Below, in pieces: positions 1 through 64,000 of a DNA stretch of 64,000 nucleotides. Under the pieces are notes generated by a model. That model ran no database searches, had not been told where the DNA came from, and was given only the letters and a program-made list of their open reading frames with translations. Source of the stretch: Anaerococcus obesiensis ph10 (lineage in GTDB: Bacteria > Bacillota > Clostridia > Tissierellales > Peptoniphilaceae); the NCBI RefSeq assembly GCF_000311745.1, contig NZ_HE978533.1, forward strand, positions 92,087 to 156,086, read 5' to 3'. The position numbers were made by a program, and so were the translations under genes. The stretch's first letter is position 1, and each line of letters starts with the position of its first letter.

Positions 1-204
1 ACCATTTGTATAATCATAATAATCTTTTGCAAATTGCAACTTATCTTCATAATCAAGTACGGTAAATTCCCCAGTACTACCAAGGACAAGAATACCATCA
101 ACTCCACCATCAACAAGAAAATCAATAACTTTTTTATTCTCCTCAAAATTAGGCTTCTCATTTTCGTCAAAAACCGTAACAACTGGCACTATTATTTCAC
201 ACAT
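1..204 (-). CDS. DapA/NanA-family aldolase or dehydratase, partial
   Basis: The first 68 residues are visible and the rest lies beyond the window edge. The start MCEIIVPVVTVF and the segment GGVDGILVLGSTGEF (about residues 33-47) are typical of the dihydrodipicolinate synthase / N-acetylneuraminate lyase barrel family, where the GST-GEF stretch binds the substrate carboxylate. The ATG follows a strong GGAGG site. It is the last visible gene of the kdgT-UxaA operon, so a role in cleaving or dehydrating a 2-keto-3-deoxy sugar acid is more likely than lysine synthesis. That assignment is inferred from context. Confidence 0.8.
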   Translation of the reverse strand, partial: MCEIIVPVVTVFDENEKPNFEENKKVIDFLVDGGVDGILVLGSTGEFTVLDYEDKLQFAKDYYDYTNG

Positions 205-250
205 AAAAACCTCCTAAAATATATTCTAATCTTCTAAAATTTTTATTTTT

Positions 251-1423
251 TTAAACGAAATTAGCTCCCCTTTGAATAGCAAGTTCAGTATATCCCAAAG
301 TTTCTGCTTTAGTCAATTTACCATTACAGAAATCAATCATTTCATCAAAATATTCATCCGCCAATTCTTCCATTGTTTTTTCTCCGTATATAGTTGGACT
401 TGCATCCCAATCCAAGTTATCTGACATAGTCTTTGCAGTTTCTCTATTTCCAGTTATTTTTACGACTGGAGCTATAGGATTTCCTGTAGGTGTCCCTCTA
501 CCTGTAGAAAATACAACTATTTGGCATCCTCCTGCAATCATTCCAGCTACAGATGATGGATCATTTCCTGGAGTATCCATTATTACTAGGCCTTCTTTTG
601 TTTCTAATTGTTTTGAATAATCATAAACACCATTAACGGTTGTAGTACCACCTTTATGGATACATCCTAGTGATTTTTCCTCTAAAGTTGTCAATCCACC
701 CTCTTTATTTCCAGGAGATGGATTTCCTTCTCTTACTTCTTCTCCTGTATTTTTTATTATGTGGTCTTCAAATCTATGAACTATATCATAAATTCTTTTT
801 TTAACTTCATCATTTTTAGCTCTTCTTGCCAAAATATGCTCAGCTCCAATAAATTCTGTTGTTTCACTTAAAACAGTTGTACCGCCATTTTCAACCATTT
901 TGTCTGATAAATTTCCAATTAAAACATTTGATGCCAAACCACTTGTTGGATCTGATCCACCACATTCTGTTCCCATAATAAGTTCAGAAATTGGAACTTC
1001 TTCTCTTCTTAGCATAGAAGCTTCTGCTGCAAATTCTTTTGCATATCTTGTAGCCTTTTCTATCGCTTTTAATGTTCCACCTTCTTCTTGGATTATTACA
1101 GATTCCATTGGTTTATTCGTTCTTTTTTCAATTTCTTTTTTAACCAAATTTAATTGAGCATTCTCACAACCCAAAGAAACTAAAACGGTAGCATAAATAT
1201 TAGGATTTGCAGCAAATCCTGCCAATGTATCAAGGGTATACTCAAAATCTTTACCTAATTGAGAACAACCCAATTGCATATTAAAAGTAACTGCTTCTTT
1301 GACTTGACTTGCAATTATTCTAGTTGTATCAGATGCACATACTGAACATGGTAAAACTAAAATATGATTTCTAATTCCAACTCTTCCATCGCTTCTTTTA
1401 TATCCCCAAAAAGTTTTTGTCAT
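251..1423 (-). CDS. UxaA-family dehydratase, large subunit
   Basis: A 390-residue protein matching the catalytic part of altronate/galactarate dehydratases and of the sulfolactate sulfo-lyase beta subunit. It starts with YKRSDGRVGIRNH, holds conserved cysteines (LPCSVC near residue 25) and the motif GTECGGSDPTSG near residue 150. These metal-dependent enzymes remove water (or sulfite) from an acid sugar or hydroxy acid. The SAF domain found at the N-terminus of one-piece UxaA is a separate gene just upstream. The gene lies between that subunit and a DapA-family aldolase, with a 2-keto-3-deoxygluconate permease in the same operon, which favours a sugar-acid substrate. The exact substrate cannot be read from the sequence. 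Confidence 0.85.
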   Translation of the reverse strand: MTKTFWGYKRSDGRVGIRNHILVLPCSVCASDTTRIIASQVKEAVTFNMQLGCSQLGKDFEYTLDTLAGFAANPNIYATVLVSLGCENAQLNLVKKEIEKRTNKPMESVIIQEEGGTLKAIEKATRYAKEFAAEASMLRREEVPISELIMGTECGGSDPTSGLASNVLIGNLSDKMVENGGTTVLSETTEFIGAEHILARRAKNDEVKKRIYDIVHRFEDHIIKNTGEEVREGNPSPGNKEGGLTTLEEKSLGCIHKGGTTTVNGVYDYSKQLETKEGLVIMDTPGNDPSSVAGMIAGGCQIVVFSTGRGTPTGNPIAPVVKITGNRETAKTMSDNLDWDASPTIYGEKTMEELADEYFDEMIDFCNGKLTKAETLGYTELAIQRGANFV

Positions 1424-1436
1424 TTTATTTCTCCTT

Positions 1437-1730
1437 TTATTCTATAGCCTCAAGATCTTCACGACGACCTTCAGTATTATGATCATGAACGTGTTCGCCA
1501 ATTTTTATTTCTTTTATAGCAAATCCTATATGTTCTCCATATTTTATTACAGGTTGTTCAATTTCTATATTTTTAATTGCTATTTTATGATAAATTTTAA
1601 TATCATCTAAAGCCTTTAAACTTTTTATTTCTCCATCCAAATCTTTATACTCAACAACTTCATCTTTTTTTATAGGTTCTATCGCTACGATTACATTATC
1701 TCTATCATTTATAATTACAGAATTTATCAT
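1437..1730 (-). CDS. UxaA-family dehydratase, SAF-domain small subunit
   Basis: A 97-residue protein that is all SAF domain, the small beta-clip module that forms the N-terminus of one-piece altronate dehydratase. HKIAIKNIEI and IKYGEHIGFAIKEIKIGEHVHDHN (in part) are the usual conserved SAF stretches, the last giving the VHxHN end. It lies 13 bases before the large subunit and they surely form one enzyme. The split arrangement resembles SuyAB sulfolactate sulfo-lyase and some galactarate/altronate enzymes. The neighbouring kdgT permease argues for the sugar-acid option. Confidence 0.82.
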   Translation of the reverse strand: MINSVIINDRDNVIVAIEPIKKDEVVEYKDLDGEIKSLKALDDIKIYHKIAIKNIEIEQPVIKYGEHIGFAIKEIKIGEHVHDHNTEGRREDLEAIE

Positions 1731-1745
1731 ATCATTCTCCTAATC

Positions 1746-2732
1746 TTATTTTGCTTTCCAATCTTTTTTGCTAAAGTCTTGTCCTTGTCGTGGATATTTA
1801 GGACATCCGTATTTTTTTGCCCACCAAGCTGTTATTATAGGTATTAATATAGCTGTCATAACTGTAGATGCCGCAACTTGAGTTGTTGCTGCTGTAACAT
1901 ATGGTGCCCAACTTGCATCAATTGATGCTACTACTGCAGGTACAGCAATCGCATTTCCTGCAGTTGATGAAACAGCCCAACCTGCATAGCCAGGTCTTTT
2001 ATTGAAAATTCTATCACACAAAACGACGAATGGTCCACTTATGCATACTGTAATTATTCCCAATAATATTCCAGGAGCTCCTCCAGCAACTATTCCTTTT
2101 ACATCAATACCAGCACCCAAAGTAATACCAACAAATGGTAAAAGTAATCCTATACCTGGTTCTAAAAATTCACTCATTTTCTTATCTATATTTCCAATTA
2201 TCATTCCAAAAATTATAGGAACTATTACCGCTATTAAAGATGTTATAGGAATTTGTGCTAATCCACTAGCTCCTAAGGTAACCAATGTTAAAAATGGTCC
2301 ATCATTAATTGCTAACAAACTCATTGCTGTTTGATCAACTTCATCTCCATACTCAACATTTAATGCCAAATACATTGAACCATTTGAATTTGTTATTGCA
2401 CTTATTATTGCAAGAGTTGTAAGTCCAAATATACCTACCATACCAAAAGCTTTTCCTACAATTATTCCTATGATAGCTCCAATAGCATATTTAGATAAAA
2501 GTAACACTCCACCTCTTCTTACTACTTCCGCTAATTCTTTAACCCTTAATTGGGCTCCCATACAAACTAATTGAACACCTAGAACAGCTGCTGTTCCTGC
2601 ACTAGTAAAAACAGCCGTAGTAAATGACCCTATTTGTAACATATCTGGGAAAAATGTATTTATAAGAGCAGATAGAAACATTGGCACTATCATCATTCCC
2701 GCCGGAACTTTCTTTAAAAATTTTAAAATCAT
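1746..2732 (-). CDS. kdgT: 2-keto-3-deoxygluconate permease family transporter
   Basis: A 328-residue polytopic membrane protein of the KdgT family, starting MILKFLKKVPAGMMIVPMF and containing about ten hydrophobic segments and the family stretch TNSNGSMYLAL near residue 123. Family members import 2-keto-3-deoxygluconate by proton symport. It is the first gene of the operon and is followed by the two dehydratase subunits and a DapA-like aldolase, so uptake and breakdown of the same sugar acid are encoded together. The family is clear. The true substrate is not proven. Confidence 0.88.
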   Translation of the reverse strand: MILKFLKKVPAGMMIVPMFLSALINTFFPDMLQIGSFTTAVFTSAGTAAVLGVQLVCMGAQLRVKELAEVVRRGGVLLLSKYAIGAIIGIIVGKAFGMVGIFGLTTLAIISAITNSNGSMYLALNVEYGDEVDQTAMSLLAINDGPFLTLVTLGASGLAQIPITSLIAVIVPIIFGMIIGNIDKKMSEFLEPGIGLLLPFVGITLGAGIDVKGIVAGGAPGILLGIITVCISGPFVVLCDRIFNKRPGYAGWAVSSTAGNAIAVPAVVASIDASWAPYVTAATTQVAASTVMTAILIPIITAWWAKKYGCPKYPRQGQDFSKKDWKAK

Positions 2733-3178
2733 AATTATCTCCTATTGTTATATTAATTTTACATAAAGACAAGCATTTTATTACTTAGTAAAATTTTTCA
2801 AATTTTCTGTTCAATAAATATTGCTCCTTGTTTACTTATATAGAAATCTTTTTTACATTTTTTAGTAATTCAAATATTTTTTAATTTCATATATAAGTAC
2901 TGCTACCTTTCTAACTTTCTAATATTATAAATTTTTGGCAATTCATAATATTTTATGCAATTATGCTCAGTATCTCCCTCCATCTTAAATTTAAATTGGC
3001 CTTTTTAAATTTGTTCGTATTTGCGTTTTTATATGTATATACGTCTTATGCTTATAATATAACTCACTTTAAAATCGATGTCAAGGATTTTAATTCATTT
3101 TTTCTGTATTATTTTGTCTTATTAATTTTTTTTATTTAAATTTCAAATTTAAATTTATCAAATTTTGTTTATTCAACT
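2733..3178. other. Long untranslated leader and AT-rich gap upstream of kdgT
   Basis: No credible gene lies here. The only strong signal is the minus-strand promoter at 3056-3084, which would give kdgT an untranslated leader of about 315 nucleotides. I saw no known riboswitch in the leader. The part beyond the promoter is low-complexity A/T sequence with repeated AAATTTAAA runs. Confidence 0.6.
3056..3084 (-). promoter_or_regulatory. Promoter of the kdgT operon with GTATATAC site
   Basis: Read on the minus strand, a perfect TTGACA -35 (3079-3084) is followed after 17 bases by TATATT (3056-3061). An 8-base palindrome GTATATAC lies at 3035-3042, just after the expected start point. That shape is common in GntR-family operators and would place a repressor on the early transcribed region. 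Operator identity is an inference. Confidence 0.72.
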
Positions 3179-3181
3179 AAA

Positions 3182-3208
3182 AAAACAAGCGATGTCTTCG
3201 CTTGTTTT
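3182..3208 (-). terminator. Terminator after degV
   Basis: The arms ACAAGCGA and TCGCTTGT pair across a 5-base loop and are flanked by A and T runs. It lies just after the reconstructed degV end at 3217, which supports reading degV through its frameshift. Confidence 0.75.
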
Positions 3209-3216
3209 ACTTTTTA

Positions 3217-4076
3217 CTATTCATAATCTACAACACTTACAAGTATTGATTTTGGTCCTAAATGGACTCCGAATACTGGGGGTACTGTCATTTCTTTATA
3301 TATTTTTGCATTTTTTATTTCTTCTTTTAGCAATTCTTTTATTATTTTTATTTCTTCAAAGCTTGCTCCGCCGCCTATTGCTAGACCGTATTCTTTTTTA
3401 TCTTTTATTTTTTCTTTATGATTTTTGCTATTTCTTGGAATGATTTTTTTCTTCCTATAACTTTTTTTGCTATTTTTATTTCTCCGTCTTTCATTGTAAA
3501 AATCGGTGTGAAATTTATAAGATTTGCAACTTTTCCTATTGATTTTGGTAATCTACCTCCTTTTACAAGGTAGTCAAGACTTTCTGCTCTTACGTATATA
3601 TTTGCTTTTTCTACATCTTTTATTGCTCTTTTATAAATTTCTTCGTATTTTTTTCCTTTTATAGCTGATTTTGCTGCTTTTGTTGCTATAAAATATAGGG
3701 GTAGTGATGCTATTTTTGTATCTATTATATCGATTGTTACATTTTTATTTTCTATATGATCTTTTGCTAAATTCATCATATTATTCATTCCTGAAAGATG
3801 GGATGATATTGAAAAACATAGGATTTTATTGTAGCCTTCTTCTATATATTTTTCTAGAATTTCCACAAATTCTCCTACTCCTGGTATTGATGTGCTAACT
3901 TTTTCTTCTGTGTTTTTTAATTTTTCAAAAAATTCTTCGCTTTCTAAATCTATTTGGTCCGTGTAGCTTGTATCTCCAAAATGTATTTTGAATGGGACTA
4001 TGCCTATGTTATATTTTTTTGCTTCTTCCAGGTTAATCGAGTTTCCTGAATCTACTATTATTTTTATTTTCTCCAT
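3217..4076 (-). pseudogene. DegV family fatty-acid-binding protein, frameshifted
   Basis: DegV proteins bind fatty acids and hand them to the fatty acid kinase FakA. The N-terminal 223 residues (IIVDSGNS start, SISSHLSGMNN near residue 93, GGRLPKS near 175) match the family, which is normally about 280 residues. The frame stops at 3405. Adding one A to the A6 run just before the stop (about 3408-3413) opens a further 62 codons holding GLAIGGG and PPVFGVHLGP, the expected C-terminal end, with a stop at 3217-3219. It is therefore either a one-base loss in a homopolymer or a sequencing error. It follows gpmA but is separated from it by a terminator. Confidence 0.82.
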
Positions 4077-4112
4077 TTTATCCTCTTCTAATTATTTTTT
4101 CTCAAAAAAATA

Positions 4113-4137
4113 GCCTCAAAACAAAAAGTTTTGAGGC
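4113..4137 (-). terminator. Terminator after gpmA
   Basis: A perfect 10-base stem, GCCTCAAAAC and GTTTTGAGGC, encloses a 5-base A loop. On the minus strand a T-rich run follows (complement of the A run at 4104-4110). Confidence 0.85.
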
Positions 4138-4150
4138 CTTATGTCTTTTT

Positions 4151-4840
4151 TTATAAGTAATATTTTTTTACTACGTTTAATTGGTCATCTAATTCGTAAA
4201 CTAATGGTTGTCCTGTTGGGATTTCTAAATCCATTATGTCATCATCTGAAATTTTTTCTAAATGTTTTGCCATAGCTCTTAAAGAATTTCCGTGTGCTGC
4301 TACTAAAACTGTTTTTCCATCGATTAAATCTTTTGCTATATTGTCTATATAGAATGGAAGACATCTTTCTAGTGTTACTTTTAAATTTTCTGCAACTGGA
4401 ATTATATCTTTTGGATATTCTTTAAATCTATCTTCGCTTGCTTGTGCATTTGCTTCTTCGTCTGTTAAAGCTGGTGGAAGTGTATCGTATGATCTTCTCC
4501 AAATATGAACTTGTTCATCTCCATATTTTTCTGCTGTTTCTTTTTTGTTTAATCCTTGTAATGCTCCATAGTGACGTTCGTTTAATCTCCAAGATTTTAC
4601 AACTGGCACATACAATTGGTCAGAGTATTCAAGGGCAAAGTTACAAGTTTTGATTGCTCTTTTTAAAATTGATGTATAAGCTATATCAAATTTTATTCCA
4701 GCATCTTTTATTTTTCTTCCAGCATCTTTTGCTTCTTCTACTCCCTTGTCTGATAAATTTACATCTACCCAACCTGTAAATTTATTGGCAAGATTCCATT
4801 CGCTTTGTCCATGTCTTACGAAAACTAATTTTTTTGTCAT
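4151..4840 (-). CDS. gpmA: 2,3-bisphosphoglycerate-dependent phosphoglycerate mutase
   Basis: This cytoplasmic glycolytic enzyme interconverts 3- and 2-phosphoglycerate through a phosphohistidine. The 229 residues show the RHGQSEWN motif with catalytic His at residue 10, [10 protein letters not shown] around residues 87-96 with the catalytic Glu, and the second histidine in AAHGNSLR near 182. Length is normal for the family. The ATG overlaps the stop of the mreB-like gene as TAATG, so translation is probably coupled. A terminator follows. Confidence 0.96.
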
Positions 4841-5889
4841 TATCTTCTCCTCATTTTTTCCTTTTTTTCAAGCTGTTTTTGCTTGGCTTTCATTGACTCA
4901 TTCTTTTCTTCATCAATATTGTCAATCCATGTTAGGGCGTTTGCTGTTCCTTTTATTACACATTCTCTTGGATCTTGGGCAATTTTTACATCAATTTGAA
5001 GTCTTTCATTGATTCTTTTTGCAAGTCCCAAGGTTAATGCTCCGCCACCTGTTAAAAATATACCTCTTTCATACAAATCTGCAGCTAATTCTGGAGGTGT
5101 TTGCTCTAATACATTTTTTACTCCATTTATTATTTTATCAATTGATGGGAGTAAGCAAGAATAAATTTCTCCAACTGGAAGATAGATTCTTGATGGAAGT
5201 CCATCTTCTATAAGTCGTCCTACAACTTCGATTGAATCTGTATAGTCTGCTTCTTGAGCTTTTATTTTTATCATTTCTGCACTTGATTCGCCAATAAGCA
5301 TCCTATATCTGTTTCTTATATGATCTTTTATATCATTGTCGAAAGTATCTCCAGAAATTTCTATAGAATCGCTTGTTACGATTTGTCCCATAGAAACTAC
5401 TGCAATGTCTGAAGTTCCTCCTCCAATATCTATAACCATATTCCCTTTTTCATCTGTTATATCTATATCTGCACCAATCGCTGCTGCGAGAGGTTCATCT
5501 ATCAAATAAACTCTATGAGCTCCTGCGTTTTCTGCTGCTTGAAGAACTGCTCTTTTTTCAATCTGAGTTGCCTTGCTTGGAACACAAATCAATAAATCAG
5601 GTTTAAATAAAGATTTATTCAAGGATTTTTTCAAAAAATATTTAAGCATTTCTTCTGTTGCATTAAAATCTGCAATTACTCCGTCTTTTAAAGGCTTTAA
5701 TGCAATTACATTTCCAGGAGTTCTTCCCAAAATTTTTTTTGCATCCTTTCCAACTGAAAGAATTTTTCCTGTGAGTGTATCTTTTGCTATAACTGAAGGT
5801 TCTTCTAAGCAAATCCCCTTATCTTCAACGTAAACAAGGACTGAGGCTGTTCCCAAATCTATTGCCACACTTTTTCTTAACCTTGACAT
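4840..5889 (-). CDS. MreB/Mbl family rod-shape protein
   Basis: A 349-residue bacterial actin. Phosphate-binding motif 1 is DLGTA (residues 11-15), motif 2 is [10 protein letters not shown] (154-163), and the adenosine motif [11 protein letters not shown] appears near 290. MreB-type filaments organise lateral cell-wall synthesis at the membrane. The C-terminus carries an extra charged tail (residues about 325-349, rich in Lys and Glu). It sits between metK and gpmA rather than with mreC and mreD, so it may be an Mbl/MreBH-type paralogue. That is odd if the organism is a coccus. Confidence 0.9.
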
Positions 5890-5897
5890 GGCCTCTC

Positions 5898-7067
5898 CTA
5901 TTTATTTTTTAATTTATCAACTTGGTCTAATTTTTCCCAAGTAAAATCTTCATCATTTCTTCCAAAGTGTCCGTAAGCTGCGGTTTTTTTGAAAATTGGT
6001 CTTTGTAAATCTAATTTATCAATTATTGCTTGAGGTCTAAAATCAAAAACTTCTTTTACAATTTCTGTAAGTTTTTCATCTTCATATTTTCCAGTTCCAA
6101 AACTATCTACATAAATTGATAGAGGTTTTGCAACTCCAATTGCATAAGCAACACCAATTTCACATTTTTTGCAAAGACCTGCTGCAACCATATTTTTTGC
6201 TGCATATCTTGCCATATAAGCTGCTGATCTGTCAACTTTTGTTGCATCTTTTCCAGAAAATGCTCCGCCACCAGATTTTGAATATCCACCGTAAGCGTCA
6301 ACGATTATTTTTCTTCCTGTAAGTCCAGAATCTCCTTTTGGTCCACCAATTACAAATTTTCCTGTTGGATTTATATAGAATTTTGTAGCATCGTCGATGT
6401 ATTTTGGATCAATAACTTCTTTGATTACTTTTTCTATTACATCTTTTTTGATTTGTTCAAGGCTTACTTCTTCTGAATGTTGAGTTGAAATTACTATAGA
6501 ATCTACTCTTTTTAATATGTCATCATCATATTCTACTGTAACTTGGCTTTTGCCATCAGGTCTTAAATAATCAAGAATTCCTTCTTTTCTAACTTGAGCA
6601 AGTCTTTTAGAAAGTTTTTGTGCATAAACAACTGACAATGGAAGATATTCTTCTGTTTCATCATCTGCATAACCAAAAACCATTCCTTGATCGCCCGCTC
6701 CAATTTTGTCGTATTTGTCATTTGTAGATTTAAAATCCATTGAATCATTTACGCCTTGAGCAATGTCAGGAGATTGTTCTATAAGTGATGTAAGAACTGC
6801 TACGTTTTGATAATCAAATCCTAATTTTGGATCATCATATCCTATTTCTTTGATTGTATCTCTTGCTATATTTTCTATTGGCGCATAAGCATTTGTCGAA
6901 ATTTCTCCAACAACCAAGACAAGACCTGTTGTTGTTACACATTCACAAGCTACTCTCGAATTTTTATCTTGCTTTAAACATTCATCTAAAATCGCATCAG
7001 AAATTTGGTCGCAGACTTTATCTGGATGTCCTTCTGTTACTGATTCTGAAGTAATTAATTTTTTCAT
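5898..7067 (-). CDS. metK: S-adenosylmethionine synthase
   Basis: This enzyme makes S-adenosylmethionine from methionine and ATP in the cytoplasm. All MetK signatures are present in 389 residues: [13 protein letters not shown] at 12-24, [12 protein letters not shown] near 120, and the [16 protein letters not shown] loop near 260. Length is normal. It is the first gene of a run continuing into the mreB-like gene and gpmA. A palindrome lies over its putative -10 box. No SAM riboswitch is recognisable in the short upstream gap. Confidence 0.97.
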
Positions 7068-7081
7068 ATTAAGTCCTTTCT

Positions 7082-7104
7082 TTTAAGGATAATTATACCT
7101 TAAA
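7082..7104 (-). promoter_or_regulatory. Putative metK -10 box inside a palindrome
   Basis: The arms TTTAAGG (7082-7088) and CCTTAAA (7098-7104) flank a minus-strand TATAAT (complement of 7092-7097). No good -35 was found, so the promoter call is tentative. The symmetry suggests an operator or a small hairpin after ispF. Confidence 0.4.
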
Positions 7105-7124
7105 TTATTTTGAATTGTTATATT

Positions 7125-7601
7125 TTAATCAATTTTTTCTAACAAAACTACAGCTCTTGCCTCAATTCCTTCTCCACGTCCTGTAAAAGATAATTTTTCT
7201 GAGGTTGATGCCTTGATTGATACATTTTCTATATCAGTTTTTAAATGTTTTGCCAATTTTTTTTGAATCTCTTCTCTTTTCGGAGAAATTTTTGGCATTT
7301 CACAAATTATAACTGTATCTAAATTTCCAATTTTGTAAGATTTTTCTTCCATTAATTTTACAACCCTATCAAGAAGTTTTATTGAGTAAATATCTTTAAA
7401 TTCATCATCAGTGTCTGGAAATAAATTTCCAATATCTGGAAGATTTAAGGCTCCCAAAATCGCATCCATTATGGCATGAACCAAAACATCTGCATCTGAG
7501 TGGCCCAAAAGTCCTTTTTCATATTGAAACTCAACTCCACCCAAAATTAATTTTCTATTTTCAACTAATTTGTGAACGTCATATCCTATTCCGATTCTCA
7601 T
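7125..7601 (-). CDS. ispF: 2-C-methyl-D-erythritol 2,4-cyclodiphosphate synthase
   Basis: This is the fifth enzyme of the MEP isoprenoid pathway. It closes CDP-methylerythritol 2-phosphate to the cyclic diphosphate and releases CMP. The 158-residue protein has the zinc ligands in GYDVHKL (Asp8, His10) and HSDADVLVHA (around 34-43), plus the C-terminal GRGEGIEARAVVLL. It starts 1 base after the ispD stop, and the IspD-IspF order is the usual one. Confidence 0.97.
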   Translation of the reverse strand: MRIGIGYDVHKLVENRKLILGGVEFQYEKGLLGHSDADVLVHAIMDAILGALNLPDIGNLFPDTDDEFKDIYSIKLLDRVVKLMEEKSYKIGNLDTVIICEMPKISPKREEIQKKLAKHLKTDIENVSIKASTSEKLSFTGRGEGIEARAVVLLEKID

Positions 7602-7602
7602 A

Positions 7603-8292
7603 CTAATCCTCTAAAAACGCCTTGGCAAATATCAAATCTTCTGGTGTAGTCATTTTTATATTTGAATATTCGCCTTCAACTACTTTTATTTTTTCATCAC
7701 TATATATTTCAAAAAGCTGGCTATCATCTGTTATTGTAAAATTACTTTGTGTATATTTTTCGTAAAAATCCAAAATCATTTCCTTATCAAAGGCTTGAGG
7801 AGTTTGAACATTGTAAACTTCTTTTCTAAGTGGTGTAGTTTTTACCAAAGAATTTTCATCTACAATTTTTACCGTATCTTTTGATTTTACCGCACTTATT
7901 ACAGCCTTATAGTATTTTAAATTTTCTAGCACTTTTTCAAATAATTCTTTACTTGCAAAAGGTCTTACCCCATCATGGGTTAAGACCAATTTTGAATTTT
8001 TATCTACAGCTTTTAAGCCTTCATAAGTTGAAAGTTCTCTTGTTTCTTTCCCAAAAACATAGGAAATTTTCTTGTCATATTTTTTTAAAATATCCTTCAA
8101 ATAATTTTCATCATCTTTTCTAATTACTACAATTATTTGGTCAATTTGGTCAAGTTTTACAATGGTATCAAGGCTAATTTCTAGAATTTTTCTGCCCATA
8201 ATTTCTATGTATGGTTTTGCCTTGTCAGATTTCATCCTTAATCCATTACCTGCTGCTGTAATTACCGCTGAAATTTTTTTGCCGTCTATCAT
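7603..8292 (-). CDS. ispD: 2-C-methyl-D-erythritol 4-phosphate cytidylyltransferase
   Basis: This enzyme transfers CMP to methylerythritol phosphate in the MEP pathway. The nucleotide-binding loop is ITAAGNGLRMKSDKAKPY (residues 11-28), with HDGVRPF near 106 and TPQAF near 163 as family landmarks. Length (229) is normal. It is packed 1 base after the PIN-TRAM gene and 1 base before ispF, so the four genes from carD to ispF are one transcription unit. Confidence 0.96.
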   Translation of the reverse strand: MIDGKKISAVITAAGNGLRMKSDKAKPYIEIMGRKILEISLDTIVKLDQIDQIIVVIRKDDENYLKDILKKYDKKISYVFGKETRELSTYEGLKAVDKNSKLVLTHDGVRPFASKELFEKVLENLKYYKAVISAVKSKDTVKIVDENSLVKTTPLRKEVYNVQTPQAFDKEMILDFYEKYTQSNFTITDDSQLFEIYSDEKIKVVEGEYSNIKMTTPEDLIFAKAFLED

Positions 8293-8293
8293 A

Positions 8294-9394
8294 TTATTCC
8301 TTTGCTCTTACAAATATCATTTTTCCAGCCGATGTTTGTAAAACACTGGTTACTGTTGTATTTATTTTCTTTCCAATTAAATCTTTTCCATCTTCAACTA
8401 CAACCATTGTTCCATCTTCAAGATAACCTACTCCTTGATTTCTAGATTTTCCTTCTTTGATAACTTCAATTTCCATTATCTCTCCAGGCAAAACCTTGGT
8501 TTTCATTGCATTTGCCAAATCATTTATATTTAAAACTGTAATTCCTTGAACATCTGCAACCTTATTTAAATTGTAGTCATTTGTAAAAATTTTTGCTCCT
8601 GTATCTTGGGCAAATTTCAAAAGCTTTGAATCTACTTCTTTTATATCTGGATAATCTTTTGAAGTGATTTCAAGATTTATGTCTTTATTTTTTTTGATTT
8701 CTTTTACAACATCAAGCCCACGTCTACCTCTTTCTCTTTTTAAATCGTCGGGACTATCGGCTATGTGTTGAAGTTCTTCTAGGACAAATTCTGGAATTAT
8801 TAATTTTCCTTCAATGAAATTAATCTTTATAATATCCAAAATTCTTCCATCAATTAAAACTGATGTGTCAATTAATTTTAAGGATGTATCCTTTGAAATT
8901 TCTTTTTTATTTTCTCTTCTATTTGATATTTTTACATTTTTTACTTTTTGGAATGTTTGAGGATACTTGTCAGGATATTTTGATGCAATTCTCCAACCCA
9001 AAAGTCCAAAGCCCAAATAAATAATAATAGATAATAGCACAAAAATTGAATTACCAACTACTGGTAAAGACAAAGAGCTTAATGGTTTGGTTGCAAGAAA
9101 GGCTAAAATTAAACCTACAATTACCCCGCTTATTCCAACTGCCACACTAAGTGGCGGTAAATCTTCTAAGTATTTTTCTAACTTCATAAATACATCTTCC
9201 ATCATTTTGTAAATAAAACCTGATAGAAAATAAAATATGCCTGCAAATAATAAAGCCACTAAAACATTTACTGCAATGAAAAAAACAGAACTACCTATTG
9301 TAAAATCCACAACAGATAGTACCAATTTTAATACAGATATGCCTAGAATAGCTCCAATTACAGAAAACATAATTCGAAATATTCTATTTAACAT
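8294..9394 (-). CDS. YacL-like membrane PIN-TRAM domain protein
   Basis: A 366-residue protein with four N-terminal membrane helices (residues about 5-140), a PIN nuclease-fold domain starting [12 protein letters not shown] near 174 with conserved acidic residues (including ERGRRGLD and DYNLNKVA), and a C-terminal TRAM domain. This is the YacL architecture found between carD/radA-type genes and ispD in many Firmicutes. PIN domains cut RNA, but the biological target of YacL is not established. Confidence 0.92.
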
Positions 9395-9411
9395 TATCTT
9401 CTCCTAATTTT

Positions 9412-9891
9412 TTATAATCCGATTGATTCATCAATCATTTTTTCTGCCTCATCTCTTTCGAGAGAGCCTGACATGACTAATTCGCTAGCCATAATTCTTC
9501 TTGCCCTATTTAAAAGCTTTTTTTCCGTTGTTGAAAGTCCCTTATCATCGTCTAAGGCAACAAGGTCTCTTACCATATTTGCAATTTTGAAAATATCTCC
9601 AGTTTTTAAAATTTCTTGATTTTCTCTATATCTTAGATTCCAATTAGAATTTAAATCTTTAGGATCTTGTTCAAGAATTGCAAGTATTTCTTCTCCTTCT
9701 TTTTTGGATATAACATCTCTAATATTCATTTTGTTGATATTCGCTTTTGGAATTGATATATCCATGTTACCTATAGGCATTTTGAGTATAAAATATTCTT
9801 TTTCCTCGCCTAAAAACTCTTTGGTTTCTACAGAATCAATTATCCCAGCTCCATGCATAGGATAAACTATTTTATCACCGATTTTAAACAT
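9412..9891 (-). CDS. CarD/CdnL family RNA polymerase-binding regulator
   Basis: A 159-residue protein beginning FKIGDKIVYPMHGAGII, the CarD/TRCF RNA polymerase interaction domain, followed by a helical C-terminal domain (about residues 65-159). CarD proteins bind the RNA polymerase beta subunit and stabilise open promoter complexes. The gene heads the carD-yacL-ispD-ispF unit and has its own promoter. An AGGAGGTC ribosome site precedes the ATG. Confidence 0.93.
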   Translation of the reverse strand: MFKIGDKIVYPMHGAGIIDSVETKEFLGEEKEYFILKMPIGNMDISIPKANINKMNIRDVISKKEGEEILAILEQDPKDLNSNWNLRYRENQEILKTGDIFKIANMVRDLVALDDDKGLSTTEKKLLNRARRIMASELVMSGSLERDEAEKMIDESIGL

Positions 9892-9916
9892 TTTGACCTC
9901 CTAGGTTCTCTCTTTT

Positions 9917-9945
9917 ATTATAACCTTTTTTGCCAAAATAGTAAA
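9917..9945 (-). promoter_or_regulatory. Promoter of carD
   Basis: On the minus strand TTTACT (9940-9945) and TATAAT (9917-9922) are 17 bases apart, shortly before the carD ribosome site. Confidence 0.6.
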
Positions 9946-9972
9946 ATCAAATAATTTTACAGTATACTACCA

Positions 9973-10914
9973 CTATATTCTTTTGTCAATACTTTTTTTC
10001 CTATTCGAAATCAACTCCTTACTATCTTTTGAAAAGCCCGTTCTCATTTTTACAGCTCTGTTTAAAACTTTTACTTCACTTTTTTTATAAGAGCCTCCAA
10101 AATCGCCGTCCAAAGTCCAATCAATTTTTTCTTCGCTTTCAACTTTAAAAACAGAACCAGACCTAAAAATCACATTATCATTTTCTTTTTTGCTCCTAAG
10201 CCCATCGATAATTTGATTTAGTTCTATTAATCCTTTTGGTTTTTTAATTAAAACAGCTTCAAAAATTCCATCATCAAGACCAATATTTTTATTGTAAAAA
10301 TTATTAAAGCCTCCAACCGAAACAGAATTTGTTGCCATAAAATGAATAAATTCTCCTTCAAAAATTTCTTCATCAATTTTTATTTTTGCCTTATAAGATT
10401 TTAAATTTGAAACAGTTTTTACTCCCTCCAAAATATAAGCAAATCGTCCAAAAATATTTTTCATTGATTGGTCAGTTTCGTAAGAAACTTGGGCAATTGA
10501 ACCAAAGGCTGCAACGTAGGTAAAAAATTTAGAATTAAATTGCCCTACATCCACATCCATAACTTCGCCTTTTATAGCATATTTGCTAGATTTTTTTATG
10601 TCAGAAGGAATTTTTAATGACCTTGAAAAATCATTTGTTGAACCTGTTGGAATGTATCCGATTATAGAATTTGCATCAGCTTTTAAAACACCAGAAACAA
10701 CTTCATCCAAGGTTCCGTCACCACCGCTTACCAAAATCTCATCATATTCTTTGGCAAATTCTTTTACTTTTTCTCTCGCATCATCCGCTCTTTGCGTTGC
10801 ATAAACCGTCGGAAAATAAGAATTTTTGCTAAAATATTCAACAATTGAGCTTAAATAATTTCCTATAGTTCTTTGCCCGCTCATCGGATTATATATATAT
10901 AATAACTTTTTCAT
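9973..10914 (-). CDS. Diacylglycerol/lipid kinase family protein
   Basis: A YegS/DgkB-type lipid kinase of 313 residues. It starts MKKLLYIYNPMSGQR and shows the nucleotide-binding GGDGTLDEV near residue 65 and PTGSTNDFSR near 90. Such enzymes phosphorylate diacylglycerol or related lipids at the membrane surface. A TTG four codons upstream could also start the frame, but the ATG at 10912-10914 has GAGGG six bases ahead and is preferred. It is divergent from thiT and has no obvious partner gene. Confidence 0.9.
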   Translation of the reverse strand: MKKLLYIYNPMSGQRTIGNYLSSIVEYFSKNSYFPTVYATQRADDAREKVKEFAKEYDEILVSGGDGTLDEVVSGVLKADANSIIGYIPTGSTNDFSRSLKIPSDIKKSSKYAIKGEVMDVDVGQFNSKFFTYVAAFGSIAQVSYETDQSMKNIFGRFAYILEGVKTVSNLKSYKAKIKIDEEIFEGEFIHFMATNSVSVGGFNNFYNKNIGLDDGIFEAVLIKKPKGLIELNQIIDGLRSKKENDNVIFRSGSVFKVESEEKIDWTLDGDFGGSYKKSEVKVLNRAVKMRTGFSKDSKELISNRKKSIDKRI

Positions 10915-11067
10915 TTTATCCCTCAAATTTGTAAATAATATATTTATATTTTACTTACATTTGCTAAGTTTTAAAGTATTAGCTAATTTTAATTCCAATT
11001 TATCAACTAACATGATATACTTAAAATTGTTATTATATAAAATATAACAGAAAAAAAGGAGTAAAAT

Positions 11068-11616
11068 ATGGAGAAAAATAATACAAGATTTATAGTCGAA
11101 GGAGGAGTGTCAATCGCCCTTTCTTTTGTACTTTCTTTTGTAGTTTTGTTTAAAATGCCTCTAGGAGGTTCAGTAACTCTTGCATCTAGACTTCCAATTA
11201 TAATTTTTGCAATAAGGTGGGGAGCTAAAAAAGGACTTTTGGCTGCAGGAATTTTGGGATTGTTGAATATGGTTTTTGGAGGATATGTAATTCATCCAGC
11301 CCAAGCAATTCTTGATTATATTCTTTCATTTTCAGCAATTGCCCTTGCAGGTCTATCATTTAGCAAAAATAAAAGCAAATATTCATACATTCCATCAATA
11401 ATAATTTCATATTTAGTAAGTGGAGCTTTTAATGTGATTAGTGCTTTTATATTCTTTAACGACATGGCGACAGCAAAAGCAGCTGGCTTTAACAACTTTA
11501 CCCTCTATGCTTTTGCATATAATTATTCTTTCTTAGCAGCTGATGCTTTTATTTTAATAATTGTATTTTTGCTTATTTTTGATAGGGTAAAAAATTTTTT
11601 AGATAAACAAAATTAG
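11068..11616 (+). CDS. thiT: ECF-type thiamine transporter substrate-binding protein ThiT
   Basis: A 182-residue S-component with six hydrophobic helices. The N-terminal stretch VEGGVSIALSFVLS and the segments GGSVTLASRLPI and RWGAKKGL are characteristic of ThiT, which binds thiamine and docks on a shared EcfAAT energising module encoded elsewhere. AAAGGAG precedes the ATG. The upstream region lacks the CTGAGA element of a TPP riboswitch, so regulation must be of another kind. Confidence 0.9.
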   Translation: MEKNNTRFIVEGGVSIALSFVLSFVVLFKMPLGGSVTLASRLPIIIFAIRWGAKKGLLAAGILGLLNMVFGGYVIHPAQAILDYILSFSAIALAGLSFSKNKSKYSYIPSIIISYLVSGAFNVISAFIFFNDMATAKAAGFNNFTLYAFAYNYSFLAADAFILIIVFLLIFDRVKNFLDKQN

Positions 11617-11630
11617 AAATAATAATTCAA

Positions 11631-11654
11631 AAAGACCATCTTCCGATGGTCTTT
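11631..11654. terminator. Bidirectional terminator between thiT and manA
   Basis: A 10-base stem, AAAGACCATC and GATGGTCTTT, with a TTCC loop. It serves thiT on the plus strand, and its right arm touches the manA stop codon on the minus strand. Confidence 0.85.
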
Positions 11655-12580
11655 TATTTTGAAGATGATTCTACAATTTCTAGATTTCCTTTAAAAGAAT
11701 AGGATTTGGCATAATTTGTTATTATAAAAAAATCTCCTTTTTTTATTGGATATGTTTCATCATCTATTATAATTTCCCCACGCCCATTTATTATGCTTTG
11801 TAAAATATATGGCTCTTTTCTTTCAAACGAAATTTCTTTTTCTACATTTATTTTTTTTACTGTAAAATACTCATTATCATACAAAATCTCCGTATTTTTT
11901 TCTAAATTTTCGTGGATTTTTTCTGTGTCTAGGCACTTTAAGGCTTTTTTTGATTTTTCTAGGTGCAAAGCTCTTTTATTTCCATTTTTATCAACTCTAT
12001 CGTAATCGTAAAGTCTGTAAGTTATATCTGATGCTTGTTGGATTTCCAAAATCAAAGAATCTTTTTTTATGGCGTGAACCATGCCAGCTGGCACTTTAAA
12101 AAAATCTCCTTTTTTTGAATTTTCTTCTTTTAATAAATCTTCCCATTTTTCCTTATCTATTACGTCAATGGCTTCTTTTTTGTTTTTTGTTTTTAATCCA
12201 TAGATTATTTGGGCTTGATTTTCATTTAAAATATACCAACACTCACTTTTGCCGTAGGAATTTTCTTTTTTTGCCATTTCATCATCTGGATGGACTTGGA
12301 TTGATAGGTCATCATTCGCATCTATTAATTTTATCAAAAGAGGAAAATTTTCTTTTTGTTCATTTCCAAAAAGTTCTTTGTGATTTTGGTATAAAACATC
12401 TAAATTTTTTCCCCTATATTTTCCCTTTAAAATTTTTGATGGAAATTCTTTCATAGCAGAAATCGCCCAATATTCTCCTATATTTTCTGATTCAAATTGG
12501 TAGGGAAATTCTTTTTTAAGTCTTTCTCCTCCCCAAATTTTTTCTACAAATTTCCCTTCTAAAAATAATATTTTTTCCAT
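11654..12580 (-). CDS. manA: Mannose-6-phosphate isomerase, class I
   Basis: A zinc enzyme converting mannose-6-phosphate to fructose-6-phosphate. The 308 residues are the short Firmicute type. Landmarks are IWGGERL near 15, SIQVHPDD near 93 with a metal-binding His, GKSECWYIL near 109, and VPAGMVHAI near 162. Translation starts behind AGGAGGTGACTT. It is a single gene between a bidirectional terminator and the terminator of the next operon. Confidence 0.95.
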   Translation of the reverse strand: MEKILFLEGKFVEKIWGGERLKKEFPYQFESENIGEYWAISAMKEFPSKILKGKYRGKNLDVLYQNHKELFGNEQKENFPLLIKLIDANDDLSIQVHPDDEMAKKENSYGKSECWYILNENQAQIIYGLKTKNKKEAIDVIDKEKWEDLLKEENSKKGDFFKVPAGMVHAIKKDSLILEIQQASDITYRLYDYDRVDKNGNKRALHLEKSKKALKCLDTEKIHENLEKNTEILYDNEYFTVKKINVEKEISFERKEPYILQSIINGRGEIIIDDETYPIKKGDFFIITNYAKSYSFKGNLEIVESSSK

Positions 12581-12615
12581 AAGTCACCTCCTTTTTATTA
12601 TACTAAGAAAAAATA

Positions 12616-12640
12616 AAGCCCAAGGATAAAGCTTGGGCTT
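12616..12640 (-). terminator. Terminator after the GntR-controlled ABC operon
   Basis: A 9-base perfect stem, AAGCCCAAG and CTTGGGCTT, with a 7-base loop. On the minus strand it is followed by TTATTTTTTCTT. Confidence 0.85.
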
Positions 12641-12644
12641 ATTC

Positions 12645-13457
12645 TTATGCTACTGTCAATTTATTTTTGTGGAAGAAGTTTGTAAGATAGATTTGAACTG
12701 CTGATACTACTATGTTTAAAATACTACCTAGTCCCATTATCCTCGTCAATTCTTCTACACTTTCTACATTACTTAAATAGAAACCGTTTTGTATTTGACT
12801 TGAACTTTTTGATACATTTACTGAGAATGTTTCTAAAAATTTAACACCAAACGTTAGTCCTAAAATCGAAATTATTATTGTTATCAAAATAAAGACTAAA
12901 ACTGGTCCAAATTTTCCCAAATCTTTAAAAGTTTTGCTTGAGCCTATGCTGATTGAGGCTAAAATTCTTGTAAAAGTTGCAAGTAGGGAAATTAAAACTG
13001 TAATTATAAAGATAATTATAGTTTTTGTTGGAAATTGGCCTAAGACAGTTTTTATTTGCCTAAATATCAGACTTATATCTTCTCCCCTTGCTCCAGTTGT
13101 AATGAAAAAGAATCCAAAAAATTCTAGCAAAAATACAAGGCCTGCAAGTAAGGCAAGGATCATTATGTTTAAAATCCTTGATGTGGTTACATCTTTATCT
13201 TTTACAGGAAGGACATCATAAAAGGCAGCTTGATCTCCATAAAATTTCTTGTAGTCATTTAATATTACAATTATCATAGAAATTGCAAAGGATGAATACA
13301 TAACAAGCATCGAAAGAACTGTTATAAAATCCAAAAACGCTGAATCAAAATATAAATTTATGTAATTTAATACAACTGACAAAATTAAAGGAATTACCAT
13401 CCAAGGAATTATGTCCCTAATATTTTCTTTTAATTGGTGTTTTAATAATTTAGCCAT
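12645..13457 (-). CDS. ABC transporter permease of the GntR-linked system
   Basis: A 270-residue protein with about six predicted membrane segments and no recognisable enzyme motif. It is the last gene of a four-gene unit and overlaps the end of the ATPase gene by 8 bases. The ATG at 13455-13457 is chosen because GAGGTTTTC precedes it; a start nine codons upstream lacks a ribosome site. By analogy with YtrA-type operons it is the membrane half of an exporter responding to cell-envelope stress. The substrate is unknown. Confidence 0.78.
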   Translation of the reverse strand: MAKLLKHQLKENIRDIIPWMVIPLILSVVLNYINLYFDSAFLDFITVLSMLVMYSSFAISMIIVILNDYKKFYGDQAAFYDVLPVKDKDVTTSRILNIMILALLAGLVFLLEFFGFFFITTGARGEDISLIFRQIKTVLGQFPTKTIIIFIITVLISLLATFTRILASISIGSSKTFKDLGKFGPVLVFILITIIISILGLTFGVKFLETFSVNVSKSSSQIQNGFYLSNVESVEELTRIMGLGSILNIVVSAVQIYLTNFFHKNKLTVA

Positions 13458-14139
13458 TGAAAACCTCCTCAAAGTATTCTTCAACTCCCATCTTGTGATT
13501 TTGTCTTAAATCATCAATATTTTCTTCCAAAATAATTTTTCCATCAGAAATAAATACAACCTTATCCAAAAGTCTTTCGATTTGACTAATCAAATGAGTT
13601 GAAATAATCATAAGACCTTCCGAATCAAAATTATCAATTATTACATCCATAATTTTTCTCCTACTTGCAGGATCAATCCCACTCATTGGCTCATCCAAAA
13701 GATATAAATCGGACTTTCTTGAAAGAGAAAGAGCAATTTGCACCTTGTCTTTCATACCCTTTGACATATTTTTTATCTTCATTTTCATATCAAGTTTAAA
13801 ATCTCTAATTATTTTTTCAAATTTTTCCTTGGAAAAATCTTCAAAAAATTCGTCATATAAATTTGAAATTTGAATCAAATTATATGATTTGTCCAAAGGA
13901 AGATGGTCTGGTTGGTAGGATACAAATGATTTTGTAAGATAGTCTGGATTTTCTCCACTAATTTTAACCTCGCCCTTATAATTTTTTTCAAGACCTGCAA
14001 GAATTCTAAGCAAAGTTGTTTTTCCCGATCCATTAGGTCCCAAAAGCCCAACAATTTCTCCTTTTTTAAAATATAAATTTAGCTTATCTAAAACAAGTTT
14101 ATTTTTGTATGCAATAGATAAATTTTTAATCTCTAACAT
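13450..14139 (-). CDS. ABC transporter ATP-binding protein (YtrB-like)
   Basis: A 229-residue ATPase starting MLEIKNLSIAYKN. Walker A is GPNGSGKTT near residue 34, the signature appears as MSKGMKDKV near 124, and Walker B is LYLLDEPMSGID near 147. It is the cytoplasmic motor of the exporter formed with the next gene. The chosen ATG overlaps the regulator's stop as TAATG behind GGGAGGTGG. A TTG five codons upstream is rejected. Confidence 0.92.
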   Translation of the reverse strand: MLEIKNLSIAYKNKLVLDKLNLYFKKGEIVGLLGPNGSGKTTLLRILAGLEKNYKGEVKISGENPDYLTKSFVSYQPDHLPLDKSYNLIQISNLYDEFFEDFSKEKFEKIIRDFKLDMKMKIKNMSKGMKDKVQIALSLSRKSDLYLLDEPMSGIDPASRRKIMDVIIDNFDSEGLMIISTHLISQIERLLDKVVFISDGKIILEENIDDLRQNHKMGVEEYFEEVFNG

Positions 14140-14498
14140 TAGTCCACCTCCCAAAATTTATCAAGACCATCAAGAGCATCTTCTTTTGAAATTTTTAAAT
14201 TTTTTGCATTGTTAATAAAATCTTCACAAATTATTTCAAAAGCATTTTTTGACAAAGATTTTATCAAATCCCTATCATCAGTTACAAATCTTCCACTAGT
14301 TCTTTGGCTTTTGCAAAGCCCATCTCGTTCAAGTTCAGCCAAAGCTCTTTGGACAGTATTTGGATTTACTTCATAATCCTTGGCAAGATTTCTAACAGAA
14401 TCAATTTTATCGCCAGCTTTCCACTCGCCACTTGAAATTTTCGACTTAAAATCTTCTAAAATTTGAAGATAAATGGGTCTATCATTATCAAATTCCAT
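14139..14498 (-). CDS. GntR family transcriptional regulator (YtrA subfamily)
   Basis: A 119-residue regulator with the GntR winged helix (DRPIYLQILEDFKSKI, then DSVRNLAKDYEVNPNTVQRALAELE at about residues 35-59, given in part). The short C-terminal tail without an effector domain marks the YtrA subfamily. It is cotranscribed with the ABC transporter and very likely represses the operon by binding the inverted repeat at 14790-14821. Confidence 0.9.
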   Translation of the reverse strand: MEFDNDRPIYLQILEDFKSKISSGEWKAGDKIDSVRNLAKDYEVNPNTVQRALAELERDGLCKSQRTSGRFVTDDRDLIKSLSKNAFEIICEDFINNAKNLKISKEDALDGLDKFWEVD

Positions 14499-14765
14499 TT
14501 ATTCCTCCTTTTTTTCTATCGCTTGCCCAACAACCAAACCAATCAACATTCCAATCGGAAGAAAAGTTCCAATATTATCGTACAAAGAACCAAAAATTAT
14601 ACCAAAACTCATTCCGATAGTCATACCTTCTGCCAAATAATTTTGCTTGTTTTTATGATTTTGATTTTTTCCTTTAATTTTTTCGCTTTTTTCAAGTTTT
14701 TTTATAATAAATACAAACAAAAAACCCAAAAGCCCCATAGGCAAAATTATTTTTAAAATATTCAT
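14499..14765 (-). CDS. Small membrane protein, first gene of the GntR-ABC operon
   Basis: An 88-residue protein with an N-terminal membrane helix (residues 4-20), a basic loop, and a glycine-rich hydrophobic C-terminal half (about 46-82) resembling a glycine zipper. Its stop touches the ATG of the GntR gene, so it belongs to the operon. I do not recognise the family. A role as accessory subunit or sensor of the ABC system is a guess from position. Confidence 0.7.
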   Translation of the reverse strand: MNILKIILPMGLLGFLFVFIIKKLEKSEKIKGKNQNHKNKQNYLAEGMTIGMSFGIIFGSLYDNIGTFLPIGMLIGLVVGQAIEKKEE

Positions 14766-14789
14766 TCACTTTCCTTTTTGTATTTTTGT

Positions 14790-14821
14790 ATTATTGTATC
14801 GCTCTCTTAATACAATAATAT
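14790..14821 (-). promoter_or_regulatory. Operator of the GntR-ABC operon
   Basis: A perfect 11-base inverted repeat, TATTATTGTAT (14790-14800) and ATACAATAATA (14811-14821), with a 10-base spacer. The centres are 21 bases apart, two helical turns. It covers the expected start point immediately after the -10 box, so binding would block initiation. Confidence 0.78.
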
Positions 14822-14849
14822 TATATCCCCGATTTTTATTTTTGTAAAG
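14821..14849 (-). promoter_or_regulatory. Promoter of the GntR-ABC operon
   Basis: On the minus strand TTTACA (14844-14849) and TATAAT (14821-14826) are separated by 17 bases, directly upstream of the operator. Confidence 0.8.
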
Positions 14850-15254
14850 TTTTTTTTAATTTTTAAAATTAAAAAATAAAATACACTAAACGCCTAATTT
14901 AAAAGCTTTTGCTAATTATTTTTTAAAATTTTATTTTGTTTTTTAAAAATTTTCAAAATATTTACTCAAATTTTACAAAAATTTTTACATTTCCTAATAA
15001 ATATAATTTAATATCTAAATTGAAAGAAAATTTGAAAATAATCCCTCAAAATTTACGCTCTTTTCCAATAATTTCATTTTTTCTTTTACAAATATTTGTT
15101 GGTAATTGCCTCAAAAATTTTTAGCCTAAAAAGGCTAAATTTTTTAAACAAATATACTAAACTAAATAAGTGATTTTAAAACCTATTTTTCAAAATCTCC
15201 AAACAAAAAAGGCCCTAGGATTTCTCCTAAGACCTTTTTGTTTTGTTTTCAATT
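14850..15254. other. AT-rich gap without genes, two hairpins
   Basis: No supported gene. An 8-base hairpin TTTAGCCT / AGGCTAAA lies at 15120-15139 and ends in a T run on the plus strand. It looks like a terminator, but no upstream plus-strand gene is visible. A second, longer hairpin at 15206-15239 terminates the DUF4097 gene. Confidence 0.6.
15206..15239 (-). terminator. Terminator after the DUF4097 gene
   Basis: A long stem pairs AAAAAGGCCCTAGGA with TCCTAAGACCTTTTT through two G-U type mismatches around a 4-base loop, with T-rich flanks on both strands. Confidence 0.78.
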
Positions 15255-16328
15255 TTATCTAATGCTTACTCTACCAAAAGCTGATTTTATATCCAAATCC
15301 AAATCTGATTCCTCTGGATTAGTTGAAACTTGGTAGCCATCTTTTGTTTGCAATTTATTTTTAAATTTATCCGCAATTGAATAAGATGATGATTTAATCA
15401 AAGCTTTTATATTTTTATTAAATTCATTTGTATCAATTACAACTGATCCAAATTGTGTTCCTATATTAACTTCTTTTGCATCGACAATTTTAAAAATTTT
15501 AATTGAACCAGCTTTTGATGAAAGATCTACATTTTCCATATTTAAGCCATCAATTCTTATAGAACCATTTACAAGATCTACATTTGCATTTTCTCCAGAA
15601 ATATTTGAAAGATAAACTGATCCATTTACATTAGAAACTTCAAGATTTCCATTTGTATTTCTAATTTCGATTTTTCCATTAGTATTTTTCAAATCAATAT
15701 TCCCAGCAGAATTTATAATAGTAAATCTTGCATTAGTTGATTCAATATTATTTTCCTTAAAATCAACATCGCAAAGTTCAACTTGACCATTTACAATATT
15801 TATATCAAGACTATCATAAATATTTTTGCCCAAATATAATTTTACATTCGCACTTGCATCCAAAGACTTATAATTTTCATTTACACTTACAATTAATTTA
15901 TCCTCAACAACTTCAATATTTAAATAATCATTTACTTGGTCTTCTTTGTTTTTGAAATAAACTTTCTCATCAACCATAATATGATTTTCTTGAGCTCTTT
16001 CAATATCCAAAGAACCATTTATAAGATCAATTTCAATAGCATTAACATCATCATCAATTTTTGTTTGATTTTCAGTTTTTTGAGAATTTATATGGTAAAT
16101 ATTAGGAATATTTACACTATCAAGATCAATATCAAAATCAAAATTTGAAATAGTTTCACTTGTCTTTTTCATAATTTTTTCAAAAGAAGTTGATAATTTA
16201 TCAACAAAACTTTCCTCATTATTTTTAGACTTGTCTTTGCCAACTGCCTCCAAAAGATCGCTAGCTTGTTCAACTGTAATCTTTCCTTCTTTTAACATAT
16301 CTAAAATCATTTTCTTTTCTTCATTCAT
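15255..16328 (-). CDS. DUF4097/toastrack beta-repeat protein with SHOCT-like N-terminus
   Basis: A 357-residue protein of the YvlB/LiaG type. Residues 1-30 form a short helical module (ILDMLKEGKITVEQASDLLE). The rest, from about residue 85, is a series of beta-strand repeats (NGSLDIE, NGQVELCD, NGKIEIRN, NGNLEVSN, NGSVYLSN, NGSIRIDG) spaced about 20 residues apart, as in DUF4097 toastrack domains linked to envelope-stress systems. It overlaps the DUF2089 gene by 8 bases and is surely cotranscribed. Molecular function is unknown. Confidence 0.85.
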   Translation of the reverse strand: MNEEKKMILDMLKEGKITVEQASDLLEAVGKDKSKNNEESFVDKLSTSFEKIMKKTSETISNFDFDIDLDSVNIPNIYHINSQKTENQTKIDDDVNAIEIDLINGSLDIERAQENHIMVDEKVYFKNKEDQVNDYLNIEVVEDKLIVSVNENYKSLDASANVKLYLGKNIYDSLDINIVNGQVELCDVDFKENNIESTNARFTIINSAGNIDLKNTNGKIEIRNTNGNLEVSNVNGSVYLSNISGENANVDLVNGSIRIDGLNMENVDLSSKAGSIKIFKIVDAKEVNIGTQFGSVVIDTNEFNKNIKALIKSSSYSIADKFKNKLQTKDGYQVSTNPEESDLDLDIKSAFGRVSIR

Positions 16329-16677
16329 CTTTAAGCTCCTTTAAAAGTTCACTTGCTTGGTCAGGAGTAATCTCTCCGCTGTTGACCATATTCAAAATAT
16401 CTATTCTAGATTCTTGTTTATTTATTTTTCCACCAAGTTTTTTTACAATCTTGTCAATTCTATTTCTAACAGTCGGGTAAGAAATTCCCAAACTCTCTCC
16501 AACATCTTTTATACTGCCACGCTTTTGCAAAAAAAGCTCAATAAATTCCAAATCCTCAATATCAAGTCTTTGAAATTTACCCATTTCAAATTCTCCACTA
16601 ACTTCAGTAAAACATGAATTACATTTATAAGAAGTGATAACCAAGTCACCACCACAATTAGGACATTTATTAATCAA
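16321..16677 (-). CDS. DUF2089 family zinc-ribbon HTH protein
   Basis: A 118-residue protein with an N-terminal zinc ribbon (CPNCGG and CNSC at residues 5-21), a helix-turn-helix-like centre (KDVGESLGISYPTVRNRIDKI in part, residues about 57-77), and a C-terminal helical module ILNMVNSGEITPDQASELL. The layout suggests a DNA-binding regulator of its own operon, but no target was found. It ends in TGA, evidence that TGA is a normal stop here. The next gene's start lies inside this one. Confidence 0.85.
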   Translation of the reverse strand: MINKCPNCGGDLVITSYKCNSCFTEVSGEFEMGKFQRLDIEDLEFIELFLQKRGSIKDVGESLGISYPTVRNRIDKIVKKLGGKINKQESRIDILNMVNSGEITPDQASELLKELKDE

Positions 16678-16699
16678 AACCCGCCTCCTTTATAAAATA

Positions 16700-16727
16700 A
16701 GTATACCACCATTTTAATTTTTGTAAA
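16700..16727 (-). promoter_or_regulatory. Promoter of the DUF2089-DUF4097 operon
   Basis: On the minus strand TTTACA (16722-16727) and TATACT (16700-16705) are 16 bases apart. An AAGGAGG ribosome site follows shortly before the ATG. Confidence 0.7.
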
Positions 16728-16836
16728 GTTGGTTTTTAATTTTTTTAATATTTTAATAGCATATATTAATTAATTTAATATTTTGTTTTAATTAAATCGT
16801 TTCAAAAATTAATTTTCAAATTTTTCAAAAAAAAAA

Positions 16837-16860
16837 AGACAAAAGATAAAACTTTTGTCT
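16837..16860 (-). terminator. Terminator after the 16.9 kb membrane protein gene
   Basis: A 9-base perfect stem, AGACAAAAG and CTTTTGTCT, with a 6-base loop. On the minus strand a run of more than ten T residues follows. Confidence 0.82.
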
Positions 16861-16935
16861 CAAACTATTAAAAAAAATATAAAACTATAACTAATAAACA
16901 AGTTACCATTTCTCTTATTTATAATTTATCATGCT

Positions 16936-17592
16936 TTAAAGTAAATTTTTTGCCCAGTAACTTTTCAAGCTTCTTAGGATCCAAATAATTGTATTTACTA
17001 CAAGTGCTAGATTGAAAGTGAAATTTAATAATACTACTATCCCATAAATTTCTTGATTTTTTATGAATTTGAATGGATTTAAATATGAAATTAGGGAAAA
17101 AATCAAAAATACTCCTATCCATTTTATTGAAGTTTTTAAATTTTCTTTGTAATCTGGGAAAATAAAATGTCTATTTTTGTATCTTTTTATAAAATTATCT
17201 CTTTTTTGTTTGTAATTTTTTCTATCATCTCTCTCATTTTTTATAAGGGCTGAATAATAAAAAATCATATCGTCGTAGGTTGATGTGAATTTTTTAAGGT
17301 TTTCGCATTCTTCTTTTGAATAGGAGATGTCTATTATTTGTTTTGTTATATTTGCTTTTGATTTGTATGAAATTTTTTCATTTCTTAATTTTTTTAATTT
17401 TTTTATATTTTTTTCGTTTTCGATTTCTTTTTTCGTTTTATCTTCGTATTTTTTTGTATTTTTTCTAATTAGAAAATAAAAACTTAATAATATTAAAAAA
17501 ACTAAAATTTGTCCTAAAAAAATTAACATAAAATTACTTACATCAAGGCTTGTCACAAATAGCATAACAAAACTTGGCAGTAAAATAATCAA
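16936..17592 (-). CDS. Membrane protein with central coiled-coil region, unknown
   Basis: I do not recognise this 218-residue protein. Two N-terminal hydrophobic segments (about residues 1-42) are followed by a long, highly charged helical region (45-150, very rich in Lys, Glu and Asn) and two more membrane segments (about 152-205). The start is uncertain: the longest frame begins with TTG and lacks a clear ribosome site. The gene opens the 16.9-23.4 kb accessory region and faces away from the secreted protein gene at 17721. Confidence 0.6.
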   Translation of the reverse strand: MIILLPSFVMLFVTSLDVSNFMLIFLGQILVFLILLSFYFLIRKNTKKYEDKTKKEIENEKNIKKLKKLRNEKISYKSKANITKQIIDISYSKEECENLKKFTSTYDDMIFYYSALIKNERDDRKNYKQKRDNFIKRYKNRHFIFPDYKENLKTSIKWIGVFLIFSLISYLNPFKFIKNQEIYGIVVLLNFTFNLALVVNTIIWILRSLKSYWAKNLL

Positions 17593-17720
17593 AAGGACAT
17601 AGTTTATTTAGTTGTATTTTAGTGACATTGTTAATAAAATATAAAAATTAATGTTTTTATAAATAAATTTAGGGTATTTTTTAATATAATTATAAACATT
17701 AAAATTTTAAGGAGGTTTAT

Positions 17721-18643
17721 ATGAAAATAAGAGATTTATATCATTTTTTACATTAGTTATTGTGTTAATAGGGCTTATATTCGCACCTAAAAAATCTACA
17801 TACGCAACATCGAGTGATTTAATTACAGATGAAAATACAGATTTATTAGAAGTTGAATTATATACTGAAACAAAAGATATTTTTCCAAAAGACATTTTTG
17901 AAGAAGTTTTTAATGAAGATGATTTAGAATTTTTAAGAAAAAATTATAACGCTAAAACAAATTATTTGGGAAATAACGTTGAAATTGAAATTAAAACTAA
18001 AATGAAACCCTCTACTGAAAATGGTCTAATATTATATTCTGATAATAAACCAATCCAAGTTAAATCTAATGGAACTATAGTTGTTAATAAGAATATAGAA
18101 AATATATCTAAAATAAAAACTTCAAATGATAATCATATACATGCTTATAACAAGATTAATGAATATGATTTAACTTCTTTTAATGAATCTAAAATTAAAA
18201 AAATAAGTAATTCTAATAAAGCAGAAGCTGTATTTACAGCTAGTTCTGGAAATTTATTAGCAGTAATGGACGAAAAGGAAGAAAATTATCCCAAAAAAGA
18301 TGGTGTTAGCGCAAGAATGGCTCATAAAGGTTACGGAGATAAATATTACCCTGGAGATTGGGTCCATTGCAATAGATTTAATGGTCAACTTACAGATGAT
18401 GTACATTATAACTGGAGGACAGGGTCATCTGCTGAAAAAGCTAAAGCTGTAAAGAATTTTTATTCTAGTGATTGCCACGTAGCATTAGTTCAAGCAGGAA
18501 GTGGTTGCACAAGCAAGGGTTCATGTCAATGTCGTACCACACAAAGAGCAGCTTACTGTTCTGGATTTACTAAAGATAAAAACTCTGGAAAAAAATGTAG
18601 TTATACTTATCATAAACATTCTGGATTAGTTGTTCCAAGATAA
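17721..18643 (+). pseudogene. Secreted cysteine-rich protein, frameshifted in the signal peptide
   Basis: A strong AAGGAGG site leads to ATG at 17721, but that frame stops after 11 codons. Adding one A to the A4 run at 17724-17727 joins it to the open frame running to 18643 and yields a textbook signal peptide (MKNKRFISFF, hydrophobic core, cut near STYA). The mature protein of about 275 residues has a polar N-terminal half and a C-terminal domain (about 185-306) with at least seven cysteines, including GCTSKGSCQCR, and several Trp and His. I do not recognise the domain. A secreted toxin, adhesin or bacteriocin-like product is possible but unproven. Confidence 0.68.
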
Positions 18644-18644
18644 T

Positions 18645-18668
18645 AAAAGAGCGGAGTCCCGCTCTTTT
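18645..18668. terminator. Bidirectional terminator
   Basis: A 10-base perfect stem, AAAAGAGCGG and CCGCTCTTTT, with an AGTC loop, between the convergent genes ending at 18643 and 18674. Confidence 0.88.
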
Positions 18669-18673
18669 ATTAT

Positions 18674-19162
18674 CTAAAAATCATTTTGTTCAATGTTTTT
18701 TATATCTATTGATATATCTTTTTTATTGTCATTTTTTATAAACATGTCTAATAAAGTAATTGAATTTTTATTATTAGAATTTAATTCGAAAATGCCATAG
18801 AATGCCTCTTCATAATAAATATAATTATTTTCTTCATAAATTGAATGCTTAATATATCCTCCATTTAACATTTTAAAAGCAACTACAGTAAATTTATCTT
18901 TATTAGGAAAAGAAGAAGTACTTTCTTTATTTATTCTTTTTGAATTTTTTAATAACTTTAGAAATCTATTTATATCCTTCTTTTTATAAATAGTATTTTT
19001 TTCGACTCCTTTATCATCAACAACATTAATAAGAGTTATGTTAATAATATTATCTACTTTTGGAATCTTTACATTTTTTTCATCATATTTATTTTTTATA
19101 TTTAAACCAAAAAGAATAAAAATAGGAATAATTATAAAATATATTTTTTTATTTATTTTCAT
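18674..19162 (-). CDS. Membrane-anchored protein of unknown function
   Basis: A 162-residue protein with one N-terminal membrane helix (residues 6-20, rich in Ile and Phe) and a soluble domain likely outside the cell. The segment from about 42 to 150 has the look of a small alpha/beta domain (ITLINVVDDKG, FTVVAFKML, YIYYEEAFYGIF), reminiscent of small anchored proteins of unknown function in clostridia. It lacks a lipobox cysteine. It lies convergent to the secreted cysteine-rich gene and next to IS remnants. Confidence 0.65.
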   Translation of the reverse strand: MKINKKIYFIIIPIFILFGLNIKNKYDEKNVKIPKVDNIINITLINVVDDKGVEKNTIYKKKDINRFLKLLKNSKRINKESTSSFPNKDKFTVVAFKMLNGGYIKHSIYEENNYIYYEEAFYGIFELNSNNKNSITLLDMFIKNDNKKDISIDIKNIEQNDF

Positions 19163-19280
19163 AAATTAATTTACTCCTTTCATATAGACATTATAACATC
19201 ACACAAAATAAATTTAAATTTTTTAATAGATACATGATTTAAAATTATTATAATACGAAACTGTGTAAAATTTTGTGTAT

Positions 19281-19326
19281 AAAACCCTCCTGATTAGAGT
19301 AAAGAAAAACTAATCAGGAGGGTTTT
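19281..19326 (+). promoter_or_regulatory. Hairpin sequestering the transposase ribosome site
   Basis: The arms AAACCCTCCTGATTAG (19282-19297) and CTAATCAGGAGGGTTT (19310-19325) are perfectly complementary, extendable by one pair, with a 12-base loop. The right arm contains the AGGAGGG ribosome site of the IS256-type transposase at 19328. Such hairpins protect insertion sequences from transcripts entering from outside. The fit of that idea here is an inference. Confidence 0.75.
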
Positions 19327-19327
19327 T

Positions 19328-19504
19328 ATGCCAAGAAAAAGACCAGAAACCAGAAGAAGAAAAATATCAAAAATGTTAATTGAAGAATATAAGCCTCAAA
19401 GTGCACAAGATATATAAGAAGCTTTAAAAGACCTTCTAGGCAATACAATGGAAGCACTTTTAAAAGCAGAATTAGATGAACATTTAGACTATACTTCAAT
19501 ATAA
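19328..19504 (+). mobile_element. IS256-family transposase remnant (N-terminus)
   Basis: Only about 58 codons remain: MPRKRPETRRRKISKML, then LIEEYKPQSAQDI, a TAA stop (19415-19417), then EALKDLLGNTMEALLKAELDEHLDY. This is the conserved start of Mutator/IS256 transposases. The GTGTAAAA sequence at 19264-19271 fits the terminal repeat of this family. The catalytic domain is absent, so the copy is dead. Confidence 0.8.
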
Positions 19505-19514
19505 AAAGTACTAT

Positions 19515-19889
19515 ACCATTGACAGAAGAAGATAAAGAAAAGATTAAAGAAGAAAAAATAAAAAGAAAAAAAAGAAGAAGAATTAGAAAAAAAAAGAGCA
19601 AAAAAGACAAGAAGGAATTTGGAAAACCTCTTGGCAATGGCTTAAAGAGGATAATCGTAAAATTGTAGAAAATTCTGTGCCAGAAGAAAGATATAACTGG
19701 ATTTACGATGAAGCTTCAGACAGCTTTGAAGAAGCTAGCAAGGCTTTTTATTACTATAGTCAGTATGACACTATACCAGTAAGTAAAGAAGAATATGAAG
19801 AGCTTAAAGGTCAGTATATAACTAAGTTTGGTGGCTGGGAAAAGATAGATTTAAAACATACAGAATACAATGGTAAAAAATGGTACTAA
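19515..19889 (+). pseudogene. Remnant of a charged coiled-coil protein
   Basis: A broken reading frame. The first part encodes a Lys/Glu-rich helix (PLTEEDKEKIKEEKIK). After A-runs that shift the frame (near 19566-19573 and 19585-19593), the frame continues through IWKTSWQWLKEDNRK to 19889, ending EYNGKKWY. The open part from 19677 (VPEERYNWIYDEAS) contains many Tyr and Trp. I do not recognise it. It starts where the IS256 remnant breaks off, so it may be the tail of a gene cut by the insertion. Confidence 0.45.
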
Positions 19890-19951
19890 TATTAAGAGAC
19901 AAGACTTTATGACCTGAACTCGTAAACACGGAATAACTTAATAATAATATT

Positions 19952-20085
19952 TTAAACGGGATGTAATCTGTAATTAACAGGGGACATTCCGTTTAATTTT
20001 TCTTTATCCTCTCTTCGTTATACCATTTGATATATGATTCTATTTCTTTTCTTAATTTAATTTTAAATTTTTTTGCGTATTTTGA
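19952..20085 (-). mobile_element. IS3-family (IS150-like) transposase C-terminal remnant
   Basis: On the minus strand the end of an OrfB integrase is readable: KLRKEIESYIKWYNEERI, then, after restoring one A in the run at 19997-20001, KKKLNGMSPVNYR and a stop. YIKWYNEERI and LNGMSPVNYR are the family's conserved C-terminal signature. Everything upstream is gone, so it is a relic. Confidence 0.82.
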
Positions 20086-20091
20086 AATGAA

Positions 20092-20126
20092 AAACCCCTC
20101 CATCCGTATTCCGGATTTTGGGGTTT
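20092..20126 (-). terminator. Terminator after the 20.2 kb gene
   Basis: Nested stems AAACCCC / GGGGTTT and ATCCG / CGGAT form a two-part hairpin. On the minus strand GGGG is followed by TTTTT. Confidence 0.75.
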
Positions 20127-20173
20127 AGGTCATTATTATTGTCTTTTTCTTTATTTTCTATATAAAGTTTTAC

Positions 20174-20599
20174 TTAAATTTGAAAATTAAAGATGTATCC
20201 CTTATCCAAATCACTGTTATAAATATATAAGGTGCTGTGACCTTTTTTATCGATATTTTCTTGGTAGAAGTAAACAGTATTACTATCTTTTTCTAGTTCG
20301 GATATCGAATTTGACAAGACGCCATAATCTTCTATTTCAGATTTATAACTTTCCATCATTTGTTTGAACCCTTTCGATTTTATATAATAATCATCATCTA
20401 TTTTTTTCCGGTTATCTTGCTTTCCCTTAGAATTAATTAGGTATATATCGAAGTAATCATCTCCAAAAGCTCTTTCAGATTTAAATATCCTCTTTGCGTA
20501 TTGGATATCCTCCACGCTAGATTTTAGATTGAAAAATATTAGGCATACTACAAATACTACAAGTATTAAAAGTGGTATATATTTTTTTCTCTTAATCAT
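20174..20599 (-). CDS. Small membrane-anchored protein, partner of the 20.6 kb secreted protein
   Basis: A 141-residue protein with a basic start (MIKRKKY), one membrane helix (residues 8-24) and an outward-facing domain (about 30-141) with several aromatic strands (DDYFDIYLINSKG, STLYIYNSDLDKG). No lipobox and no recognised family. It begins 3 bases after the stop of the secreted protein gene, so they form a pair. An immunity or anchoring role for the secreted partner is possible but only inferred. Confidence 0.62.
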   Translation of the reverse strand: MIKRKKYIPLLILVVFVVCLIFFNLKSSVEDIQYAKRIFKSERAFGDDYFDIYLINSKGKQDNRKKIDDDYYIKSKGFKQMMESYKSEIEDYGVLSNSISELEKDSNTVYFYQENIDKKGHSTLYIYNSDLDKGYIFNFQI

Positions 20600-20602
20600 C
20601 TT

Positions 20603-21307
20603 TTATTTCTGCATTTCTATGCTAACATTTATAGGTGTCAATACTTCCATTTTTTGATTTAAATACCCCCAGTTATTGACTAGTGTGGAAAACGTATTTT
20701 GATAATCTGTATTAAGAGCAAAATCAAATGTATCTGAAATATATAATTTATTAGTTTTACTATTATGGTATTTGAAAGCATGGATTGCATAGTATAAATC
20801 TTCACTATCACTTGTAGTAAAGTTGTCACTTCCAGATCCAGACTGTATTCTTTTATAAACATTTGTTCCTTTGATAGCTTTAGAAAAAGGACCATTCTGT
20901 TCATAGTAATCAATACCGTCAACAGAATATATTACGAGAGTGCCAGCCAATGGATACCCACTATTTATAGCTATTTGTGCCGCTGCTTTCCATGCTATTT
21001 TTAAAGAATCTTTTACATTATTAGAAGCGTACGTTGATATACCATTATCATTATCTGCAACATAATTAATAACTTCATTTAATTGATCGTTAGTCATTCT
21101 AGTTAAAGAATCAGTCATTTTTAGATTGTCTTCAACAGTTTTAACATCTAATACATCAATAGGTTTATCAAAACGTTTTTCAGAAATATAGGAATAATTA
21201 TCTTCCGTTCCATCATTAAGATTATCAGCTTTTACATTCTTGAATGGAGATAAGATTAAAATTGTAGACATAGTTATAAAAGTTATATTTTTTAGAAATT
21301 TATTCAT
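20603..21307 (-). CDS. Secreted protein of unknown function
   Basis: A 234-residue protein with a clear signal peptide (MNKFLKN, hydrophobic core, likely cut after NVKA near residue 27), preceded by AGGAGG. The mature part has a helical N-terminal section (about 60-95), a Gly/Tyr-rich middle (NSGYPLAGTLVIYSVDG), and a C-terminal section with SDTFDFAL and LVNNWGYLNQ. I do not recognise a named domain. It is paired with the small membrane protein behind it. Confidence 0.68.
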   Translation of the reverse strand: MNKFLKNITFITMSTILILSPFKNVKADNLNDGTEDNYSYISEKRFDKPIDVLDVKTVEDNLKMTDSLTRMTNDQLNEVINYVADNDNGISTYASNNVKDSLKIAWKAAAQIAINSGYPLAGTLVIYSVDGIDYYEQNGPFSKAIKGTNVYKRIQSGSGSDNFTTSDSEDLYYAIHAFKYHNSKTNKLYISDTFDFALNTDYQNTFSTLVNNWGYLNQKMEVLTPINVSIEMQK

Positions 21308-21416
21308 TGGTTCCTCCTTTTATTCGATTTATACAACCTTTTCAATAATATTTGTACCCGACTTATTTACCAATAAACAAATTTCTTACTTCTGATATAC
21401 TATATAAGGTATACTC

Positions 21417-21430
21417 TATAATCGATTATA
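21417..21430. promoter_or_regulatory. 14-base palindrome upstream of the secreted-protein gene
   Basis: TATAATCGATTATA is perfectly symmetric and lies about 110 bases upstream of the minus-strand gene starting at 21307 and a similar distance before the toxin-antitoxin promoter. Operator function is a guess. Confidence 0.4.
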
Positions 21431-21525
21431 AGAATTATAATTTTAAAACTTTAGCGATTGTGCTTCATATTTTGCGTTTCAAGCGATTTTAGATGTTTAG
21501 GTATATATTGGTATTATAAAAGAAT

Positions 21526-21554
21526 TTGACGTATTGTATGTGTTGATGTATTCT
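21526..21554 (+). promoter_or_regulatory. Promoter of the type III antitoxin RNA
   Basis: TTGACG (21526-21531) and TATTCT (21549-21554) are separated by 17 bases. The expected start point near 21561 is 12 bases before the pseudoknot-forming sequence. Confidence 0.65.
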
Positions 21555-21560
21555 TATTAT

Positions 21561-21641
21561 ATAAGAAGGAGATTCACTGCCTATCTAAAGTGTGAAACTT
21601 TAAAGATTAGTAAGAGGAGAATTAGATTTCTCCTCTTTTTT
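21561..21641 (+). ncRNA. Candidate ToxI-like antitoxin RNA
   Basis: An RNA of about 80 nucleotides, from the promoter to the terminator just before the toxin gene. It can fold as an H-type pseudoknot: TTCAC (21573-21577) pairs with GTGAA (21592-21596), and TAAAG in the loop (21586-21590) pairs with CTTTA (21598-21602). Type III antitoxins are pseudoknotted RNAs placed this way, usually as tandem repeats. Only one unit is visible here. The identification rests on position, fold and the ToxN-like gene that follows. Confidence 0.6.
21612..21640 (+). terminator. Terminator between antitoxin RNA and toxin gene
   Basis: A perfect 10-base stem, AAGAGGAGAA and TTCTCCTCTT, with a 6-base loop, continues into a T run. 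In type III systems such a leaky terminator sets the ratio of antitoxin RNA to toxin mRNA. Confidence 0.85.
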
Positions 21642-21656
21642 TATTAAGGAGAATAT

Positions 21657-22257
21657 ATGGTAAACAAAAATAATATTGAATGTCATCTTAAAAATAATGA
21701 GATCAGGTTCTATACTGTTGATTATAATTATCTTGAATATCTTCATAATGTAGATTCTGAAGTTCAATTTTCTAATGAATATAATTCATCTAGACATCCT
21801 AAGCCTTTCTTAGGTATTTTAATTTTTATCAATGATATTAAATACTTAATACCTCTATCTTCGGCAAAGCCAAAGCATGCAAGATTAAATTTTAAAAATA
21901 CTGGAATAGGACATTTATTAATTAGAGAGAAATAAATATTTCAGATAATTGTGACTCTGGTTGGATTGTAAAAGAAATTCCTGGTGATGAAGAGAAAAAG
22001 TATCATATACTTTCAATTTTAGAAATAAAAAAATGATTCCATTAAAAGATAGATTCTATGAAAAAATGGATTTTGAAAGAATAGAAGATGATGAATATGT
22101 AGATTTATTAAAAAAAGAGTATTTGTTTTGTAGATCTAAAAAGGATTTAATTATAGATAAGGCTGAGAAATTATATAATAATCAGATAAATCAAAATAGC
22201 TTCGTCAGATTTTCTTGTGATTTCAAAAAATTAGAAGAAGCTTCTTTTCAATTTTAA
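21657..22257 (+). pseudogene. ToxN/AbiQ family type III toxin, two frameshifts
   Basis: ToxN/AbiQ proteins are endoribonucleases held inactive by a pseudoknot RNA and act against phage. The frame starts behind AAGGAGA with IRFYTVDYNYLEYLHNVD and KPFLGILIFINDIKYLIPLS, the family's N-terminal signature with its conserved Tyr and Ser residues. It shifts at the A3 run 21930-21932 and again at the A7 run 22027-22033. One A added at each site restores about 200 codons, including SILEIKKMIPL and a helical C-terminus (DLLKKEYLFCR, KAEKLYNNQ). Normal toxins are 165-200 residues. Whether the shifts are real or sequencing errors decides whether the toxin is active. Confidence 0.8.
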
Positions 22258-22373
22258 TATTTCTATTTAAAACTAGATTTACGATATGTTGATTTTTACC
22301 TTATTATAGTTAGTATCTAAAAAACATTTTGTAACATTAATAACTAGGGATAGATTAATTTCAGCTATATCTT

Positions 22374-22406
22374 AAAAAGACAGGTATGAGTACAACCCGC
22401 CTTTTT
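22374..22406 (+). terminator. Probable terminator after the toxin gene
   Basis: AAAAAGACAGGT pairs with ACCCGCCTTTTT apart from two A-C mismatches, and a T run follows. The mismatches suggest decay. Confidence 0.5.
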
Positions 22407-22456
22407 TTTATAATATGTTAACTTTTATTTTTCAAAAATCACATAATTAATATATT

Positions 22457-22639
22457 TTATATTATATTTAAATTCATCATTAAAAATATATTTACAATAC
22501 TAAAAATAAGAGCTATAATTGTGAATACTTTCTTAAAATTATAGTTTTTTATTTCCTTTCCATTTTTTTTGTCTTTTATTATTAAAAATCCTCTAATAGT
22601 AGCTATTATAAGACCTATTTCCAATATAATCAATAACAT
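22457..22639 (-). CDS. 60-residue membrane protein
   Basis: A short protein with two hydrophobic helices (about residues 1-21 and 38-58) joined by a basic loop (KDKKNGKEIKNYNFKK). It starts 2 bases after the true end of the secreted-protein gene upstream, with AGGAAA as a weak ribosome site. The pairing of a secreted protein with a small membrane protein repeats the arrangement at 20.2-21.3 kb. Function is unknown; an immunity role is conceivable. Confidence 0.5.
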   Translation of the reverse strand: MLLIILEIGLIIATIRGFLIIKDKKNGKEIKNYNFKKVFTIIALIFSIVNIFLMMNLNII

Positions 22640-22641
22640 AA

Positions 22642-23292
22642 TTACAATTTCCTAATCTTAGTTTGCTTAATAGAATTTAAACTATCTATTGGAAATTCAG
22701 CAGAAGCTGTCATTCTAACTCCACCCCTACTAGAACCTACATCAATCCACTTTTTAATATCATTATATCCTTCGTTAACTCTAGCTCCTAAAACTTTTGC
22801 ACCAATAGCTCCTGCTATAGCTCATACAGGTCCTCTTTCAACAGAGCCAACTATTACCCCTGTAGCTAAAAGACCCATATCAGAACTACCTAGGTAATCT
22901 CTTGCGCTTATTAATGCTTGAGGTGAGGATCCATATACATTTAAGCCTCCTTTTACTACTTTTTCGGTATACGAATTATTTTGGGCTGACCTAAAACTAA
23001 TTTTAGGTATAAACGTTCTTTCCGCTCCATCATATTTAACTAGAAGATTTTGAAAATCTTTTTGTGATAACTCTCCTTTCTCATTTTTTATTGTTTTTAT
23101 TTCATTTTGTAATTCTTTACTTTTTTCATTTTCAACTATATTATATTGTTCCTTATAAGTCTCATCAGTTTCCGTATATTCTTTTTGAAGATCATAATTA
23201 TTAGAATCATCTGCTTTAGAATTACTAACTCCAAAGATTGGTAATAAACTCATACTTATTGATGTAATAATTAATAAATTTTTTAATTTCAT
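22642..23292 (-). pseudogene. Secreted glycine-rich protein interrupted by TGA
   Basis: The signal peptide (MKLKNLLIITSISMSLL, cut near NSKA) is followed by a charged region (30-80) and a Gly/Ala-rich hydrophobic stretch. After 156 codons a TGA (22822-22824) interrupts GLLATGVIVGSVERGPV, but the same frame continues with AIAGAIGAKVLGARVNEGY and KKWIDVGSSRGGV for 60 more codons. The glycine-zipper pattern continues across the stop, so a G-to-T change (GGA to TGA) is likely. TGA is a normal stop elsewhere in this window, so the gene is probably a recent pseudogene. Family unknown. Confidence 0.65.
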
Positions 23293-23456
23293 TTTTTCTC
23301 CTAAAGATTAATATTTATCTACCGACGTTAAATTAGTTACCCGATAATTATATATATAAACATTATATTCTTATACACTTATATGTACATAAATAAATTA
23401 CATATTATAACATATATGACTAAATAGAGTATAGCTTATAAATTTTATTACACTTC

Positions 23457-24464
23457 TCATTTTTCTTCTCTTTCTAATAGGTCTTGGTAATATTTTTTTA
23501 GTTTCAAGCCTATATTTTCTATGGATTTTTCTTGGGCGAGCTTGTAGCCTTCTTCTTTTAGTGAAGGATATTTTCCTTCCAAAATCAATTTTATTTTTTT
23601 GTAAAATTCTTCCCTGTCTTTTGCCTTATAAATTTCTTTTCCATCTTTGAGATTTTTATAAATTTCTATATTTCTAATTATTGTGTCGGCTTTTGTTGCA
23701 AGGGCCTCTAGTAGAACTATTCCTTCGGTTTCTTCAAATGTTGGAAATATATAAAGATCTGAGCCTGAATATGCTTCTCGCAATAATTCTTGGCTAACAT
23801 AGCCTGGAAAATGTAAATTTTTTAAATCTGTTTTGACAGCTTTTTTGATTTTTTCTGGCACTAAGCTCAATTTCAATTCTCCAAACCACACAAATTCATA
23901 TTGGGGAAGTTTTTTTGCAAGGTCTACGAAATCCAAAATTCCTTTTCTTTCTATAAATAATCCAACTGAAATAATTGATTTTTTATTTTTATCAAGCTTA
24001 TATCTTTGGTAAAAATTTTCCCTGTCATTTTCTTTTTTCTTCCAAAAATCTAGGTCGACTCCGTTTGATACGACTTTAATTTCTTTTCCAATCTTATATG
24101 AATCCAAAATATTTTTGGAATATTGTGTTGGAGTTAAAATCAAATCTCCTTTTTTATAACAATGTATAAGCCGTTTTTTGAAAAATGGTGCAAGTTCATT
24201 TGATAGGATAAAAGAATTTTTAAAATCTTCCTTAGTGGAATGCCCATGATAGACAACTTTTTTTCCAGATTTTCTCACCTTATTTGCAAAAAAAGCAGAC
24301 TTTGGAAAAACTGTATTTATGTGGCAAATATCATAATCGTCATCTGGATTTAAGGTATATGAAACTCCAACCAAATCCAAAGCCTTTTTTTGGTGGTCTA
24401 TTGCTTTTCCAACGCCAGATTCTTTTACAGTTTGATAATCTTCATTATAAATAAGAATTTTCAT
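23457..24464 (-). CDS. CpoA/LafB-like glycolipid glycosyltransferase (GT4)
   Basis: A 335-residue GT4 enzyme. The N-terminal region (MKILIYNEDYQ, GVGKAIDHQKKAL, VVYHGHSTKEDFKNSF) closely resembles streptococcal CpoA/LafB, which adds the second sugar to monoglucosyl-diacylglycerol. The sugar-nucleotide domain holds SVGLFIERKGI near 186 and the EETEGIVLLEAL motif near 268 with the catalytic Glu residues. The ATG at 24462-24464, preceded by GGTAGGA, is preferred over a start 18 codons upstream. It overlaps the previous gene by 20 bases. The product would be a membrane glycolipid, often the lipoteichoic acid anchor. Confidence 0.88.
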   Translation of the reverse strand: MKILIYNEDYQTVKESGVGKAIDHQKKALDLVGVSYTLNPDDDYDICHINTVFPKSAFFANKVRKSGKKVVYHGHSTKEDFKNSFILSNELAPFFKKRLIHCYKKGDLILTPTQYSKNILDSYKIGKEIKVVSNGVDLDFWKKKENDRENFYQRYKLDKNKKSIISVGLFIERKGILDFVDLAKKLPQYEFVWFGELKLSLVPEKIKKAVKTDLKNLHFPGYVSQELLREAYSGSDLYIFPTFEETEGIVLLEALATKADTIIRNIEIYKNLKDGKEIYKAKDREEFYKKIKLILEGKYPSLKEEGYKLAQEKSIENIGLKLKKYYQDLLEREEK

Positions 24465-25602
24465 GTGTCCTACCTTTTTTGATTGCTTCTTTATATAATT
24501 TTTCGCAATTTTCGCCAAAAGAATCTATAGAAAAATTTTCCAAAGCATATTTTCTTGCGTTTCTAGAAAGTTTATCCTTTTTTTCTTTATCAAGAAAAAT
24601 CATTTCCAAATATTTTTTAAAATCAGAAAAATTTTCATATTGGTAGCCATTAAAATCATCAATTATTACCTTATCAAGGCAGTAATCTTTTCTACAAATC
24701 GCAGGAGTGCCGTTGCTCATCGCCTCATAATAAGTAAGTCCTTGAGTTTCGGACTTACTTGCAGAAACAAAAGCATCTGCCATTCTATAATAATTATTTA
24801 CTTCCAAAGGCTTAACCATACCAGCAAAATAAATTTTTTTATCAATATTTTTTGCATAAGATTTCAAATCTTTTAAATAAGGTCCGCCCCCAACAAGAAT
24901 AAATTTTAATTTTTCTATATCAAGCCTTTCGTAATAATCAATTAGTTCCTCAATATTTTTTTCTTCGGCAAGCCTACCCAAATAAAGAATTATTTTATCG
25001 CTTGCATCAAATCCGTAATAATCTCTAATTTTATTTTTATCTTCCAATTTTTCTGGCATTTCTATGCCAGTAGGAATTATTTTTATTTTCTCATCTTCAA
25101 TATCATAAGATTTTAAAATTTCTCTAGTTTTTTCGCTTGGAACAATAATCATTTCAACCCTATCGGCAATTGCTTTTGAAAAAACCGAAATCATTTTTTT
25201 GCCCACCTTTTTTGATGGAGAAAAATAATGAGTATAGTCTTCATAAATTGTATGATAGGTGTGAACTAAGGGACAAGATGTTTTTTTGGCAATTTTTGTC
25301 GCCATCATAAAAGTAGAAAATTCACATTGTGAATGGACAATATCCGGCTTCCAATCTTTTATTTCCTTAATAAATTTATTTCTTAAAGTTGCAGAAATCC
25401 TTGCCTCTGGATAAATTTTCCCTGCACCAAGACTTCCTATATAATAAACATTTCCTTTTTTATAACTTTCAGTTGAATTTGAGAGGGTTAAAACTTTTAC
25501 GTCAAATCCCCTATCTTCTAGATAGGATTTTAAATTTAAAATTGATCTTACTACACCATTGACGACGGGATCGTACCAATCGGATGTAATTAAAATTTTC
25601 AT
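24445..25602 (-). CDS. Diacylglycerol glycosyltransferase-like GT4 enzyme
   Basis: A 385-residue GT4 protein starting MKILITSDWYDPVVNGV, with HTYHTIYEDYTHYF near 117 and the SETQGLTYYEAMSNG motif near 290. These features match LafA/MgtA-type enzymes that put the first glucose on diacylglycerol at the inner membrane face. Pairing with the CpoA-like gene reproduces the two-step lafA-lafB arrangement of streptococci, so the operon probably makes diglycosyl-diacylglycerol. The sugar specificity cannot be read from sequence alone. Confidence 0.88.
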   Translation of the reverse strand: MKILITSDWYDPVVNGVVRSILNLKSYLEDRGFDVKVLTLSNSTESYKKGNVYYIGSLGAGKIYPEARISATLRNKFIKEIKDWKPDIVHSQCEFSTFMMATKIAKKTSCPLVHTYHTIYEDYTHYFSPSKKVGKKMISVFSKAIADRVEMIIVPSEKTREILKSYDIEDEKIKIIPTGIEMPEKLEDKNKIRDYYGFDASDKIILYLGRLAEEKNIEELIDYYERLDIEKLKFILVGGGPYLKDLKSYAKNIDKKIYFAGMVKPLEVNNYYRMADAFVSASKSETQGLTYYEAMSNGTPAICRKDYCLDKVIIDDFNGYQYENFSDFKKYLEMIFLDKEKKDKLSRNARKYALENFSIDSFGENCEKLYKEAIKKGRTHENSYL

Positions 25603-25708
25603 CGAATCACCTCTTTAACTAACTTAACATTTCTTCCATTATAAACTTACAAAGTCTATTAATATTGTATGCAAAAAGTAAATATTTTTCAATTTATATC
25701 AATTGGGG

Positions 25709-25714
25709 TATATT
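25709..25714 (+). promoter_or_regulatory. Putative -10 box of the 25.7 kb membrane protein
   Basis: TATATT with TTTTCA 17 bases upstream (25686-25691) on the plus strand. A moderate match only. Confidence 0.4.
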
Positions 25715-25748
25715 TTATCTAGTATTAATTCAAAGAAAGGGTGATAAT

Positions 25749-26117
25749 TTGGGAAATTTAATAGTTGGCGATGTGCTTTTATTATTCTTTTCAATTTATG
25801 TAGGAATATTTTTCAAAAAATTTCACACAGACTATCCAAAAATGAGAGTAGGTTTTCACATTTGGGAAGTTTGTTACAATAAAGAATGTTGGGAATACGG
25901 AAATAATTTTGCAGGAAATCTTTCAATAATAATCGGCATAATTTTATTTGGCATAATTTATCCAATAATTTTGTATTTCAAAATAAAAAGAAATATATGC
26001 GTAATCCTTCTAATTCTTTTTACAATCCTATATTTTATCCTTTTACTTTTAATTTTAAGACACCACATGAGAAAAAAATTTAATTTAAAAGATGAAAAAG
26101 ATGATGAAGATGAATAA
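25749..26117 (+). CDS. Membrane protein, possibly SdpI-like
   Basis: A 122-residue protein with three hydrophobic segments (about 4-20, 55-78, 83-105) and an acidic tail of Asp and Glu. The TTG at 25749 is chosen because GAAAGGGTG precedes it; the frame is open further upstream without a ribosome site. The central stretch MRVGFHIWEVCYNKECWEYGNNFAG recalls, in part, the loop of SdpI-type immunity proteins where a conserved Trp-x-x-x-N follows a Gly-Tyr/Phe motif. The resemblance is weak. Confidence 0.5.
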   Translation: MGNLIVGDVLLLFFSIYVGIFFKKFHTDYPKMRVGFHIWEVCYNKECWEYGNNFAGNLSIIIGIILFGIIYPIILYFKIKRNICVILLILFTILYFILLLLILRHHMRKKFNLKDEKDDEDE

Positions 26118-26160
26118 AAAATAAAGCTTATTTTACTTTTTTGTAAAATAGCTTTATTTT
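26118..26160. terminator. Bidirectional terminator before sdaAA
   Basis: AAAATAAAGCT and TATTTTAC pair with GTAAAATA and GCTTTATTTT with a single bulged base and a 6-base loop, flanked by A and T runs. Confidence 0.78.
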
Positions 26161-26187
26161 TTTCTTTGAGATTTTTATTTAAAAATT

Positions 26188-27069
26188 TTAGTCTTCTTCT
26201 TTGTCTATATATTTTCTTTTTAATCTTATAGCTGATGGGCAAGCTGCAACTCCACCTTCGCCTGTTTCTCTTAGGCTTGCTGGAAGGGCATCGCCTACTT
26301 CTTTTAAGGCGTCTACTGTTTCATCAAATGTTACCAAAACTTTTACTCCAGCAATTGCCATATCTGCTGCAGAAAGTGCATTTATAACTCCTGATGCGTT
26401 TCTGATATTGCAAGGAAATTCTACCATTCCTCCAATTGGATCGCACACAAGGCCCATTATTGATAAAAGTGCAATTGATGCCGCATCTTCCATAACATCA
26501 ATGTCACAACCTCTCAAATAACAAATTGCTGCTGCACACATGGCTGCTGCAGAACCGCATTCCGCTTGGCATCCACCCTCAGCTCCAGCAAAAGTTGCAT
26601 TGTCAGCAATAATTTGTCCAAATTCTGTTGCAACGAGAATTGCTTTTATCAATTCTTCATCAGAATATCCATATTTTTCGCGCATTGCCATTAAACTTGC
26701 TGGAACAATTCCTGCAGATCCTGCTGTTGGACTTGCTACGATTTTTCCCATTGATGCGTTTACTTCTGATGTTGAAAAAGCCATAGCCATTGCCTTTGTT
26801 GGCAAATCTCCCATTATTGTATCTTCTGATAGAAAATAATTGTTCATTGATTTTGCATTTCCACCAGTCATCTTTGTCATTGACATTAATTTTTTATCGA
26901 GTGCTTTTTGTGAAGATTCTTTCATAACATCAAGAGATTTTTGTAATAATTCAAAAACTTCTTCTCTTGATTTTCCTGTTAGCTCCATTTCATCTTCAAG
27001 CGCAATCTCCCAAACTTCCTTGTTTTCTTCTTTTATTCTATTTTTAATATATTCCATTGTTGTTTTCAT
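26188..27069 (-). CDS. sdaAA: L-serine dehydratase, iron-sulfur-dependent, alpha subunit
   Basis: The catalytic subunit of the oxygen-sensitive serine deaminase that makes pyruvate and ammonia. The 293 residues contain SPTAGSAGIVPA near 113, GGCQAECGSAAAMCAAA near 165 and CDPIGGMVEFPC near 210; these cysteines hold the [4Fe-4S] cluster. It follows sdaAB after 3 bases. The two-subunit form is typical of Firmicutes and fits an anaerobe that ferments amino acids. Confidence 0.96.
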   Translation of the reverse strand: MKTTMEYIKNRIKEENKEVWEIALEDEMELTGKSREEVFELLQKSLDVMKESSQKALDKKLMSMTKMTGGNAKSMNNYFLSEDTIMGDLPTKAMAMAFSTSEVNASMGKIVASPTAGSAGIVPASLMAMREKYGYSDEELIKAILVATEFGQIIADNATFAGAEGGCQAECGSAAAMCAAAICYLRGCDIDVMEDAASIALLSIMGLVCDPIGGMVEFPCNIRNASGVINALSAADMAIAGVKVLVTFDETVDALKEVGDALPASLRETGEGGVAACPSAIRLKRKYIDKEED

Positions 27070-27072
27070 AAA

Positions 27073-27729
27073 TTACCCCAAATATTTTATAAATTCAAAA
27101 TTCTTGCCAGCTTCAATTTCTTTGTAAACTTCTTCTTCCAAATCTTGATCTAATTCTACAATTAGCATAATTGTGTTGCCCTTGTTTATAGTTTTCATAT
27201 TTTTTATATTATAATTGTGGTCAAACAAAACATTTGAAATAAAAGCTATCATTCCTTTTTGTTCAGGATAGGTGCAAATAATTGTAGGATTTTTTCCATT
27301 ATATTCTACTTCATTATCCATTATTTGATTTATCATAATATTTCCGCCACCAATTGATGAGCCTCTCAATTTAAATTCATGGCCGTCTGGGTAGTAAAGA
27401 ACAATTTTTACTGTGTTTGGATGAACTTCTCCCATATCTTGAGGAATAAAATTATAAGTAATTCCTGCGTCATCTGCTATTTTAAATGAATCTCTTAATC
27501 TTTCATCTTCTGGTCCAAAACCTAAAACTCCTCCAACCAAAGCCCTATCTGTTCCGTGACCTTGGTAAGTTTTTTCAAATGATCCGTGTAAATAAAAATC
27601 AACTTTTGTAAATCCTTCTCCGCCCAAATCTCTTGCGATTTTTGCAATTCTGTTTGCTCCCGCAGTATGGGATGATGATGGGCCAATCATTACAGGTCCA
27701 ATAATATCAAATACTGATAAATTTGCCAT
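27073..27729 (-). CDS. sdaAB: L-serine dehydratase, iron-sulfur-dependent, beta subunit
   Basis: The 218-residue partner of SdaAA. The N-terminal domain starts FDIIGPVMIGPSSSHTAGANR, the family hallmark. An ACT domain (about residues 148-218, ending NTIMLIVELDQDLEEEVY) probably senses serine. The start overlaps the stop of the HAD gene as TAATG, so the three genes are translated together. Confidence 0.95.
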   Translation of the reverse strand: MANLSVFDIIGPVMIGPSSSHTAGANRIAKIARDLGGEGFTKVDFYLHGSFEKTYQGHGTDRALVGGVLGFGPEDERLRDSFKIADDAGITYNFIPQDMGEVHPNTVKIVLYYPDGHEFKLRGSSIGGGNIMINQIMDNEVEYNGKNPTIICTYPEQKGMIAFISNVLFDHNYNIKNMKTINKGNTIMLIVELDQDLEEEVYKEIEAGKNFEFIKYLG

Positions 27730-28376
27730 TATACTCTCCTTATTTTTGAAATTTCTTTTGGACTATCTATTATAAGATTTGGCTTTAAATTTTCCAAAAT
27801 TTTTCTTTCTCTAAAGCCCCAAGCACATCCTACAGTAAATACTCCAGCATTTTTTCCACATTTCATGTCGACTTCACTATCTCCAAAATAAAAAATATCC
27901 GAATAGTCAACTCCAAATCTTTCTTTTATTATATACATACCCTCAGGCGACGGTTTTCTTTTTATATCTTCTCTATATCCTAAAATAAAATCAAAATAGC
28001 CTTCTCCAAAAATTTCTCCTATAACTTTTTTGCAAGTGTAATCTGGCTTGTTAGAAAAAGCAACCAAAATTTCGCCCATTTCTTTTATTTTTTCAAGCTC
28101 TTCTACGATTCCATCATAAGGTTTTGTAAGATAAGTTGGATTTTCATCATATCTTTTGTTATAAGAATCTAAAATCTCTTCTCTTTTTTGAGATTTTTCA
28201 AAGCCAATATAATCAAGAGTTTTTTCAATCAAAACCTTCGGGCCATTTCCTACAAACTCCTCAATTTTTTCTTTCGGTACTTGACTTAAAGAAAAATTTT
28301 TTAAAGTTTGGTTTATATTATATGAAATAGAATCAATCGTATTTAAAAGTGTTCCATCTATATCAAAAATATACAT
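27729..28376 (-). CDS. HAD family phosphatase (phosphoglycolate phosphatase-like)
   Basis: A 215-residue haloacid dehalogenase-type hydrolase. Motif I is FDIDGTLL (residues 4-11) with the nucleophilic Asp, motif II is AFSNKPD near 103, motif III a Lys in KRKPSPEGM near 143, and motif IV FGDSEVDMKCG near 166. The helical cap fits the Gph/PgmB group. It is the first gene of the serine dehydratase operon. Substrate unknown. Confidence 0.9.
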   Translation of the reverse strand: MYIFDIDGTLLNTIDSISYNINQTLKNFSLSQVPKEKIEEFVGNGPKVLIEKTLDYIGFEKSQKREEILDSYNKRYDENPTYLTKPYDGIVEELEKIKEMGEILVAFSNKPDYTCKKVIGEIFGEGYFDFILGYREDIKRKPSPEGMYIIKERFGVDYSDIFYFGDSEVDMKCGKNAGVFTVGCAWGFRERKILENLKPNLIIDSPKEISKIRRV

Positions 28377-28422
28377 TTATGTATCTCCTTTTGTTTGCCA
28401 ATTTGTGCCAAACTATTATTAC

Positions 28423-28446
28423 TATACCACTCATTAGTGGTATAAT
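28423..28446 (+). promoter_or_regulatory. Operator over the pncB promoter
   Basis: A perfect inverted repeat, TATACCACT (28423-28431) and AGTGGTATA (28436-28444), with a 4-base spacer overlaps a TATAAT box (28441-28446) about 40 bases before pncB. A repressor bound here would block the promoter. The sequence did not match an NAD-metabolism operator I could recall with confidence. Confidence 0.68.
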
Positions 28447-28488
28447 AAAAACAATATGTGAAACGAAAAAATAATAAGGAAGGAAAAT

Positions 28489-29931
28489 ATGCAAACAAGA
28501 AGAAATTTATCTATGCTCAGTGATTTTTATGAATTTACTATGGCTTATGGATATTTTGAAAGTGGAATGAAAGATACGATTGCAGTTTTTGATGCATTTT
28601 ACAGAAAAAATCCTGACGGCGGAGGATTTTCAATTTTTTCTGGCTTAGATGATATTATTGATTACGTAGAAAATATTCATTTTGATGAAGAAGATATTGA
28701 ATATTTTAGAAAAAATACAAGATTTTCAGAAGAGTTTTTATCTTATTTGAAAAATTTTAAATTCACAGGAGATATTTGGGCATTTCCAGAAGGATCAGCA
28801 ATGTTTCCATCTGAACCGATTGTGACTGTAAGAGCTCCAATAATTGAAGCACAAATTTTAGAAACTTATTTGCTTTTATCATTAAATTACGGCTCCCTTG
28901 TTGCTACAAAAACAAATAGAATTGTAAGAGCTGCAAAGGGAAGAACTGTGATGGAATTTGGGGCAAGACGTGCTCAAGGTCCTGACGCTTCTGTAAAAGG
29001 AGCAAGGTCTGCTTTTATAGCTGGAGCTCCAATCACATCAAATACCCTTTCAAGTCAAATGTATGCTTATCCTGCTGGCGGAACTATGGCTCACTCTTGG
29101 GTTCAATCATTTGATTCAGAATACGAAGCATTTTTGGCTTATGCAAAATTATATCCAGATAACTGTATTTTATTAATTGACACCTACGATGTTTTAAAAC
29201 AAGGTTTGCCAAATGCTATGAAAATTTTCAAAGAAGTTTTAGAGCCTTTGGGACTTACTGGCGGTGTAAGAATTGATTCTGGCGATCTTGCCTATCTTTC
29301 AAAAGAATGCAGAAAAATTTTGGATGAAAATGGCTACAAGGATGCAAAAATTGTCGCAAGTAATTCACTTGACGAATACAAAATAGAATCTCTACTCCAA
29401 CAAGGAGCAGAAATTGATTCATTTGGAATCGGCGAAAGATTAATAACAGCAAAATCTGATCCAGTTTTTGGTGGAGTTTATAAACTTGTTCAAGTTGAAG
29501 ATGAAAAAGGTAAACTCGCAAAAATAAAAGTATCAGAAAATGTAGAAAAAATTACAACACCTGGTTTAAAAGAAGTTTACAGATTATACGACAAAAAAAC
29601 AGGCAAGGCAGAAGCTGATTATATAACCTTAAAAGAAGAAAAAGTTGATGAAACTAAACCACTTGTAATTTTTGATCCACACTTTACATGGAAGATGAAA
29701 AGAATGGAAAATTATGAAATTCGAAAAATGCAAATTCCAATTTTTGAAAACGGAAAAAAAGTTTATGAATCTCCAAAAATTGAAGAAATAAACGAATATT
29801 GCAAGTCTGAAGTAAAATCCTTGTGGGATGAGGTAAAAAGATTTGACCAACCTCACAATTATTACGTCGACCTTTCTCACGATTTGTGGAATTTAAAACA
29901 AAATCTAATAATGAAGGCTATGAGCAAATAA
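28489..29931 (+). CDS. pncB: Nicotinate phosphoribosyltransferase
   Basis: The first step of the Preiss-Handler NAD salvage route, joining nicotinate and PRPP with ATP use. A 480-residue protein with the start MLSDFYEFTMAYGYF, MEFGARRAQGPDA near 163, and the phosphate-binding GGVRIDSGDLAYLS near 264. Length fits the long Firmicute type. AAGGAAGG precedes the ATG. The following SDR gene overlaps as TAATG. A perfect palindrome covers its promoter. Confidence 0.95.
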   Translation: MQTRRNLSMLSDFYEFTMAYGYFESGMKDTIAVFDAFYRKNPDGGGFSIFSGLDDIIDYVENIHFDEEDIEYFRKNTRFSEEFLSYLKNFKFTGDIWAFPEGSAMFPSEPIVTVRAPIIEAQILETYLLLSLNYGSLVATKTNRIVRAAKGRTVMEFGARRAQGPDASVKGARSAFIAGAPITSNTLSSQMYAYPAGGTMAHSWVQSFDSEYEAFLAYAKLYPDNCILLIDTYDVLKQGLPNAMKIFKEVLEPLGLTGGVRIDSGDLAYLSKECRKILDENGYKDAKIVASNSLDEYKIESLLQQGAEIDSFGIGERLITAKSDPVFGGVYKLVQVEDEKGKLAKIKVSENVEKITTPGLKEVYRLYDKKTGKAEADYITLKEEKVDETKPLVIFDPHFTWKMKRMENYEIRKMQIPIFENGKKVYESPKIEEINEYCKSEVKSLWDEVKRFDQPHNYYVDLSHDLWNLKQNLIMKAMSK

Positions 29932-30674
29932 TGATAGCCATAATTACTGGCGCAAGTTCAGGCATAGGCTATGAATTTGCAAGGCAAATTGACAAAAAAA
30001 ATTATGAAGAAATTTGGTTAATCGGAAGAAGAGCCGAAAAACTTAAAGACTTATCAGAAAAATTACAAACAAGGGCAAGGATTTTTGCCCTTGATTTGTG
30101 TGAAGAAAAATCTTTTGAAACTTTAAAAAAAGAATTAGAAAGTTCAAATAAAAAAATTGGACTTTTGATAAATTCAGCCGGCATGGGAGAAAATGATTAT
30201 TTTAAAAACACAAAATTAGAAAATGACATTAAAACTTTGGATTTAAATATAAAAGCTCTCACAGCAATGACAAAAATTTCCTTAGATTTTTTCCAAAAAG
30301 ACGGAATAATTTTAAACATATCTTCATCAGCAGCCTTTATTCCGCAGGCAAAATTTGCCCTTTACGCTGCAAGTAAGTCTTATGTTCTGTCATTTTCAAG
30401 AGCTGTAAGGAGAGAGTTTAAAGATATAAAAATTTCAGTTTTATGCCCAAACAGAGTTGAAACAGAATTTTTAGAAAAATCAAACAATAATTCGGGTGGA
30501 ATAAAAAATTTAGGAAATGAAAATCTAGAAAAAATGGTAAAAAAAGCCATAAAAAAAATTGGCAAAAAAGATTTAATAACAACTCACCCAGCAGCAAAAC
30601 TTTTATTAATAATTTCAAAAATTTTCCCCCATTCTTTTATAATGTGGATTGAGAAAAAACTTTCTATGTATTAA
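29931..30674 (+). CDS. Short-chain dehydrogenase/reductase
   Basis: A 247-residue SDR. The cofactor site is TGASSGIGYEF (residues 6-16), NSAGMGE lies near 83, and the catalytic Ser and Tyr-x-x-x-Lys are in ISSSAAFIPQAKFALYAASKSY (in part, near 135-155). The ATG at 29931 overlaps the pncB stop (TAATG) and is preferred to an upstream frame start inside pncB. The substrate is unknown; coupling to pncB may only reflect NAD(P) use. Confidence 0.9.
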   Translation: MIAIITGASSGIGYEFARQIDKKNYEEIWLIGRRAEKLKDLSEKLQTRARIFALDLCEEKSFETLKKELESSNKKIGLLINSAGMGENDYFKNTKLENDIKTLDLNIKALTAMTKISLDFFQKDGIILNISSSAAFIPQAKFALYAASKSYVLSFSRAVRREFKDIKISVLCPNRVETEFLEKSNNNSGGIKNLGNENLEKMVKKAIKKIGKKDLITTHPAAKLLLIISKIFPHSFIMWIEKKLSMY

Positions 30675-30712
30675 TTTTTTATTTCAAATTAAAAAGAAGG
30701 CAAGTGTGCATT

Positions 30713-30886
30713 CTCAGAGCGTAGACAAAGTCAATTTAGTAATTAATTATTAATTTAAAAATATAATTACGCTATACCCCATCTCGACTAAGTGAGTGAA
30801 ACGAACGCACGGAGAGATCTCATGAGATTTCTCGGCTCACTACGTTCGCTCGAAATGGGGAAATTTTAGTTTGTCAACAGTCTGAG
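30713..30886. repeat. Palindromic dispersed element, copy 1 (174 bp)
   Basis: Ends CTCAGAGCGTAGACAAA and TTTGTCAACAGTCTGAG form imperfect terminal inverted repeats (14 of 17 match). The core (about 30780-30860) is highly palindromic (CCCATCTCGA against TCGAAATGGG, and the self-complementary GAGAGATCTC). A second copy of 175 bp lies at 58990-59164 with a nearly identical core and a diverged AT-rich arm. The flanks AGAAGGCAAGTGTGCATTCT and AGAAGGCAAGTATGCCTTCT are near-duplicates of one terminator hairpin. It carries no gene. Confidence 0.85.
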
Positions 30887-30909
30887 AAGGCAAGTATGCC
30901 TTCTATTTT
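30887..30909 (+). terminator. Terminator hairpin flanking the repeat
   Basis: AGAAGGCA (from 30885) and TGCCTTCT pair perfectly around a 4-base loop and are followed by ATTTTTTT on the plus strand, overlapping the end of the rpiR-type gene. It ends transcription from the pncB-SDR side. Confidence 0.65.
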
Positions 30910-31760
30910 TTTGTAACTTTTAATGCATCTAATCTTTTTTTCATGTATTTTTTATTTTCTTCGACGTTATCATACATCAAAGATATTAAAAGTATGTCCA
31001 TAACTGTTAGGTAAAGAATTCTTGCGTTTAAGGATTCTGTTCCGTGTTCGGATTCTATTGATGGCAAAATCATAGCCTCATCTGAGATTTTTACCATTTC
31101 AGATTTTGGATTTCCTGTAAGGGCAATAATTTTTGCCTTATTTTTTTTGGCAACTTTTGAAACTTCTATTACCTCTAGCGTTCTTCCTGAATGTGAAAAT
31201 ACAAAAATACAGTCGTTTTCGTCCATCTTTGTGCAAGCACTTAGTTGCATGTGAGAATCCGAAATATAATTTACCATATATTTTGTTCTCAAAAATTTAT
31301 GATATGAATCGTAAGCTATGGTTGCTGATCCTCCCATGCCAAAAAAGTGAATTTTTTTGGATTTTTTTATCAAATTTAAACAAGATTCAAAAGGAATATT
31401 TTTAATATCTTCTTTTAGCGTATACATTGATTGAATATTAAACGCCATAATTTTGTTAGCTATTTCATCAGGGCTGTCATTTTCATTTACACTTGTTATA
31501 GCTGTAAGTAGCGAATCGTCAGAATTTTTATTTATATTTGTAGCTAAGTTTAATTGAAAATCTTTATAGCCTTTAAAGCCAAGTTTTTTTATAAATTTAA
31601 AAATTGATGCTGTGGAGCTTTCTGTTTCTTCAGCAACATTTGATATAGTTTTATTTAATATTTCATCATCTAATTTTAAAAAATATTCTGCATAAAAATT
31701 TTCCGTTTTTGTAAAGGTACTTTTTTTAGACAAAATAATTCTTTCTAAATATCGGTTCAA
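30903..31760 (-). CDS. RpiR family transcriptional regulator
   Basis: A 285-residue MurR/RpiR-type regulator. The N-terminal HTH-6 domain (NKTISNVAEETESSTASIFKF in part, about 35-60) is followed by a SIS sugar-phosphate domain (FFGMGGSATIAYDSYHKF near 140; FVFSHSGRTLEVIEV near 185). The TTG at 31758-31760 is chosen because GGAGG lies six bases ahead. It diverges from the gnd-PTS operon, which it most likely controls in response to a phosphorylated sugar acid. Confidence 0.88.
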   Translation of the reverse strand: MNRYLERIILSKKSTFTKTENFYAEYFLKLDDEILNKTISNVAEETESSTASIFKFIKKLGFKGYKDFQLNLATNINKNSDDSLLTAITSVNENDSPDEIANKIMAFNIQSMYTLKEDIKNIPFESCLNLIKKSKKIHFFGMGGSATIAYDSYHKFLRTKYMVNYISDSHMQLSACTKMDENDCIFVFSHSGRTLEVIEVSKVAKKNKAKIIALTGNPKSEMVKISDEAMILPSIESEHGTESLNARILYLTVMDILLISLMYDNVEENKKYMKKRLDALKVTKK

Positions 31761-31853
31761 AATATCCTCCAATCTATTCTTACTTATATTATACATAAAT
31801 TTGTAAAAATGAATAGAAATTTTTATTTGCAAAATTTTTTTGTTTTTTATTGT

Positions 31854-31882
31854 TTGACAAGTAAAAATTTTTTTCGTATAAT
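31854..31882 (+). promoter_or_regulatory. Consensus promoter of the gnd-PTS operon
   Basis: Perfect TTGACA (31854-31859) and TATAAT (31877-31882) with a 17-base spacer. A leader of about 90 bases follows. It contains TGAAAAGGTTATCA at 31949-31962, one mismatch from a catabolite-repression cre site. Confidence 0.9.
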
Positions 31883-31980
31883 TTATTTAAATAATGAACT
31901 ACAGATAGTCTTACAATTTTTTGAAAAATATTTTTTTAAAAAATTATTTGAAAAGGTTATCAAAAAGAAAGGAGTTTATA

Positions 31981-32885
31981 TGAAAATAGGTTTTTTGGGA
32001 CTTGGAAAAATGGGTTACAACATAGCCTTAAATGCCATCGACAATAATTTTGAAGTAATCGGCTATGATGTAGATGAAAATGTTAGAAAAAAAGCAAGCA
32101 AAGATTTTAAAATCGCAAATTCTATTGATGAACTTATAGGAAAATTAGATGATGTAAAATTTATTTTATTGAGTTTGCCTGCAGGAAAAATCACTGATGA
32201 CATGATTTTTCTTTTAAAAGAAAAACTTAATAAAGACGACATTATAATTGATACTGGAAATACTAATTACAAAAAAACTTTAGAGCATTACGAAATTTTA
32301 AAAGAAAAAAATATTGGTTTTCTAGATTGTGGAACTTCTGGCGGAATGAGTGGTGCTAGAAACGGTGCTTGTCTTATGGTTGGAGGAGAAAAAAAATATT
32401 ACGATCAAGTAAAAGATTTTTTTGAAGCAATTTCTTGTGAAGATGGACTTTTATATACAGGACGTGCTGGTTCTGGTCATTATTTAAAAATGATTCACAA
32501 TGGAATTGAATATGGAATGATGCAAGCTATCGGCGAAGGATTTGCCGTTTTGGAAGCTAGCGAATTTGATTATGATTACGAAGATGTTTCAAAAGTTTGG
32601 AATCACGGATCTGTAATTAGGTCTTGGCTAATTGAACTTGCCCAAGAAGGCTTTGCCAAAGATCCAAAACTTGATTCTCATTCTGGCGTTATAAATGCAA
32701 ATGGAGAATGTAAATGGACAGTTGAAGAAGCACTAAGACTTGACGTTCCTGTTCCAGTTATTTCTAATTCTTTGTTTGTAAGAAATACAAGTAAAATAGA
32801 TGTTGATGATAATTTTTCTAATAAAGTTGTTGCTCAACTAAGAAACGGTTTTGGCGGACACGATCTTGTAAAAAAGGATAAATAA
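31981..32885 (+). CDS. gnd: 6-phosphogluconate dehydrogenase (short, YqeC type)
   Basis: This enzyme oxidises and decarboxylates 6-phosphogluconate to ribulose 5-phosphate. The 301 residues start MKIGFLGLGKMGYN (nucleotide-binding loop), with DCGTSGGMSGARNGACLMVGG (in part) near 117 and the catalytic Lys in HYLKMIHNGIEYG near 170. The short length marks the NAD-type YqeC class. AAAGGAG precedes the chosen ATG; a longer upstream frame lacks a ribosome site. It leads the PTS operon, pointing to gluconate as the imported sugar. Confidence 0.93.
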
Positions 32886-32886
32886 A

Positions 32887-33876
32887 ATGAAAATTGCTAT
32901 TGTAAATTCTAGTAGTTTTGGAAAAATTTTCCCAGACCATATAAAAAAACTAGAAAAAATTGGACAAGTAGATCGCTTTGAAGTCGACCAAAATATAGAT
33001 GGAAAATCTCTAGGTCAAATGCTAAAAGGCTACCAATATATAATAGCGAGCGTTACACCATTTTTTGATAAAGAATTTTTTGAAAATGTAGATGATTTAA
33101 GACTTATCTCAAGGCATGGAATTGGCTACAACAATGTAGATTTAACTTGTGCAAAAGAAAAAGGAGTAATTGTTTCTATTGTTCCTTCTTTAGTAGAAAG
33201 AGATTCAGTTGCAGAAAATAATATTACAAATCTATTGGCTTTGATGAGAATGACTATAAATTCTTCCAAAAAAGTAAGAGATGATAAGTGGGAAATGAGA
33301 GCAAATTTTGTAGGAAATTCTCTCTACCACAAAATTGTTGGCGTAATCGGCGTTGGAAATACCGGAAGCCAAGTTGCAAGAACACTTAGAGAAGGTTTTC
33401 AATGTAGAGTATTAGGCTATGATCCTTACAAAGACAAATTAGAGCTAGAACAATTCGGCGTAGAAAAAGTTGATTTTGAAACACTTTTAAAAATGTCTAA
33501 TGTTATTTGTTTATGCGCAAATTTAACCAAAGAAAATTATCACATGATAAATAAAAATACAATATCAAAAATGAAAAATGGAGTTTATATATCAAATACC
33601 GCAAGAGGCGCTCTAATTGATGAAAAAGATATGATTGAAGCTTTAAAAAATAAAAAAGTAAAAGCTCTTGCAACAGACGTTATGGAAGTTGAGCCTGCAA
33701 GAAGTAATCATCCCTACTTGCAATTTGATAATGTAATAATTACACCTCACACATCAGCCTACACAAAAGAATGTTTGTATGCAATGGGAGAAAGTTGTGT
33801 AAATGATGTTTATAATGTACACAATAAAAAACTTCCAAAAAGATGTGTACAAAAAGAAAGTCCCTTTGTGGAATAA
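32887..33876 (+). CDS. D-isomer-specific 2-hydroxyacid dehydrogenase
   Basis: A 329-residue NAD-dependent enzyme of the SerA/LdhA superfamily. ISRHGIGYNNVDL near 76 is the substrate-site strand, GVIGVGNTGSQVARTL near 152 the Rossmann loop, and the catalytic Arg, Glu and His are in NTARGALIDE, DVMEVEPA and ITPHTSAYT. It lies 1 base after gnd. In this context a 2-ketogluconate reductase-like or sugar-acid role is plausible, but substrate cannot be assigned. Confidence 0.88.
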   Translation: MKIAIVNSSSFGKIFPDHIKKLEKIGQVDRFEVDQNIDGKSLGQMLKGYQYIIASVTPFFDKEFFENVDDLRLISRHGIGYNNVDLTCAKEKGVIVSIVPSLVERDSVAENNITNLLALMRMTINSSKKVRDDKWEMRANFVGNSLYHKIVGVIGVGNTGSQVARTLREGFQCRVLGYDPYKDKLELEQFGVEKVDFETLLKMSNVICLCANLTKENYHMINKNTISKMKNGVYISNTARGALIDEKDMIEALKNKKVKALATDVMEVEPARSNHPYLQFDNVIITPHTSAYTKECLYAMGESCVNDVYNVHNKKLPKRCVQKESPFVE

Positions 33877-33905
33877 AAATTTTTAAAAAATTTAGGAGGA
33901 AAAAA

Positions 33906-34739
33906 ATGGAGACCTTATCTGTAGCAAAAAGTTTATTAATAGCTTTGTGGGTTGCAGGCGTTATGTCACGTTGGCTATTGGGTGGCGCATCTTTAACATT
34001 AAGATTTTCGCCATTAATGACAGGCCTTGTTGTAGGAATTGTTATGGGAAGAGTTGCTGATGCAATGATAGTAACTGCAAGTTTGCAATTAATATATATG
34101 GGAGTATTTTCTCCAGGTGGCTCAATGCCATCAGAACCTGCAGTTGCAGCCGCAATAGCAGTTCCAGTTGCTCTATTAGGAAATTTAACACCAGAAGCAT
34201 CAATTGCCATTGCCGTTCCAGTTGGATTTTTAGGATCATATCTTTACCAATTTAGATTTTTCCTAAATACCTTTATAGGCAAAAAAACTGACGTCGCAAT
34301 TGAAAAAATGGATGAAAAAGCAATCAAAAGATCAATAATAACATATCCAACTATAGCATCTTTTGTTTTATTTGTTCCATTAATCTTTGTAGCTTTATAT
34401 TTTGGCGCACCAGTAATCGCTGATGTTGTAGCAAAACTTGAAGGAACAGTATTTTTACACATACTAGATGTAGTCGGCGGAGGACTTGCCGCAATCGGTA
34501 TCGCAACAACAATTTATGTAATAGGTAGAAAAGATTATTTGTTATTTTTCCTATTAGCATATTTTTTAAGCGTAATTTTAAAAGATATGAATGTAAATAT
34601 GTTAGTTTATGCAATTTTGGGAACAATAATTTCAATTTTGGCAGTAGGAAATAAAAATCAAGCCAAAGAAGATAAAGAAGTAAAAACAGAAACTTCAGGC
34701 GAACGTGAAATGACATTTGAAGAAGAAGATGACTTTTAG
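33906..34739 (+). CDS. Mannose-family PTS component IIC
   Basis: A 277-residue membrane subunit that, with IID, forms the sugar channel. It has several hydrophobic helices and the family stretch VGIVMGRVADAMIV near 41, followed by the Gly/Pro-rich FSPGGSMPSEPAV. The ATG at 33906 follows TTTAGGAGG; the upstream frame start is rejected. The C-terminus ends in an acidic EEEDDF tail, echoed in the IIA protein. Confidence 0.92.
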   Translation: METLSVAKSLLIALWVAGVMSRWLLGGASLTLRFSPLMTGLVVGIVMGRVADAMIVTASLQLIYMGVFSPGGSMPSEPAVAAAIAVPVALLGNLTPEASIAIAVPVGFLGSYLYQFRFFLNTFIGKKTDVAIEKMDEKAIKRSIITYPTIASFVLFVPLIFVALYFGAPVIADVVAKLEGTVFLHILDVVGGGLAAIGIATTIYVIGRKDYLLFFLLAYFLSVILKDMNVNMLVYAILGTIISILAVGNKNQAKEDKEVKTETSGEREMTFEEEDDF

Positions 34740-34753
34740 TAGGAGGTTTTAAA

Positions 34754-35608
34754 ATGCAAGATATAAAAAAAGACGAAATGGCTCCAGAAGAATTAGAGCT
34801 AAAAGATGTTAGAAAAGCATATTTAAGATGGCATTTCGCAAACGAAATTCCTCACACTTTTGAAAGATATTTGGCACCTTCCCTCTTATATGCAATGATG
34901 CCAGTTTTGAAAAAATTATATAAAAATAAAGAAGATTTGAAAAAAGCTTACAAAAGACAATTGTTATTCTTCAATACACAACTTACTTGGGGCGGTGGAA
35001 TAATCACAGGTCTTATGTCATCAATGGAACAAGAAAGAGCCCTTCAAGAATACAACAACGAAGAAATAACTATGACCGATGATTTGATGTATAATACAAA
35101 AGCAGGACTAATGGGAGCTCTTGCAGGAATTGGCGATGCAATTGATTCAGGAACAATCCAATATATTTTTATAGCAATAGCAATTTCTTGGGCACAAGCA
35201 GGATCCCCAATGGGAGCTTTGTTTCCATTCGTAGGATTTTCCTTATACCAAGTTTTTATCGGAAGATTTTTTGCAAAACAAGGATTTGTTTTAGGTAAAA
35301 ACGCATCAAGTTTATTAAAAAGCACAGGAGTTCAAAACGCAATAAATATTTTATCAGCCTTGGGACTTTTTATGATGGGAATTTTGGCAGCAAATTATGT
35401 AAAAGTAAGCTCAGCATTAAAATTTACAATCTCAGGAAAAGAATTTGTTTTCCAAGAGCTTTTAGATAAAGTATTACCAGGAGCTTTGCCATTAGTAACA
35501 GTTCTTGGCGTATATGTTTTTTATTTGAAAAAAGGTTTAAAAGTTACTCAAGCTTTATTAGGCTTAACAATAATTTTAGCAGTATTAGCAGGAATAGGAA
35601 TATTATAA
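34754..35608 (+). CDS. Mannose-family PTS component IID
   Basis: A 284-residue subunit with LTWGGGIITGLMSSMEQERA near 78, AGLMGALAGIGDAIDSGTIQ near 117 and C-terminal membrane helices, all typical of EIID proteins. Spacing to IIC is 14 bases with TAGGAGG. With IIC it moves the sugar across the membrane while IIB phosphorylates it. Confidence 0.94.
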   Translation: MQDIKKDEMAPEELELKDVRKAYLRWHFANEIPHTFERYLAPSLLYAMMPVLKKLYKNKEDLKKAYKRQLLFFNTQLTWGGGIITGLMSSMEQERALQEYNNEEITMTDDLMYNTKAGLMGALAGIGDAIDSGTIQYIFIAIAISWAQAGSPMGALFPFVGFSLYQVFIGRFFAKQGFVLGKNASSLLKSTGVQNAINILSALGLFMMGILAANYVKVSSALKFTISGKEFVFQELLDKVLPGALPLVTVLGVYVFYLKKGLKVTQALLGLTIILAVLAGIGIL

Positions 35609-35609
35609 A

Positions 35610-36113
35610 ATGGGAAAAGTAGTATTAGGTAGAGTTGACGAAAGATTAATTCACGGACAAGTAATGATTACCCTATCGCAAAAAGACGGAGTAAATTCAA
35701 TTTTTGTAGTAGATGATGTCGTTTACAACGAAACTTTTATGAAAGATTTATACAAAAGTGCTGGAAATAGAACAGGAAAGAAAACAATAGTTTTAAACGA
35801 ACAAAGAGCATTCTACTATTGGGACAAATACAAATTTAAAGATTATAATTGTATCCTAGTTGCAAAAAGCATAGATGTATTTTATAAATTAATCAAACAC
35901 GGCGTTGAAGTTTGCGAATTAAACGTTGGAGGAATAGCAAAAAAAGACGAAAATGATTTGTTAGTTACAAAATCAGTTTATCTTAACAAAGAAGATGCAA
36001 AAAAATTAAAAGAGTTAAGAGAAGATTATAAAATAGACAATATTTATTTTCAAGCAACCCCATCAGCACCAAAATCAAGTTTAGACGAAGTTTTAAAAAA
36101 TTTTGATTTATAA
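35610..36113 (+). CDS. Mannose-family PTS component IIB
   Basis: A 167-residue cytoplasmic phosphocarrier. RVDERLIHGQVM (residues 8-19) includes the phosphorylated histidine, His15. The rest follows the EIIB fold. It begins 1 base after the IID stop. Confidence 0.94.
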   Translation: MGKVVLGRVDERLIHGQVMITLSQKDGVNSIFVVDDVVYNETFMKDLYKSAGNRTGKKTIVLNEQRAFYYWDKYKFKDYNCILVAKSIDVFYKLIKHGVEVCELNVGGIAKKDENDLLVTKSVYLNKEDAKKLKELREDYKIDNIYFQATPSAPKSSLDEVLKNFDL

Positions 36114-36151
36114 ATCATTTAAGCTCCCCTTGAATTAAGAAAGGATAAAAA

Positions 36152-36595
36152 ATGATAGGAATACTAATTGTAAGTCACGGAAAGCTTGCACAAGGATTTA
36201 AAAGTTCAGCAGAAATTATTTTTGGTCAAGCAGAAAACATAGATTATCTAGGTTTATATCCAGAAGATGACATAAATAATTTCAACGAAAAAATAAAAGA
36301 AAAAATAATAAATTTAGACAAAGGCGATGGAGTAATTGTCTTTACAGATTTAATTTCAGCATCCCCTTACACCCAAAGCCAAATTGCCATATCAAAATTA
36401 GAAAATAATGAAAAAATATCATTAATAGGAAATTTAAATTTCCAAATGCTAATTCAAGCAATAAATGGCCAAGTCTTAGAAGAAAACATAGACCAAGTTG
36501 TAAAAAATATCCTAGAAATCACAAAACAAGAAGTCTTAGAATGGAAATATGAAAAAATACAAATAGAAAACCCAGATGAAGATGATGATTTTTAG
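36152..36595 (+). CDS. Mannose-family PTS component IIA
   Basis: A 147-residue EIIA carrying the phosphorylatable histidine in VSHGKLAQG (His9) and DLISASPYTQSQ near 70. It passes phosphate from HPr to IIB. The C-terminus ends ENPDEDDDF, an acidic tail similar to that of IIC. It is the last gene before the operon terminator. Confidence 0.93.
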   Translation: MIGILIVSHGKLAQGFKSSAEIIFGQAENIDYLGLYPEDDINNFNEKIKEKIINLDKGDGVIVFTDLISASPYTQSQIAISKLENNEKISLIGNLNFQMLIQAINGQVLEENIDQVVKNILEITKQEVLEWKYEKIQIENPDEDDDF

Positions 36596-36616
36596 ATAAA
36601 AATTTTTTTCCCTTAC

Positions 36617-36649
36617 AAATCGTGCTAGAAAATATCCCTAGCACGATTT
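36617..36649 (+). terminator. Terminator of the gnd-PTS operon
   Basis: A perfect 12-base stem, AAATCGTGCTAG and CTAGCACGATTT, with a 9-base loop and a following T run. Confidence 0.93.
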
Positions 36650-36672
36650 TTTTTATTTTAAAATTAGATTTA

Positions 36673-36709
36673 AAAATACCAAGGCTAATATGTTTAACCT
36701 TGGTATTTT
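36673..36709 (-). terminator. Terminator of the rbs operon
   Basis: A perfect 12-base stem, AAAATACCAAGG and CCTTGGTATTTT, with a 13-base loop. On the minus strand T residues follow. Confidence 0.88.
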
Positions 36710-36767
36710 AATTTAATATTTTCTGATAGTTAATAATTAATTTTAGGCTTATTATTGGGAATTTAAT

Positions 36768-37706
36768 TTATTTGATTAATTCTAGTGGTGAATCTACTTT
36801 TTCTTCTACTTTTTCACCTTTTAGATATTTAATTGCTGTTTCTAGAGCGATTTTTCCCATTTCCTTTGGTTTTTGAGCAACTGTTGCTGACATTGAGCCT
36901 TCTTTTACAGCATTTATTGCGTCTTCGTTTCCATCAAATCCAACTACAACAATATCTTTTCCGCTAGCTTTTATTGCTTCTATTGCTCCCAATGCCATTT
37001 CATCGTTTTGACAAAATACTGCTTTTACATCTGGTTGAGCTTGAAGTAAATTTTCCATTACTGTCATTCCTTCTGCTCTATCAAAGTTTGCAGTTTGGCT
37101 TGCTAATAGATTTATTTTTCCATCTGTAGCTTTTTTAAATCCTTCTCCTCTTTCACGAGTTGAGCTTGCTCCAGGAATTCCTTCTAGTTGAATAACTTCT
37201 GCGTTTTCTCCAATTTTTTCAAGAATAAATTCGCCTGCAAGTTTACCACCTTCTACGTTATTACTTGCAATTAAACTTACAATTTCTCCCTCATCAGAAT
37301 TTCTATCAACGCATATTACAGGTATATTTGCTTCGTTAGCTTTTTTTACTGATGTTGAAATTGCTGTTGAATCTACTGGATTAATTATAATCAAATCAAC
37401 TTTTTGTGTTATAAGATCTTCTACTTGGTTGTTTTGTGTTGAAGAATCATTTTGTGCATCTGTTATAATTGTTTTTGCGTTTGCATCTTTTGCTGCCTCT
37501 TCAACGCCTTCTCTTATTGATACAAAAAATGGATTGTTTAAAGTTGATAAAGAAACTCCAATTTTATATTCGCCATCTTTGGCTTTTGTTTCTTCTTTTG
37601 CATTACTAGATGCATTATCATTTTTATCTTGTCCTTCAACGCTACAAGCTGTGAATGTAAACATAGCTATAGCTAAAACTGCCAATATTCTTCTAAATTT
37701 TTTCAT
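36768..37706 (-). CDS. rbsB: Ribose ABC transporter substrate-binding lipoprotein
   Basis: A 312-residue lipoprotein with a signal peptide and lipobox (FTFTAC, Cys near 21), a short Ser/Asn/Lys linker and a periplasmic-binding-protein fold. GVSLSTLNNPFF, DVKAVFCQNDEMALGA and VVGFDGNEDAI are typical of RbsB. It captures ribose outside the cell and is the last gene of the rbs operon. Confidence 0.94.
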   Translation of the reverse strand: MKKFRRILAVLAIAMFTFTACSVEGQDKNDNASSNAKEETKAKDGEYKIGVSLSTLNNPFFVSIREGVEEAAKDANAKTIITDAQNDSSTQNNQVEDLITQKVDLIIINPVDSTAISTSVKKANEANIPVICVDRNSDEGEIVSLIASNNVEGGKLAGEFILEKIGENAEVIQLEGIPGASSTRERGEGFKKATDGKINLLASQTANFDRAEGMTVMENLLQAQPDVKAVFCQNDEMALGAIEAIKASGKDIVVVGFDGNEDAINAVKEGSMSATVAQKPKEMGKIALETAIKYLKGEKVEEKVDSPLELIK

Positions 37707-37715
37707 ATTTTTCTC

Positions 37716-38660
37716 CTATTTATTTCTCTTTCTGTCTATTAGAACTGCTATTAATATTACAATTCCTTTTACTATTTGTTGATAGAAACTTGAAACTCCC
37801 AATAAATTTAGTCCGTTATTAAGGACTCCTAAAATTAAAATTCCTATTAATGTTCCTGTTAATGATCCACTTCCACCTGTCATACTTGTTCCACCCAAAA
37901 CTACTGCTGCTATAGCATCCATTTCATAGGCTGAACCTGCTGTTGGTTGAGCAGAATTTAATCTTGATGTAAGTACAAGACCAGATATAACTGCCATCAA
38001 TGCACTTATTACATATACAAATGTTTTTGATTTTGCTATATTAATTCCTGAAATAAAACTTGCTTTTTCATTTCCTCCAACGGCAAATATTTTTCTACCA
38101 TAAGAAGTTTTATTTAAAATCATCCAAAGTATTATATAAACAATTATAAATAAAATAACTTGGAAAGGAATTCCTAAAACTTGTCCTTTTCCTAAAAATT
38201 GGAAAGCAAAGTCATCTCTAGGTCCTGCTATTGGTCTACCGTCCATAAAAACTAAAGTAAGTCCTCTAAATATTGTCATAGTTGCAAGTGTTACTATAAA
38301 TGGTGCAAGTTTCCCTTTTGTAATTAACAAACCATTTATTAGCCCCAAAATAATAGCTAATAAAATAGCTACAAGTATAGCAAGAATTGTATTTGTTCCA
38401 TTTTGCAAAAGCCCTGCAAAAATTGCTGAGCTTAAGGCAAGAGTTGAACCAACTGAAAGATCAATTCCTCCAGTTAAAATTACAAAAGTCATTCCTAATG
38501 CCACAAAACCATTTATGATTAATTGGCGCATCAAATTTAACAAGTTGCTAACTTGCAAAAATGCTGGATTAAGTACGCTCACAAAACATATCAAAATAAG
38601 TAAGGCAACTATTGTCCCTAAATTTTGATTTTCTTTAAATCGATTTTTTATATTACTCAT
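37716..38660 (-). CDS. rbsC: Ribose ABC transporter permease
   Basis: A 314-residue membrane protein with about eight to ten helices. GGIDLSVGSTLALSSAIFAG (in part) near 65 and LGGTSMTGGSGSLTGTLIG near 250 are the standard sugar-permease motifs. It overlaps rbsA by 4 bases (ATGA). Confidence 0.94.
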   Translation of the reverse strand: MSNIKNRFKENQNLGTIVALLILICFVSVLNPAFLQVSNLLNLMRQLIINGFVALGMTFVILTGGIDLSVGSTLALSSAIFAGLLQNGTNTILAILVAILLAIILGLINGLLITKGKLAPFIVTLATMTIFRGLTLVFMDGRPIAGPRDDFAFQFLGKGQVLGIPFQVILFIIVYIILWMILNKTSYGRKIFAVGGNEKASFISGINIAKSKTFVYVISALMAVISGLVLTSRLNSAQPTAGSAYEMDAIAAVVLGGTSMTGGSGSLTGTLIGILILGVLNNGLNLLGVSSFYQQIVKGIVILIAVLIDRKRNK

Positions 38661-40138
38661 AACCTTCCTCCTGTTGCAAGGGTCATTATTTTTTCTTGGC
38701 TAGCATCTTTCTTTAAAAGTTCTCCTTGTATTTTTCCTTCATGAATTACATAAATTCTATTTGATAAACTTATAAGCTCTGGCAAATCGCTTGATATAAG
38801 TATAATTGAAACTCCCTTATTAGTAAGGTCTTTTATTAAATCATAAATTTCTCTTTTTGCCCCTACATCAACGCCCTTGGTTGGCTCATCAAGGATTAAT
38901 ATTTCTGGACCAATCGCATACCATTTTGCAAAAACTACTTTTTGTTGATTACCTCCAGATAAATCGCTAATTTTGCTTTCTGATGATTGGGTCTTAACTT
39001 TAAAACTATCTACCAAATTATCTGAAAGATTTTTTTCTTTTGCTTTATCTATAAAAGAATTTTTTGAAAATTTGTCAAAATTTAACAGAGAAATATTTTC
39101 TCTAATTGATTCATCAAGAATCAATCCTTCTTCTTGCCTATTTTCTGTTACAAATCCAATTTTATTTTTTATTGCATCTGCTGGATTTTTTATTTCTATT
39201 TTTTTACCATCTATAAATACTTCTCCACTATCTTTAGGATCAAGTCCAAATACTGATCTCATAATCTCTGTTCTTCCTGCTCCCATAAGCCCAGAAATAC
39301 CAAGGACTTCTCCTTTTTTTGCTTTTATATTTATATCTTTAAAAAATCCTTCTCTATTAAAATTTTTAAGCTCTATCTTTACATCAGAAATTTCAGCATC
39401 CATTTCAGGATAAAAATCTCCAATATCACGACCTACCATATAAGAAACAACTTCTCTTTCATCAGTCTTATTAGTATCCATTACTGATACGGATTTTCCA
39501 TCTCTCATTACTGTAATCTTATTAGTTAATGAAAAAATTTCTTCCATTCTATGAGAAATATATATCATAGAAACATTTTTATCTCTTAGTCTTTTTATTA
39601 GCTTAAATAATTTGTCAATTTCATTATTTGTAAGTGCAGATGTTGGCTCATCAAGAATTAGAACATTTACTTTATTTAAGTTAGCCTTTGCTATTTCCAT
39701 CATCTGTCTTTGCCCAACTGAAAGTTCAGAAACTTTTGTTTTTGGATTTATATCTAAATCAAATCTTTCAAGAAGTTCTATACATTTTTTTCTCATTTTT
39801 GCCTTATCAAGAAAAATTCCATTTTTTATTTCATTATTCATAAAGATATTATCCATAACTGTAAGCTCTGGCCAATCAGATAATTCTTGGTGGATAAAAC
39901 TTATTCCATATTTTTTGGCTACATTTGTATCACTTATGTCAACTTCTTTGCCATCAATTAAAATTTCTCCCTTATCTTTAGATAAAACTCCCGACAAAAT
40001 ATTCATCAAAGTAGATTTTCCTGCTCCATTTTCTCCTACCAAAGCATGAATTTCTCCATCATTTAAGGTAAAATCCACTCCTTTTAAAACATCATTTTTA
40101 CCAAAAGACTTGTAAATATCTTTCATTTCAATTTTCAT
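38657..40138 (-). CDS. rbsA: Ribose ABC transporter ATP-binding protein
   Basis: A 493-residue double ATPase. In the first half Walker A is GENGAGKST near 36, the signature LSVGQRQMMEIAK near 138 and Walker B VLILDEPTSAL. In the second half Walker A is degenerate (GLMGAGRTE near 270) and the signature is LSGGNQQKVVFAKW near 393, as normal for this family. It powers ribose uptake with RbsC and RbsB. Confidence 0.95.
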   Translation of the reverse strand: MKIEMKDIYKSFGKNDVLKGVDFTLNDGEIHALVGENGAGKSTLMNILSGVLSKDKGEILIDGKEVDISDTNVAKKYGISFIHQELSDWPELTVMDNIFMNNEIKNGIFLDKAKMRKKCIELLERFDLDINPKTKVSELSVGQRQMMEIAKANLNKVNVLILDEPTSALTNNEIDKLFKLIKRLRDKNVSMIYISHRMEEIFSLTNKITVMRDGKSVSVMDTNKTDEREVVSYMVGRDIGDFYPEMDAEISDVKIELKNFNREGFFKDINIKAKKGEVLGISGLMGAGRTEIMRSVFGLDPKDSGEVFIDGKKIEIKNPADAIKNKIGFVTENRQEEGLILDESIRENISLLNFDKFSKNSFIDKAKEKNLSDNLVDSFKVKTQSSESKISDLSGGNQQKVVFAKWYAIGPEILILDEPTKGVDVGAKREIYDLIKDLTNKGVSIILISSDLPELISLSNRIYVIHEGKIQGELLKKDASQEKIMTLATGGRL

Positions 40139-40147
40139 AAAATCCTC

Positions 40148-40540
40148 CTAAAAGATATTCTTTGACCTTAAAATTATATTTGAATAAGGTGTATTTTCTC
40201 CAGTCCTTATAACAAATTTAACGTCTTTTAATTTTTTCTTAAATTCTTCATGAGATATATATTCGCATTCAATATCTGGCAAAAGTTTTTTAATATTTTC
40301 TTCTTGACTTGGATTTTTTTCTTTGATTTCTTTTGCCAAATAATAATATTCGCAACCAAAATCACTAAGCAGAATTTCTAAAACATCTATAAACTTAGGT
40401 TCGCCAAGTTTAAGTGCTAAGTCAATCTTTTTGTCAGAATCAATTGGAAGACCACAATCTCCAACAGCTATTAGGTCTGTGTGTCCCAAATCAGAAAGTC
40501 TTTTTGAAATTTCGCTATTTAATATTCCTTTTTCTTTCAT
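40148..40540 (-). CDS. rbsD: D-ribose pyranase
   Basis: A 130-residue enzyme converting beta-pyranose to beta-furanose ribose before phosphorylation. LGHTDLIAVGDCGLPI (residues 17-32) carries the catalytic His, and NIILRS is near the C-terminus. Its ATG overlaps the rbsK stop as ATGA, a certain use of TGA as stop in this genome. Confidence 0.93.
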   Translation of the reverse strand: MKEKGILNSEISKRLSDLGHTDLIAVGDCGLPIDSDKKIDLALKLGEPKFIDVLEILLSDFGCEYYYLAKEIKEKNPSQEENIKKLLPDIECEYISHEEFKKKLKDVKFVIRTGENTPYSNIILRSKNIF

Positions 40541-41430
40541 ACATTCTTCCTTTCAAATTCTTTTACATCACAAAGGCTTGGAATAGATATGCTAGCCCCG
40601 CTTTTTGTTACAGAAAGAGCTGACGCTAGGCTTGCAAACTTCAAAGAATCTCTTACACTTTTTCCTTGATAAAAATATGATACGAAAAATCCTGTAAAAG
40701 TATCTCCAGCTCCTGTGCTGTCAACAGATTCAACTTTTATTCCTTCTTGTTTAATTTTTTCATCTTTATTTACAAAAATTGATCCTTTACTTCCAACAGT
40801 TACAATCAAATTTATATTTTTATAAGTTGATGTAAAATAATCAATGCTCTCATCCACACTATTTTTATTTGCTATATTCTTTGCCTCTATTTCATTTACC
40901 AAAAGCAAATCTATTTTATTAAAATCAAATTCTTTTATCTCATCTGTTATTGGAGAAGGATTTAAGACTATTTTCATTCCCTTTTCATAGGCCTTATCTA
41001 TCAAATATTTCATAGAGCTTATTTCATTTTGCAAAAGCAAAATGTCATCTTTATCAAAATTATCCAAAACTTCATCTATAAATTTTTTGTCATTATCAAA
41101 ATTTGCTCCCTTGTAGAGAACTATGGAATTTTCTCCCCTATCATCTACTTGGATAATCGCATTTCCAGTTAATTTGTCAGATTTTTTTATATACTTTGTA
41201 TTTATATTCTCACTTTTTAAATAATCAATAAGAAAAACACCATCATCTCCTACGCTTCCTGCGTGATATACATTTTCAAAACTTTTGCTAAGAGCAACAG
41301 ATTGATTAAGTCCCTTTCCACCTGGTCTTTTTTCAATGCTTTTTGCACTTATAGTTTCTCCTGGCTTTACAATATTTTCTACTCTAAAAAATATATCAAT
41401 ATTTAAAGAACCAAAATTTAGTATTTTCAT
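40537..41430 (-). CDS. rbsK: Ribokinase
   Basis: A 297-residue PfkB-family kinase making ribose 5-phosphate. GSLNIDIFFRV near 7 and RPGGKGLNQSVALSK near 34 form the substrate site. DSTGAGDTFTGFFV near 239 holds the anion hole and catalytic Asp. It overlaps the regulator's stop by one base and rbsD by four. Confidence 0.95.
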   Translation of the reverse strand: MKILNFGSLNIDIFFRVENIVKPGETISAKSIEKRPGGKGLNQSVALSKSFENVYHAGSVGDDGVFLIDYLKSENINTKYIKKSDKLTGNAIIQVDDRGENSIVLYKGANFDNDKKFIDEVLDNFDKDDILLLQNEISSMKYLIDKAYEKGMKIVLNPSPITDEIKEFDFNKIDLLLVNEIEAKNIANKNSVDESIDYFTSTYKNINLIVTVGSKGSIFVNKDEKIKQEGIKVESVDSTGAGDTFTGFFVSYFYQGKSVRDSLKFASLASALSVTKSGASISIPSLCDVKEFERKNV

Positions 41431-42419
41431 TATTTTTTACCTACACTTTCTCCACAAGCCACAAAAGGCTCTACCATAACTTTTTTATTATTTTTTCTTC
41501 CATTTATCAAATCATCCGCCATTTCAATAGAAGATTTTGCTATCATTTCCAAATTTTGGTCAATTGATGTTAATTTTGGACTAATTAAATTATTTAAAAA
41601 TAAATTATCATAACTTATCAAAGAAATATCTCTTGGAACTTTTATTTTGTTTTCATCAAAATATTTCAAAAGTCCGTATGAAGACATATCAGCAAAAGAA
41701 AAAATAGCATCAACTTTTTTTTCTAAAAAAATTTTTCCAGCCTTGTAACCACCTTTATAAGAATAATCCCCATGAATTATATTTGAAGAATCAATATAAA
41801 TATCATTATTCATAGCAGCTTTTATGGCACCAGATAATCTTCTTGAAGAATTTGCAGTAGACCTTGGACCTATTAAAAGCCCAATATTTTTAAATCCTCT
41901 ATCAATTAAATATTGCATGCCCAAAAATCCACCTTTTTCATTATTGCCAGTAACTATGTGAGTTTTTCTATCATCAAAATCAACCTCATCCAAAAAAATA
42001 ATATTATTTTTTCTTACTAGCTCGTCGTCTAAATCTTTCATATTTCTATCAACTAGCAAAGATGCTCCAATAACATTGCTAGTAATCATATTAATAAATT
42101 CTTGCTTTTTAATATTTTTATTATTAGTATTGTGAATGTACAAAAAATAAGAATATTTTTCTGCATAATAAGTAAGATTTTTAACTAACAAAGAAAAAAA
42201 AGGATTGGAAATATCTGGAATAAGAGCCATAATCACATTGCTTTTTTTACTAGCAAGAGCTTTGGCAAAATTATTTGGATTATAACTAAGAGTATTTGCC
42301 GCTTCAATTACTTTTTTTCTAGTTGCATCCGATATTTTGTTGTTAGTATTATTCAAAACCATAGAAACTGTTGTAATAGATACTCCAGCAAGTTTTGCTA
42401 CATCTTTTATATTCGCCAT
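41430..42419 (-). CDS. rbsR: LacI family ribose operon repressor
   Basis: A 329-residue regulator. The LacI helix-turn-helix is IKDVAKLAGVSITTVSMVLN (residues 4-23), followed by a hinge helix and a sugar-binding core. It heads the rbs operon, and a symmetric LacI-type operator lies just before its own start, so it autoregulates. Ribose as inducer is inferred from the operon. Confidence 0.92.
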   Translation of the reverse strand: MANIKDVAKLAGVSITTVSMVLNNTNNKISDATRKKVIEAANTLSYNPNNFAKALASKKSNVIMALIPDISNPFFSLLVKNLTYYAEKYSYFLYIHNTNNKNIKKQEFINMITSNVIGASLLVDRNMKDLDDELVRKNNIIFLDEVDFDDRKTHIVTGNNEKGGFLGMQYLIDRGFKNIGLLIGPRSTANSSRRLSGAIKAAMNNDIYIDSSNIIHGDYSYKGGYKAGKIFLEKKVDAIFSFADMSSYGLLKYFDENKIKVPRDISLISYDNLFLNNLISPKLTSIDQNLEMIAKSSIEMADDLINGRKNNKKVMVEPFVACGESVGKK

Positions 42420-42429
42420 ATCGACCTCG

Positions 42430-42443
42430 TTAAAACGTTTTAA
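42430..42443 (-). promoter_or_regulatory. LacI-type operator of the rbs operon
   Basis: TTAAAACGTTTTAA is a perfect 14-base palindrome with the central CG of LacI-family sites. It lies between the start point and the rbsR ribosome site. Confidence 0.88.
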
Positions 42444-42451
42444 TTAACTAT

Positions 42452-42480
42452 AATATATTCTTTTATTAAGGCTTTGTCAA
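42452..42480 (-). promoter_or_regulatory. Promoter of the rbs operon
   Basis: On the minus strand TTGACA (42475-42480) and TATATT (42452-42457) are 17 bases apart, immediately upstream of the operator. Confidence 0.88.
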
Positions 42481-42625
42481 TAGATTTTTTTCTACCTATT
42501 AAAAAAAATATGAAAATATTTAGCAAATTATTCTATAAGTATTTTTATAAGTAAATAAAAATTTTTTTCGATTGTTTTTGAAATTTTTTAGCTTTAATCC
42601 TTTTAAAAAAATTATTTTTCAATTA

Positions 42626-42669
42626 AAAAATCGCACTGAAAATATTTTATTTTTATCAATGCGATTTTT
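42626..42669 (-). terminator. Terminator after radA
   Basis: AAAAATCGCA and TGCGATTTTT pair around a 24-base AT-rich loop. On the minus strand TTTTTT follows. Confidence 0.7.
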
Positions 42670-42680
42670 ATAAATAATTT

Positions 42681-44054
42681 TTATTTGGAAAAAACATCTG
42701 AAATTACTTCTTTTATATTTTTCATCTCTTTTATTTCTAAATTTTTATATTCTTTTTTATCTATTGAACATTTTCCTATATAGGCTTTTTTGTAGCCTAG
42801 TCTTTCTATCTCTTTTAGTCTGGATTTTATTTGCGGAACTTTTTTAAGCTCTCCTGTAAGTCCTACTTCTGCTATAAAAACTGTTTTGTTATCGACTGGT
42901 TTTTTTAAATATGATGAGGCAATTGAAATCATTATGGCAAGATTTACTGATTGCTCTCTAATTTTTAGTCCGCCTGTTGCTTTTATTATTACATTTTCGT
43001 CAAATAGATTAATTCCTGCTCTTTCTTGTAAAATTGAAATCAAAGTATTTAAGTCATCTTTTCTCAAACTATCGCCGATTCTTTGGGGATAGGGCATAAA
43101 TGATTTTGAAACCAAGGATTCTATTTCAATTTCCAAAAGCCTACTGCCTTCTTTCATAACAGAAATTGCTGATCCTTCAATTCCCGAATCTCTTTCTGTA
43201 ATAAAATATTCCGACGGATTTGTAATTTCGATTAGACCTTCTTCTTGCATGGAAAATAATCCGACTTCGCCCGTTGGTCCAAACCTATTTTTTGTACTCG
43301 TCAAAAGCCTAAGGTCATCTTCGCTTTCTCCATCTAAAACTAAAACCGTATCTACCAAATGCTCCAAGGTTCTAAGCCCTGCCATTTCTCCTGATTTATT
43401 CATGTGGCCTACCATAATAAAGGCTCTTTTTTTCTCAGGATTTTTTGCAAGGTCAACGCATTTATTTGCGCATTCAATAGTTTGGGTAGGAGAACCTTGT
43501 TTGTTATCAAATTCGTTTAGAAAAAATGTTTGAATTGAATCTAAAATTACAATATCGGCATCTTTTTTCTTTATTTCAATTTCTGCAAGATCCATTGAAT
43601 TTGTTGATAAAATCCAAATATTTTTTGAAATTTCTCCAATAATTCTATCAGCTCTTGCTTTTATTTGAGATTCACTTTCTTCTCCAGAAACATACATTAC
43701 CTTAAAACCATCTTTCGCATAAGACGAAGACAACTCTAAAAGCAAAGTAGATTTTCCAGCTCCAGGTCTTGCTGTCAAAATTGAAACAGAATCTCTTACA
43801 AGTCCTCCGCCAATCGCCCTATCAAATTCGTCAAAAGAAGATTTTATTCTTTCAAACTCATCAAGTTTTACTTCTTTTAATAGCCTTGCCTCATTTTCAA
43901 AATCAAGGGAATTTTCTTTTGATGATGTCCTTTCGTTTTTTATAGTTTTTTCAATTAAAGTTCCCCATTTGCCACATTCTGGGCATTGACCTGCCCAAAC
44001 ATTTTGAACGTGACCACAATTTTTACATTCAAAAGCTCTTTTAAGCTTTGCCAT
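42681..44054 (-). CDS. radA: DNA repair protein RadA (Sms)
   Basis: A 457-residue branch-migration ATPase in recombination. The zinc finger CxxC pairs (CKNCG and CPECG, residues 9-31), Walker A ARPGAGKST near 92, the KNRFGPTGE motif near 246 and the Lon-like C-terminal domain are all in place. The ATG at 44052-44054 follows AGGTGAG and is preferred to a GTG three codons upstream. It overlaps the gshA-type gene by 14 bases. Confidence 0.95.
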   Translation of the reverse strand: MAKLKRAFECKNCGHVQNVWAGQCPECGKWGTLIEKTIKNERTSSKENSLDFENEARLLKEVKLDEFERIKSSFDEFDRAIGGGLVRDSVSILTARPGAGKSTLLLELSSSYAKDGFKVMYVSGEESESQIKARADRIIGEISKNIWILSTNSMDLAEIEIKKKDADIVILDSIQTFFLNEFDNKQGSPTQTIECANKCVDLAKNPEKKRAFIMVGHMNKSGEMAGLRTLEHLVDTVLVLDGESEDDLRLLTSTKNRFGPTGEVGLFSMQEEGLIEITNPSEYFITERDSGIEGSAISVMKEGSRLLEIEIESLVSKSFMPYPQRIGDSLRKDDLNTLISILQERAGINLFDENVIIKATGGLKIREQSVNLAIMISIASSYLKKPVDNKTVFIAEVGLTGELKKVPQIKSRLKEIERLGYKKAYIGKCSIDKKEYKNLEIKEMKNIKEVISDVFSK

Positions 44055-45357
44055 TAATCTCACCTAGGACATAATTTACAGAAAATTGCTCGCAAGCTTT
44101 TTTTGGATCTTCCTTATAAATTTTTTCAAATTTATCTCTCAAAGTTTCCTTTTCATCAATTAATTTTTCAATACAAGAAAGATAAGTTTTCTCCTGACAG
44201 CTAAGTCCAGCTTTTGCTAAAGAAATAAAATATCTTATCCATTCACAAATAGTTTTCCCCTCATATTTTGCATCAAAGCCGTGCTCTTTTGCATCCATTT
44301 TTAATTTTTGACAAGAATCATAAGTCATATTTTTAAAATCTTCTCTCAATTTATTTAGATTTTCTTCATTATAAAATAAACCCTTGATTAAGGCTGGAAA
44401 AGAAAGATTGTATGGATAAGAAACTGCATCAGGCATCCTAATTTCTATATATTTTTTAACCCTAACATCAGGAAAAACTATAGAAAGAGCGTGAAAAATA
44501 ATCTCATCAGAAAAATCTTTGTCCATTATTTTTTCAAATTTTGTATTCCCCTTATAAACATCTTGTCCATCTTCATGAACAAAAATTATATCAGTGTTTA
44601 AAATTTTTTCTGCATATTTTTCATAAGACATATCATCATCAAAGGCAAAATCATAAACGCCCGTCCTATTTTTGTCACAATATTCCCAAATTTCTTGGCG
44701 AAGATTTTTATTTTCATAAGGCTTTCCTTGGAAAATATAGGCATTGTCATAAAGAGTGTACATAAAAGGTGCAAGAGCATTTGCTACAAAAAATTTCTTT
44801 TTAAAATCTTTTTCATCTGAAAAATCTATGGCAGATTGAACACTTGCAGTTCCTCTCATCATATTTAAAGCATATTTTCCACCAAATTCAGTAAAATATT
44901 TTTGCATATATTTATACCTATCTTTTGGAATAATATTCAAATCCATTATTTTTGATTTTGGATGATAGCCCAAGGTTTCAAGATATTGATTTTTTTCATC
45001 AAAAATCGGAACAATTTCTCCCATAATTTTTTTATAAGACTTATCCAAATCATTTATATTTTTTTTAGCATCAATTGCAAGTTCAAATTGACCAGCAGGT
45101 TCAAGATTTACAGCAATATCTTCTTTTCTAAGTCCAAGAATATATCCATCTTCCTCGTTTGTCACAGAAAAACCCATACCCTTTAAATCTTTCAAAGTAC
45201 TGCCCACGCCCTTTTCTCCAAAATAATCATAAGAAAAAAGCTCATCTTTATCTATAACAAAATGCTCCATTTCTAGACCAATTTTAAAATTTTCCTTTTG
45301 GCTTTCGCCAGATTTTATATATTCAACAATTTTATCTTTTTTTTCTTGATAATTCAC
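44041..45357 (-). CDS. Glutamate-cysteine ligase, GCS2/EgtA type
   Basis: A 438-residue ligase of the plant-type/EgtA glutamate-cysteine ligase family. GLEMEHFVID near 26 and NLEPAGQFELAI near 85 carry the metal- and glutamate-binding residues; MMRGTASVQSAIDF lies near 163. It would make gamma-glutamylcysteine. No separate glutathione synthetase is in the window, so the final product is unknown. The GTG at 45355-45357, five bases after GGAGG, is preferred to a GTG four codons upstream. Confidence 0.85.
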   Translation of the reverse strand: MNYQEKKDKIVEYIKSGESQKENFKIGLEMEHFVIDKDELFSYDYFGEKGVGSTLKDLKGMGFSVTNEEDGYILGLRKEDIAVNLEPAGQFELAIDAKKNINDLDKSYKKIMGEIVPIFDEKNQYLETLGYHPKSKIMDLNIIPKDRYKYMQKYFTEFGGKYALNMMRGTASVQSAIDFSDEKDFKKKFFVANALAPFMYTLYDNAYIFQGKPYENKNLRQEIWEYCDKNRTGVYDFAFDDDMSYEKYAEKILNTDIIFVHEDGQDVYKGNTKFEKIMDKDFSDEIIFHALSIVFPDVRVKKYIEIRMPDAVSYPYNLSFPALIKGLFYNEENLNKLREDFKNMTYDSCQKLKMDAKEHGFDAKYEGKTICEWIRYFISLAKAGLSCQEKTYLSCIEKLIDEKETLRDKFEKIYKEDPKKACEQFSVNYVLGEINGKA

Positions 45358-45580
45358 GACATCCTCCACTTTCTAGACATTTTTCTATTCTTAATATACC
45401 CTTTTTACTTTAATAATAAATTTGCTTATATTTAATTTAATAATCTTATCAAAAGCAAAATAATTTTAAATATTTTATCTTTTTCTTGTAAATGTATATA
45501 ATATAATTAAGAAAATTTAAAAATCCTTACGTGATTATATTTAATAAAAATATAATTTAAATAGTAAAAAAGGAGGAGAT

Positions 45581-46438
45581 ATGAAAAAGAAATTAGCACT
45601 AATTTTTACTATGGCTTTAATCTTTTCATCTTGTAGCGGAAAAATTATAAAAAATAATCAAAAAGAACCTGAAACAAAAAGCCAAACAAAAGAAACTCAA
45701 AAATTAGAAGAAGATAATTCAAACGAAAAAGTTTCTCAAAAAACAGAAAAAGACAATGTAGATAAAAAAATCGCAAAAGATAAGACAGACCAAAACGAAA
45801 ATCAAGAAACAAATACTACCAATAATCAAAATAATTCAGAAAACAAAACTCAAACTGTACCAACTCCTAGCCAAAAAAAATCTTATGTAACATTTACAAA
45901 TCCCGACCTATCAGACAATTCTAATAATTATCCTGAAGTTTTAAACGATTTAAATGGAAAAGAATTTCGATTTTCATCTGGAGCTGGCGGCTGGTGGACT
46001 ATATTAAATTTTACAGAAAATGGCAATTTTACAGGTGTCTATAAAGATTATGATGCTGAGAGTGTAGCTGTTTGTGAATTTAATGGAAAATTCTCAATTG
46101 ATTCAAAAGTAGATGAAACTTCCTATACTTTAAGACTTGATAGAGCAGAAATAAATAGTCCAGTAAATACTGAAGAAGTTCAAAATATTGATGGACAGGA
46201 TATGACAGTAAAATATGTCGATCTTCCTTACGGATTTGAAGCAAGTGATGAAAAAATTCATTCTTTCCAAGATAAATTTACCTTATATCTTCCTTTAAGA
46301 AAAAGATCAGAAATGAGTGATGATGTAAACTACTGGTTAGATATAACTATTAATCCATTTATAGAAAAAGACATAAGCAGAGTTTACATACTTGTAAACG
46401 AAATAAATCAATTTCCTTTCAGGGAACAAGTAAAATAA
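45581..46438 (+). CDS. Lipoprotein of unknown function
   Basis: A 285-residue lipoprotein. The signal peptide ends in a lipobox (IFSSC, Cys at 18). A long, disordered linker rich in Lys, Glu, Thr, Gln and Asn spans about 25-105. The folded domain follows, starting SYVTFTNPDLSDNS, with FRFSSGAGGWWTILNF near 128. Streptococcal-type lipoproteins with such domains are known but I cannot name the fold. AAGGAGGAG precedes the ATG. Its stop overlaps the ogt start as TAATG. Confidence 0.75.
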   Translation: MKKKLALIFTMALIFSSCSGKIIKNNQKEPETKSQTKETQKLEEDNSNEKVSQKTEKDNVDKKIAKDKTDQNENQETNTTNNQNNSENKTQTVPTPSQKKSYVTFTNPDLSDNSNNYPEVLNDLNGKEFRFSSGAGGWWTILNFTENGNFTGVYKDYDAESVAVCEFNGKFSIDSKVDETSYTLRLDRAEINSPVNTEEVQNIDGQDMTVKYVDLPYGFEASDEKIHSFQDKFTLYLPLRKRSEMSDDVNYWLDITINPFIEKDISRVYILVNEINQFPFREQVK

Positions 46439-46877
46439 TGAAAGCATATTATAAAAAAGATAAATTTATTTTTGAAATTGAATATAATGAAAAAATTGAA
46501 AAAATTGCTTTGGTTGATGAAGAAAAGTCTGGCAAAGAATCTTTTATTTCAGATTTTTCTTTTGAAGAAATTTCTGCCTTTCTTGATGGGAATTTAAAAA
46601 AATTTTCATTTGAAATAAATCCTCAAGGGACAGATTTTCAAAAAAAAGTTTGGAGAGAAATTGAAAAAATCCCTTATGGAAAGACTATAACATACAAAGA
46701 AATTGGCGAAAAAATAAATTCTAAGGCCTACCAAGCTATTGGCTCTGCTTGTGGGAAAAATCCAATTTTGTTGAGAATTCCCTGCCACAGAGTTGTAGGA
46801 AAAAATAATTTGGGTGGATTTTTTATGGACTTGATTTAAAAAAATATTTATTGGAGCTTGAAAAAAATAAAATATAA
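46438..46877 (+). pseudogene. ogt: Methylated-DNA-protein cysteine methyltransferase, frameshifted near the end
   Basis: This suicide enzyme takes methyl groups from O6-methylguanine. Residues 1-130 match the family: GTDFQKKVWREIEKIPYGKT (in part), AIGSACGKNP, and the active-site PCHRVVG near 118. The frame then stops early at 46839. Adding one T to the T6 run at 46819-46824 restores GGFFYGLDLKKYLLELE and a stop at 46875-46877, the normal end. So it is a one-base loss or a sequencing error. Confidence 0.85.
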
Positions 46878-46899
46878 ATGAATTGTAATAGGAATTTTT

Positions 46900-46942
46900 C
46901 TTAGGAAATTTTAATAGCTTAGTCTTTTTAAAATTTCCTAAG
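46900..46942 (+). terminator. Terminator after ogt
   Basis: A 14-base perfect stem, CTTAGGAAATTTTA and TAAAATTTCCTAAG, with a 15-base loop and a T run after it. It may also serve the oxidoreductase gene on the other strand. Confidence 0.85.
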
Positions 46943-46981
46943 ATTTTTTTCTTTTAATATTTCATAATTTTTTTCAAAAAT

Positions 46982-47983
46982 TTATTTACTACTTGGCTCT
47001 ATCATATTGTAACAATCTCTGATTTTCCCAGTTTTTTTCAATTTTTCAAACATTTCCAAAACATCTTTTGACTCAAAAAGTCTTTTTTCAAAAGCATTGT
47101 AATCTTTTTTTTCAAAAATTTTCTTAAAATATTCAAATTCATAAAAATACAAATCTTTTTCTTTTTTTATATCAATAATTTCAAGCTTTCCATCTGAAAA
47201 ACATTCAATTTTTTCTGCCTCTTGAATATTTCCCAAAACTTTTATATAGCCTTCTTCGCCTTGGATTATTATATAATTTTCACTTTTACTGTCTTTGGCA
47301 TTGGTAAATGATACAGAAAAATCTCCATAAGAGATCAAACCTTGCCCTGCAATATCAACGCCGTATGGATTTATATTTCCAAAATATGAATAATCTTTTC
47401 CTTTTCCAAAAAGTTCATAAATCAAATGCAAATTATAAATTCCAAGATCTGCCAAAGCTCCTGCCGAAAATTCGCTTTTAAAAATATTTTCAACAACTCC
47501 TTCTTTATATTTATCAAATCTTGATGAATATTGGGAATAATTAATCATACAAGTGGAAATTTTTCCGATTTTTCCCAAAAGATTTTTTAAAATCTCAAGG
47601 CTTGGCAAATATTTTATGGAAATCGCCTCAAACAAAAACAAATTTCTTTCTTTTGAAATTTTTATTAAATCATCAAGCTCTTTTGTATTGGTAAAAAATG
47701 GCTTTTCACAAATCACATTTTTATTTGCCAAAAGACACATTTTTGCCTGCTTATAATGCAAAGAATTTGGGCTTGCTATATAAGCAAAATCAATTTTTGG
47801 ATCTTCAAGCATTTTTTTAAGATCATCAAAAGATTTTTCTGCCCCAAATTTTTCTTTCAAATAATCAGCCTTTTCAATAGACCTTGAATAGGCTCCATAA
47901 TAATTATATCCGTCCATTTTTACCACAGTTTTCAAAACATTTTCAACTATAAAATTTGAACCTATGCTTACAAAGTTAATCAT
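46982..47983 (-). CDS. Gfo/Idh/MocA family oxidoreductase
   Basis: A 333-residue NAD(P)-dependent sugar-type dehydrogenase. The Rossmann start is atypical (MINFVSIGSNFIVENVL). VICEKPFFTN near 90 carries the family Glu-Lys-Pro motif, and GALADLGIYNLHLIYELFG near 177 the Asp/His catalytic region. Residue choices resemble small Firmicute members acting on unknown sugars or trans-dihydrodiol-like substrates. It overlaps the upstream membrane-protein gene by 8 bases, so they are translated together. Confidence 0.85.
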   Translation of the reverse strand: MINFVSIGSNFIVENVLKTVVKMDGYNYYGAYSRSIEKADYLKEKFGAEKSFDDLKKMLEDPKIDFAYIASPNSLHYKQAKMCLLANKNVICEKPFFTNTKELDDLIKISKERNLFLFEAISIKYLPSLEILKNLLGKIGKISTCMINYSQYSSRFDKYKEGVVENIFKSEFSAGALADLGIYNLHLIYELFGKGKDYSYFGNINPYGVDIAGQGLISYGDFSVSFTNAKDSKSENYIIIQGEEGYIKVLGNIQEAEKIECFSDGKLEIIDIKKEKDLYFYEFEYFKKIFEKKDYNAFEKRLFESKDVLEMFEKLKKTGKIRDCYNMIEPSSK

Positions 47984-48602
47984 ATAACCCCCTATTTTTT
48001 ACCCTAATATAAAAAATAATTGTAGAAATTAAATAACAAAAAATAAATAAATATATCAAAGAAAGTCTTTCAAAGACTAAAGTTATTAATAAATCAATAA
48101 AAAAAGATGGAAAAAATGATTTAATATAGCCTTTGCCTATATATTTATCTCCAATCATTGATTTTGGATATTCAGTAAATATAGGCTTATTATAAAATAA
48201 CAAAACTATATTCTCACTTGCCAATGTAGCAAGAATTAAAATTATAATATCAAAAAAATCTTTGATACCTACTAATTTATATTTTAACAAAAAACTAAGT
48301 AGGAAAACCAAAATTACTAGCACACCTGTAAGAAAAATTGTGAATAAATTTTTACTTAAAATATATGATAGAATATTATTTTTATTAAGCTTTTTCTTAT
48401 CCTCAAAATAAATTTCATCCGAAAGACAAGCCTCTCTAAAAATAAGGGAGGTCAAAAGAGAAATAAAAAAATAAAATAAAAATATTAGTCCTCCCCTATT
48501 TATCAACAATTTCAAAGATAGATATACCATAGCTAAAATTGTAAAAATAATAAAAATTAATTTTTCATCAAAATATTTTTTGAATGTATCTTTAAAAAAC
48601 AT
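47976..48602 (-). CDS. Membrane protein of unknown function
   Basis: A 208-residue protein with about six predicted membrane helices, containing LIFREACLSDEIYFEDKKKLNK around 55-77 (in part) between helices. No family recognised. The ATG at 48600-48602 follows GGGAGG and is preferred to an upstream start inside the palindrome. It is divergent from the gene at 48660 and shares a short intergenic palindrome with it. Confidence 0.7.
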   Translation of the reverse strand: MFFKDTFKKYFDEKLIFIIFTILAMVYLSLKLLINRGGLIFLFYFFISLLTSLIFREACLSDEIYFEDKKKLNKNNILSYILSKNLFTIFLTGVLVILVFLLSFLLKYKLVGIKDFFDIIILILATLASENIVLLFYNKPIFTEYPKSMIGDKYIGKGYIKSFFPSFFIDLLITLVFERLSLIYLFIFCYLISTIIFYIRVKNRGLYD

Positions 48603-48620
48603 ATATCCTCCCAATAAATT

Positions 48621-48641
48621 TTTACCCAAGTATTGGGTAAA
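48621..48641. promoter_or_regulatory. Palindrome between divergent membrane-protein genes
   Basis: TTTACCCAA (48621-48629) and TTGGGTAAA (48633-48641) are perfectly complementary around GTA. It lies between two divergent ribosome sites only 58 bases apart, suiting a shared operator or an RNA hairpin. Confidence 0.6.
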
Positions 48642-48659
48642 CTAATTATAGGAGGAATT

Positions 48660-49106
48660 ATGAAATATTTTTTATTAATATGTTTAGTAGTATGGATTAT
48701 CTTTATCAAATCCATACAAAATAAAATAATTACTAAGATCATGTTTTTACCAATATATTATTTTATTTGCCTAGGACTTTTTTTGATTTTATTTTTGATA
48801 ATTTACAAATTTTCTTTTACTTTTCTAGATTTTTCCATAATTTTTTTGATAAGCTTTGGATTTTTCTTATCCTTAAAAAGTCAAGGAGTTACAAAAAATT
48901 CTATTATTATTTTTGAAAAAATTCCTGTTTTCCCAAAATTTATAAAGTTTAAATACATAAAAAATATAGAAACTATAGAAAATTCAAAATATCCAAAGTG
49001 TAGAATTTGAGCTTATGGAAATTTTTATGATTTTTACTTTAAAGATTACAAATATATAGTGATTTTTAAAAATATTTTTGAAAATTACATAGATCATAAA
49101 CTTTAA
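48660..49106 (+). pseudogene. Small membrane protein interrupted by TGA
   Basis: From an ATG behind AGGAGG the frame encodes two or three membrane helices (residues 1-65) and a soluble tail. A TGA at 49008-49010 stops it after 116 codons, but the same frame continues with AYGNFYDFYFKDYKYIVIF and ends normally at 49104-49106. The tail looks like a genuine protein (alternating aromatic strands), as in small uncharacterised membrane proteins whose C-terminal domain binds at the membrane surface. Nonsense mutation (for instance TGG to TGA) is the simplest explanation. Confidence 0.6.
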
Positions 49107-49651
49107 CCTAGTATATGATTAAAAATCTTAAATTTAAAGCCTAGGTAAAATAAGTTAGCATTATACAAAATATAATTTTATTTTACATAAGATATAAATA
49201 TCTAATAAAATTTATAAATTTCAACTATGTAAAATAAAAAGATTGGTTCAAATTTTAAAATTTTTCTATTATTGCCTCGACATTATCAATTCAAATAAAA
49301 CAAATTTATGTGATCAGAATTCTTATATTTAAATGAATAATTTTTTACAACAGACATTTATTTTTACATTTTACACTAATCAGTTAATAAAAAACTTTTA
49401 TAATTTTTAGTTTTAAACATAAGCTCAACATTTATTTTCATAATGATTTTACAAGTTTCATTTTTCCAAATATCAAATTTAAAATATAAGTTTTAAAGAT
49501 TTAATAATAGAAAAAATTTTTATAGCTTAGATTTTAAAGTTTATCCATATTCTTATTGATTTCATTGGTTTTTTTATATTTTCGTAGAGAAGTTTCTTCA
49601 TCCATTTATTTTAAATTTTTAGAAAATTTTAATTGATAATGCAAATCATTC
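49107..49651. other. AT-rich gap without genes
   Basis: No supported gene in either strand. It contains a perfect 14-base inverted repeat, TTTTATTTTACATA (49176-49189) and TATGTAAAATAAAA (49226-49239), with a 36-base spacer. Otherwise it is low-complexity A/T sequence, possibly the remains of a decayed gene. Confidence 0.6.
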
Positions 49652-49705
49652 TTGACATTTGTTATTTTTATTGCTAATATTTAGTTGTCGATAGTTAATT
49701 AACTA
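49652..49705 (+). promoter_or_regulatory. Promoter and palindrome of the zinc uptake operon
   Basis: TTGACA (49652-49657) and TAATAT (49675-49680) are 17 bases apart. The perfect palindrome TAGTTAATTAACTA (49692-49705) lies just after the start point and is a candidate site for a zinc-responsive repressor. It is not the exact AdcR consensus TTAAC-GTTAA; the half-sites are in the opposite order. Confidence 0.7.
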
Positions 49706-49744
49706 AAAATACAAATTTATAAATTAAATAATAAGGAGAATAAA

Positions 49745-50431
49745 ATGAAAAATAAAAAATCACTTAGTTTAATTGCCCTTTTATCTTTGGGCCTTGTTAT
49801 GACAGCTTGTCAAAAAGATCAAAAAAATGATGAGACTTCAAGTTCAAATGTTTCTCAAGAAATGAAAAAAGATGATGCTTCAAATGTAAGCGATTCTTCT
49901 TCAAATATTGAAGAGAAAAAAGAAGATTCAGCAGAGGTAAGTCTTTCTGACTGGGAAGGCGAATGGAATGATATGGGCGGATATCTTGACAAAGATGAAG
50001 TTCAAAGTGCTTTTAAAACTTTAGCTGAAAAAGAAAAAGTTGATGAAAAAGAAGCTAAGGAAAATTATTTAAAGAAAAGAAAATGTGATTTTGGTGGTCT
50101 TGAAATAAAAGATAATAAAATCAAATTCTTAAAAGATTTCCCTGATAAAAAAGGTGAAGTTATCGGTGAGAGCGAATATAAATATGTTGGAAAAGAAGAA
50201 GTTGAACATGGTGGTCATAAATTAGAATGGGATATTTTTGAAGCTGTAAATGATGATGCGCCTTATAAATTTATTCTTATGATGCCAATTCATGGGGAAG
50301 AAAGTCTAACACATTTCCATATGAGATATGGTGATGATAAGGAAAGTTTATTAAAAGATGAAGGATGGTTCCCTACTTTTGTAAAACCAAATACAACTGA
50401 TGCACAAATAATTGATGAAATTACTGAATAG
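49745..50431 (+). CDS. zinT: ZinT/YodA family metal-binding lipoprotein
   Basis: A 228-residue lipoprotein. The signal peptide ends in a lipobox (VMTAC, Cys near 21), followed by a Ser/Asp/Lys linker and a ZinT lipocalin domain from about 68 (LSDWEGEWNDMGGYLD). EHGGHKLEWDIFEA and LTHFHMRYGDD hold the metal-binding histidines. ZinT passes zinc to ZnuA-type proteins. In streptococci the same domain is fused to AdcA; here it is a separate protein in front of the AdcA-like gene. Confidence 0.92.
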   Translation: MKNKKSLSLIALLSLGLVMTACQKDQKNDETSSSNVSQEMKKDDASNVSDSSSNIEEKKEDSAEVSLSDWEGEWNDMGGYLDKDEVQSAFKTLAEKEKVDEKEAKENYLKKRKCDFGGLEIKDNKIKFLKDFPDKKGEVIGESEYKYVGKEEVEHGGHKLEWDIFEAVNDDAPYKFILMMPIHGEESLTHFHMRYGDDKESLLKDEGWFPTFVKPNTTDAQIIDEITE

Positions 50432-50438
50432 ATTATGT

Positions 50439-50458
50439 GGGTTGAAATTTTTCAACCC
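50439..50458 (+). terminator. Attenuating hairpin between zinT and znuA
   Basis: GGGTTGAA and TTCAACCC pair perfectly around a 4-base loop, followed by a short pyrimidine run. It probably lowers, rather than stops, transcription into the transporter genes. Confidence 0.6.
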
Positions 50459-50476
50459 TCTTTCTAAGGAGGAAGA

Positions 50477-51817
50477 ATGAAAAAAAGATATATAAGTTTT
50501 TTTGTTTTCTTGCTTTTTCTTTTTAGCTCTTGTGCAAACAAGAATGAACACTCTTCCGATAAACCTTTGGTTTATACTTCCTTTTATCCTGTTTATGAAA
50601 TGACAAAAATGATTGGTGATGACACGATAGATGTAGAATCTTTTATGCCCCTTGATAAGCAACCTCACCTTTGGGAGCCAAGTCCTAAAGATATGAAAAA
50701 ACTTGCAAAATGTGATCTTTTGGTTGTAAATGGCGCCAATATGGAACCTTGGCTTGATAAGGTTAAGGAAAATTTACCAAATCTTGATATTTTAAAATTA
50801 TCTGATTCTGTTGACCTTATTACTTATAAGGGAGCAGCAGCTATCGGTGATTTTCAATATATGTCCAAAGTAAATTTAAAAAAAGGAAAAAATAAATTTG
50901 ATTTTGGTCACACTCACGAAGATATGATGAGGGTTGCCTTTATAAAAGATGATGGTACTCGTGGAGAAAATTTGGTAAAAAAATGTAAAGATATAATGGG
51001 CCAAAAGGGAGAGCTAATTCATCAAAAAGAAACTTTCGATCTTGAAGAAGGAAAGGTTTATGGACTTGAAATGGGACATGAATCTGGAGAAATTTTCTTT
51101 AATATTCCAAAAGATGGAGATTATATTTTTATAAGCGACAGGATAAGTGAAGATCTTCTTCCATATAATTTGGTTGGAAGTAATGGTAAATTTTTAAAAG
51201 ATGAAAAAAAAGAAGAACCTTTGATGGAAGGTTCATCTTCTGGATTTGATAAAATAACTTATGATCCCCACTCATGGTTATCCATTACCAATGCAAAAAA
51301 ATATTTGAATGCTATCAATGAAAAATTAACCGAAAAATATCCGAAAAATGAAAGAATTTATAGGAAAAATAAATTAAAGTATGTTGATAAACTTACTGAT
51401 ATTGATGCAAATTATAAGGAAAAATTTTCAAAAATTGACAAAAATAAAAGAAATTTCTTGGTAATTCATTATGCCTATGCTTATATAGCAAGAGATTTTG
51501 ATTTGATTCAATATCCACTTCAAGGTCTAACAAGTTTAGAAAATCCTAGCCTTAAAACTATAAAAAAAGCCATAGACTTTTCTGAAAGCAAAAATGTTTC
51601 CACAGTTTTTTATGAATATGGACAAAATCCAAAACAAGCTCAGGCTTTGGCTGAAGAAATTGGTGGAAAAATCTCTCCTCTTGCTTCTATGGAATATGTT
51701 AATAAGGAACAGGAGAAAGGTAAACTTAATTATATTGATCTTATGGAAATGAATCTTGAAAATCTCTACAAATCTATGACCGAGGAGGAAAATAATGAAA
51801 GCAGTATCAATAAATAA
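50477..51817 (+). CDS. znuA: Zinc ABC transporter substrate-binding lipoprotein with inserted domain
   Basis: A 446-residue cluster 9 metal-binding lipoprotein (AdcA/ZnuA type). Lipobox LFSSC near residue 19. Metal ligands appear in KQPHLWEPS near 63, DPHSWLS near 260, VIHYAYAYIARDF near 328 and YEYGQNPKQA near 370. Between the first two, where relatives carry a short His-rich loop, there are about 130 extra residues (115-245) that look like a beta-rich domain and include FGHTHEDMM and MGHESGEIFF. Family members are normally about 300 residues. The insert may bind metal or take part in transfer from ZinT. Confidence 0.9.
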   Translation: MKKRYISFFVFLLFLFSSCANKNEHSSDKPLVYTSFYPVYEMTKMIGDDTIDVESFMPLDKQPHLWEPSPKDMKKLAKCDLLVVNGANMEPWLDKVKENLPNLDILKLSDSVDLITYKGAAAIGDFQYMSKVNLKKGKNKFDFGHTHEDMMRVAFIKDDGTRGENLVKKCKDIMGQKGELIHQKETFDLEEGKVYGLEMGHESGEIFFNIPKDGDYIFISDRISEDLLPYNLVGSNGKFLKDEKKEEPLMEGSSSGFDKITYDPHSWLSITNAKKYLNAINEKLTEKYPKNERIYRKNKLKYVDKLTDIDANYKEKFSKIDKNKRNFLVIHYAYAYIARDFDLIQYPLQGLTSLENPSLKTIKKAIDFSESKNVSTVFYEYGQNPKQAQALAEEIGGKISPLASMEYVNKEQEKGKLNYIDLMEMNLENLYKSMTEEENNESSINK

Positions 51818-52466
51818 TTTGAATTTTTCTTATTCACAAATTCCTGTTTTAAAAAATTGCAATTTGAATGTTGATGTTGGTGAATTTACGGTAATTCTTG
51901 GTGGAAATGGTTCAGGTAAATCAACTTTAATAAAGCTTATGCTTGGAGAATTAAAAAGTAATAGTGGAGAAATTAAAATTCTTGGCAAAAATATTGAAGA
52001 TTATGTTTCTTTTAAAGACATTGGCTATGTCCCACAAATAAATATAGTAAATAAAATTGCCTTTCCTATAACTTGCCTTGAACTAGTTTCATTAAATCTT
52101 TATGAAGAATTTGGTCTTATTAAAATCCCTAAGAAAAATCATTACCAAAAAGCAAAAGATATACTAAAAAAAATGGGTATGGAAAATTATATCAACACTC
52201 CTGTAAATGAATTGTCGGGAGGTCTTGCTCAAAGGGCGATGATTTCAAAAGCTATGATAAATGATCCAAAAATTTTAATTCTTGATGAACCGACAGCAGG
52301 AGTTGATAAATATTCTAAGGACCATTTTTTTGAAACAATAGATTTTCTTTCAAAAAAATTTAATGTAACTATAATTATGGTTACTCACGAATTAAAAGAA
52401 ATGGAATCTTTAAATATTAAAATGACAAAATATGAAATGATAGAAGGGAGTTTGAAAAAATGCTAG
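51795..52466 (+). CDS. znuC: Zinc ABC transporter ATP-binding protein
   Basis: A 223-residue ATPase with Walker A GGNGSGKST near 34, signature LSGGLAQRAM near 134 and Walker B ILILDEPTAGVD near 154. The ATG follows GAGGAGG inside the end of znuA, an overlap of 23 bases, so synthesis is tightly coupled. Confidence 0.94.
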   Translation: MKAVSINNLNFSYSQIPVLKNCNLNVDVGEFTVILGGNGSGKSTLIKLMLGELKSNSGEIKILGKNIEDYVSFKDIGYVPQINIVNKIAFPITCLELVSLNLYEEFGLIKIPKKNHYQKAKDILKKMGMENYINTPVNELSGGLAQRAMISKAMINDPKILILDEPTAGVDKYSKDHFFETIDFLSKKFNVTIIMVTHELKEMESLNIKMTKYEMIEGSLKKC

Positions 52467-53260
52467 AATTTGCTTTTATGAGAAAGGCACTTATTTTGGG
52501 ATTTTTACTTTCTATTATGATTCCTATAATAGGAATTGTAATGGTAAATAGAAAAACTTCCATGATAGGTGATGCCCTATCTCACACAGCTCTTGCTGGA
52601 GTTGGAATGGGATTAATATTAGGTTTTGATCCTCTTTTGGGATCATCAATTGTTTGTATTGTAGCTGCCTTTTTGATAGAACTTATAAGAAAAAAACTTC
52701 CCCAATATGGAGATATGGCAACAGCAGTTATTATGAGTACTGGTTTAGGAATCGCAGCCATTCTTTCAGATTTTGCTCCAGGTGGAAATTCTTTTGAATC
52801 TTACCTTTTTGGATCAATTTCATCAGTTACAGATAGAGATATAGTAAATACAAGTATTGCCTTTATTTTGGTTTTAATATTATCAATTTCAAGATATTCA
52901 TCTCTTTTAGCTATAGCGATAGATCCAAATACAGCTAGGCTTTCTGGAGTAAAAGTAAAAAGACTTGATGCATCTTTTACTCTCCTTGCAGCCATAACTA
53001 TAGCCTTGTCTGTAAAAATAATTGGAGCTTTAATGGTTACAAGCTTAATAGTTTTACCAGTAGCAACAGCCTTAATTATTGCTAAAAGTTATAAACAAAC
53101 ATTTTTTATAACAATTACACTCGGCGTAATCTATATGATGCTTGGTATTATTCTAAGTTATCAATTCGATATAAAACCCGGTGGAGCAATTGTTGTAAAT
53201 GCAATAATAGGAATGTTAATATTTGTTTTATATAAAAAGTTAAGAAAAAATAAAGTATAA
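52460..53260 (+). CDS. znuB: Zinc ABC transporter permease
   Basis: A 266-residue ABC-3 family permease with about eight membrane helices. GDALSHTALAGVGMG near 37 and DPNTARLSGVKVKRLD near 153 are conserved landmarks. It overlaps znuC by 7 bases and closes the operon. Confidence 0.94.
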   Translation: MLEFAFMRKALILGFLLSIMIPIIGIVMVNRKTSMIGDALSHTALAGVGMGLILGFDPLLGSSIVCIVAAFLIELIRKKLPQYGDMATAVIMSTGLGIAAILSDFAPGGNSFESYLFGSISSVTDRDIVNTSIAFILVLILSISRYSSLLAIAIDPNTARLSGVKVKRLDASFTLLAAITIALSVKIIGALMVTSLIVLPVATALIIAKSYKQTFFITITLGVIYMMLGIILSYQFDIKPGGAIVVNAIIGMLIFVLYKKLRKNKV

Positions 53261-53264
53261 AAAT

Positions 53265-53300
53265 TGGGCTTTTACAGAATCTTATATTTTGTAAAGCCCA
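53265..53300 (+). terminator. Terminator of the zinc uptake operon
   Basis: TGGGCTTTTACA pairs with TGTAAAGCCCA with one bulged T around a 13-base loop, followed by TTTTAAATTT. Confidence 0.75.
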
Positions 53301-53449
53301 TTTTAAATTTAAAAATTTCACTTAAATTCAATTCGATTTTATAACTTTAATAAAATTAATATTTTAAATATAGATTAAATTGATTTATAAATGTTTTTTT
53401 GGTAAACTGTTTATATATTGTGCAAATGTTTTCTAATGGAGATTATCTT

Positions 53450-53543
53450 ATGAAAATTTCATAAAAAAATACTCTTATCAATCATATTTGTCCTAATTAT
53501 TCTTTTTATTATCGCCATTATTACTTATTATTCTTTTAAATAA
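53450..53543 (+). pseudogene. Possible 30-residue membrane peptide, out of frame at its start
   Basis: A GGAGA site precedes ATG AAA ATT TCA TAA. The next frame is open from CATAAAAAAATA and encodes KKILLSIIFVLIILFIIAII, a single membrane helix, ending at 53541-53543. Removing one T from the TTT at 53457-53459 would join them. It directly precedes a lipoprotein gene. It could be a leader peptide, a small membrane toxin or chance. Confidence 0.35.
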
Positions 53544-53558
53544 TCACAAGGAGCCTTA

Positions 53559-54347
53559 ATGAAAATAAAAATTGAACTATTACTTATTATAAGCTTATTT
53601 TCTATATTTGTAGGATGTAATATCATAAAAAATGAAAAAAATTTTTCTGAAGAAGAAATAAAAAAAGACGCCTTTATTATGTATAATCCTAAAAAAGAAA
53701 ATGCAAAAAGCATTGAAACTTACAAGTCTTCTATGGCTGATGAGCTTTTTGAAGATACTTATGCTTACAAAATTTATGAAAAAAATAAGGAAAATCTTGG
53801 CAAAACTCGTGATATTCTTATGGAAGAATGCATTGATTACGCAAATAATTTGTATTTTATTTTTAGCTCTGATCTTGAAAAAATCAAAAAAAATAAGGGA
53901 AGTCTTAGGGCTAATTTGACTAATGAAAACGGCGAAGAATCTATCGAAAAAAGTTTATACGAAACTCAGCTTTTGGCAATTTGTGACACTTCTTCCAAAC
54001 TTTATTATGCAATAAATGATTTAAAACTTGTAAATGATTTGATGGGAAATTCCTCTGATGATTTAAAAATTTATACAAAAGATTTTGTTGAAAAAAACGG
54101 GGAAAGTTTGCTTGATGACCAAATGAAAAATTTTGGTTTTGCTTATAATGATAAGGCTAAAGAAACTATAGAAAATCTTATAATATCCTATCTGGATGAA
54201 TTTAAAAAAGATCTCCCTCACAAAGATGGAGATAAGACAAATATTAAAATCGAAAAAGAAGTTAAGCTCAGCATGGAAAAGCTTGAAATTTTGAAATATT
54301 TTGATGATTTAGAAAAAGCTTTGAGAAAAACTTATAAGGAAAATTAA
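53559..54347 (+). CDS. Lipoprotein of unknown function
   Basis: A 262-residue lipoprotein with lipobox IFVGC (Cys at 20). The mature part is almost entirely helical and charged (for example KTRDILMEECIDYANNLYF near 79 and KETIENLIISYLDEFKKDL near 210). No family recognised. AAGGAGCC precedes the ATG. A terminator shared with clpC follows. Confidence 0.75.
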   Translation: MKIKIELLLIISLFSIFVGCNIIKNEKNFSEEEIKKDAFIMYNPKKENAKSIETYKSSMADELFEDTYAYKIYEKNKENLGKTRDILMEECIDYANNLYFIFSSDLEKIKKNKGSLRANLTNENGEESIEKSLYETQLLAICDTSSKLYYAINDLKLVNDLMGNSSDDLKIYTKDFVEKNGESLLDDQMKNFGFAYNDKAKETIENLIISYLDEFKKDLPHKDGDKTNIKIEKEVKLSMEKLEILKYFDDLEKALRKTYKEN

Positions 54348-54371
54348 AAAAATTAAATAATTTCAATCAAA

Positions 54372-54403
54372 AAGGCTCAAAATGAATTTTCATTTTAAGC
54401 CTT
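54372..54403. terminator. Bidirectional terminator between the lipoprotein gene and clpC
   Basis: AAGGCTCAAAATG and CATTTTAAGCCTT pair with one mismatch around a 6-base loop, with T-rich sequence after it on both strands. Confidence 0.82.
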
Positions 54404-54408
54404 ATTTT

Positions 54409-56823
54409 TTATCCCAAAACCTCTGATTTTTCTTTTATTTTTTCTTTTTTGTTGGCAAAATTTATTTTTCCTTCTTTTACTGTAAGATTTATTACCATAT
54501 CTTTTGATAATTTTCCTTCCAAAATTTCTTCTGCCAATTGGTTGTCAATTTTATTTGTGATGTGACGTTCAAGTGGTCTTGCCCCGTATTCTTTTGAAAA
54601 TCCGCCTTCTGAAAGTAAATCAACTACTCTCTTGTTGTAATTTATTTCTATTCCAAGATTTTTAAGTCTATCTTTTGTTTCTTCAAGTAAAATTTTTGTA
54701 ATTTCCTTGATAGCATCTTTATCAAGTGAATTAAACATTATTATATCGTCAAGTCTGTTTAAAAATTCTGGAGCAAAGGCGTTTTTTATTGCCTTATTTA
54801 TTATTTCCTTATTTGAATCGTCAATTTCTTTTTCCACATCTCCGGTTCCAAATCCAATTTTTGGATTTTGATTTAAAGAAGAAACTCCAACGTTACTTGT
54901 CATAATTATAATTGTATTTTTAAAATCTACAGTTCTTCCTTGACCATCTGTCAAACGTCCATCATCAAGAATTTGTAAAAGCAAATTGAAAATATCTGGA
55001 TGGGCTTTTTCAATTTCGTCAAATAAAATTACAGAATATGGATTTTTTCTTACAGCTTCTGTAAGTTGACCGCCTTCTTCGTAACCAACATATCCTGGAG
55101 GAGATCCAACAAGTCTTGACACAGCAAATTTTTCCATATATTCACTCATGTCCATTCTGATTAGATTATCCATATCTCCAAATAAATTTTTTGCCAAAGA
55201 TTTTGCAAGATATGTTTTACCAACTCCTGTTGGCCCTACAAAAATAAATGAACCTATTGGTTTTTTTGGATCTTTTAAGCCAACTCTTGCTCTTTTTATA
55301 GCGTGAGAAATTTTATCAATCGCCTTATCTTGACCTATAACTTCTTTTTTAAGGTCAATATCAAGATCCATATATTTTTGTTTTTCGTCTTCTGTTAATT
55401 TTGTTATTGGAACTTTTGACCAAGATGAAACAATTTTTGCAACTTCATCAAAAGAAATTTTTAAATCTGTTTTGTTTTCTTCTTTTTCTTTTTCAAGTTT
55501 TTCGCGAGTTTCATTTATTTGATCTCTTAGGCTTGCGGCTTTTTCAAAATTTTGCTCATTTATAGCCATATTTTTTTCTTCAATGAGCTTATCTAAAATT
55601 TCTTTATTTGAAACTTGATTTTTATTTTCCTTATAATTTTTAATTCTTTCTTTTGAACAAGCCTCATCAATTACGTCAATCGCCTTGTCTGGCAAAAATC
55701 TATCTTGGATATATCTTTGTGATAAATCTACAGCAGCTTTTATGGCTTCATCTGTAATTTCTACCTTGTGATGGTCTTCGTATTTATCTTTCAATCCTTC
55801 AATTATTTTTATTGTGTCATCTTTATTTGGCTCTTCGACATGAACTGGTTGCATTCTTCTAGTTAAAGCTTGGTCTTTTTCTACATGCTTTCTATATTCA
55901 TCAATTGTTGTCGCACCAATTATTTGAATATCGCCTTTGGCAAGAATTGGTTTTAAAATATTTGCTGCATCCATAGAGCCTTCGCTTGCTCCAGCTCCCA
56001 AAACCATGTGAAATTCGTCAATAAATAAAACTACATCTTCTCTTTGTTCAAGTTCTCCAAATAATTTTTTAAGTCTATCTTCAAAATCTCCACGATATTT
56101 TGTTCCAGCAATCATGCTTGCAAGATCAAGAGATACAATTGTTTTTTCTTTCATAACAAAAGGAACTTTTCCATCAACAATTCTTTGAGCAAGTCCTTCG
56201 ATTATTGCTGTTTTTCCAACTCCTGGATCTCCAATCAAAATCGGATTGTTTTTTGTTCTTCTTAAAAGAATTTGAATAACTCTTTCAACTTCATCTTCCC
56301 TTCCAATAACTGGATCAATTTTTCCAGCCTCTGCCATTTCATTTAAATTTTTGGCGAATTTTTTTAAATTTTCGCTCAAATTATTAGATGTATTAGAAGA
56401 TTTTTCTTCCTTTTGCAAACGAATCAAATTGTCTCTGATAATTTTTTTATCAAGACCTGACAACATAAACATTAAATTTGTAAATGAATCATCGTCATTT
56501 AAAATTGCAAGAAGAACATCTTCCTCGCTTGCAGAAACTTTTTTTCTTTTTTGGGCAAAAAGTCTTGCCCTATCAAAAATTTGTCTTACTTTATTAGAAT
56601 ATTCCTTTGCAGGCCTTACCGCAGAGCCTTTGCCAATATTATTTATTACAATTGACCTTAAAAGTTCGTAATTTGCACCAGCTTCTTCCAAAGCCTTTGT
56701 CGCAAGAGAACCTGTTTTCATAAGAGCCAAAAGCAAATGTTCAACTCCTATATAATCGTGGCTAAGAGAATAGGATTCCCTTCGAGCCTGACCTGTTAGC
56801 CTATTTAATTTGTTATTTTCCAT
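54409..56823 (-). CDS. clpC: ATP-dependent Clp protease ATPase subunit ClpC
   Basis: An 804-residue AAA+ unfoldase. The double Clp-N domain (residues 1-140), first ATPase with Walker A GDPGVGKT near 199, a UVR/coiled-coil region near 415-450 and second ATPase with GPTGVGKT near 530 are in the usual order. It feeds proteins to ClpP. It is the last gene of the ctsR operon and overlaps the mcsB stop by one base. Confidence 0.96.
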   Translation of the reverse strand: MENNKLNRLTGQARRESYSLSHDYIGVEHLLLALMKTGSLATKALEEAGANYELLRSIVINNIGKGSAVRPAKEYSNKVRQIFDRARLFAQKRKKVSASEEDVLLAILNDDDSFTNLMFMLSGLDKKIIRDNLIRLQKEEKSSNTSNNLSENLKKFAKNLNEMAEAGKIDPVIGREDEVERVIQILLRRTKNNPILIGDPGVGKTAIIEGLAQRIVDGKVPFVMKEKTIVSLDLASMIAGTKYRGDFEDRLKKLFGELEQREDVVLFIDEFHMVLGAGASEGSMDAANILKPILAKGDIQIIGATTIDEYRKHVEKDQALTRRMQPVHVEEPNKDDTIKIIEGLKDKYEDHHKVEITDEAIKAAVDLSQRYIQDRFLPDKAIDVIDEACSKERIKNYKENKNQVSNKEILDKLIEEKNMAINEQNFEKAASLRDQINETREKLEKEKEENKTDLKISFDEVAKIVSSWSKVPITKLTEDEKQKYMDLDIDLKKEVIGQDKAIDKISHAIKRARVGLKDPKKPIGSFIFVGPTGVGKTYLAKSLAKNLFGDMDNLIRMDMSEYMEKFAVSRLVGSPPGYVGYEEGGQLTEAVRKNPYSVILFDEIEKAHPDIFNLLLQILDDGRLTDGQGRTVDFKNTIIIMTSNVGVSSLNQNPKIGFGTGDVEKEIDDSNKEIINKAIKNAFAPEFLNRLDDIIMFNSLDKDAIKEITKILLEETKDRLKNLGIEINYNKRVVDLLSEGGFSKEYGARPLERHITNKIDNQLAEEILEGKLSKDMVINLTVKEGKINFANKKEKIKEKSEVLG

Positions 56824-57791
56824 TATCTAGCCTCCATGTACGAATTTAAAAATTCATTTCTTTCATTGTCACGGTTGCCCTTGTACTTATCCTTTGTAAT
56901 ATTGAAAATCAAATACTCAATTTCTTGATTTGATAATTTTGTTTTAAAACCCAAAATATTATATTTTTTTAAATCATAAAGACAATTTATCATACTGGTT
57001 AGGGTCTTTAAATTCTTACTTTCTAAATTATCTTCCAAAATTTTTATAGAATCTTTTATATCTTCATCATTTAATCCATTTAAAGATTGGAAATCTCTCC
57101 TAAATCTTCTCTCATTTCTAACGACTGTATCTAAAATATTTTCAAAATTTTCCAAATATTCGTCCATTTTCTCCCTATAATTTCCGAAATTTTTCAAAAT
57201 ATAAATATCATCGTCATAGGATTTAAAATATTCTGGAACAAATCTTGTAAGATAAATTCCATCATGAGCAAGACTTGATTTTAAAGTTAGATATGCTTGG
57301 GTATTATCCAAAAGTCCAAACAAAAATAATTTAAACCTTATTTCAATTCCATTTCCACAATCTCTACCAAAACTTGTCAAATATCCATATTGAGGAGAAA
57401 AAGAAAAATCAAATTTTTTATCCAAATCTTCTTCAATTTCCATCGCCCTTTCATAAGCAAGTTTAATTTCTTCTCCAAAATTTGAAATATTTATAGAAAT
57501 ATGATCCTTATCATTTATAACAAGAATATAATCATCCTCAAAAACAAAACCAATCACAGCTTCTTTATTTTTTGAATCTTCTGTAATTATTCCTGCATTA
57601 ATAAGTTTATTTAAAGTATTTTCATCTATCTCATCTAAAAGTATCAATTCATCCCCATAAATCCCCCTAAATTTTTCAATAATTTCTAGAGAATCTTTTT
57701 CCGAAAGACTTATGGGAAAATTATATCCTTCAATATTTCTTTTCAAAGATAAGTTGTTTTCAAGTATTATGTCCTTATAATAATCTATCAA
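56823..57791 (-). CDS. mcsB: Divergent McsB, probable pseudokinase
   Basis: By position (between mcsA and clpC) and by segments such as INDKDHISI near 93 and FSPQYGYLTSFGRDCGNG near 131, this 322-residue protein is McsB, the kinase that marks proteins with phosphoarginine for ClpCP. But the motifs known for active McsB are altered: SSRIRLARN near the start has become ENNLSLKRN, TSCPTNVGTG has become TSFGRDCGNG (no Cys-Pro-Thr), and the EGS-containing loop is missing. It is also about 40 residues short. It probably binds partners without phosphorylating arginine. Confidence 0.8.
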   Translation of the reverse strand: MIDYYKDIILENNLSLKRNIEGYNFPISLSEKDSLEIIEKFRGIYGDELILLDEIDENTLNKLINAGIITEDSKNKEAVIGFVFEDDYILVINDKDHISINISNFGEEIKLAYERAMEIEEDLDKKFDFSFSPQYGYLTSFGRDCGNGIEIRFKLFLFGLLDNTQAYLTLKSSLAHDGIYLTRFVPEYFKSYDDDIYILKNFGNYREKMDEYLENFENILDTVVRNERRFRRDFQSLNGLNDEDIKDSIKILEDNLESKNLKTLTSMINCLYDLKKYNILGFKTKLSNQEIEYLIFNITKDKYKGNRDNERNEFLNSYMEAR

Positions 57792-58369
57792 TTTCTCACC
57801 TTCATATTTAATTCATCTATTTTTTCTTTAAGATCTTGAGCCTTCTCAAAATCTTCAATCTCAACTGATTTTTGCAACTGTTCTTGCAAATTTTTAATTT
57901 TTATTGCCACTTCTCTGAAATCTCTGTGTTTTTTTGGAAATTTTCCGTCATATTTTTTCAAATTATTTACAGCCTTCAAAATTTCTACCGTAAGTTTTTT
58001 GTCGATTTCATAGCAATGAGGACATCCAAAAACTCCACTTTTTATATTTGTCAAAGAATTTCCACACTTTGGACAAGTTTCTTCTTTTAATGATGAAAAA
58101 TAATCATAGGAAAAATTATTTTTGGAAATTTTATAATCATAATAAGAATCTATAATTTGATCCAGGCTTGGAACAAATTTATCTACCAAGCTTTTCCAAT
58201 CAAAATTATTTATATCAATATCTTTTTCATTTCCATCAAAAAGAAAATTTCCTTCGCCTTTGGATAATTTTTCCATACAATCATTGCACAAGTGGAAATC
58301 ATGTTCTATGCCATTTATAATTGCTTTTACAGTTACATTTGCTTCGTTGTCGCATCTGTCACACTTCAT
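57788..58369 (-). CDS. mcsA: McsA, zinc-finger activator
   Basis: A 193-residue protein with four CxxC pairs (CDRC and CNDC in residues 3-31; CPKC and CPHC near 97-119) and a C-terminal UVR motif (DFEKAQDLKEKIDELN near 173). McsA activates McsB and modulates CtsR. It overlaps mcsB by 4 bases and follows ctsR after 2. Confidence 0.92.
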   Translation of the reverse strand: MKCDRCDNEANVTVKAIINGIEHDFHLCNDCMEKLSKGEGNFLFDGNEKDIDINNFDWKSLVDKFVPSLDQIIDSYYDYKISKNNFSYDYFSSLKEETCPKCGNSLTNIKSGVFGCPHCYEIDKKLTVEILKAVNNLKKYDGKFPKKHRDFREVAIKIKNLQEQLQKSVEIEDFEKAQDLKEKIDELNMKVRN

Positions 58370-58371
58370 AA

Positions 58372-58836
58372 TTAACTCCTTATTAGAAAGCTCAGTAAAA
58401 TATTTTTTACTATATCATGCCTTACTAAATTTCTCTTATTTTTTTCTACATTCATAAGGGACTTGTCAAGGATAGCATAGACTGCAATTCCCAATTCATT
58501 TTCGTTCATATATCCCTTGTTAAAAAGTTCTGTAAAAAAACTTTTTGCCCTTTCCTCAGTTAATTCTTTATCTAAATTTTTAATAATATATTTTATATAA
58601 TCATCTTCATCTTCAACTATAGTAATAATTCTTATAAAGCCGTTGCCGCCTCTTTTGCTTTCAATTAAATATCCATTGTATGGAGTAAATCTTGTAGAAA
58701 GCACATAATTAATTTGACTTGGAGAACACTCAAACCTTGTTGCCAAATCATTTCTTCCAATTTCTACAAAACCATCTTGAGTATCTTCCAAAAGAGCTTT
58801 CAAGAATTTTTCTATATCAGACGTTAGTCCTGCCAT
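58372..58836 (-). CDS. ctsR: CtsR transcriptional repressor
   Basis: A 154-residue repressor of class III heat-shock genes. The winged helix includes FVEIGRNDLATRFECSPSQINYVLSTRF (in part), and RGGNGFIRI near 58 is the glycine-rich wing whose basic residues contact DNA and sense heat. A matching CtsR box lies just upstream at 58854-58870, so the operon is autoregulated. Confidence 0.95.
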   Translation of the reverse strand: MAGLTSDIEKFLKALLEDTQDGFVEIGRNDLATRFECSPSQINYVLSTRFTPYNGYLIESKRGGNGFIRIITIVEDEDDYIKYIIKNLDKELTEERAKSFFTELFNKGYMNENELGIAVYAILDKSLMNVEKNKRNLVRHDIVKNILLSFLIRS

Positions 58837-58853
58837 AGATTTACCTCGATTTC

Positions 58854-58870
58854 TTTGACTTTCTCTGACC
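58854..58870 (-). promoter_or_regulatory. CtsR operator
   Basis: On the minus strand GGTCAGA-GAA-AGTCAAA matches the known heptad repeat (A/G)GTCAAA-NAN-(A/G)GTCAAA with one mismatch. It sits 18 bases before the ctsR start. Confidence 0.88.
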
Positions 58871-58886
58871 TTTCAAATAATAAATA

Positions 58887-58939
58887 AAGATTCAATTCGA
58901 ATCTTATTTTTATTGTACACTAAAATAGTATAGATTCAA
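58887..58939 (-). promoter_or_regulatory. Putative ctsR promoter with 19-base palindrome
   Basis: On the minus strand TTGAAT (58934-58939) and TACAAT (58912-58917) are 16 bases apart. Just downstream, AAGATTC and GAATCTT (58887-58905) form an inverted repeat with a 5-base spacer, a possible second regulator site. Confidence 0.5.
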
Positions 58940-58989
58940 GAATGTTGATATGCAATAAAAATATAAAAAAACAAGGCCAAAAAATTAGC

Positions 58990-59164
58990 CTCATAGTGTA
59001 GTCAAAGTATAAATGTAGATACTGTTTTATTTTAAAATAAAAATTAAGCTACGTACCATCTCGACTAGGTGAGTTAAGCGAACGCACGGAGAGATCTCAT
59101 GAGATTTCTCGACTCACTACGTTCGCTCGAAATGGGCAAATTTTTAGTTTGTCAAAAGGCTGAG
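58990..59164. repeat. Palindromic dispersed element, copy 2 (175 bp)
   Basis: This shares ends (CTCATAGTGTAGTCAAA, TTTGTCAAAAGGCTGAG) and almost the entire palindromic core with the copy at 30713-30886, in the same orientation. It is again flanked on both sides by terminator-like hairpins: AGGCCAAAAAATTAGCCT on the left and AGGCTAAAAATTAGCTT on the right. It lies downstream of the zinc peptidase gene and carries no gene. Confidence 0.85.
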
Positions 59165-59185
59165 GCTAAAAATTAGCTTTATTTT

Positions 59186-59872
59186 TTAATCATCTCGCCT
59201 ATTGCCAAACAAAATCCAAAGTCTTAAAAATTGTAAGGCAGTAGAAATTGTAGCTGCCACATAAGTTAAAGCTGCAGCTTTTAGCATATCTTTTGCATAA
59301 TCATTTTCAACACCAACAAGCATGCCCGATTCATTTAAAACTTTCAAAGCTCTCCTTGATGCATCAAATTCTACAGGAAGAGTAATAATTTGAAAAATTA
59401 AAACAAAAGAAAATAAAAATATTCCAATGCTAATTAATTTTCCCATAGAAAGAAAGATTCCCAATAAAATCATAGGAAAAGATAATTTTGAGCCAAGATT
59501 TACTGCAGGAATCAAGAAAGATTTTATTTTTAAAGGAATATAGCCTTTTTTGTATTGAATAACGTGTCCACATTCGTGAGCTGCCGCAGCCAAAGATGCA
59601 ATCGAAGTATCATCAATAGAATCTTCCGTCAAAGCAATTTCTTTACTAATAGGATTAAAATAATAAGATAAATCCCCTTTTATTTTTTTGATTGAAATAT
59701 CATTATAAGAATTTGTAGATAAAATATATCTTGCAGCATCAAAACCTGTTATAGATTTTTGAGTTTTTATTTTTTTGTACTTATCAAATTTTCTTTGAAT
59801 ATTAGCTTGAGCAAGACTACTAATAAAAAGTCCAATCAAAACTAAAAAATAAGTTCTGTCAAAATAAAACAT
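59186..59872 (-). CDS. YugP-like membrane zinc metallopeptidase
   Basis: A 228-residue neutral zinc peptidase of the YugP family. An N-terminal helix is followed by HECGHVIQY near 97 (zinc-binding HExxH), a Glu-containing helix VEFDASRRAL near 168 and several membrane helices. Substrates are not known. It has its own promoter at 59896-59923. Confidence 0.92.
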   Translation of the reverse strand: MFYFDRTYFLVLIGLFISSLAQANIQRKFDKYKKIKTQKSITGFDAARYILSTNSYNDISIKKIKGDLSYYFNPISKEIALTEDSIDDTSIASLAAAAHECGHVIQYKKGYIPLKIKSFLIPAVNLGSKLSFPMILLGIFLSMGKLISIGIFLFSFVLIFQIITLPVEFDASRRALKVLNESGMLVGVENDYAKDMLKAAALTYVAATISTALQFLRLWILFGNRRDD

Positions 59873-59895
59873 AATTTTCTCCTTTTATTTTTTTC

Positions 59896-59923
59896 AATAT
59901 ACTACAGGGATTTTTTATTTCAA
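59896..59923 (-). promoter_or_regulatory. Promoter of the zinc peptidase gene
   Basis: On the minus strand TTGAAA (59918-59923) and TATATT (59896-59901) are 16 bases apart, shortly before AAAGGAG and the ATG. Confidence 0.65.
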
Positions 59924-60035
59924 TTGTAAAAAAATAAAACACAAGGAAATTAGAAATTTAAAATATAAAGATAATAAAAAGAGCTATTGATTTAAATATG
60001 CAAAAAATCAAATAAAATCTTTGAAAATATTTCCC

Positions 60036-60152
60036 AAAATAAAAAGACCCCTTTGGGCCTTTTTATAATATAGAAAAGAATAAGTTAGTCCTAGTTTTCT
60101 ATAGGGAAAACTATAAGGAATTAATAATGAAAAACCTAGCTATTTACTAGCT
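60036..60152 (-). ncRNA. Candidate small RNA of about 117 nt
   Basis: A stand-alone transcription unit on the minus strand. It has its own promoter (60159-60187), two hairpins (TTAGCTA with TAGCTAG; TAGTTTTC with GAAAACTA around CCTATA) and a terminator hairpin at 60042-60063 with a T run. No open frame of note. It does not match 6S, SRP or tmRNA sequence features that I know. Since the downstream peptidase gene has a separate promoter, it is more likely a small RNA than a leader, though an attenuator is possible. Confidence 0.5.
60042..60063 (-). terminator. Terminator of the candidate small RNA
   Basis: AAAAGACCC and GGGCCTTTT pair with one G-U type mismatch around CTTT. On the minus strand TCTTTTTATTTT follows. 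Confidence 0.8.
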
Positions 60153-60158
60153 AATATT

Positions 60159-60187
60159 ATTATAGCATGATTTTTTAAAAATGCAAA
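60159..60187 (-). promoter_or_regulatory. Promoter of the candidate small RNA
   Basis: On the minus strand TTTGCA (60182-60187) and TATAAT (60159-60164) are 17 bases apart, with a TGC extended -10 just before TATAAT. Confidence 0.65.
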
Positions 60188-60260
60188 CTTTTTTCACGAA
60201 TTTTTACATCCTTTTGTTTTCAATATTTATAAGATAAATTTTCGTTTTCCTGAAATTATT

Positions 60261-60925
60261 TTATTTGTATTTGTCTACTTCTTTTTGAAGTTTTTCTGCA
60301 TGCTCGCTGTCTCCCAATAAAACTAGGGTATCATCTTTTTTTATTTTCCAATTTGCATCTGGATTTATAACCATTTCTCCATCTCTTTTATAAGCTATTA
60401 CCATCATTTTATATTTTTTTCTAAAATCTACTTCTATCAAATTTTTTCCAATTATTTCTTTGAAAGCTTTTAATTCTAGCATAGAATAATCATCTGAAAA
60501 ATGGAAAAATTGTAGAAGATTTGATCCTGCAATGCTTCTTGCAAGCTTTTCTCCCATATCAATTTCTGGAAAAATTATTTGATCTGCTCCAATTTTTTCA
60601 AAATTCTTGCGTGATTTGTTGATGTTGCTTTGGCTATAATTTTTTCTACATTATGGTCTTTGGCAAATAAAGTTGCAGCCATTGACGCCTCAAGACTTTC
60701 TCCTGTTGCTATTACTGCCACATCAAAATTTCCAATTCCTAATTCTTCTAGCGCTTTGTCATTTGAAATATCGCATTGGACAGCACTTGTTACTTTGTCT
60801 GAAATATTTTGAACTAAATCATAATCTTTGTCCACCGCCATAACTTCTAATCCGTCTTCAAAAAGTTTTGTTGCAACTCTTTCTCCAAATCTTCCGATTC
60901 CTAAAACTATTACACTTTTTATCAT
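60261..60925 (-). pseudogene. ktrA: Potassium uptake regulator KtrA, frameshifted
   Basis: KtrA is the cytoplasmic ring that gates KtrB. The first frame (116 codons from 60925) has the RCK-N domain with VLGIGRFGERVATKLF and the conserved VDKD. It stops at 60575 after ILKKLEQIK. One A added to the A6 run at 60595-60600 gives ILKKIGADQIIFPEIDMGEK and joins it to the second frame (RCK-C domain, ending at 60261). Together they make about 221 residues, the normal length. One-base loss or sequencing error. Confidence 0.88.
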
Positions 60926-60934
60926 TTTTTTCTC

Positions 60935-62302
60935 CTAACCTATACTAATATTTGCTTCTGGATATCTTATATATTTTGTTTTTGATTTAAGTCCAATTGA
61001 ATAAGCCATAGTCATTGGACCAATTCTTCCTAGATACATACTTATTGTTATCAAAATTTTTCCAAGTGTTGACAAGTCCCCTGTGATTCCTCTACTTGCT
61101 CCAACTGTTGCAAAGGCTGATGAAACTTCGTAAGAAATATCAATTACTTTAAAATTTTCGCTCAATGACAAAATAAAAATAACTATAAATATAAGTCCCA
61201 AATAAACCATTATAATTGCAAGTGCCTTTCTAATGATTTTTGGTTCTATATGTTTTTTAAAAATTGTAACTTCATCTTCTTGTTTAAAAATTGAAATTGT
61301 TGATAAAATTAAAACTCCAAAAGTTGTTGTTTTTAATCCACCAGCAGTTGATCCTGGGGAACCACCTATTACCATCAAAATTATCAAAAGCAAAACACTT
61401 GTATCGTGCATTTGATTTAATTTTACAGAATAAAATCCCGCAGTTCTTGCAGAAACTGATTGAAAAGCTGATTGCATTATGGAATTTTTAAATCCTTCCT
61501 TATACAAAACTCCACCAGCTTGGCTTTCGATTAAATAAAAAGCAAGTGTTCCTATAACAATAAGACTTGCACTTATTATCAAAACTAGTTTGGCGTGAGT
61601 TGATAATTTTTCGAAAGATTTTTTCCTAAAAATTTCTGCTGTAACCATAAAACCAAGTCCGCCGATTACAACCAAACTCATAAGAGTTATATTTATTAAA
61701 TTATCATTTCTGTATGGATAAATTGAATCTCCCAAAAGATCAAAGCCTGCATTACAAAAAGCAGAAACCGAATGGAAAATAGAATACCACAAGCCCTTTG
61801 CCATTCCAAAAATCGGCACAAAGCGAAGGGATAATAAAATTGCTCCCAAAATTTCTACTAAAAAAGTAAAAACCAAAACATATCTAAATAATTTCATAAT
61901 GCCTTGGAGGGTGTCAATATTTAATTGTTCTTTTAAAATTTGTCTTGACTTTAATCCTATTTTTTTTCTTAAAAGTAAGGGAAAAAGTGTAGCCAAAGTC
62001 ATTACACCAAGTCCTCCTATTTGAATGAAAATCAAAATCAAAATATGACCGTAGGTATTCCAATGTTCAGCCGTATTTACAGTTGTAAGTCCTGTAACGC
62101 AAGATGCAGATGAGGCAACAAAAATTGAATCAACTAAATTTGTAGCCTTGCCACTTCTTGTAAAAATCGGCAAAGATAAAATACATCCTCCAATAATAAT
62201 CAAAATTGCAAAACCCAAAGTCAAATACAAGGGTGGATTTGATGTAATTTTATCTGATAATTTTTCCAAAAAATTTTGTTTATTTTTACTAATATTTCTC
62301 AT
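60935..62302 (-). CDS. ktrB: Potassium uptake transporter KtrB (TrkH family)
   Basis: A 455-residue membrane channel of the Trk/Ktr family with four repeated pore modules. Filter-type segments are ASSASCVTGLTTV near 63, SAFCNAGFDLLGD near 181, SARTAGFYSV near 286 and SSAFATVGASRGITGDLS near 400. It takes up potassium with KtrA, whose gene starts 9 bases after this one. No c-di-AMP riboswitch is recognisable upstream. Confidence 0.95.
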   Translation of the reverse strand: MRNISKNKQNFLEKLSDKITSNPPLYLTLGFAILIIIGGCILSLPIFTRSGKATNLVDSIFVASSASCVTGLTTVNTAEHWNTYGHILILIFIQIGGLGVMTLATLFPLLLRKKIGLKSRQILKEQLNIDTLQGIMKLFRYVLVFTFLVEILGAILLSLRFVPIFGMAKGLWYSIFHSVSAFCNAGFDLLGDSIYPYRNDNLINITLMSLVVIGGLGFMVTAEIFRKKSFEKLSTHAKLVLIISASLIVIGTLAFYLIESQAGGVLYKEGFKNSIMQSAFQSVSARTAGFYSVKLNQMHDTSVLLLIILMVIGGSPGSTAGGLKTTTFGVLILSTISIFKQEDEVTIFKKHIEPKIIRKALAIIMVYLGLIFIVIFILSLSENFKVIDISYEVSSAFATVGASRGITGDLSTLGKILITISMYLGRIGPMTMAYSIGLKSKTKYIRYPEANISIG

Positions 62303-62479
62303 TTTCTTTCCTTAAATAAAACCAATAAATTTAAAGCCTATTTTAAAGCTTATCTCATCTAATTTTATACCCTAGATTATAAATGTCAACACAAAGACAA
62401 AAGACTTTACAAATAATTTATTTTTTTGTTTTATATTATTTTTGAGGGTATAAATTAAAAAAGCAGATTGGAGTTTTTT

Positions 62480-62980
62480 ATGAAAAAATATTATTTTAAG
62501 GAAAAATTTTTTAAAATTACAGATAAGTATCCGATTTTAGATGAAAACGGAAAGGAAGTTTTCTTTTTTGACCAAGATTTTAAATTCGTAGGTTATGAGG
62601 CGAAATTAAAAGATATGGATGGAAATATTTTATTTAATATTTCCAAAAAAATTCTTTCTTTTCTCCAAACTTATTATGTTGATTTTTGTGATGGAAGTCG
62701 TATGGAAATAAATCAAAAATTATCTTTTTTAAAAAGGAAAGTCGATGCTTTTTATGATGGAAAAGAATTAAATTTAAAAGGCTCTTTTATGGACCATGAT
62801 TTTGAAGTTTATTACCAAAATAATTTGATTGCTGATATGAACAAGAAATTTTTTGCTTTTAGCGACCAATATGAGCTTACGGTTTATGACGAAAATTTTA
62901 CTTTAGTTTTGATTGCCCTTTGTCTTTGCATAAATGAAATGAAAAATAGAGATGATGCTGCAGCTAACGCTTCAAATTAA
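62480..62980 (+). CDS. LURP-one-related (YxjI-like) protein
   Basis: A 166-residue protein of the LURP-one/DUF567 fold. MKKYYFKEKFFKITDKYPILDENG is the typical start (given in part), followed by repeated beta strands with FNISKKILSFLQTYYVD and GSFMDHDFEVY. A tubby-like membrane-associated role is proposed for the family but unproven. The ATG at 62480 follows GGAG at six bases; a TTG four codons upstream is rejected. Confidence 0.85.
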   Translation: MKKYYFKEKFFKITDKYPILDENGKEVFFFDQDFKFVGYEAKLKDMDGNILFNISKKILSFLQTYYVDFCDGSRMEINQKLSFLKRKVDAFYDGKELNLKGSFMDHDFEVYYQNNLIADMNKKFFAFSDQYELTVYDENFTLVLIALCLCINEMKNRDDAAANASN

Positions 62981-62982
62981 AA

Positions 62983-63010
62983 TTGATTTTTAAAATATTT
63001 AACATATAAT
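62983..63010 (+). promoter_or_regulatory. Promoter of the riboswitch-ATPase unit
   Basis: TTGATT (62983-62988) and TATAAT (63005-63010) are 16 bases apart, directly before the riboswitch. Confidence 0.65.
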
Positions 63011-63019
63011 TATATCAAC

Positions 63020-63120
63020 AAGAGGGAGTAGCTTAATTATTCAATCGTCATTACGGTTTAACCCGGTTGAATAAACCACTTGGTAGCAAGACTTTTGGCG
63101 ATGTGCCAGAAGTCTTTTCT
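63020..63120 (+). ncRNA. yybP-ykoY (manganese) riboswitch
   Basis: The sequence opens with AGAGGGAGTAGC, contains CGTCATTACGG, ACCACTTGGTAGCAAGACTTTTGGCGATG, and closes with CCAGAAGTCTTTT, given here in part. The GGGAGTAGC start and the GGCGATG loop are hallmarks of the yybP-ykoY family, which senses Mn2+ and typically precedes P-type ATPases and exporters. It lies 47 bases before the ATPase start and probably induces it when manganese is high. Confidence 0.85.
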
Positions 63121-63166
63121 TTTTGTAAAGAAAAAAATTAAAATAAAAAAATTTAAGGAGGTAGGA

Positions 63167-64000
63167 ATGGACTATTTAGGTCAAAAAAATGAAATTGTAA
63201 AAAAACTTGACTCAGATAGCGCAAGAGGCTTGTCAAGCGAACTTGCAGCAAAACGTCTTGAAGAAAACGGCCCAAATAAAATTGAATCTAAGAAGAAAAA
63301 ATCTCTTGGTAAAAAAATCGCCGAGCAAATCATTGATCCTATGGTAATTTTATTGATAGTTGCATCAATCGTTTCAGCTTTTACAGGCGATAAAGTTGAA
63401 TGTTTTATAATTATTGCTATCGTTATTATCAATGCAATTATGTCAATTATTCAAGAAGGAAAAGCTGAAGATTCTGTTGAGGCCTTGCAAAAAATGTCAT
63501 CGCCTGAGGCAAGCGTAATTCGTGATGGCAAAAAAATAAAAGTAAAAGCAGAAGAATTGGTTGTGGGAGATGTTGTCGTAATTGAAACTGGCGATATTGT
63601 TCCAGCTGATATGCGTTTATTAGAATCATCAAATTTAAAAATCGACGAGTCTTCTCTTACTGGAGAATCTGTTGCAACAGAAAAAAATTCTGAGGCTGTT
63701 TATGACAGCGAAGTAGGAATTGGCGATAGGGAAAACTTTGCTTTCTCATCAACAATTGTAACTTACGGACACGCAAGAGGAATTGTTACTCAAACTGGTT
63801 CTGACACAGAAATGGGAAAAATCGCATCAAGCCTTCATCAAGTTGAAGATAAGGATACGCCATTACAAAGACAATTAAATAAATTATCAAAACTTTTGGC
63901 AATTCTTGTAGTTGTTGTTTGTATAATTGTATTTGTTGTTGGATATTTTAGAACTGGCGATTCGCTTTTAGATAATTTAATGGTTGCAGTTTCTCTTGCA
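63167..64000 (+). CDS. P-type cation-transporting ATPase, partial
   Basis: The first 278 codons are visible and the rest lies beyond the window. The N-terminal cation-ATPase domain (LSSELAAKRLEENGPNKI near 23), membrane helices near 60-95 and the actuator-domain motif DESSLTGES near 162 place it among P-type II (calcium-like) pumps. TTAAGGAGGTAGG precedes the ATG. The manganese riboswitch upstream suggests export of Mn2+ (or Ca2+). Confidence 0.93.
   Translation, partial: MDYLGQKNEIVKKLDSDSARGLSSELAAKRLEENGPNKIESKKKKSLGKKIAEQIIDPMVILLIVASIVSAFTGDKVECFIIIAIVIINAIMSIIQEGKAEDSVEALQKMSSPEASVIRDGKKIKVKAEELVVGDVVVIETGDIVPADMRLLESSNLKIDESSLTGESVATEKNSEAVYDSEVGIGDRENFAFSSTIVTYGHARGIVTQTGSDTEMGKIASSLHQVEDKDTPLQRQLNKLSKLLAILVVVVCIIVFVVGYFRTGDSLLDNLMVAVSLA

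Follow-up and report, generated by a model that had tools for sequence, protein, structure and literature searches.

A probable decayed ToxIN/AbiQ-type toxin-antitoxin locus on a small mobile island in a genome like that of Anaerococcus vaginalis

The window (the whole 64-kb stretch of DNA analysed here, on contig C3 of a 2.04-Mb, five-contig Anaerococcus genome that is 92% complete) carries what, judging from its sequence, is quite probably a type III toxin-antitoxin locus of the ToxIN/AbiQ type that has decayed. It is situated on a small mobile island, and the genome resembles that of Anaerococcus vaginalis. The locus occupies 21526-22257 on the forward strand, and its elements follow one another in the order promoter-like pair, antitoxin RNA unit, intrinsic terminator, ribosome-binding site and toxin gene. 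It is classified here as a decayed relative of ToxIN rather than as a working ToxIN system, because an open toxin reading frame and a tandem array of antitoxin units were both looked for and neither was found.

Elements of the locus

21526-21554, forward strand: promoter-like hexamers TTGACG and TATTCT, 17 nt apart, found by motif scan and positioned as in relatives
21568-21605, forward strand: single ToxI-type antitoxin unit of 38 nt, found with covariance model R1
21612-21643, forward strand: intrinsic terminator between antitoxin and toxin, with a 10-pair stem, a 6-nt loop and a T run
21646-21651, forward strand: AAGGAG, ribosome-binding site
21657, forward strand: ATG start of the toxin
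21657-21935, forward strand: N-terminal ToxN piece of 92 aa (PF13958, E 6e-18, profile positions 2-60 of 159)
21935-22031, forward strand: middle ToxN piece of 32 aa in a second frame, flanked by the two matched pieces both on the DNA and along the family profile
22033-22257, forward strand: C-terminal ToxN piece of 74 aa in a third frame (PF13958, E 1.1e-18, profile positions 84-156 of 159)

The promoter motif is not enriched (25 found versus 23.8 expected); it occupies the position at which, in the relatives, TTGACA- or TTGATA-type hexamers and TATACT precede the first antitoxin unit, and its spacing to that unit is 13 nt in the window versus 16 nt in, for example, locus L049. Intrinsic terminators are found above chance, with three in 3 kb versus 0.4 expected, and two of the three are the 21612-21637 hairpin, counted once on each strand. 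The initial annotation had read a promoter, a structured RNA, a strong terminator and a toxin gene in series, and the same order is recovered here; its description of that order as diagnostic of type III systems is slightly too strong, because the window locus lacks the tandem repeat.

The gene that follows the terminator had also been assigned to the ToxN/AbiQ endoribonuclease family, and profile searches bear this out even without frame repair. When the toxin pieces were searched separately, the N- and C-terminal pieces each matched PF13958, the PADLOC AbiQ profile and the solved ToxN/AbiQ chains (PDB 2xd0, 7d8o, 4ato and 4glk). The 32-residue middle piece alone matched no family in Pfam or PADLOC, and neither of the long pieces matched NCBIfam at E up to 1. 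The toxin frame switches twice (frames 0, 2 and 1), and the longest piece is 92 residues. The active-site residues of ToxN Pa are Y29, K33, T52, S53 and K55, according to PMC5086642; in a phmmer alignment to 2xd0, K33, S53 and K55 are kept in the N-terminal piece, T52 is replaced by S, and Y29 aligns to S. Plasmid and phage records (138 and 3, respectively) match the N-terminal piece as well and, among the matches listed (15 of the 138 plasmid records), several are annotated as ToxN/AbiQ family toxins and all are below 60% identity. Genome-wide, PF13958 matched the 21526-22257 locus alone, and the search yielded no further ToxN.

The antitoxin unit was located with covariance model R1, which was built from the units of 12 relatives with the window's own unit excluded. 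The match at 21568-21605 scores 41 bits (E 1.7e-8 in 64 kb) and the next best 11.2 bits (E 1.5); R1 found no second unit in the window's genome (next matches at E 3.6 and 4.9), and neither R1 with filters off nor a repeat listing yielded a tandem copy. Relatives usually have two or three units before the terminator, and their parsed units are 34-41 nt long, with GG at the start and, in most of them, AAAG at the end. Four Lachnospiraceae loci (L129, L131, L159 and L163) combine a single unit with a ToxN frame that is open over the matched stretch, and a single unit therefore does not by itself exclude membership of the ToxIN family.

An alignment of the window's unit with 17 of the 29 distinct units of relatives (18 units in total) supports an H-type pseudoknot in which stem 1 has three pairs and stem 2 has four. 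Over these units 125 of the 126 pair cells are paired, and the sole miss is the third pair of stem 1 in the window, whose unit thus forms six of the seven pseudoknot pairs, with one extra pair on stem 2. When compared with 500 shuffles, the number of paired cells, the number of cells changed on both sides and the covariation score exceed every shuffle; the number of pairs that show changes on both sides was reached by 37 of the 500 and that of further pair types by 455. The true register outdoes all six slid versions on each of five measures, and pair 9-28 of stem 2 occurs as AU, GU, GC and UA. In addition, the window's unit keeps 18 of the 19 columns that are invariant in the 12 relatives' units, the remaining column being a loop gap; such conservation might reflect an RNA that is still in use. 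No Rfam family scored above its cut-off for the window RNA (the matches, at E 0.08-4.8, are all far below the family cut-offs), and in the loci of six relatives the only match at the gathering threshold was a group II intron in L104.

The antitoxin RNA may still be transcribed. Since it consists of a single unit in which one pair is lost, selection on it has probably ceased as well or keeps it only loosely, and any order of decay for toxin and RNA would be a presumed one. The initial annotation had proposed, should the frameshifts be real, a functional antitoxin guarding a dead toxin: the toxin does look dead, but the antitoxin is a single unit that has lost one stem pair.

The island and the frame breaks

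about 17603-23430 (about 5.8 kb), no strand: island carrying the locus, with flanks that are contiguous without it in relatives
17599-17602 and 23431-23434, no strand: ATAG at both island edges, read by eye
17603-17614 and about 23417-23430, no strand: short imperfect inverted ends of the island, read by eye
near 19343-19500, forward strand: start fragment (remnant) of a transposase, presumably IS256-like, from its translation
22822-23292, reverse strand: secreted-type neighbour gene, broken, with 156 aa here versus one open frame of 217 aa in relative G007

The island is missing at this site in A. vaginalis ATCC 51170 (G101, the same species) and in three further Anaerococcus genomes, G007, G001 and G008; in all four the flanks run on with 17603-23422 left out. 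The joined flanks of these four genomes uphold the island that had been proposed earlier, and the island contains a remnant of a transposase that is presumably IS256-like. The edge repeat and the inverted ends are suggestive only as signs of insertion. The right part of the island (21780-23433) is found at another site in G007 with 96.6% DNA identity, and the island DNA has therefore moved. A search of the genome for other copies of the right end returned 13 further matches, each with three mismatches, and the 14 matches including its own compare with 22 for the reversed control. The island did not turn up in any second strain. The island encodes a DUF5301 protein and proteins without significant family matches. 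Two pairs of genes, at 20174-21307 and 22457-23292, each comprise a secreted-type and a small membrane-type protein, a layout like that of bacteriocin and immunity genes, with no significant family match.

The frame breaks of the toxin, already noted in the initial annotation, are seen again as two breaks, and comparison with related genomes indicates that they are probably real. Among the 79 open reading frames of the matching region of G101, 58 match the window at more than 80% identity, and 51 of these 58 are covered over at least 93% of their length without a stop; the other seven have lower coverage or contain a stop, in one case owing only to the window edge. With so many neighbouring genes uninterrupted, frame errors are not abundant in this assembly, which argues against widespread errors as the source of the toxin breaks. 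Few length differences separate the island flanks from G101. At 60575-60925 and 3405-4076 the window has genes that are possibly truncated, since they fall short of the orthologues in G101 (coverage 0.51 and 0.79, respectively).

The breaks lie about 100 bases apart, and the neighbouring secreted-type gene of the island, which is open in G007, is broken as well; real decay fits this combination better than sequencing error does. The second toxin break adjoins a run of A, whereas the first has no such run. The toxin of G007, the nearest copy to that of the window, is uninterrupted over the shared stretch, but its gene start and its antitoxin are missing, so that it is dead in another way than the toxin of the window. 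The C-terminal piece is 97% identical to G007, and the three nucleotide differences (no synonymous and two nonsynonymous codons of 74) are too few to judge selection.

Related loci and solitary antitoxin units

Scans of 130 genomes of the family (Peptoniphilaceae) found matches to the C-terminal piece in 26 and antitoxin units in 30. By the state of the toxin frame, the 30 family loci, the window included, comprise six that are fully open, one that lacks only its end and 23 that are broken, a count that leaves aside the second, more distant ToxN of G053, the order-level G074, G217, G238 and G248, and loci outside the family. At least one antitoxin unit is retained in 22 of the 23 broken-toxin loci, the exception being G007. 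Few events explain most of the 23. Ten lack the toxin start (the deletion form), and of these eight are collinear across the junction (at most one mismatch in 110) and two have an extra length difference; nine are frame-shifted, eight of them without a difference in the 100 bases that surround the break and the ninth different; the other four are the window, G007, G029 and G151.

L139 and L141-L148 (nine copies): frame-shifted form, broken toxin with the antitoxin kept
L115, L117, L119, L121-L123, L125-L127, L150 and L090: deletion form, broken toxin with the antitoxin kept

Within each form the records share 97.5-99.9% identity over the segment that carries the locus, and over both forms this segment occurs in nine genera of anaerobes; it may be a conjugative element. 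Both forms are adjoined by a gene that we take to be of the topoisomerase type. Eight frame-shifted copies, L144 (6001-6560) and its relatives, have one break in common, beside an A run; as their two toxin open reading frames overlap, slippage during expression is conceivable there. Near the deletion-form ToxIN of L126, two adjoining open reading frames (2509-3943) look like an AbiE-type pair.

The deletion form (11 copies) varies little in its control stretch: one of 123 sites is variable in the promoter, first unit and terminator, versus 33 of 384 in the toxin remnant, 13 of 180 before the promoter and 71 of 1570 in the topoisomerase part. The second unit has three variable sites of 42 and has lost one pair of stem 2. 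Fisher's test of the control stretch versus the toxin remnant gives p 0.0014 (1/123 versus 33/384), or p 0.008 with the second unit included (4/165), values to be read in the light of sites that are not independent and regions that were chosen after looking. Five copies with an open toxin, one of them short at the end, have 13 variable sites of 165 from promoter to terminator versus 25 of 385 in the toxin. In the nine frame-shifted copies, three of 50 promoter sites are variable, and the units, the terminator and the toxin stretch are invariant, so that this comparison has no power.

Four family genomes (G151, G136, G118 and G054) have units and gave no toxin match in the homology scans. G151 does contain a toxin, heavily decayed. 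The match in G136, considered as a third orphan antitoxin, was rejected as a chance match, being one of 28.8 bits inside a coding sequence and having no terminator. The remaining two carry solitary units:

L219 4609-4643 (G118): one unit, then a terminator; no PF13958 match genome-wide
L220 5812-5851 (G054): one unit, then a terminator; no PF13958 match genome-wide

The unit of G054 scores 29.9 bits, barely above the chance match of G136. A pattern scan of viral contigs returned four stretches (L222-L225), of which two hold canonical units:

IMG/VR contig L222, 222-261, forward strand: canonical unit, 63.6 bits
IMG/VR contig L223, 5658-5697, reverse strand: canonical unit, 63.6 bits

Searches by tblastn found no ToxN in the parts of these contigs examined (3.3 of 52 kb in L222 and 8.4 of 23.7 kb in L223). 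L223 retains the terminator and an apparent stub of the toxin start, and the neighbouring genes in these contigs match families of phage tape-measure and anti-repressor proteins. L224 gave weak matches (21.5 and 17.4 bits) that are taken as chance, and L225 was set aside as a solitary unit on account of a diverged ToxN gene adjoining its unit. Degenerate peptide patterns for toxin relatives matched 143 stretches of the viral contigs, none of which was confirmed, and an exact 18-base part of the window's unit is absent from these contigs.

A precedent for a solitary ToxI RNA is the pseudo-ToxI of phage PhiTE. According to PMC3475682, its single repeat failed in an overexpression assay owing to particular base changes, base changes elsewhere left ToxI active in that assay, and expanded pseudo-ToxI repeats suppressed abortive infection.

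Function, rival explanations and known counterparts

In a working relative, as is established for the family, the promoter drives an RNA of pseudoknot units that mostly ends at the terminator, with partial readthrough producing ToxN; the ToxN endoribonuclease cuts the RNA into units and stays inhibited by them until a phage upsets the balance. Processing of the antitoxin RNA into units by ToxN, and the holding of ToxN in an inactive state by those units, are described in PMC5086642 and PMC8860590. From the frames as read, the window would yield no full toxin, because they are broken twice and, as the genome search yielded no other ToxN, the locus most likely does nothing now.

Against this reading stands the fact that it comes from one assembly only, of 92% completeness and in five contigs, in which local sequence errors are possible. 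The lack of NCBIfam matches to either long toxin piece and the well-kept invariant columns of the antitoxin unit also weigh against it. The two breaks may thus be sequencing or assembly errors in an intact toxin, and the locus a working single-unit ToxIN; the A run beside one break and the single-unit Lachnospiraceae loci with an open ToxN stretch speak for this. We consider it unlikely in view of the 51 of 58 uninterrupted neighbours, the closeness of the two breaks, the third break in the neighbouring island gene and the fact that the window's unit has the sole broken pair of the aligned set. Much less credible still is that programmed slippage joins the toxin pieces into a low level of full-length ToxN. 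The second break does lie at an A run, as does the one common break of eight frame-shifted relatives from six genera, but no run of A accompanies the first break, for which a further event, independent of the other, would be required.

A different explanation would leave the toxin dead and have the antitoxin RNA selected after its loss, either neutralising the ToxN of incoming or resident elements or countering host ToxIN from a phage or mobile element. The retention of at least one unit in nearly all of the broken-toxin loci (22 of 23), the low variability of promoter, first unit and terminator relative to the toxin remnant in the deletion form, and the solitary units of G118, G054 (neither with a PF13958 match in its genome) and two viral contigs are consistent with this, as is the antitoxic effect of a single cognate ToxI repeat in an overexpression assay that PMC3475682 implies. 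For the window we nevertheless regard it as rather unlikely: it has one unit, one lost pair and no relatives by which constraint could be gauged. Moreover, the 23 loci stem from few events, the regions were picked post hoc with sites that are not independent, and the control groups (open toxin and frame-shifted) do not repeat the contrast. At the window locus, selection for a solitary antitoxin RNA is possible, and decay is the reading that we continue to prefer. The broader proposal, that the solitary ToxI RNA is itself a unit of selection and, once the toxin is lost, is kept by phages, mobile elements and islands such as that of the window because it disarms the ToxN systems they encounter (anti-addiction or anti-defence), is put forward as a tentative and rather doubtful one.

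Taken singly, the locus is unremarkable, the fossil remains of a system against phages in the genome of an anaerobic coccus. It leads on to a testable pattern: most of the examined ToxIN loci of this type in the family have a dead toxin and a retained antitoxin RNA, and the examined parts of two viral contigs hold the RNA and no toxin. We do not claim this wider pattern of broken toxins and kept antitoxins as unpublished. If the RNA is indeed selected, toxin-less antitoxins would constitute an RNA counter-defence that has been overlooked by toxin-based searches.

Our literature search found no paper on ToxN in Anaerococcus. Among the known systems, ToxIN of Pectobacterium atrosepticum and E. 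coli (2xd0, 7d8o) resembles the window locus in the sequence family of ToxN and in the order of elements; the Pectobacterium system has 5.5 antitoxin repeats (PMC5086642), whereas the window has one unit and a twice-broken toxin. AbiQ/antiQ of Lactococcus (4glk) is likewise related, since the PADLOC AbiQ profile matches both of the long window pieces, but antiQ has 2.8 repeats according to PMC5086642, versus one unit and no open toxin in the window. The same source states that the AbiQ antitoxin works with at least 1.8 repeats and not with 0.8, and one full unit falls between these values. The ToxIN-like loci of Peptoniphilaceae (for example L103, L104 and L106-L109) share the unit architecture and the terminator placement of the window; G007 apart, the window's N-terminal piece is 45-54% identical to theirs and the C-terminal piece mostly 36-46%. 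They differ in that they usually have two units, and L103, L104 and L106-L109 have an open toxin. Finally, the pseudo-ToxI of phage PhiTE, as described in PMC3475682, is a ToxI-like RNA that, as in the window, lies away from a working ToxIN; it is phage-borne and effective after repeat expansion, whereas the unit of the window belongs to a bacterial island and adjoins what is left of a toxin gene.
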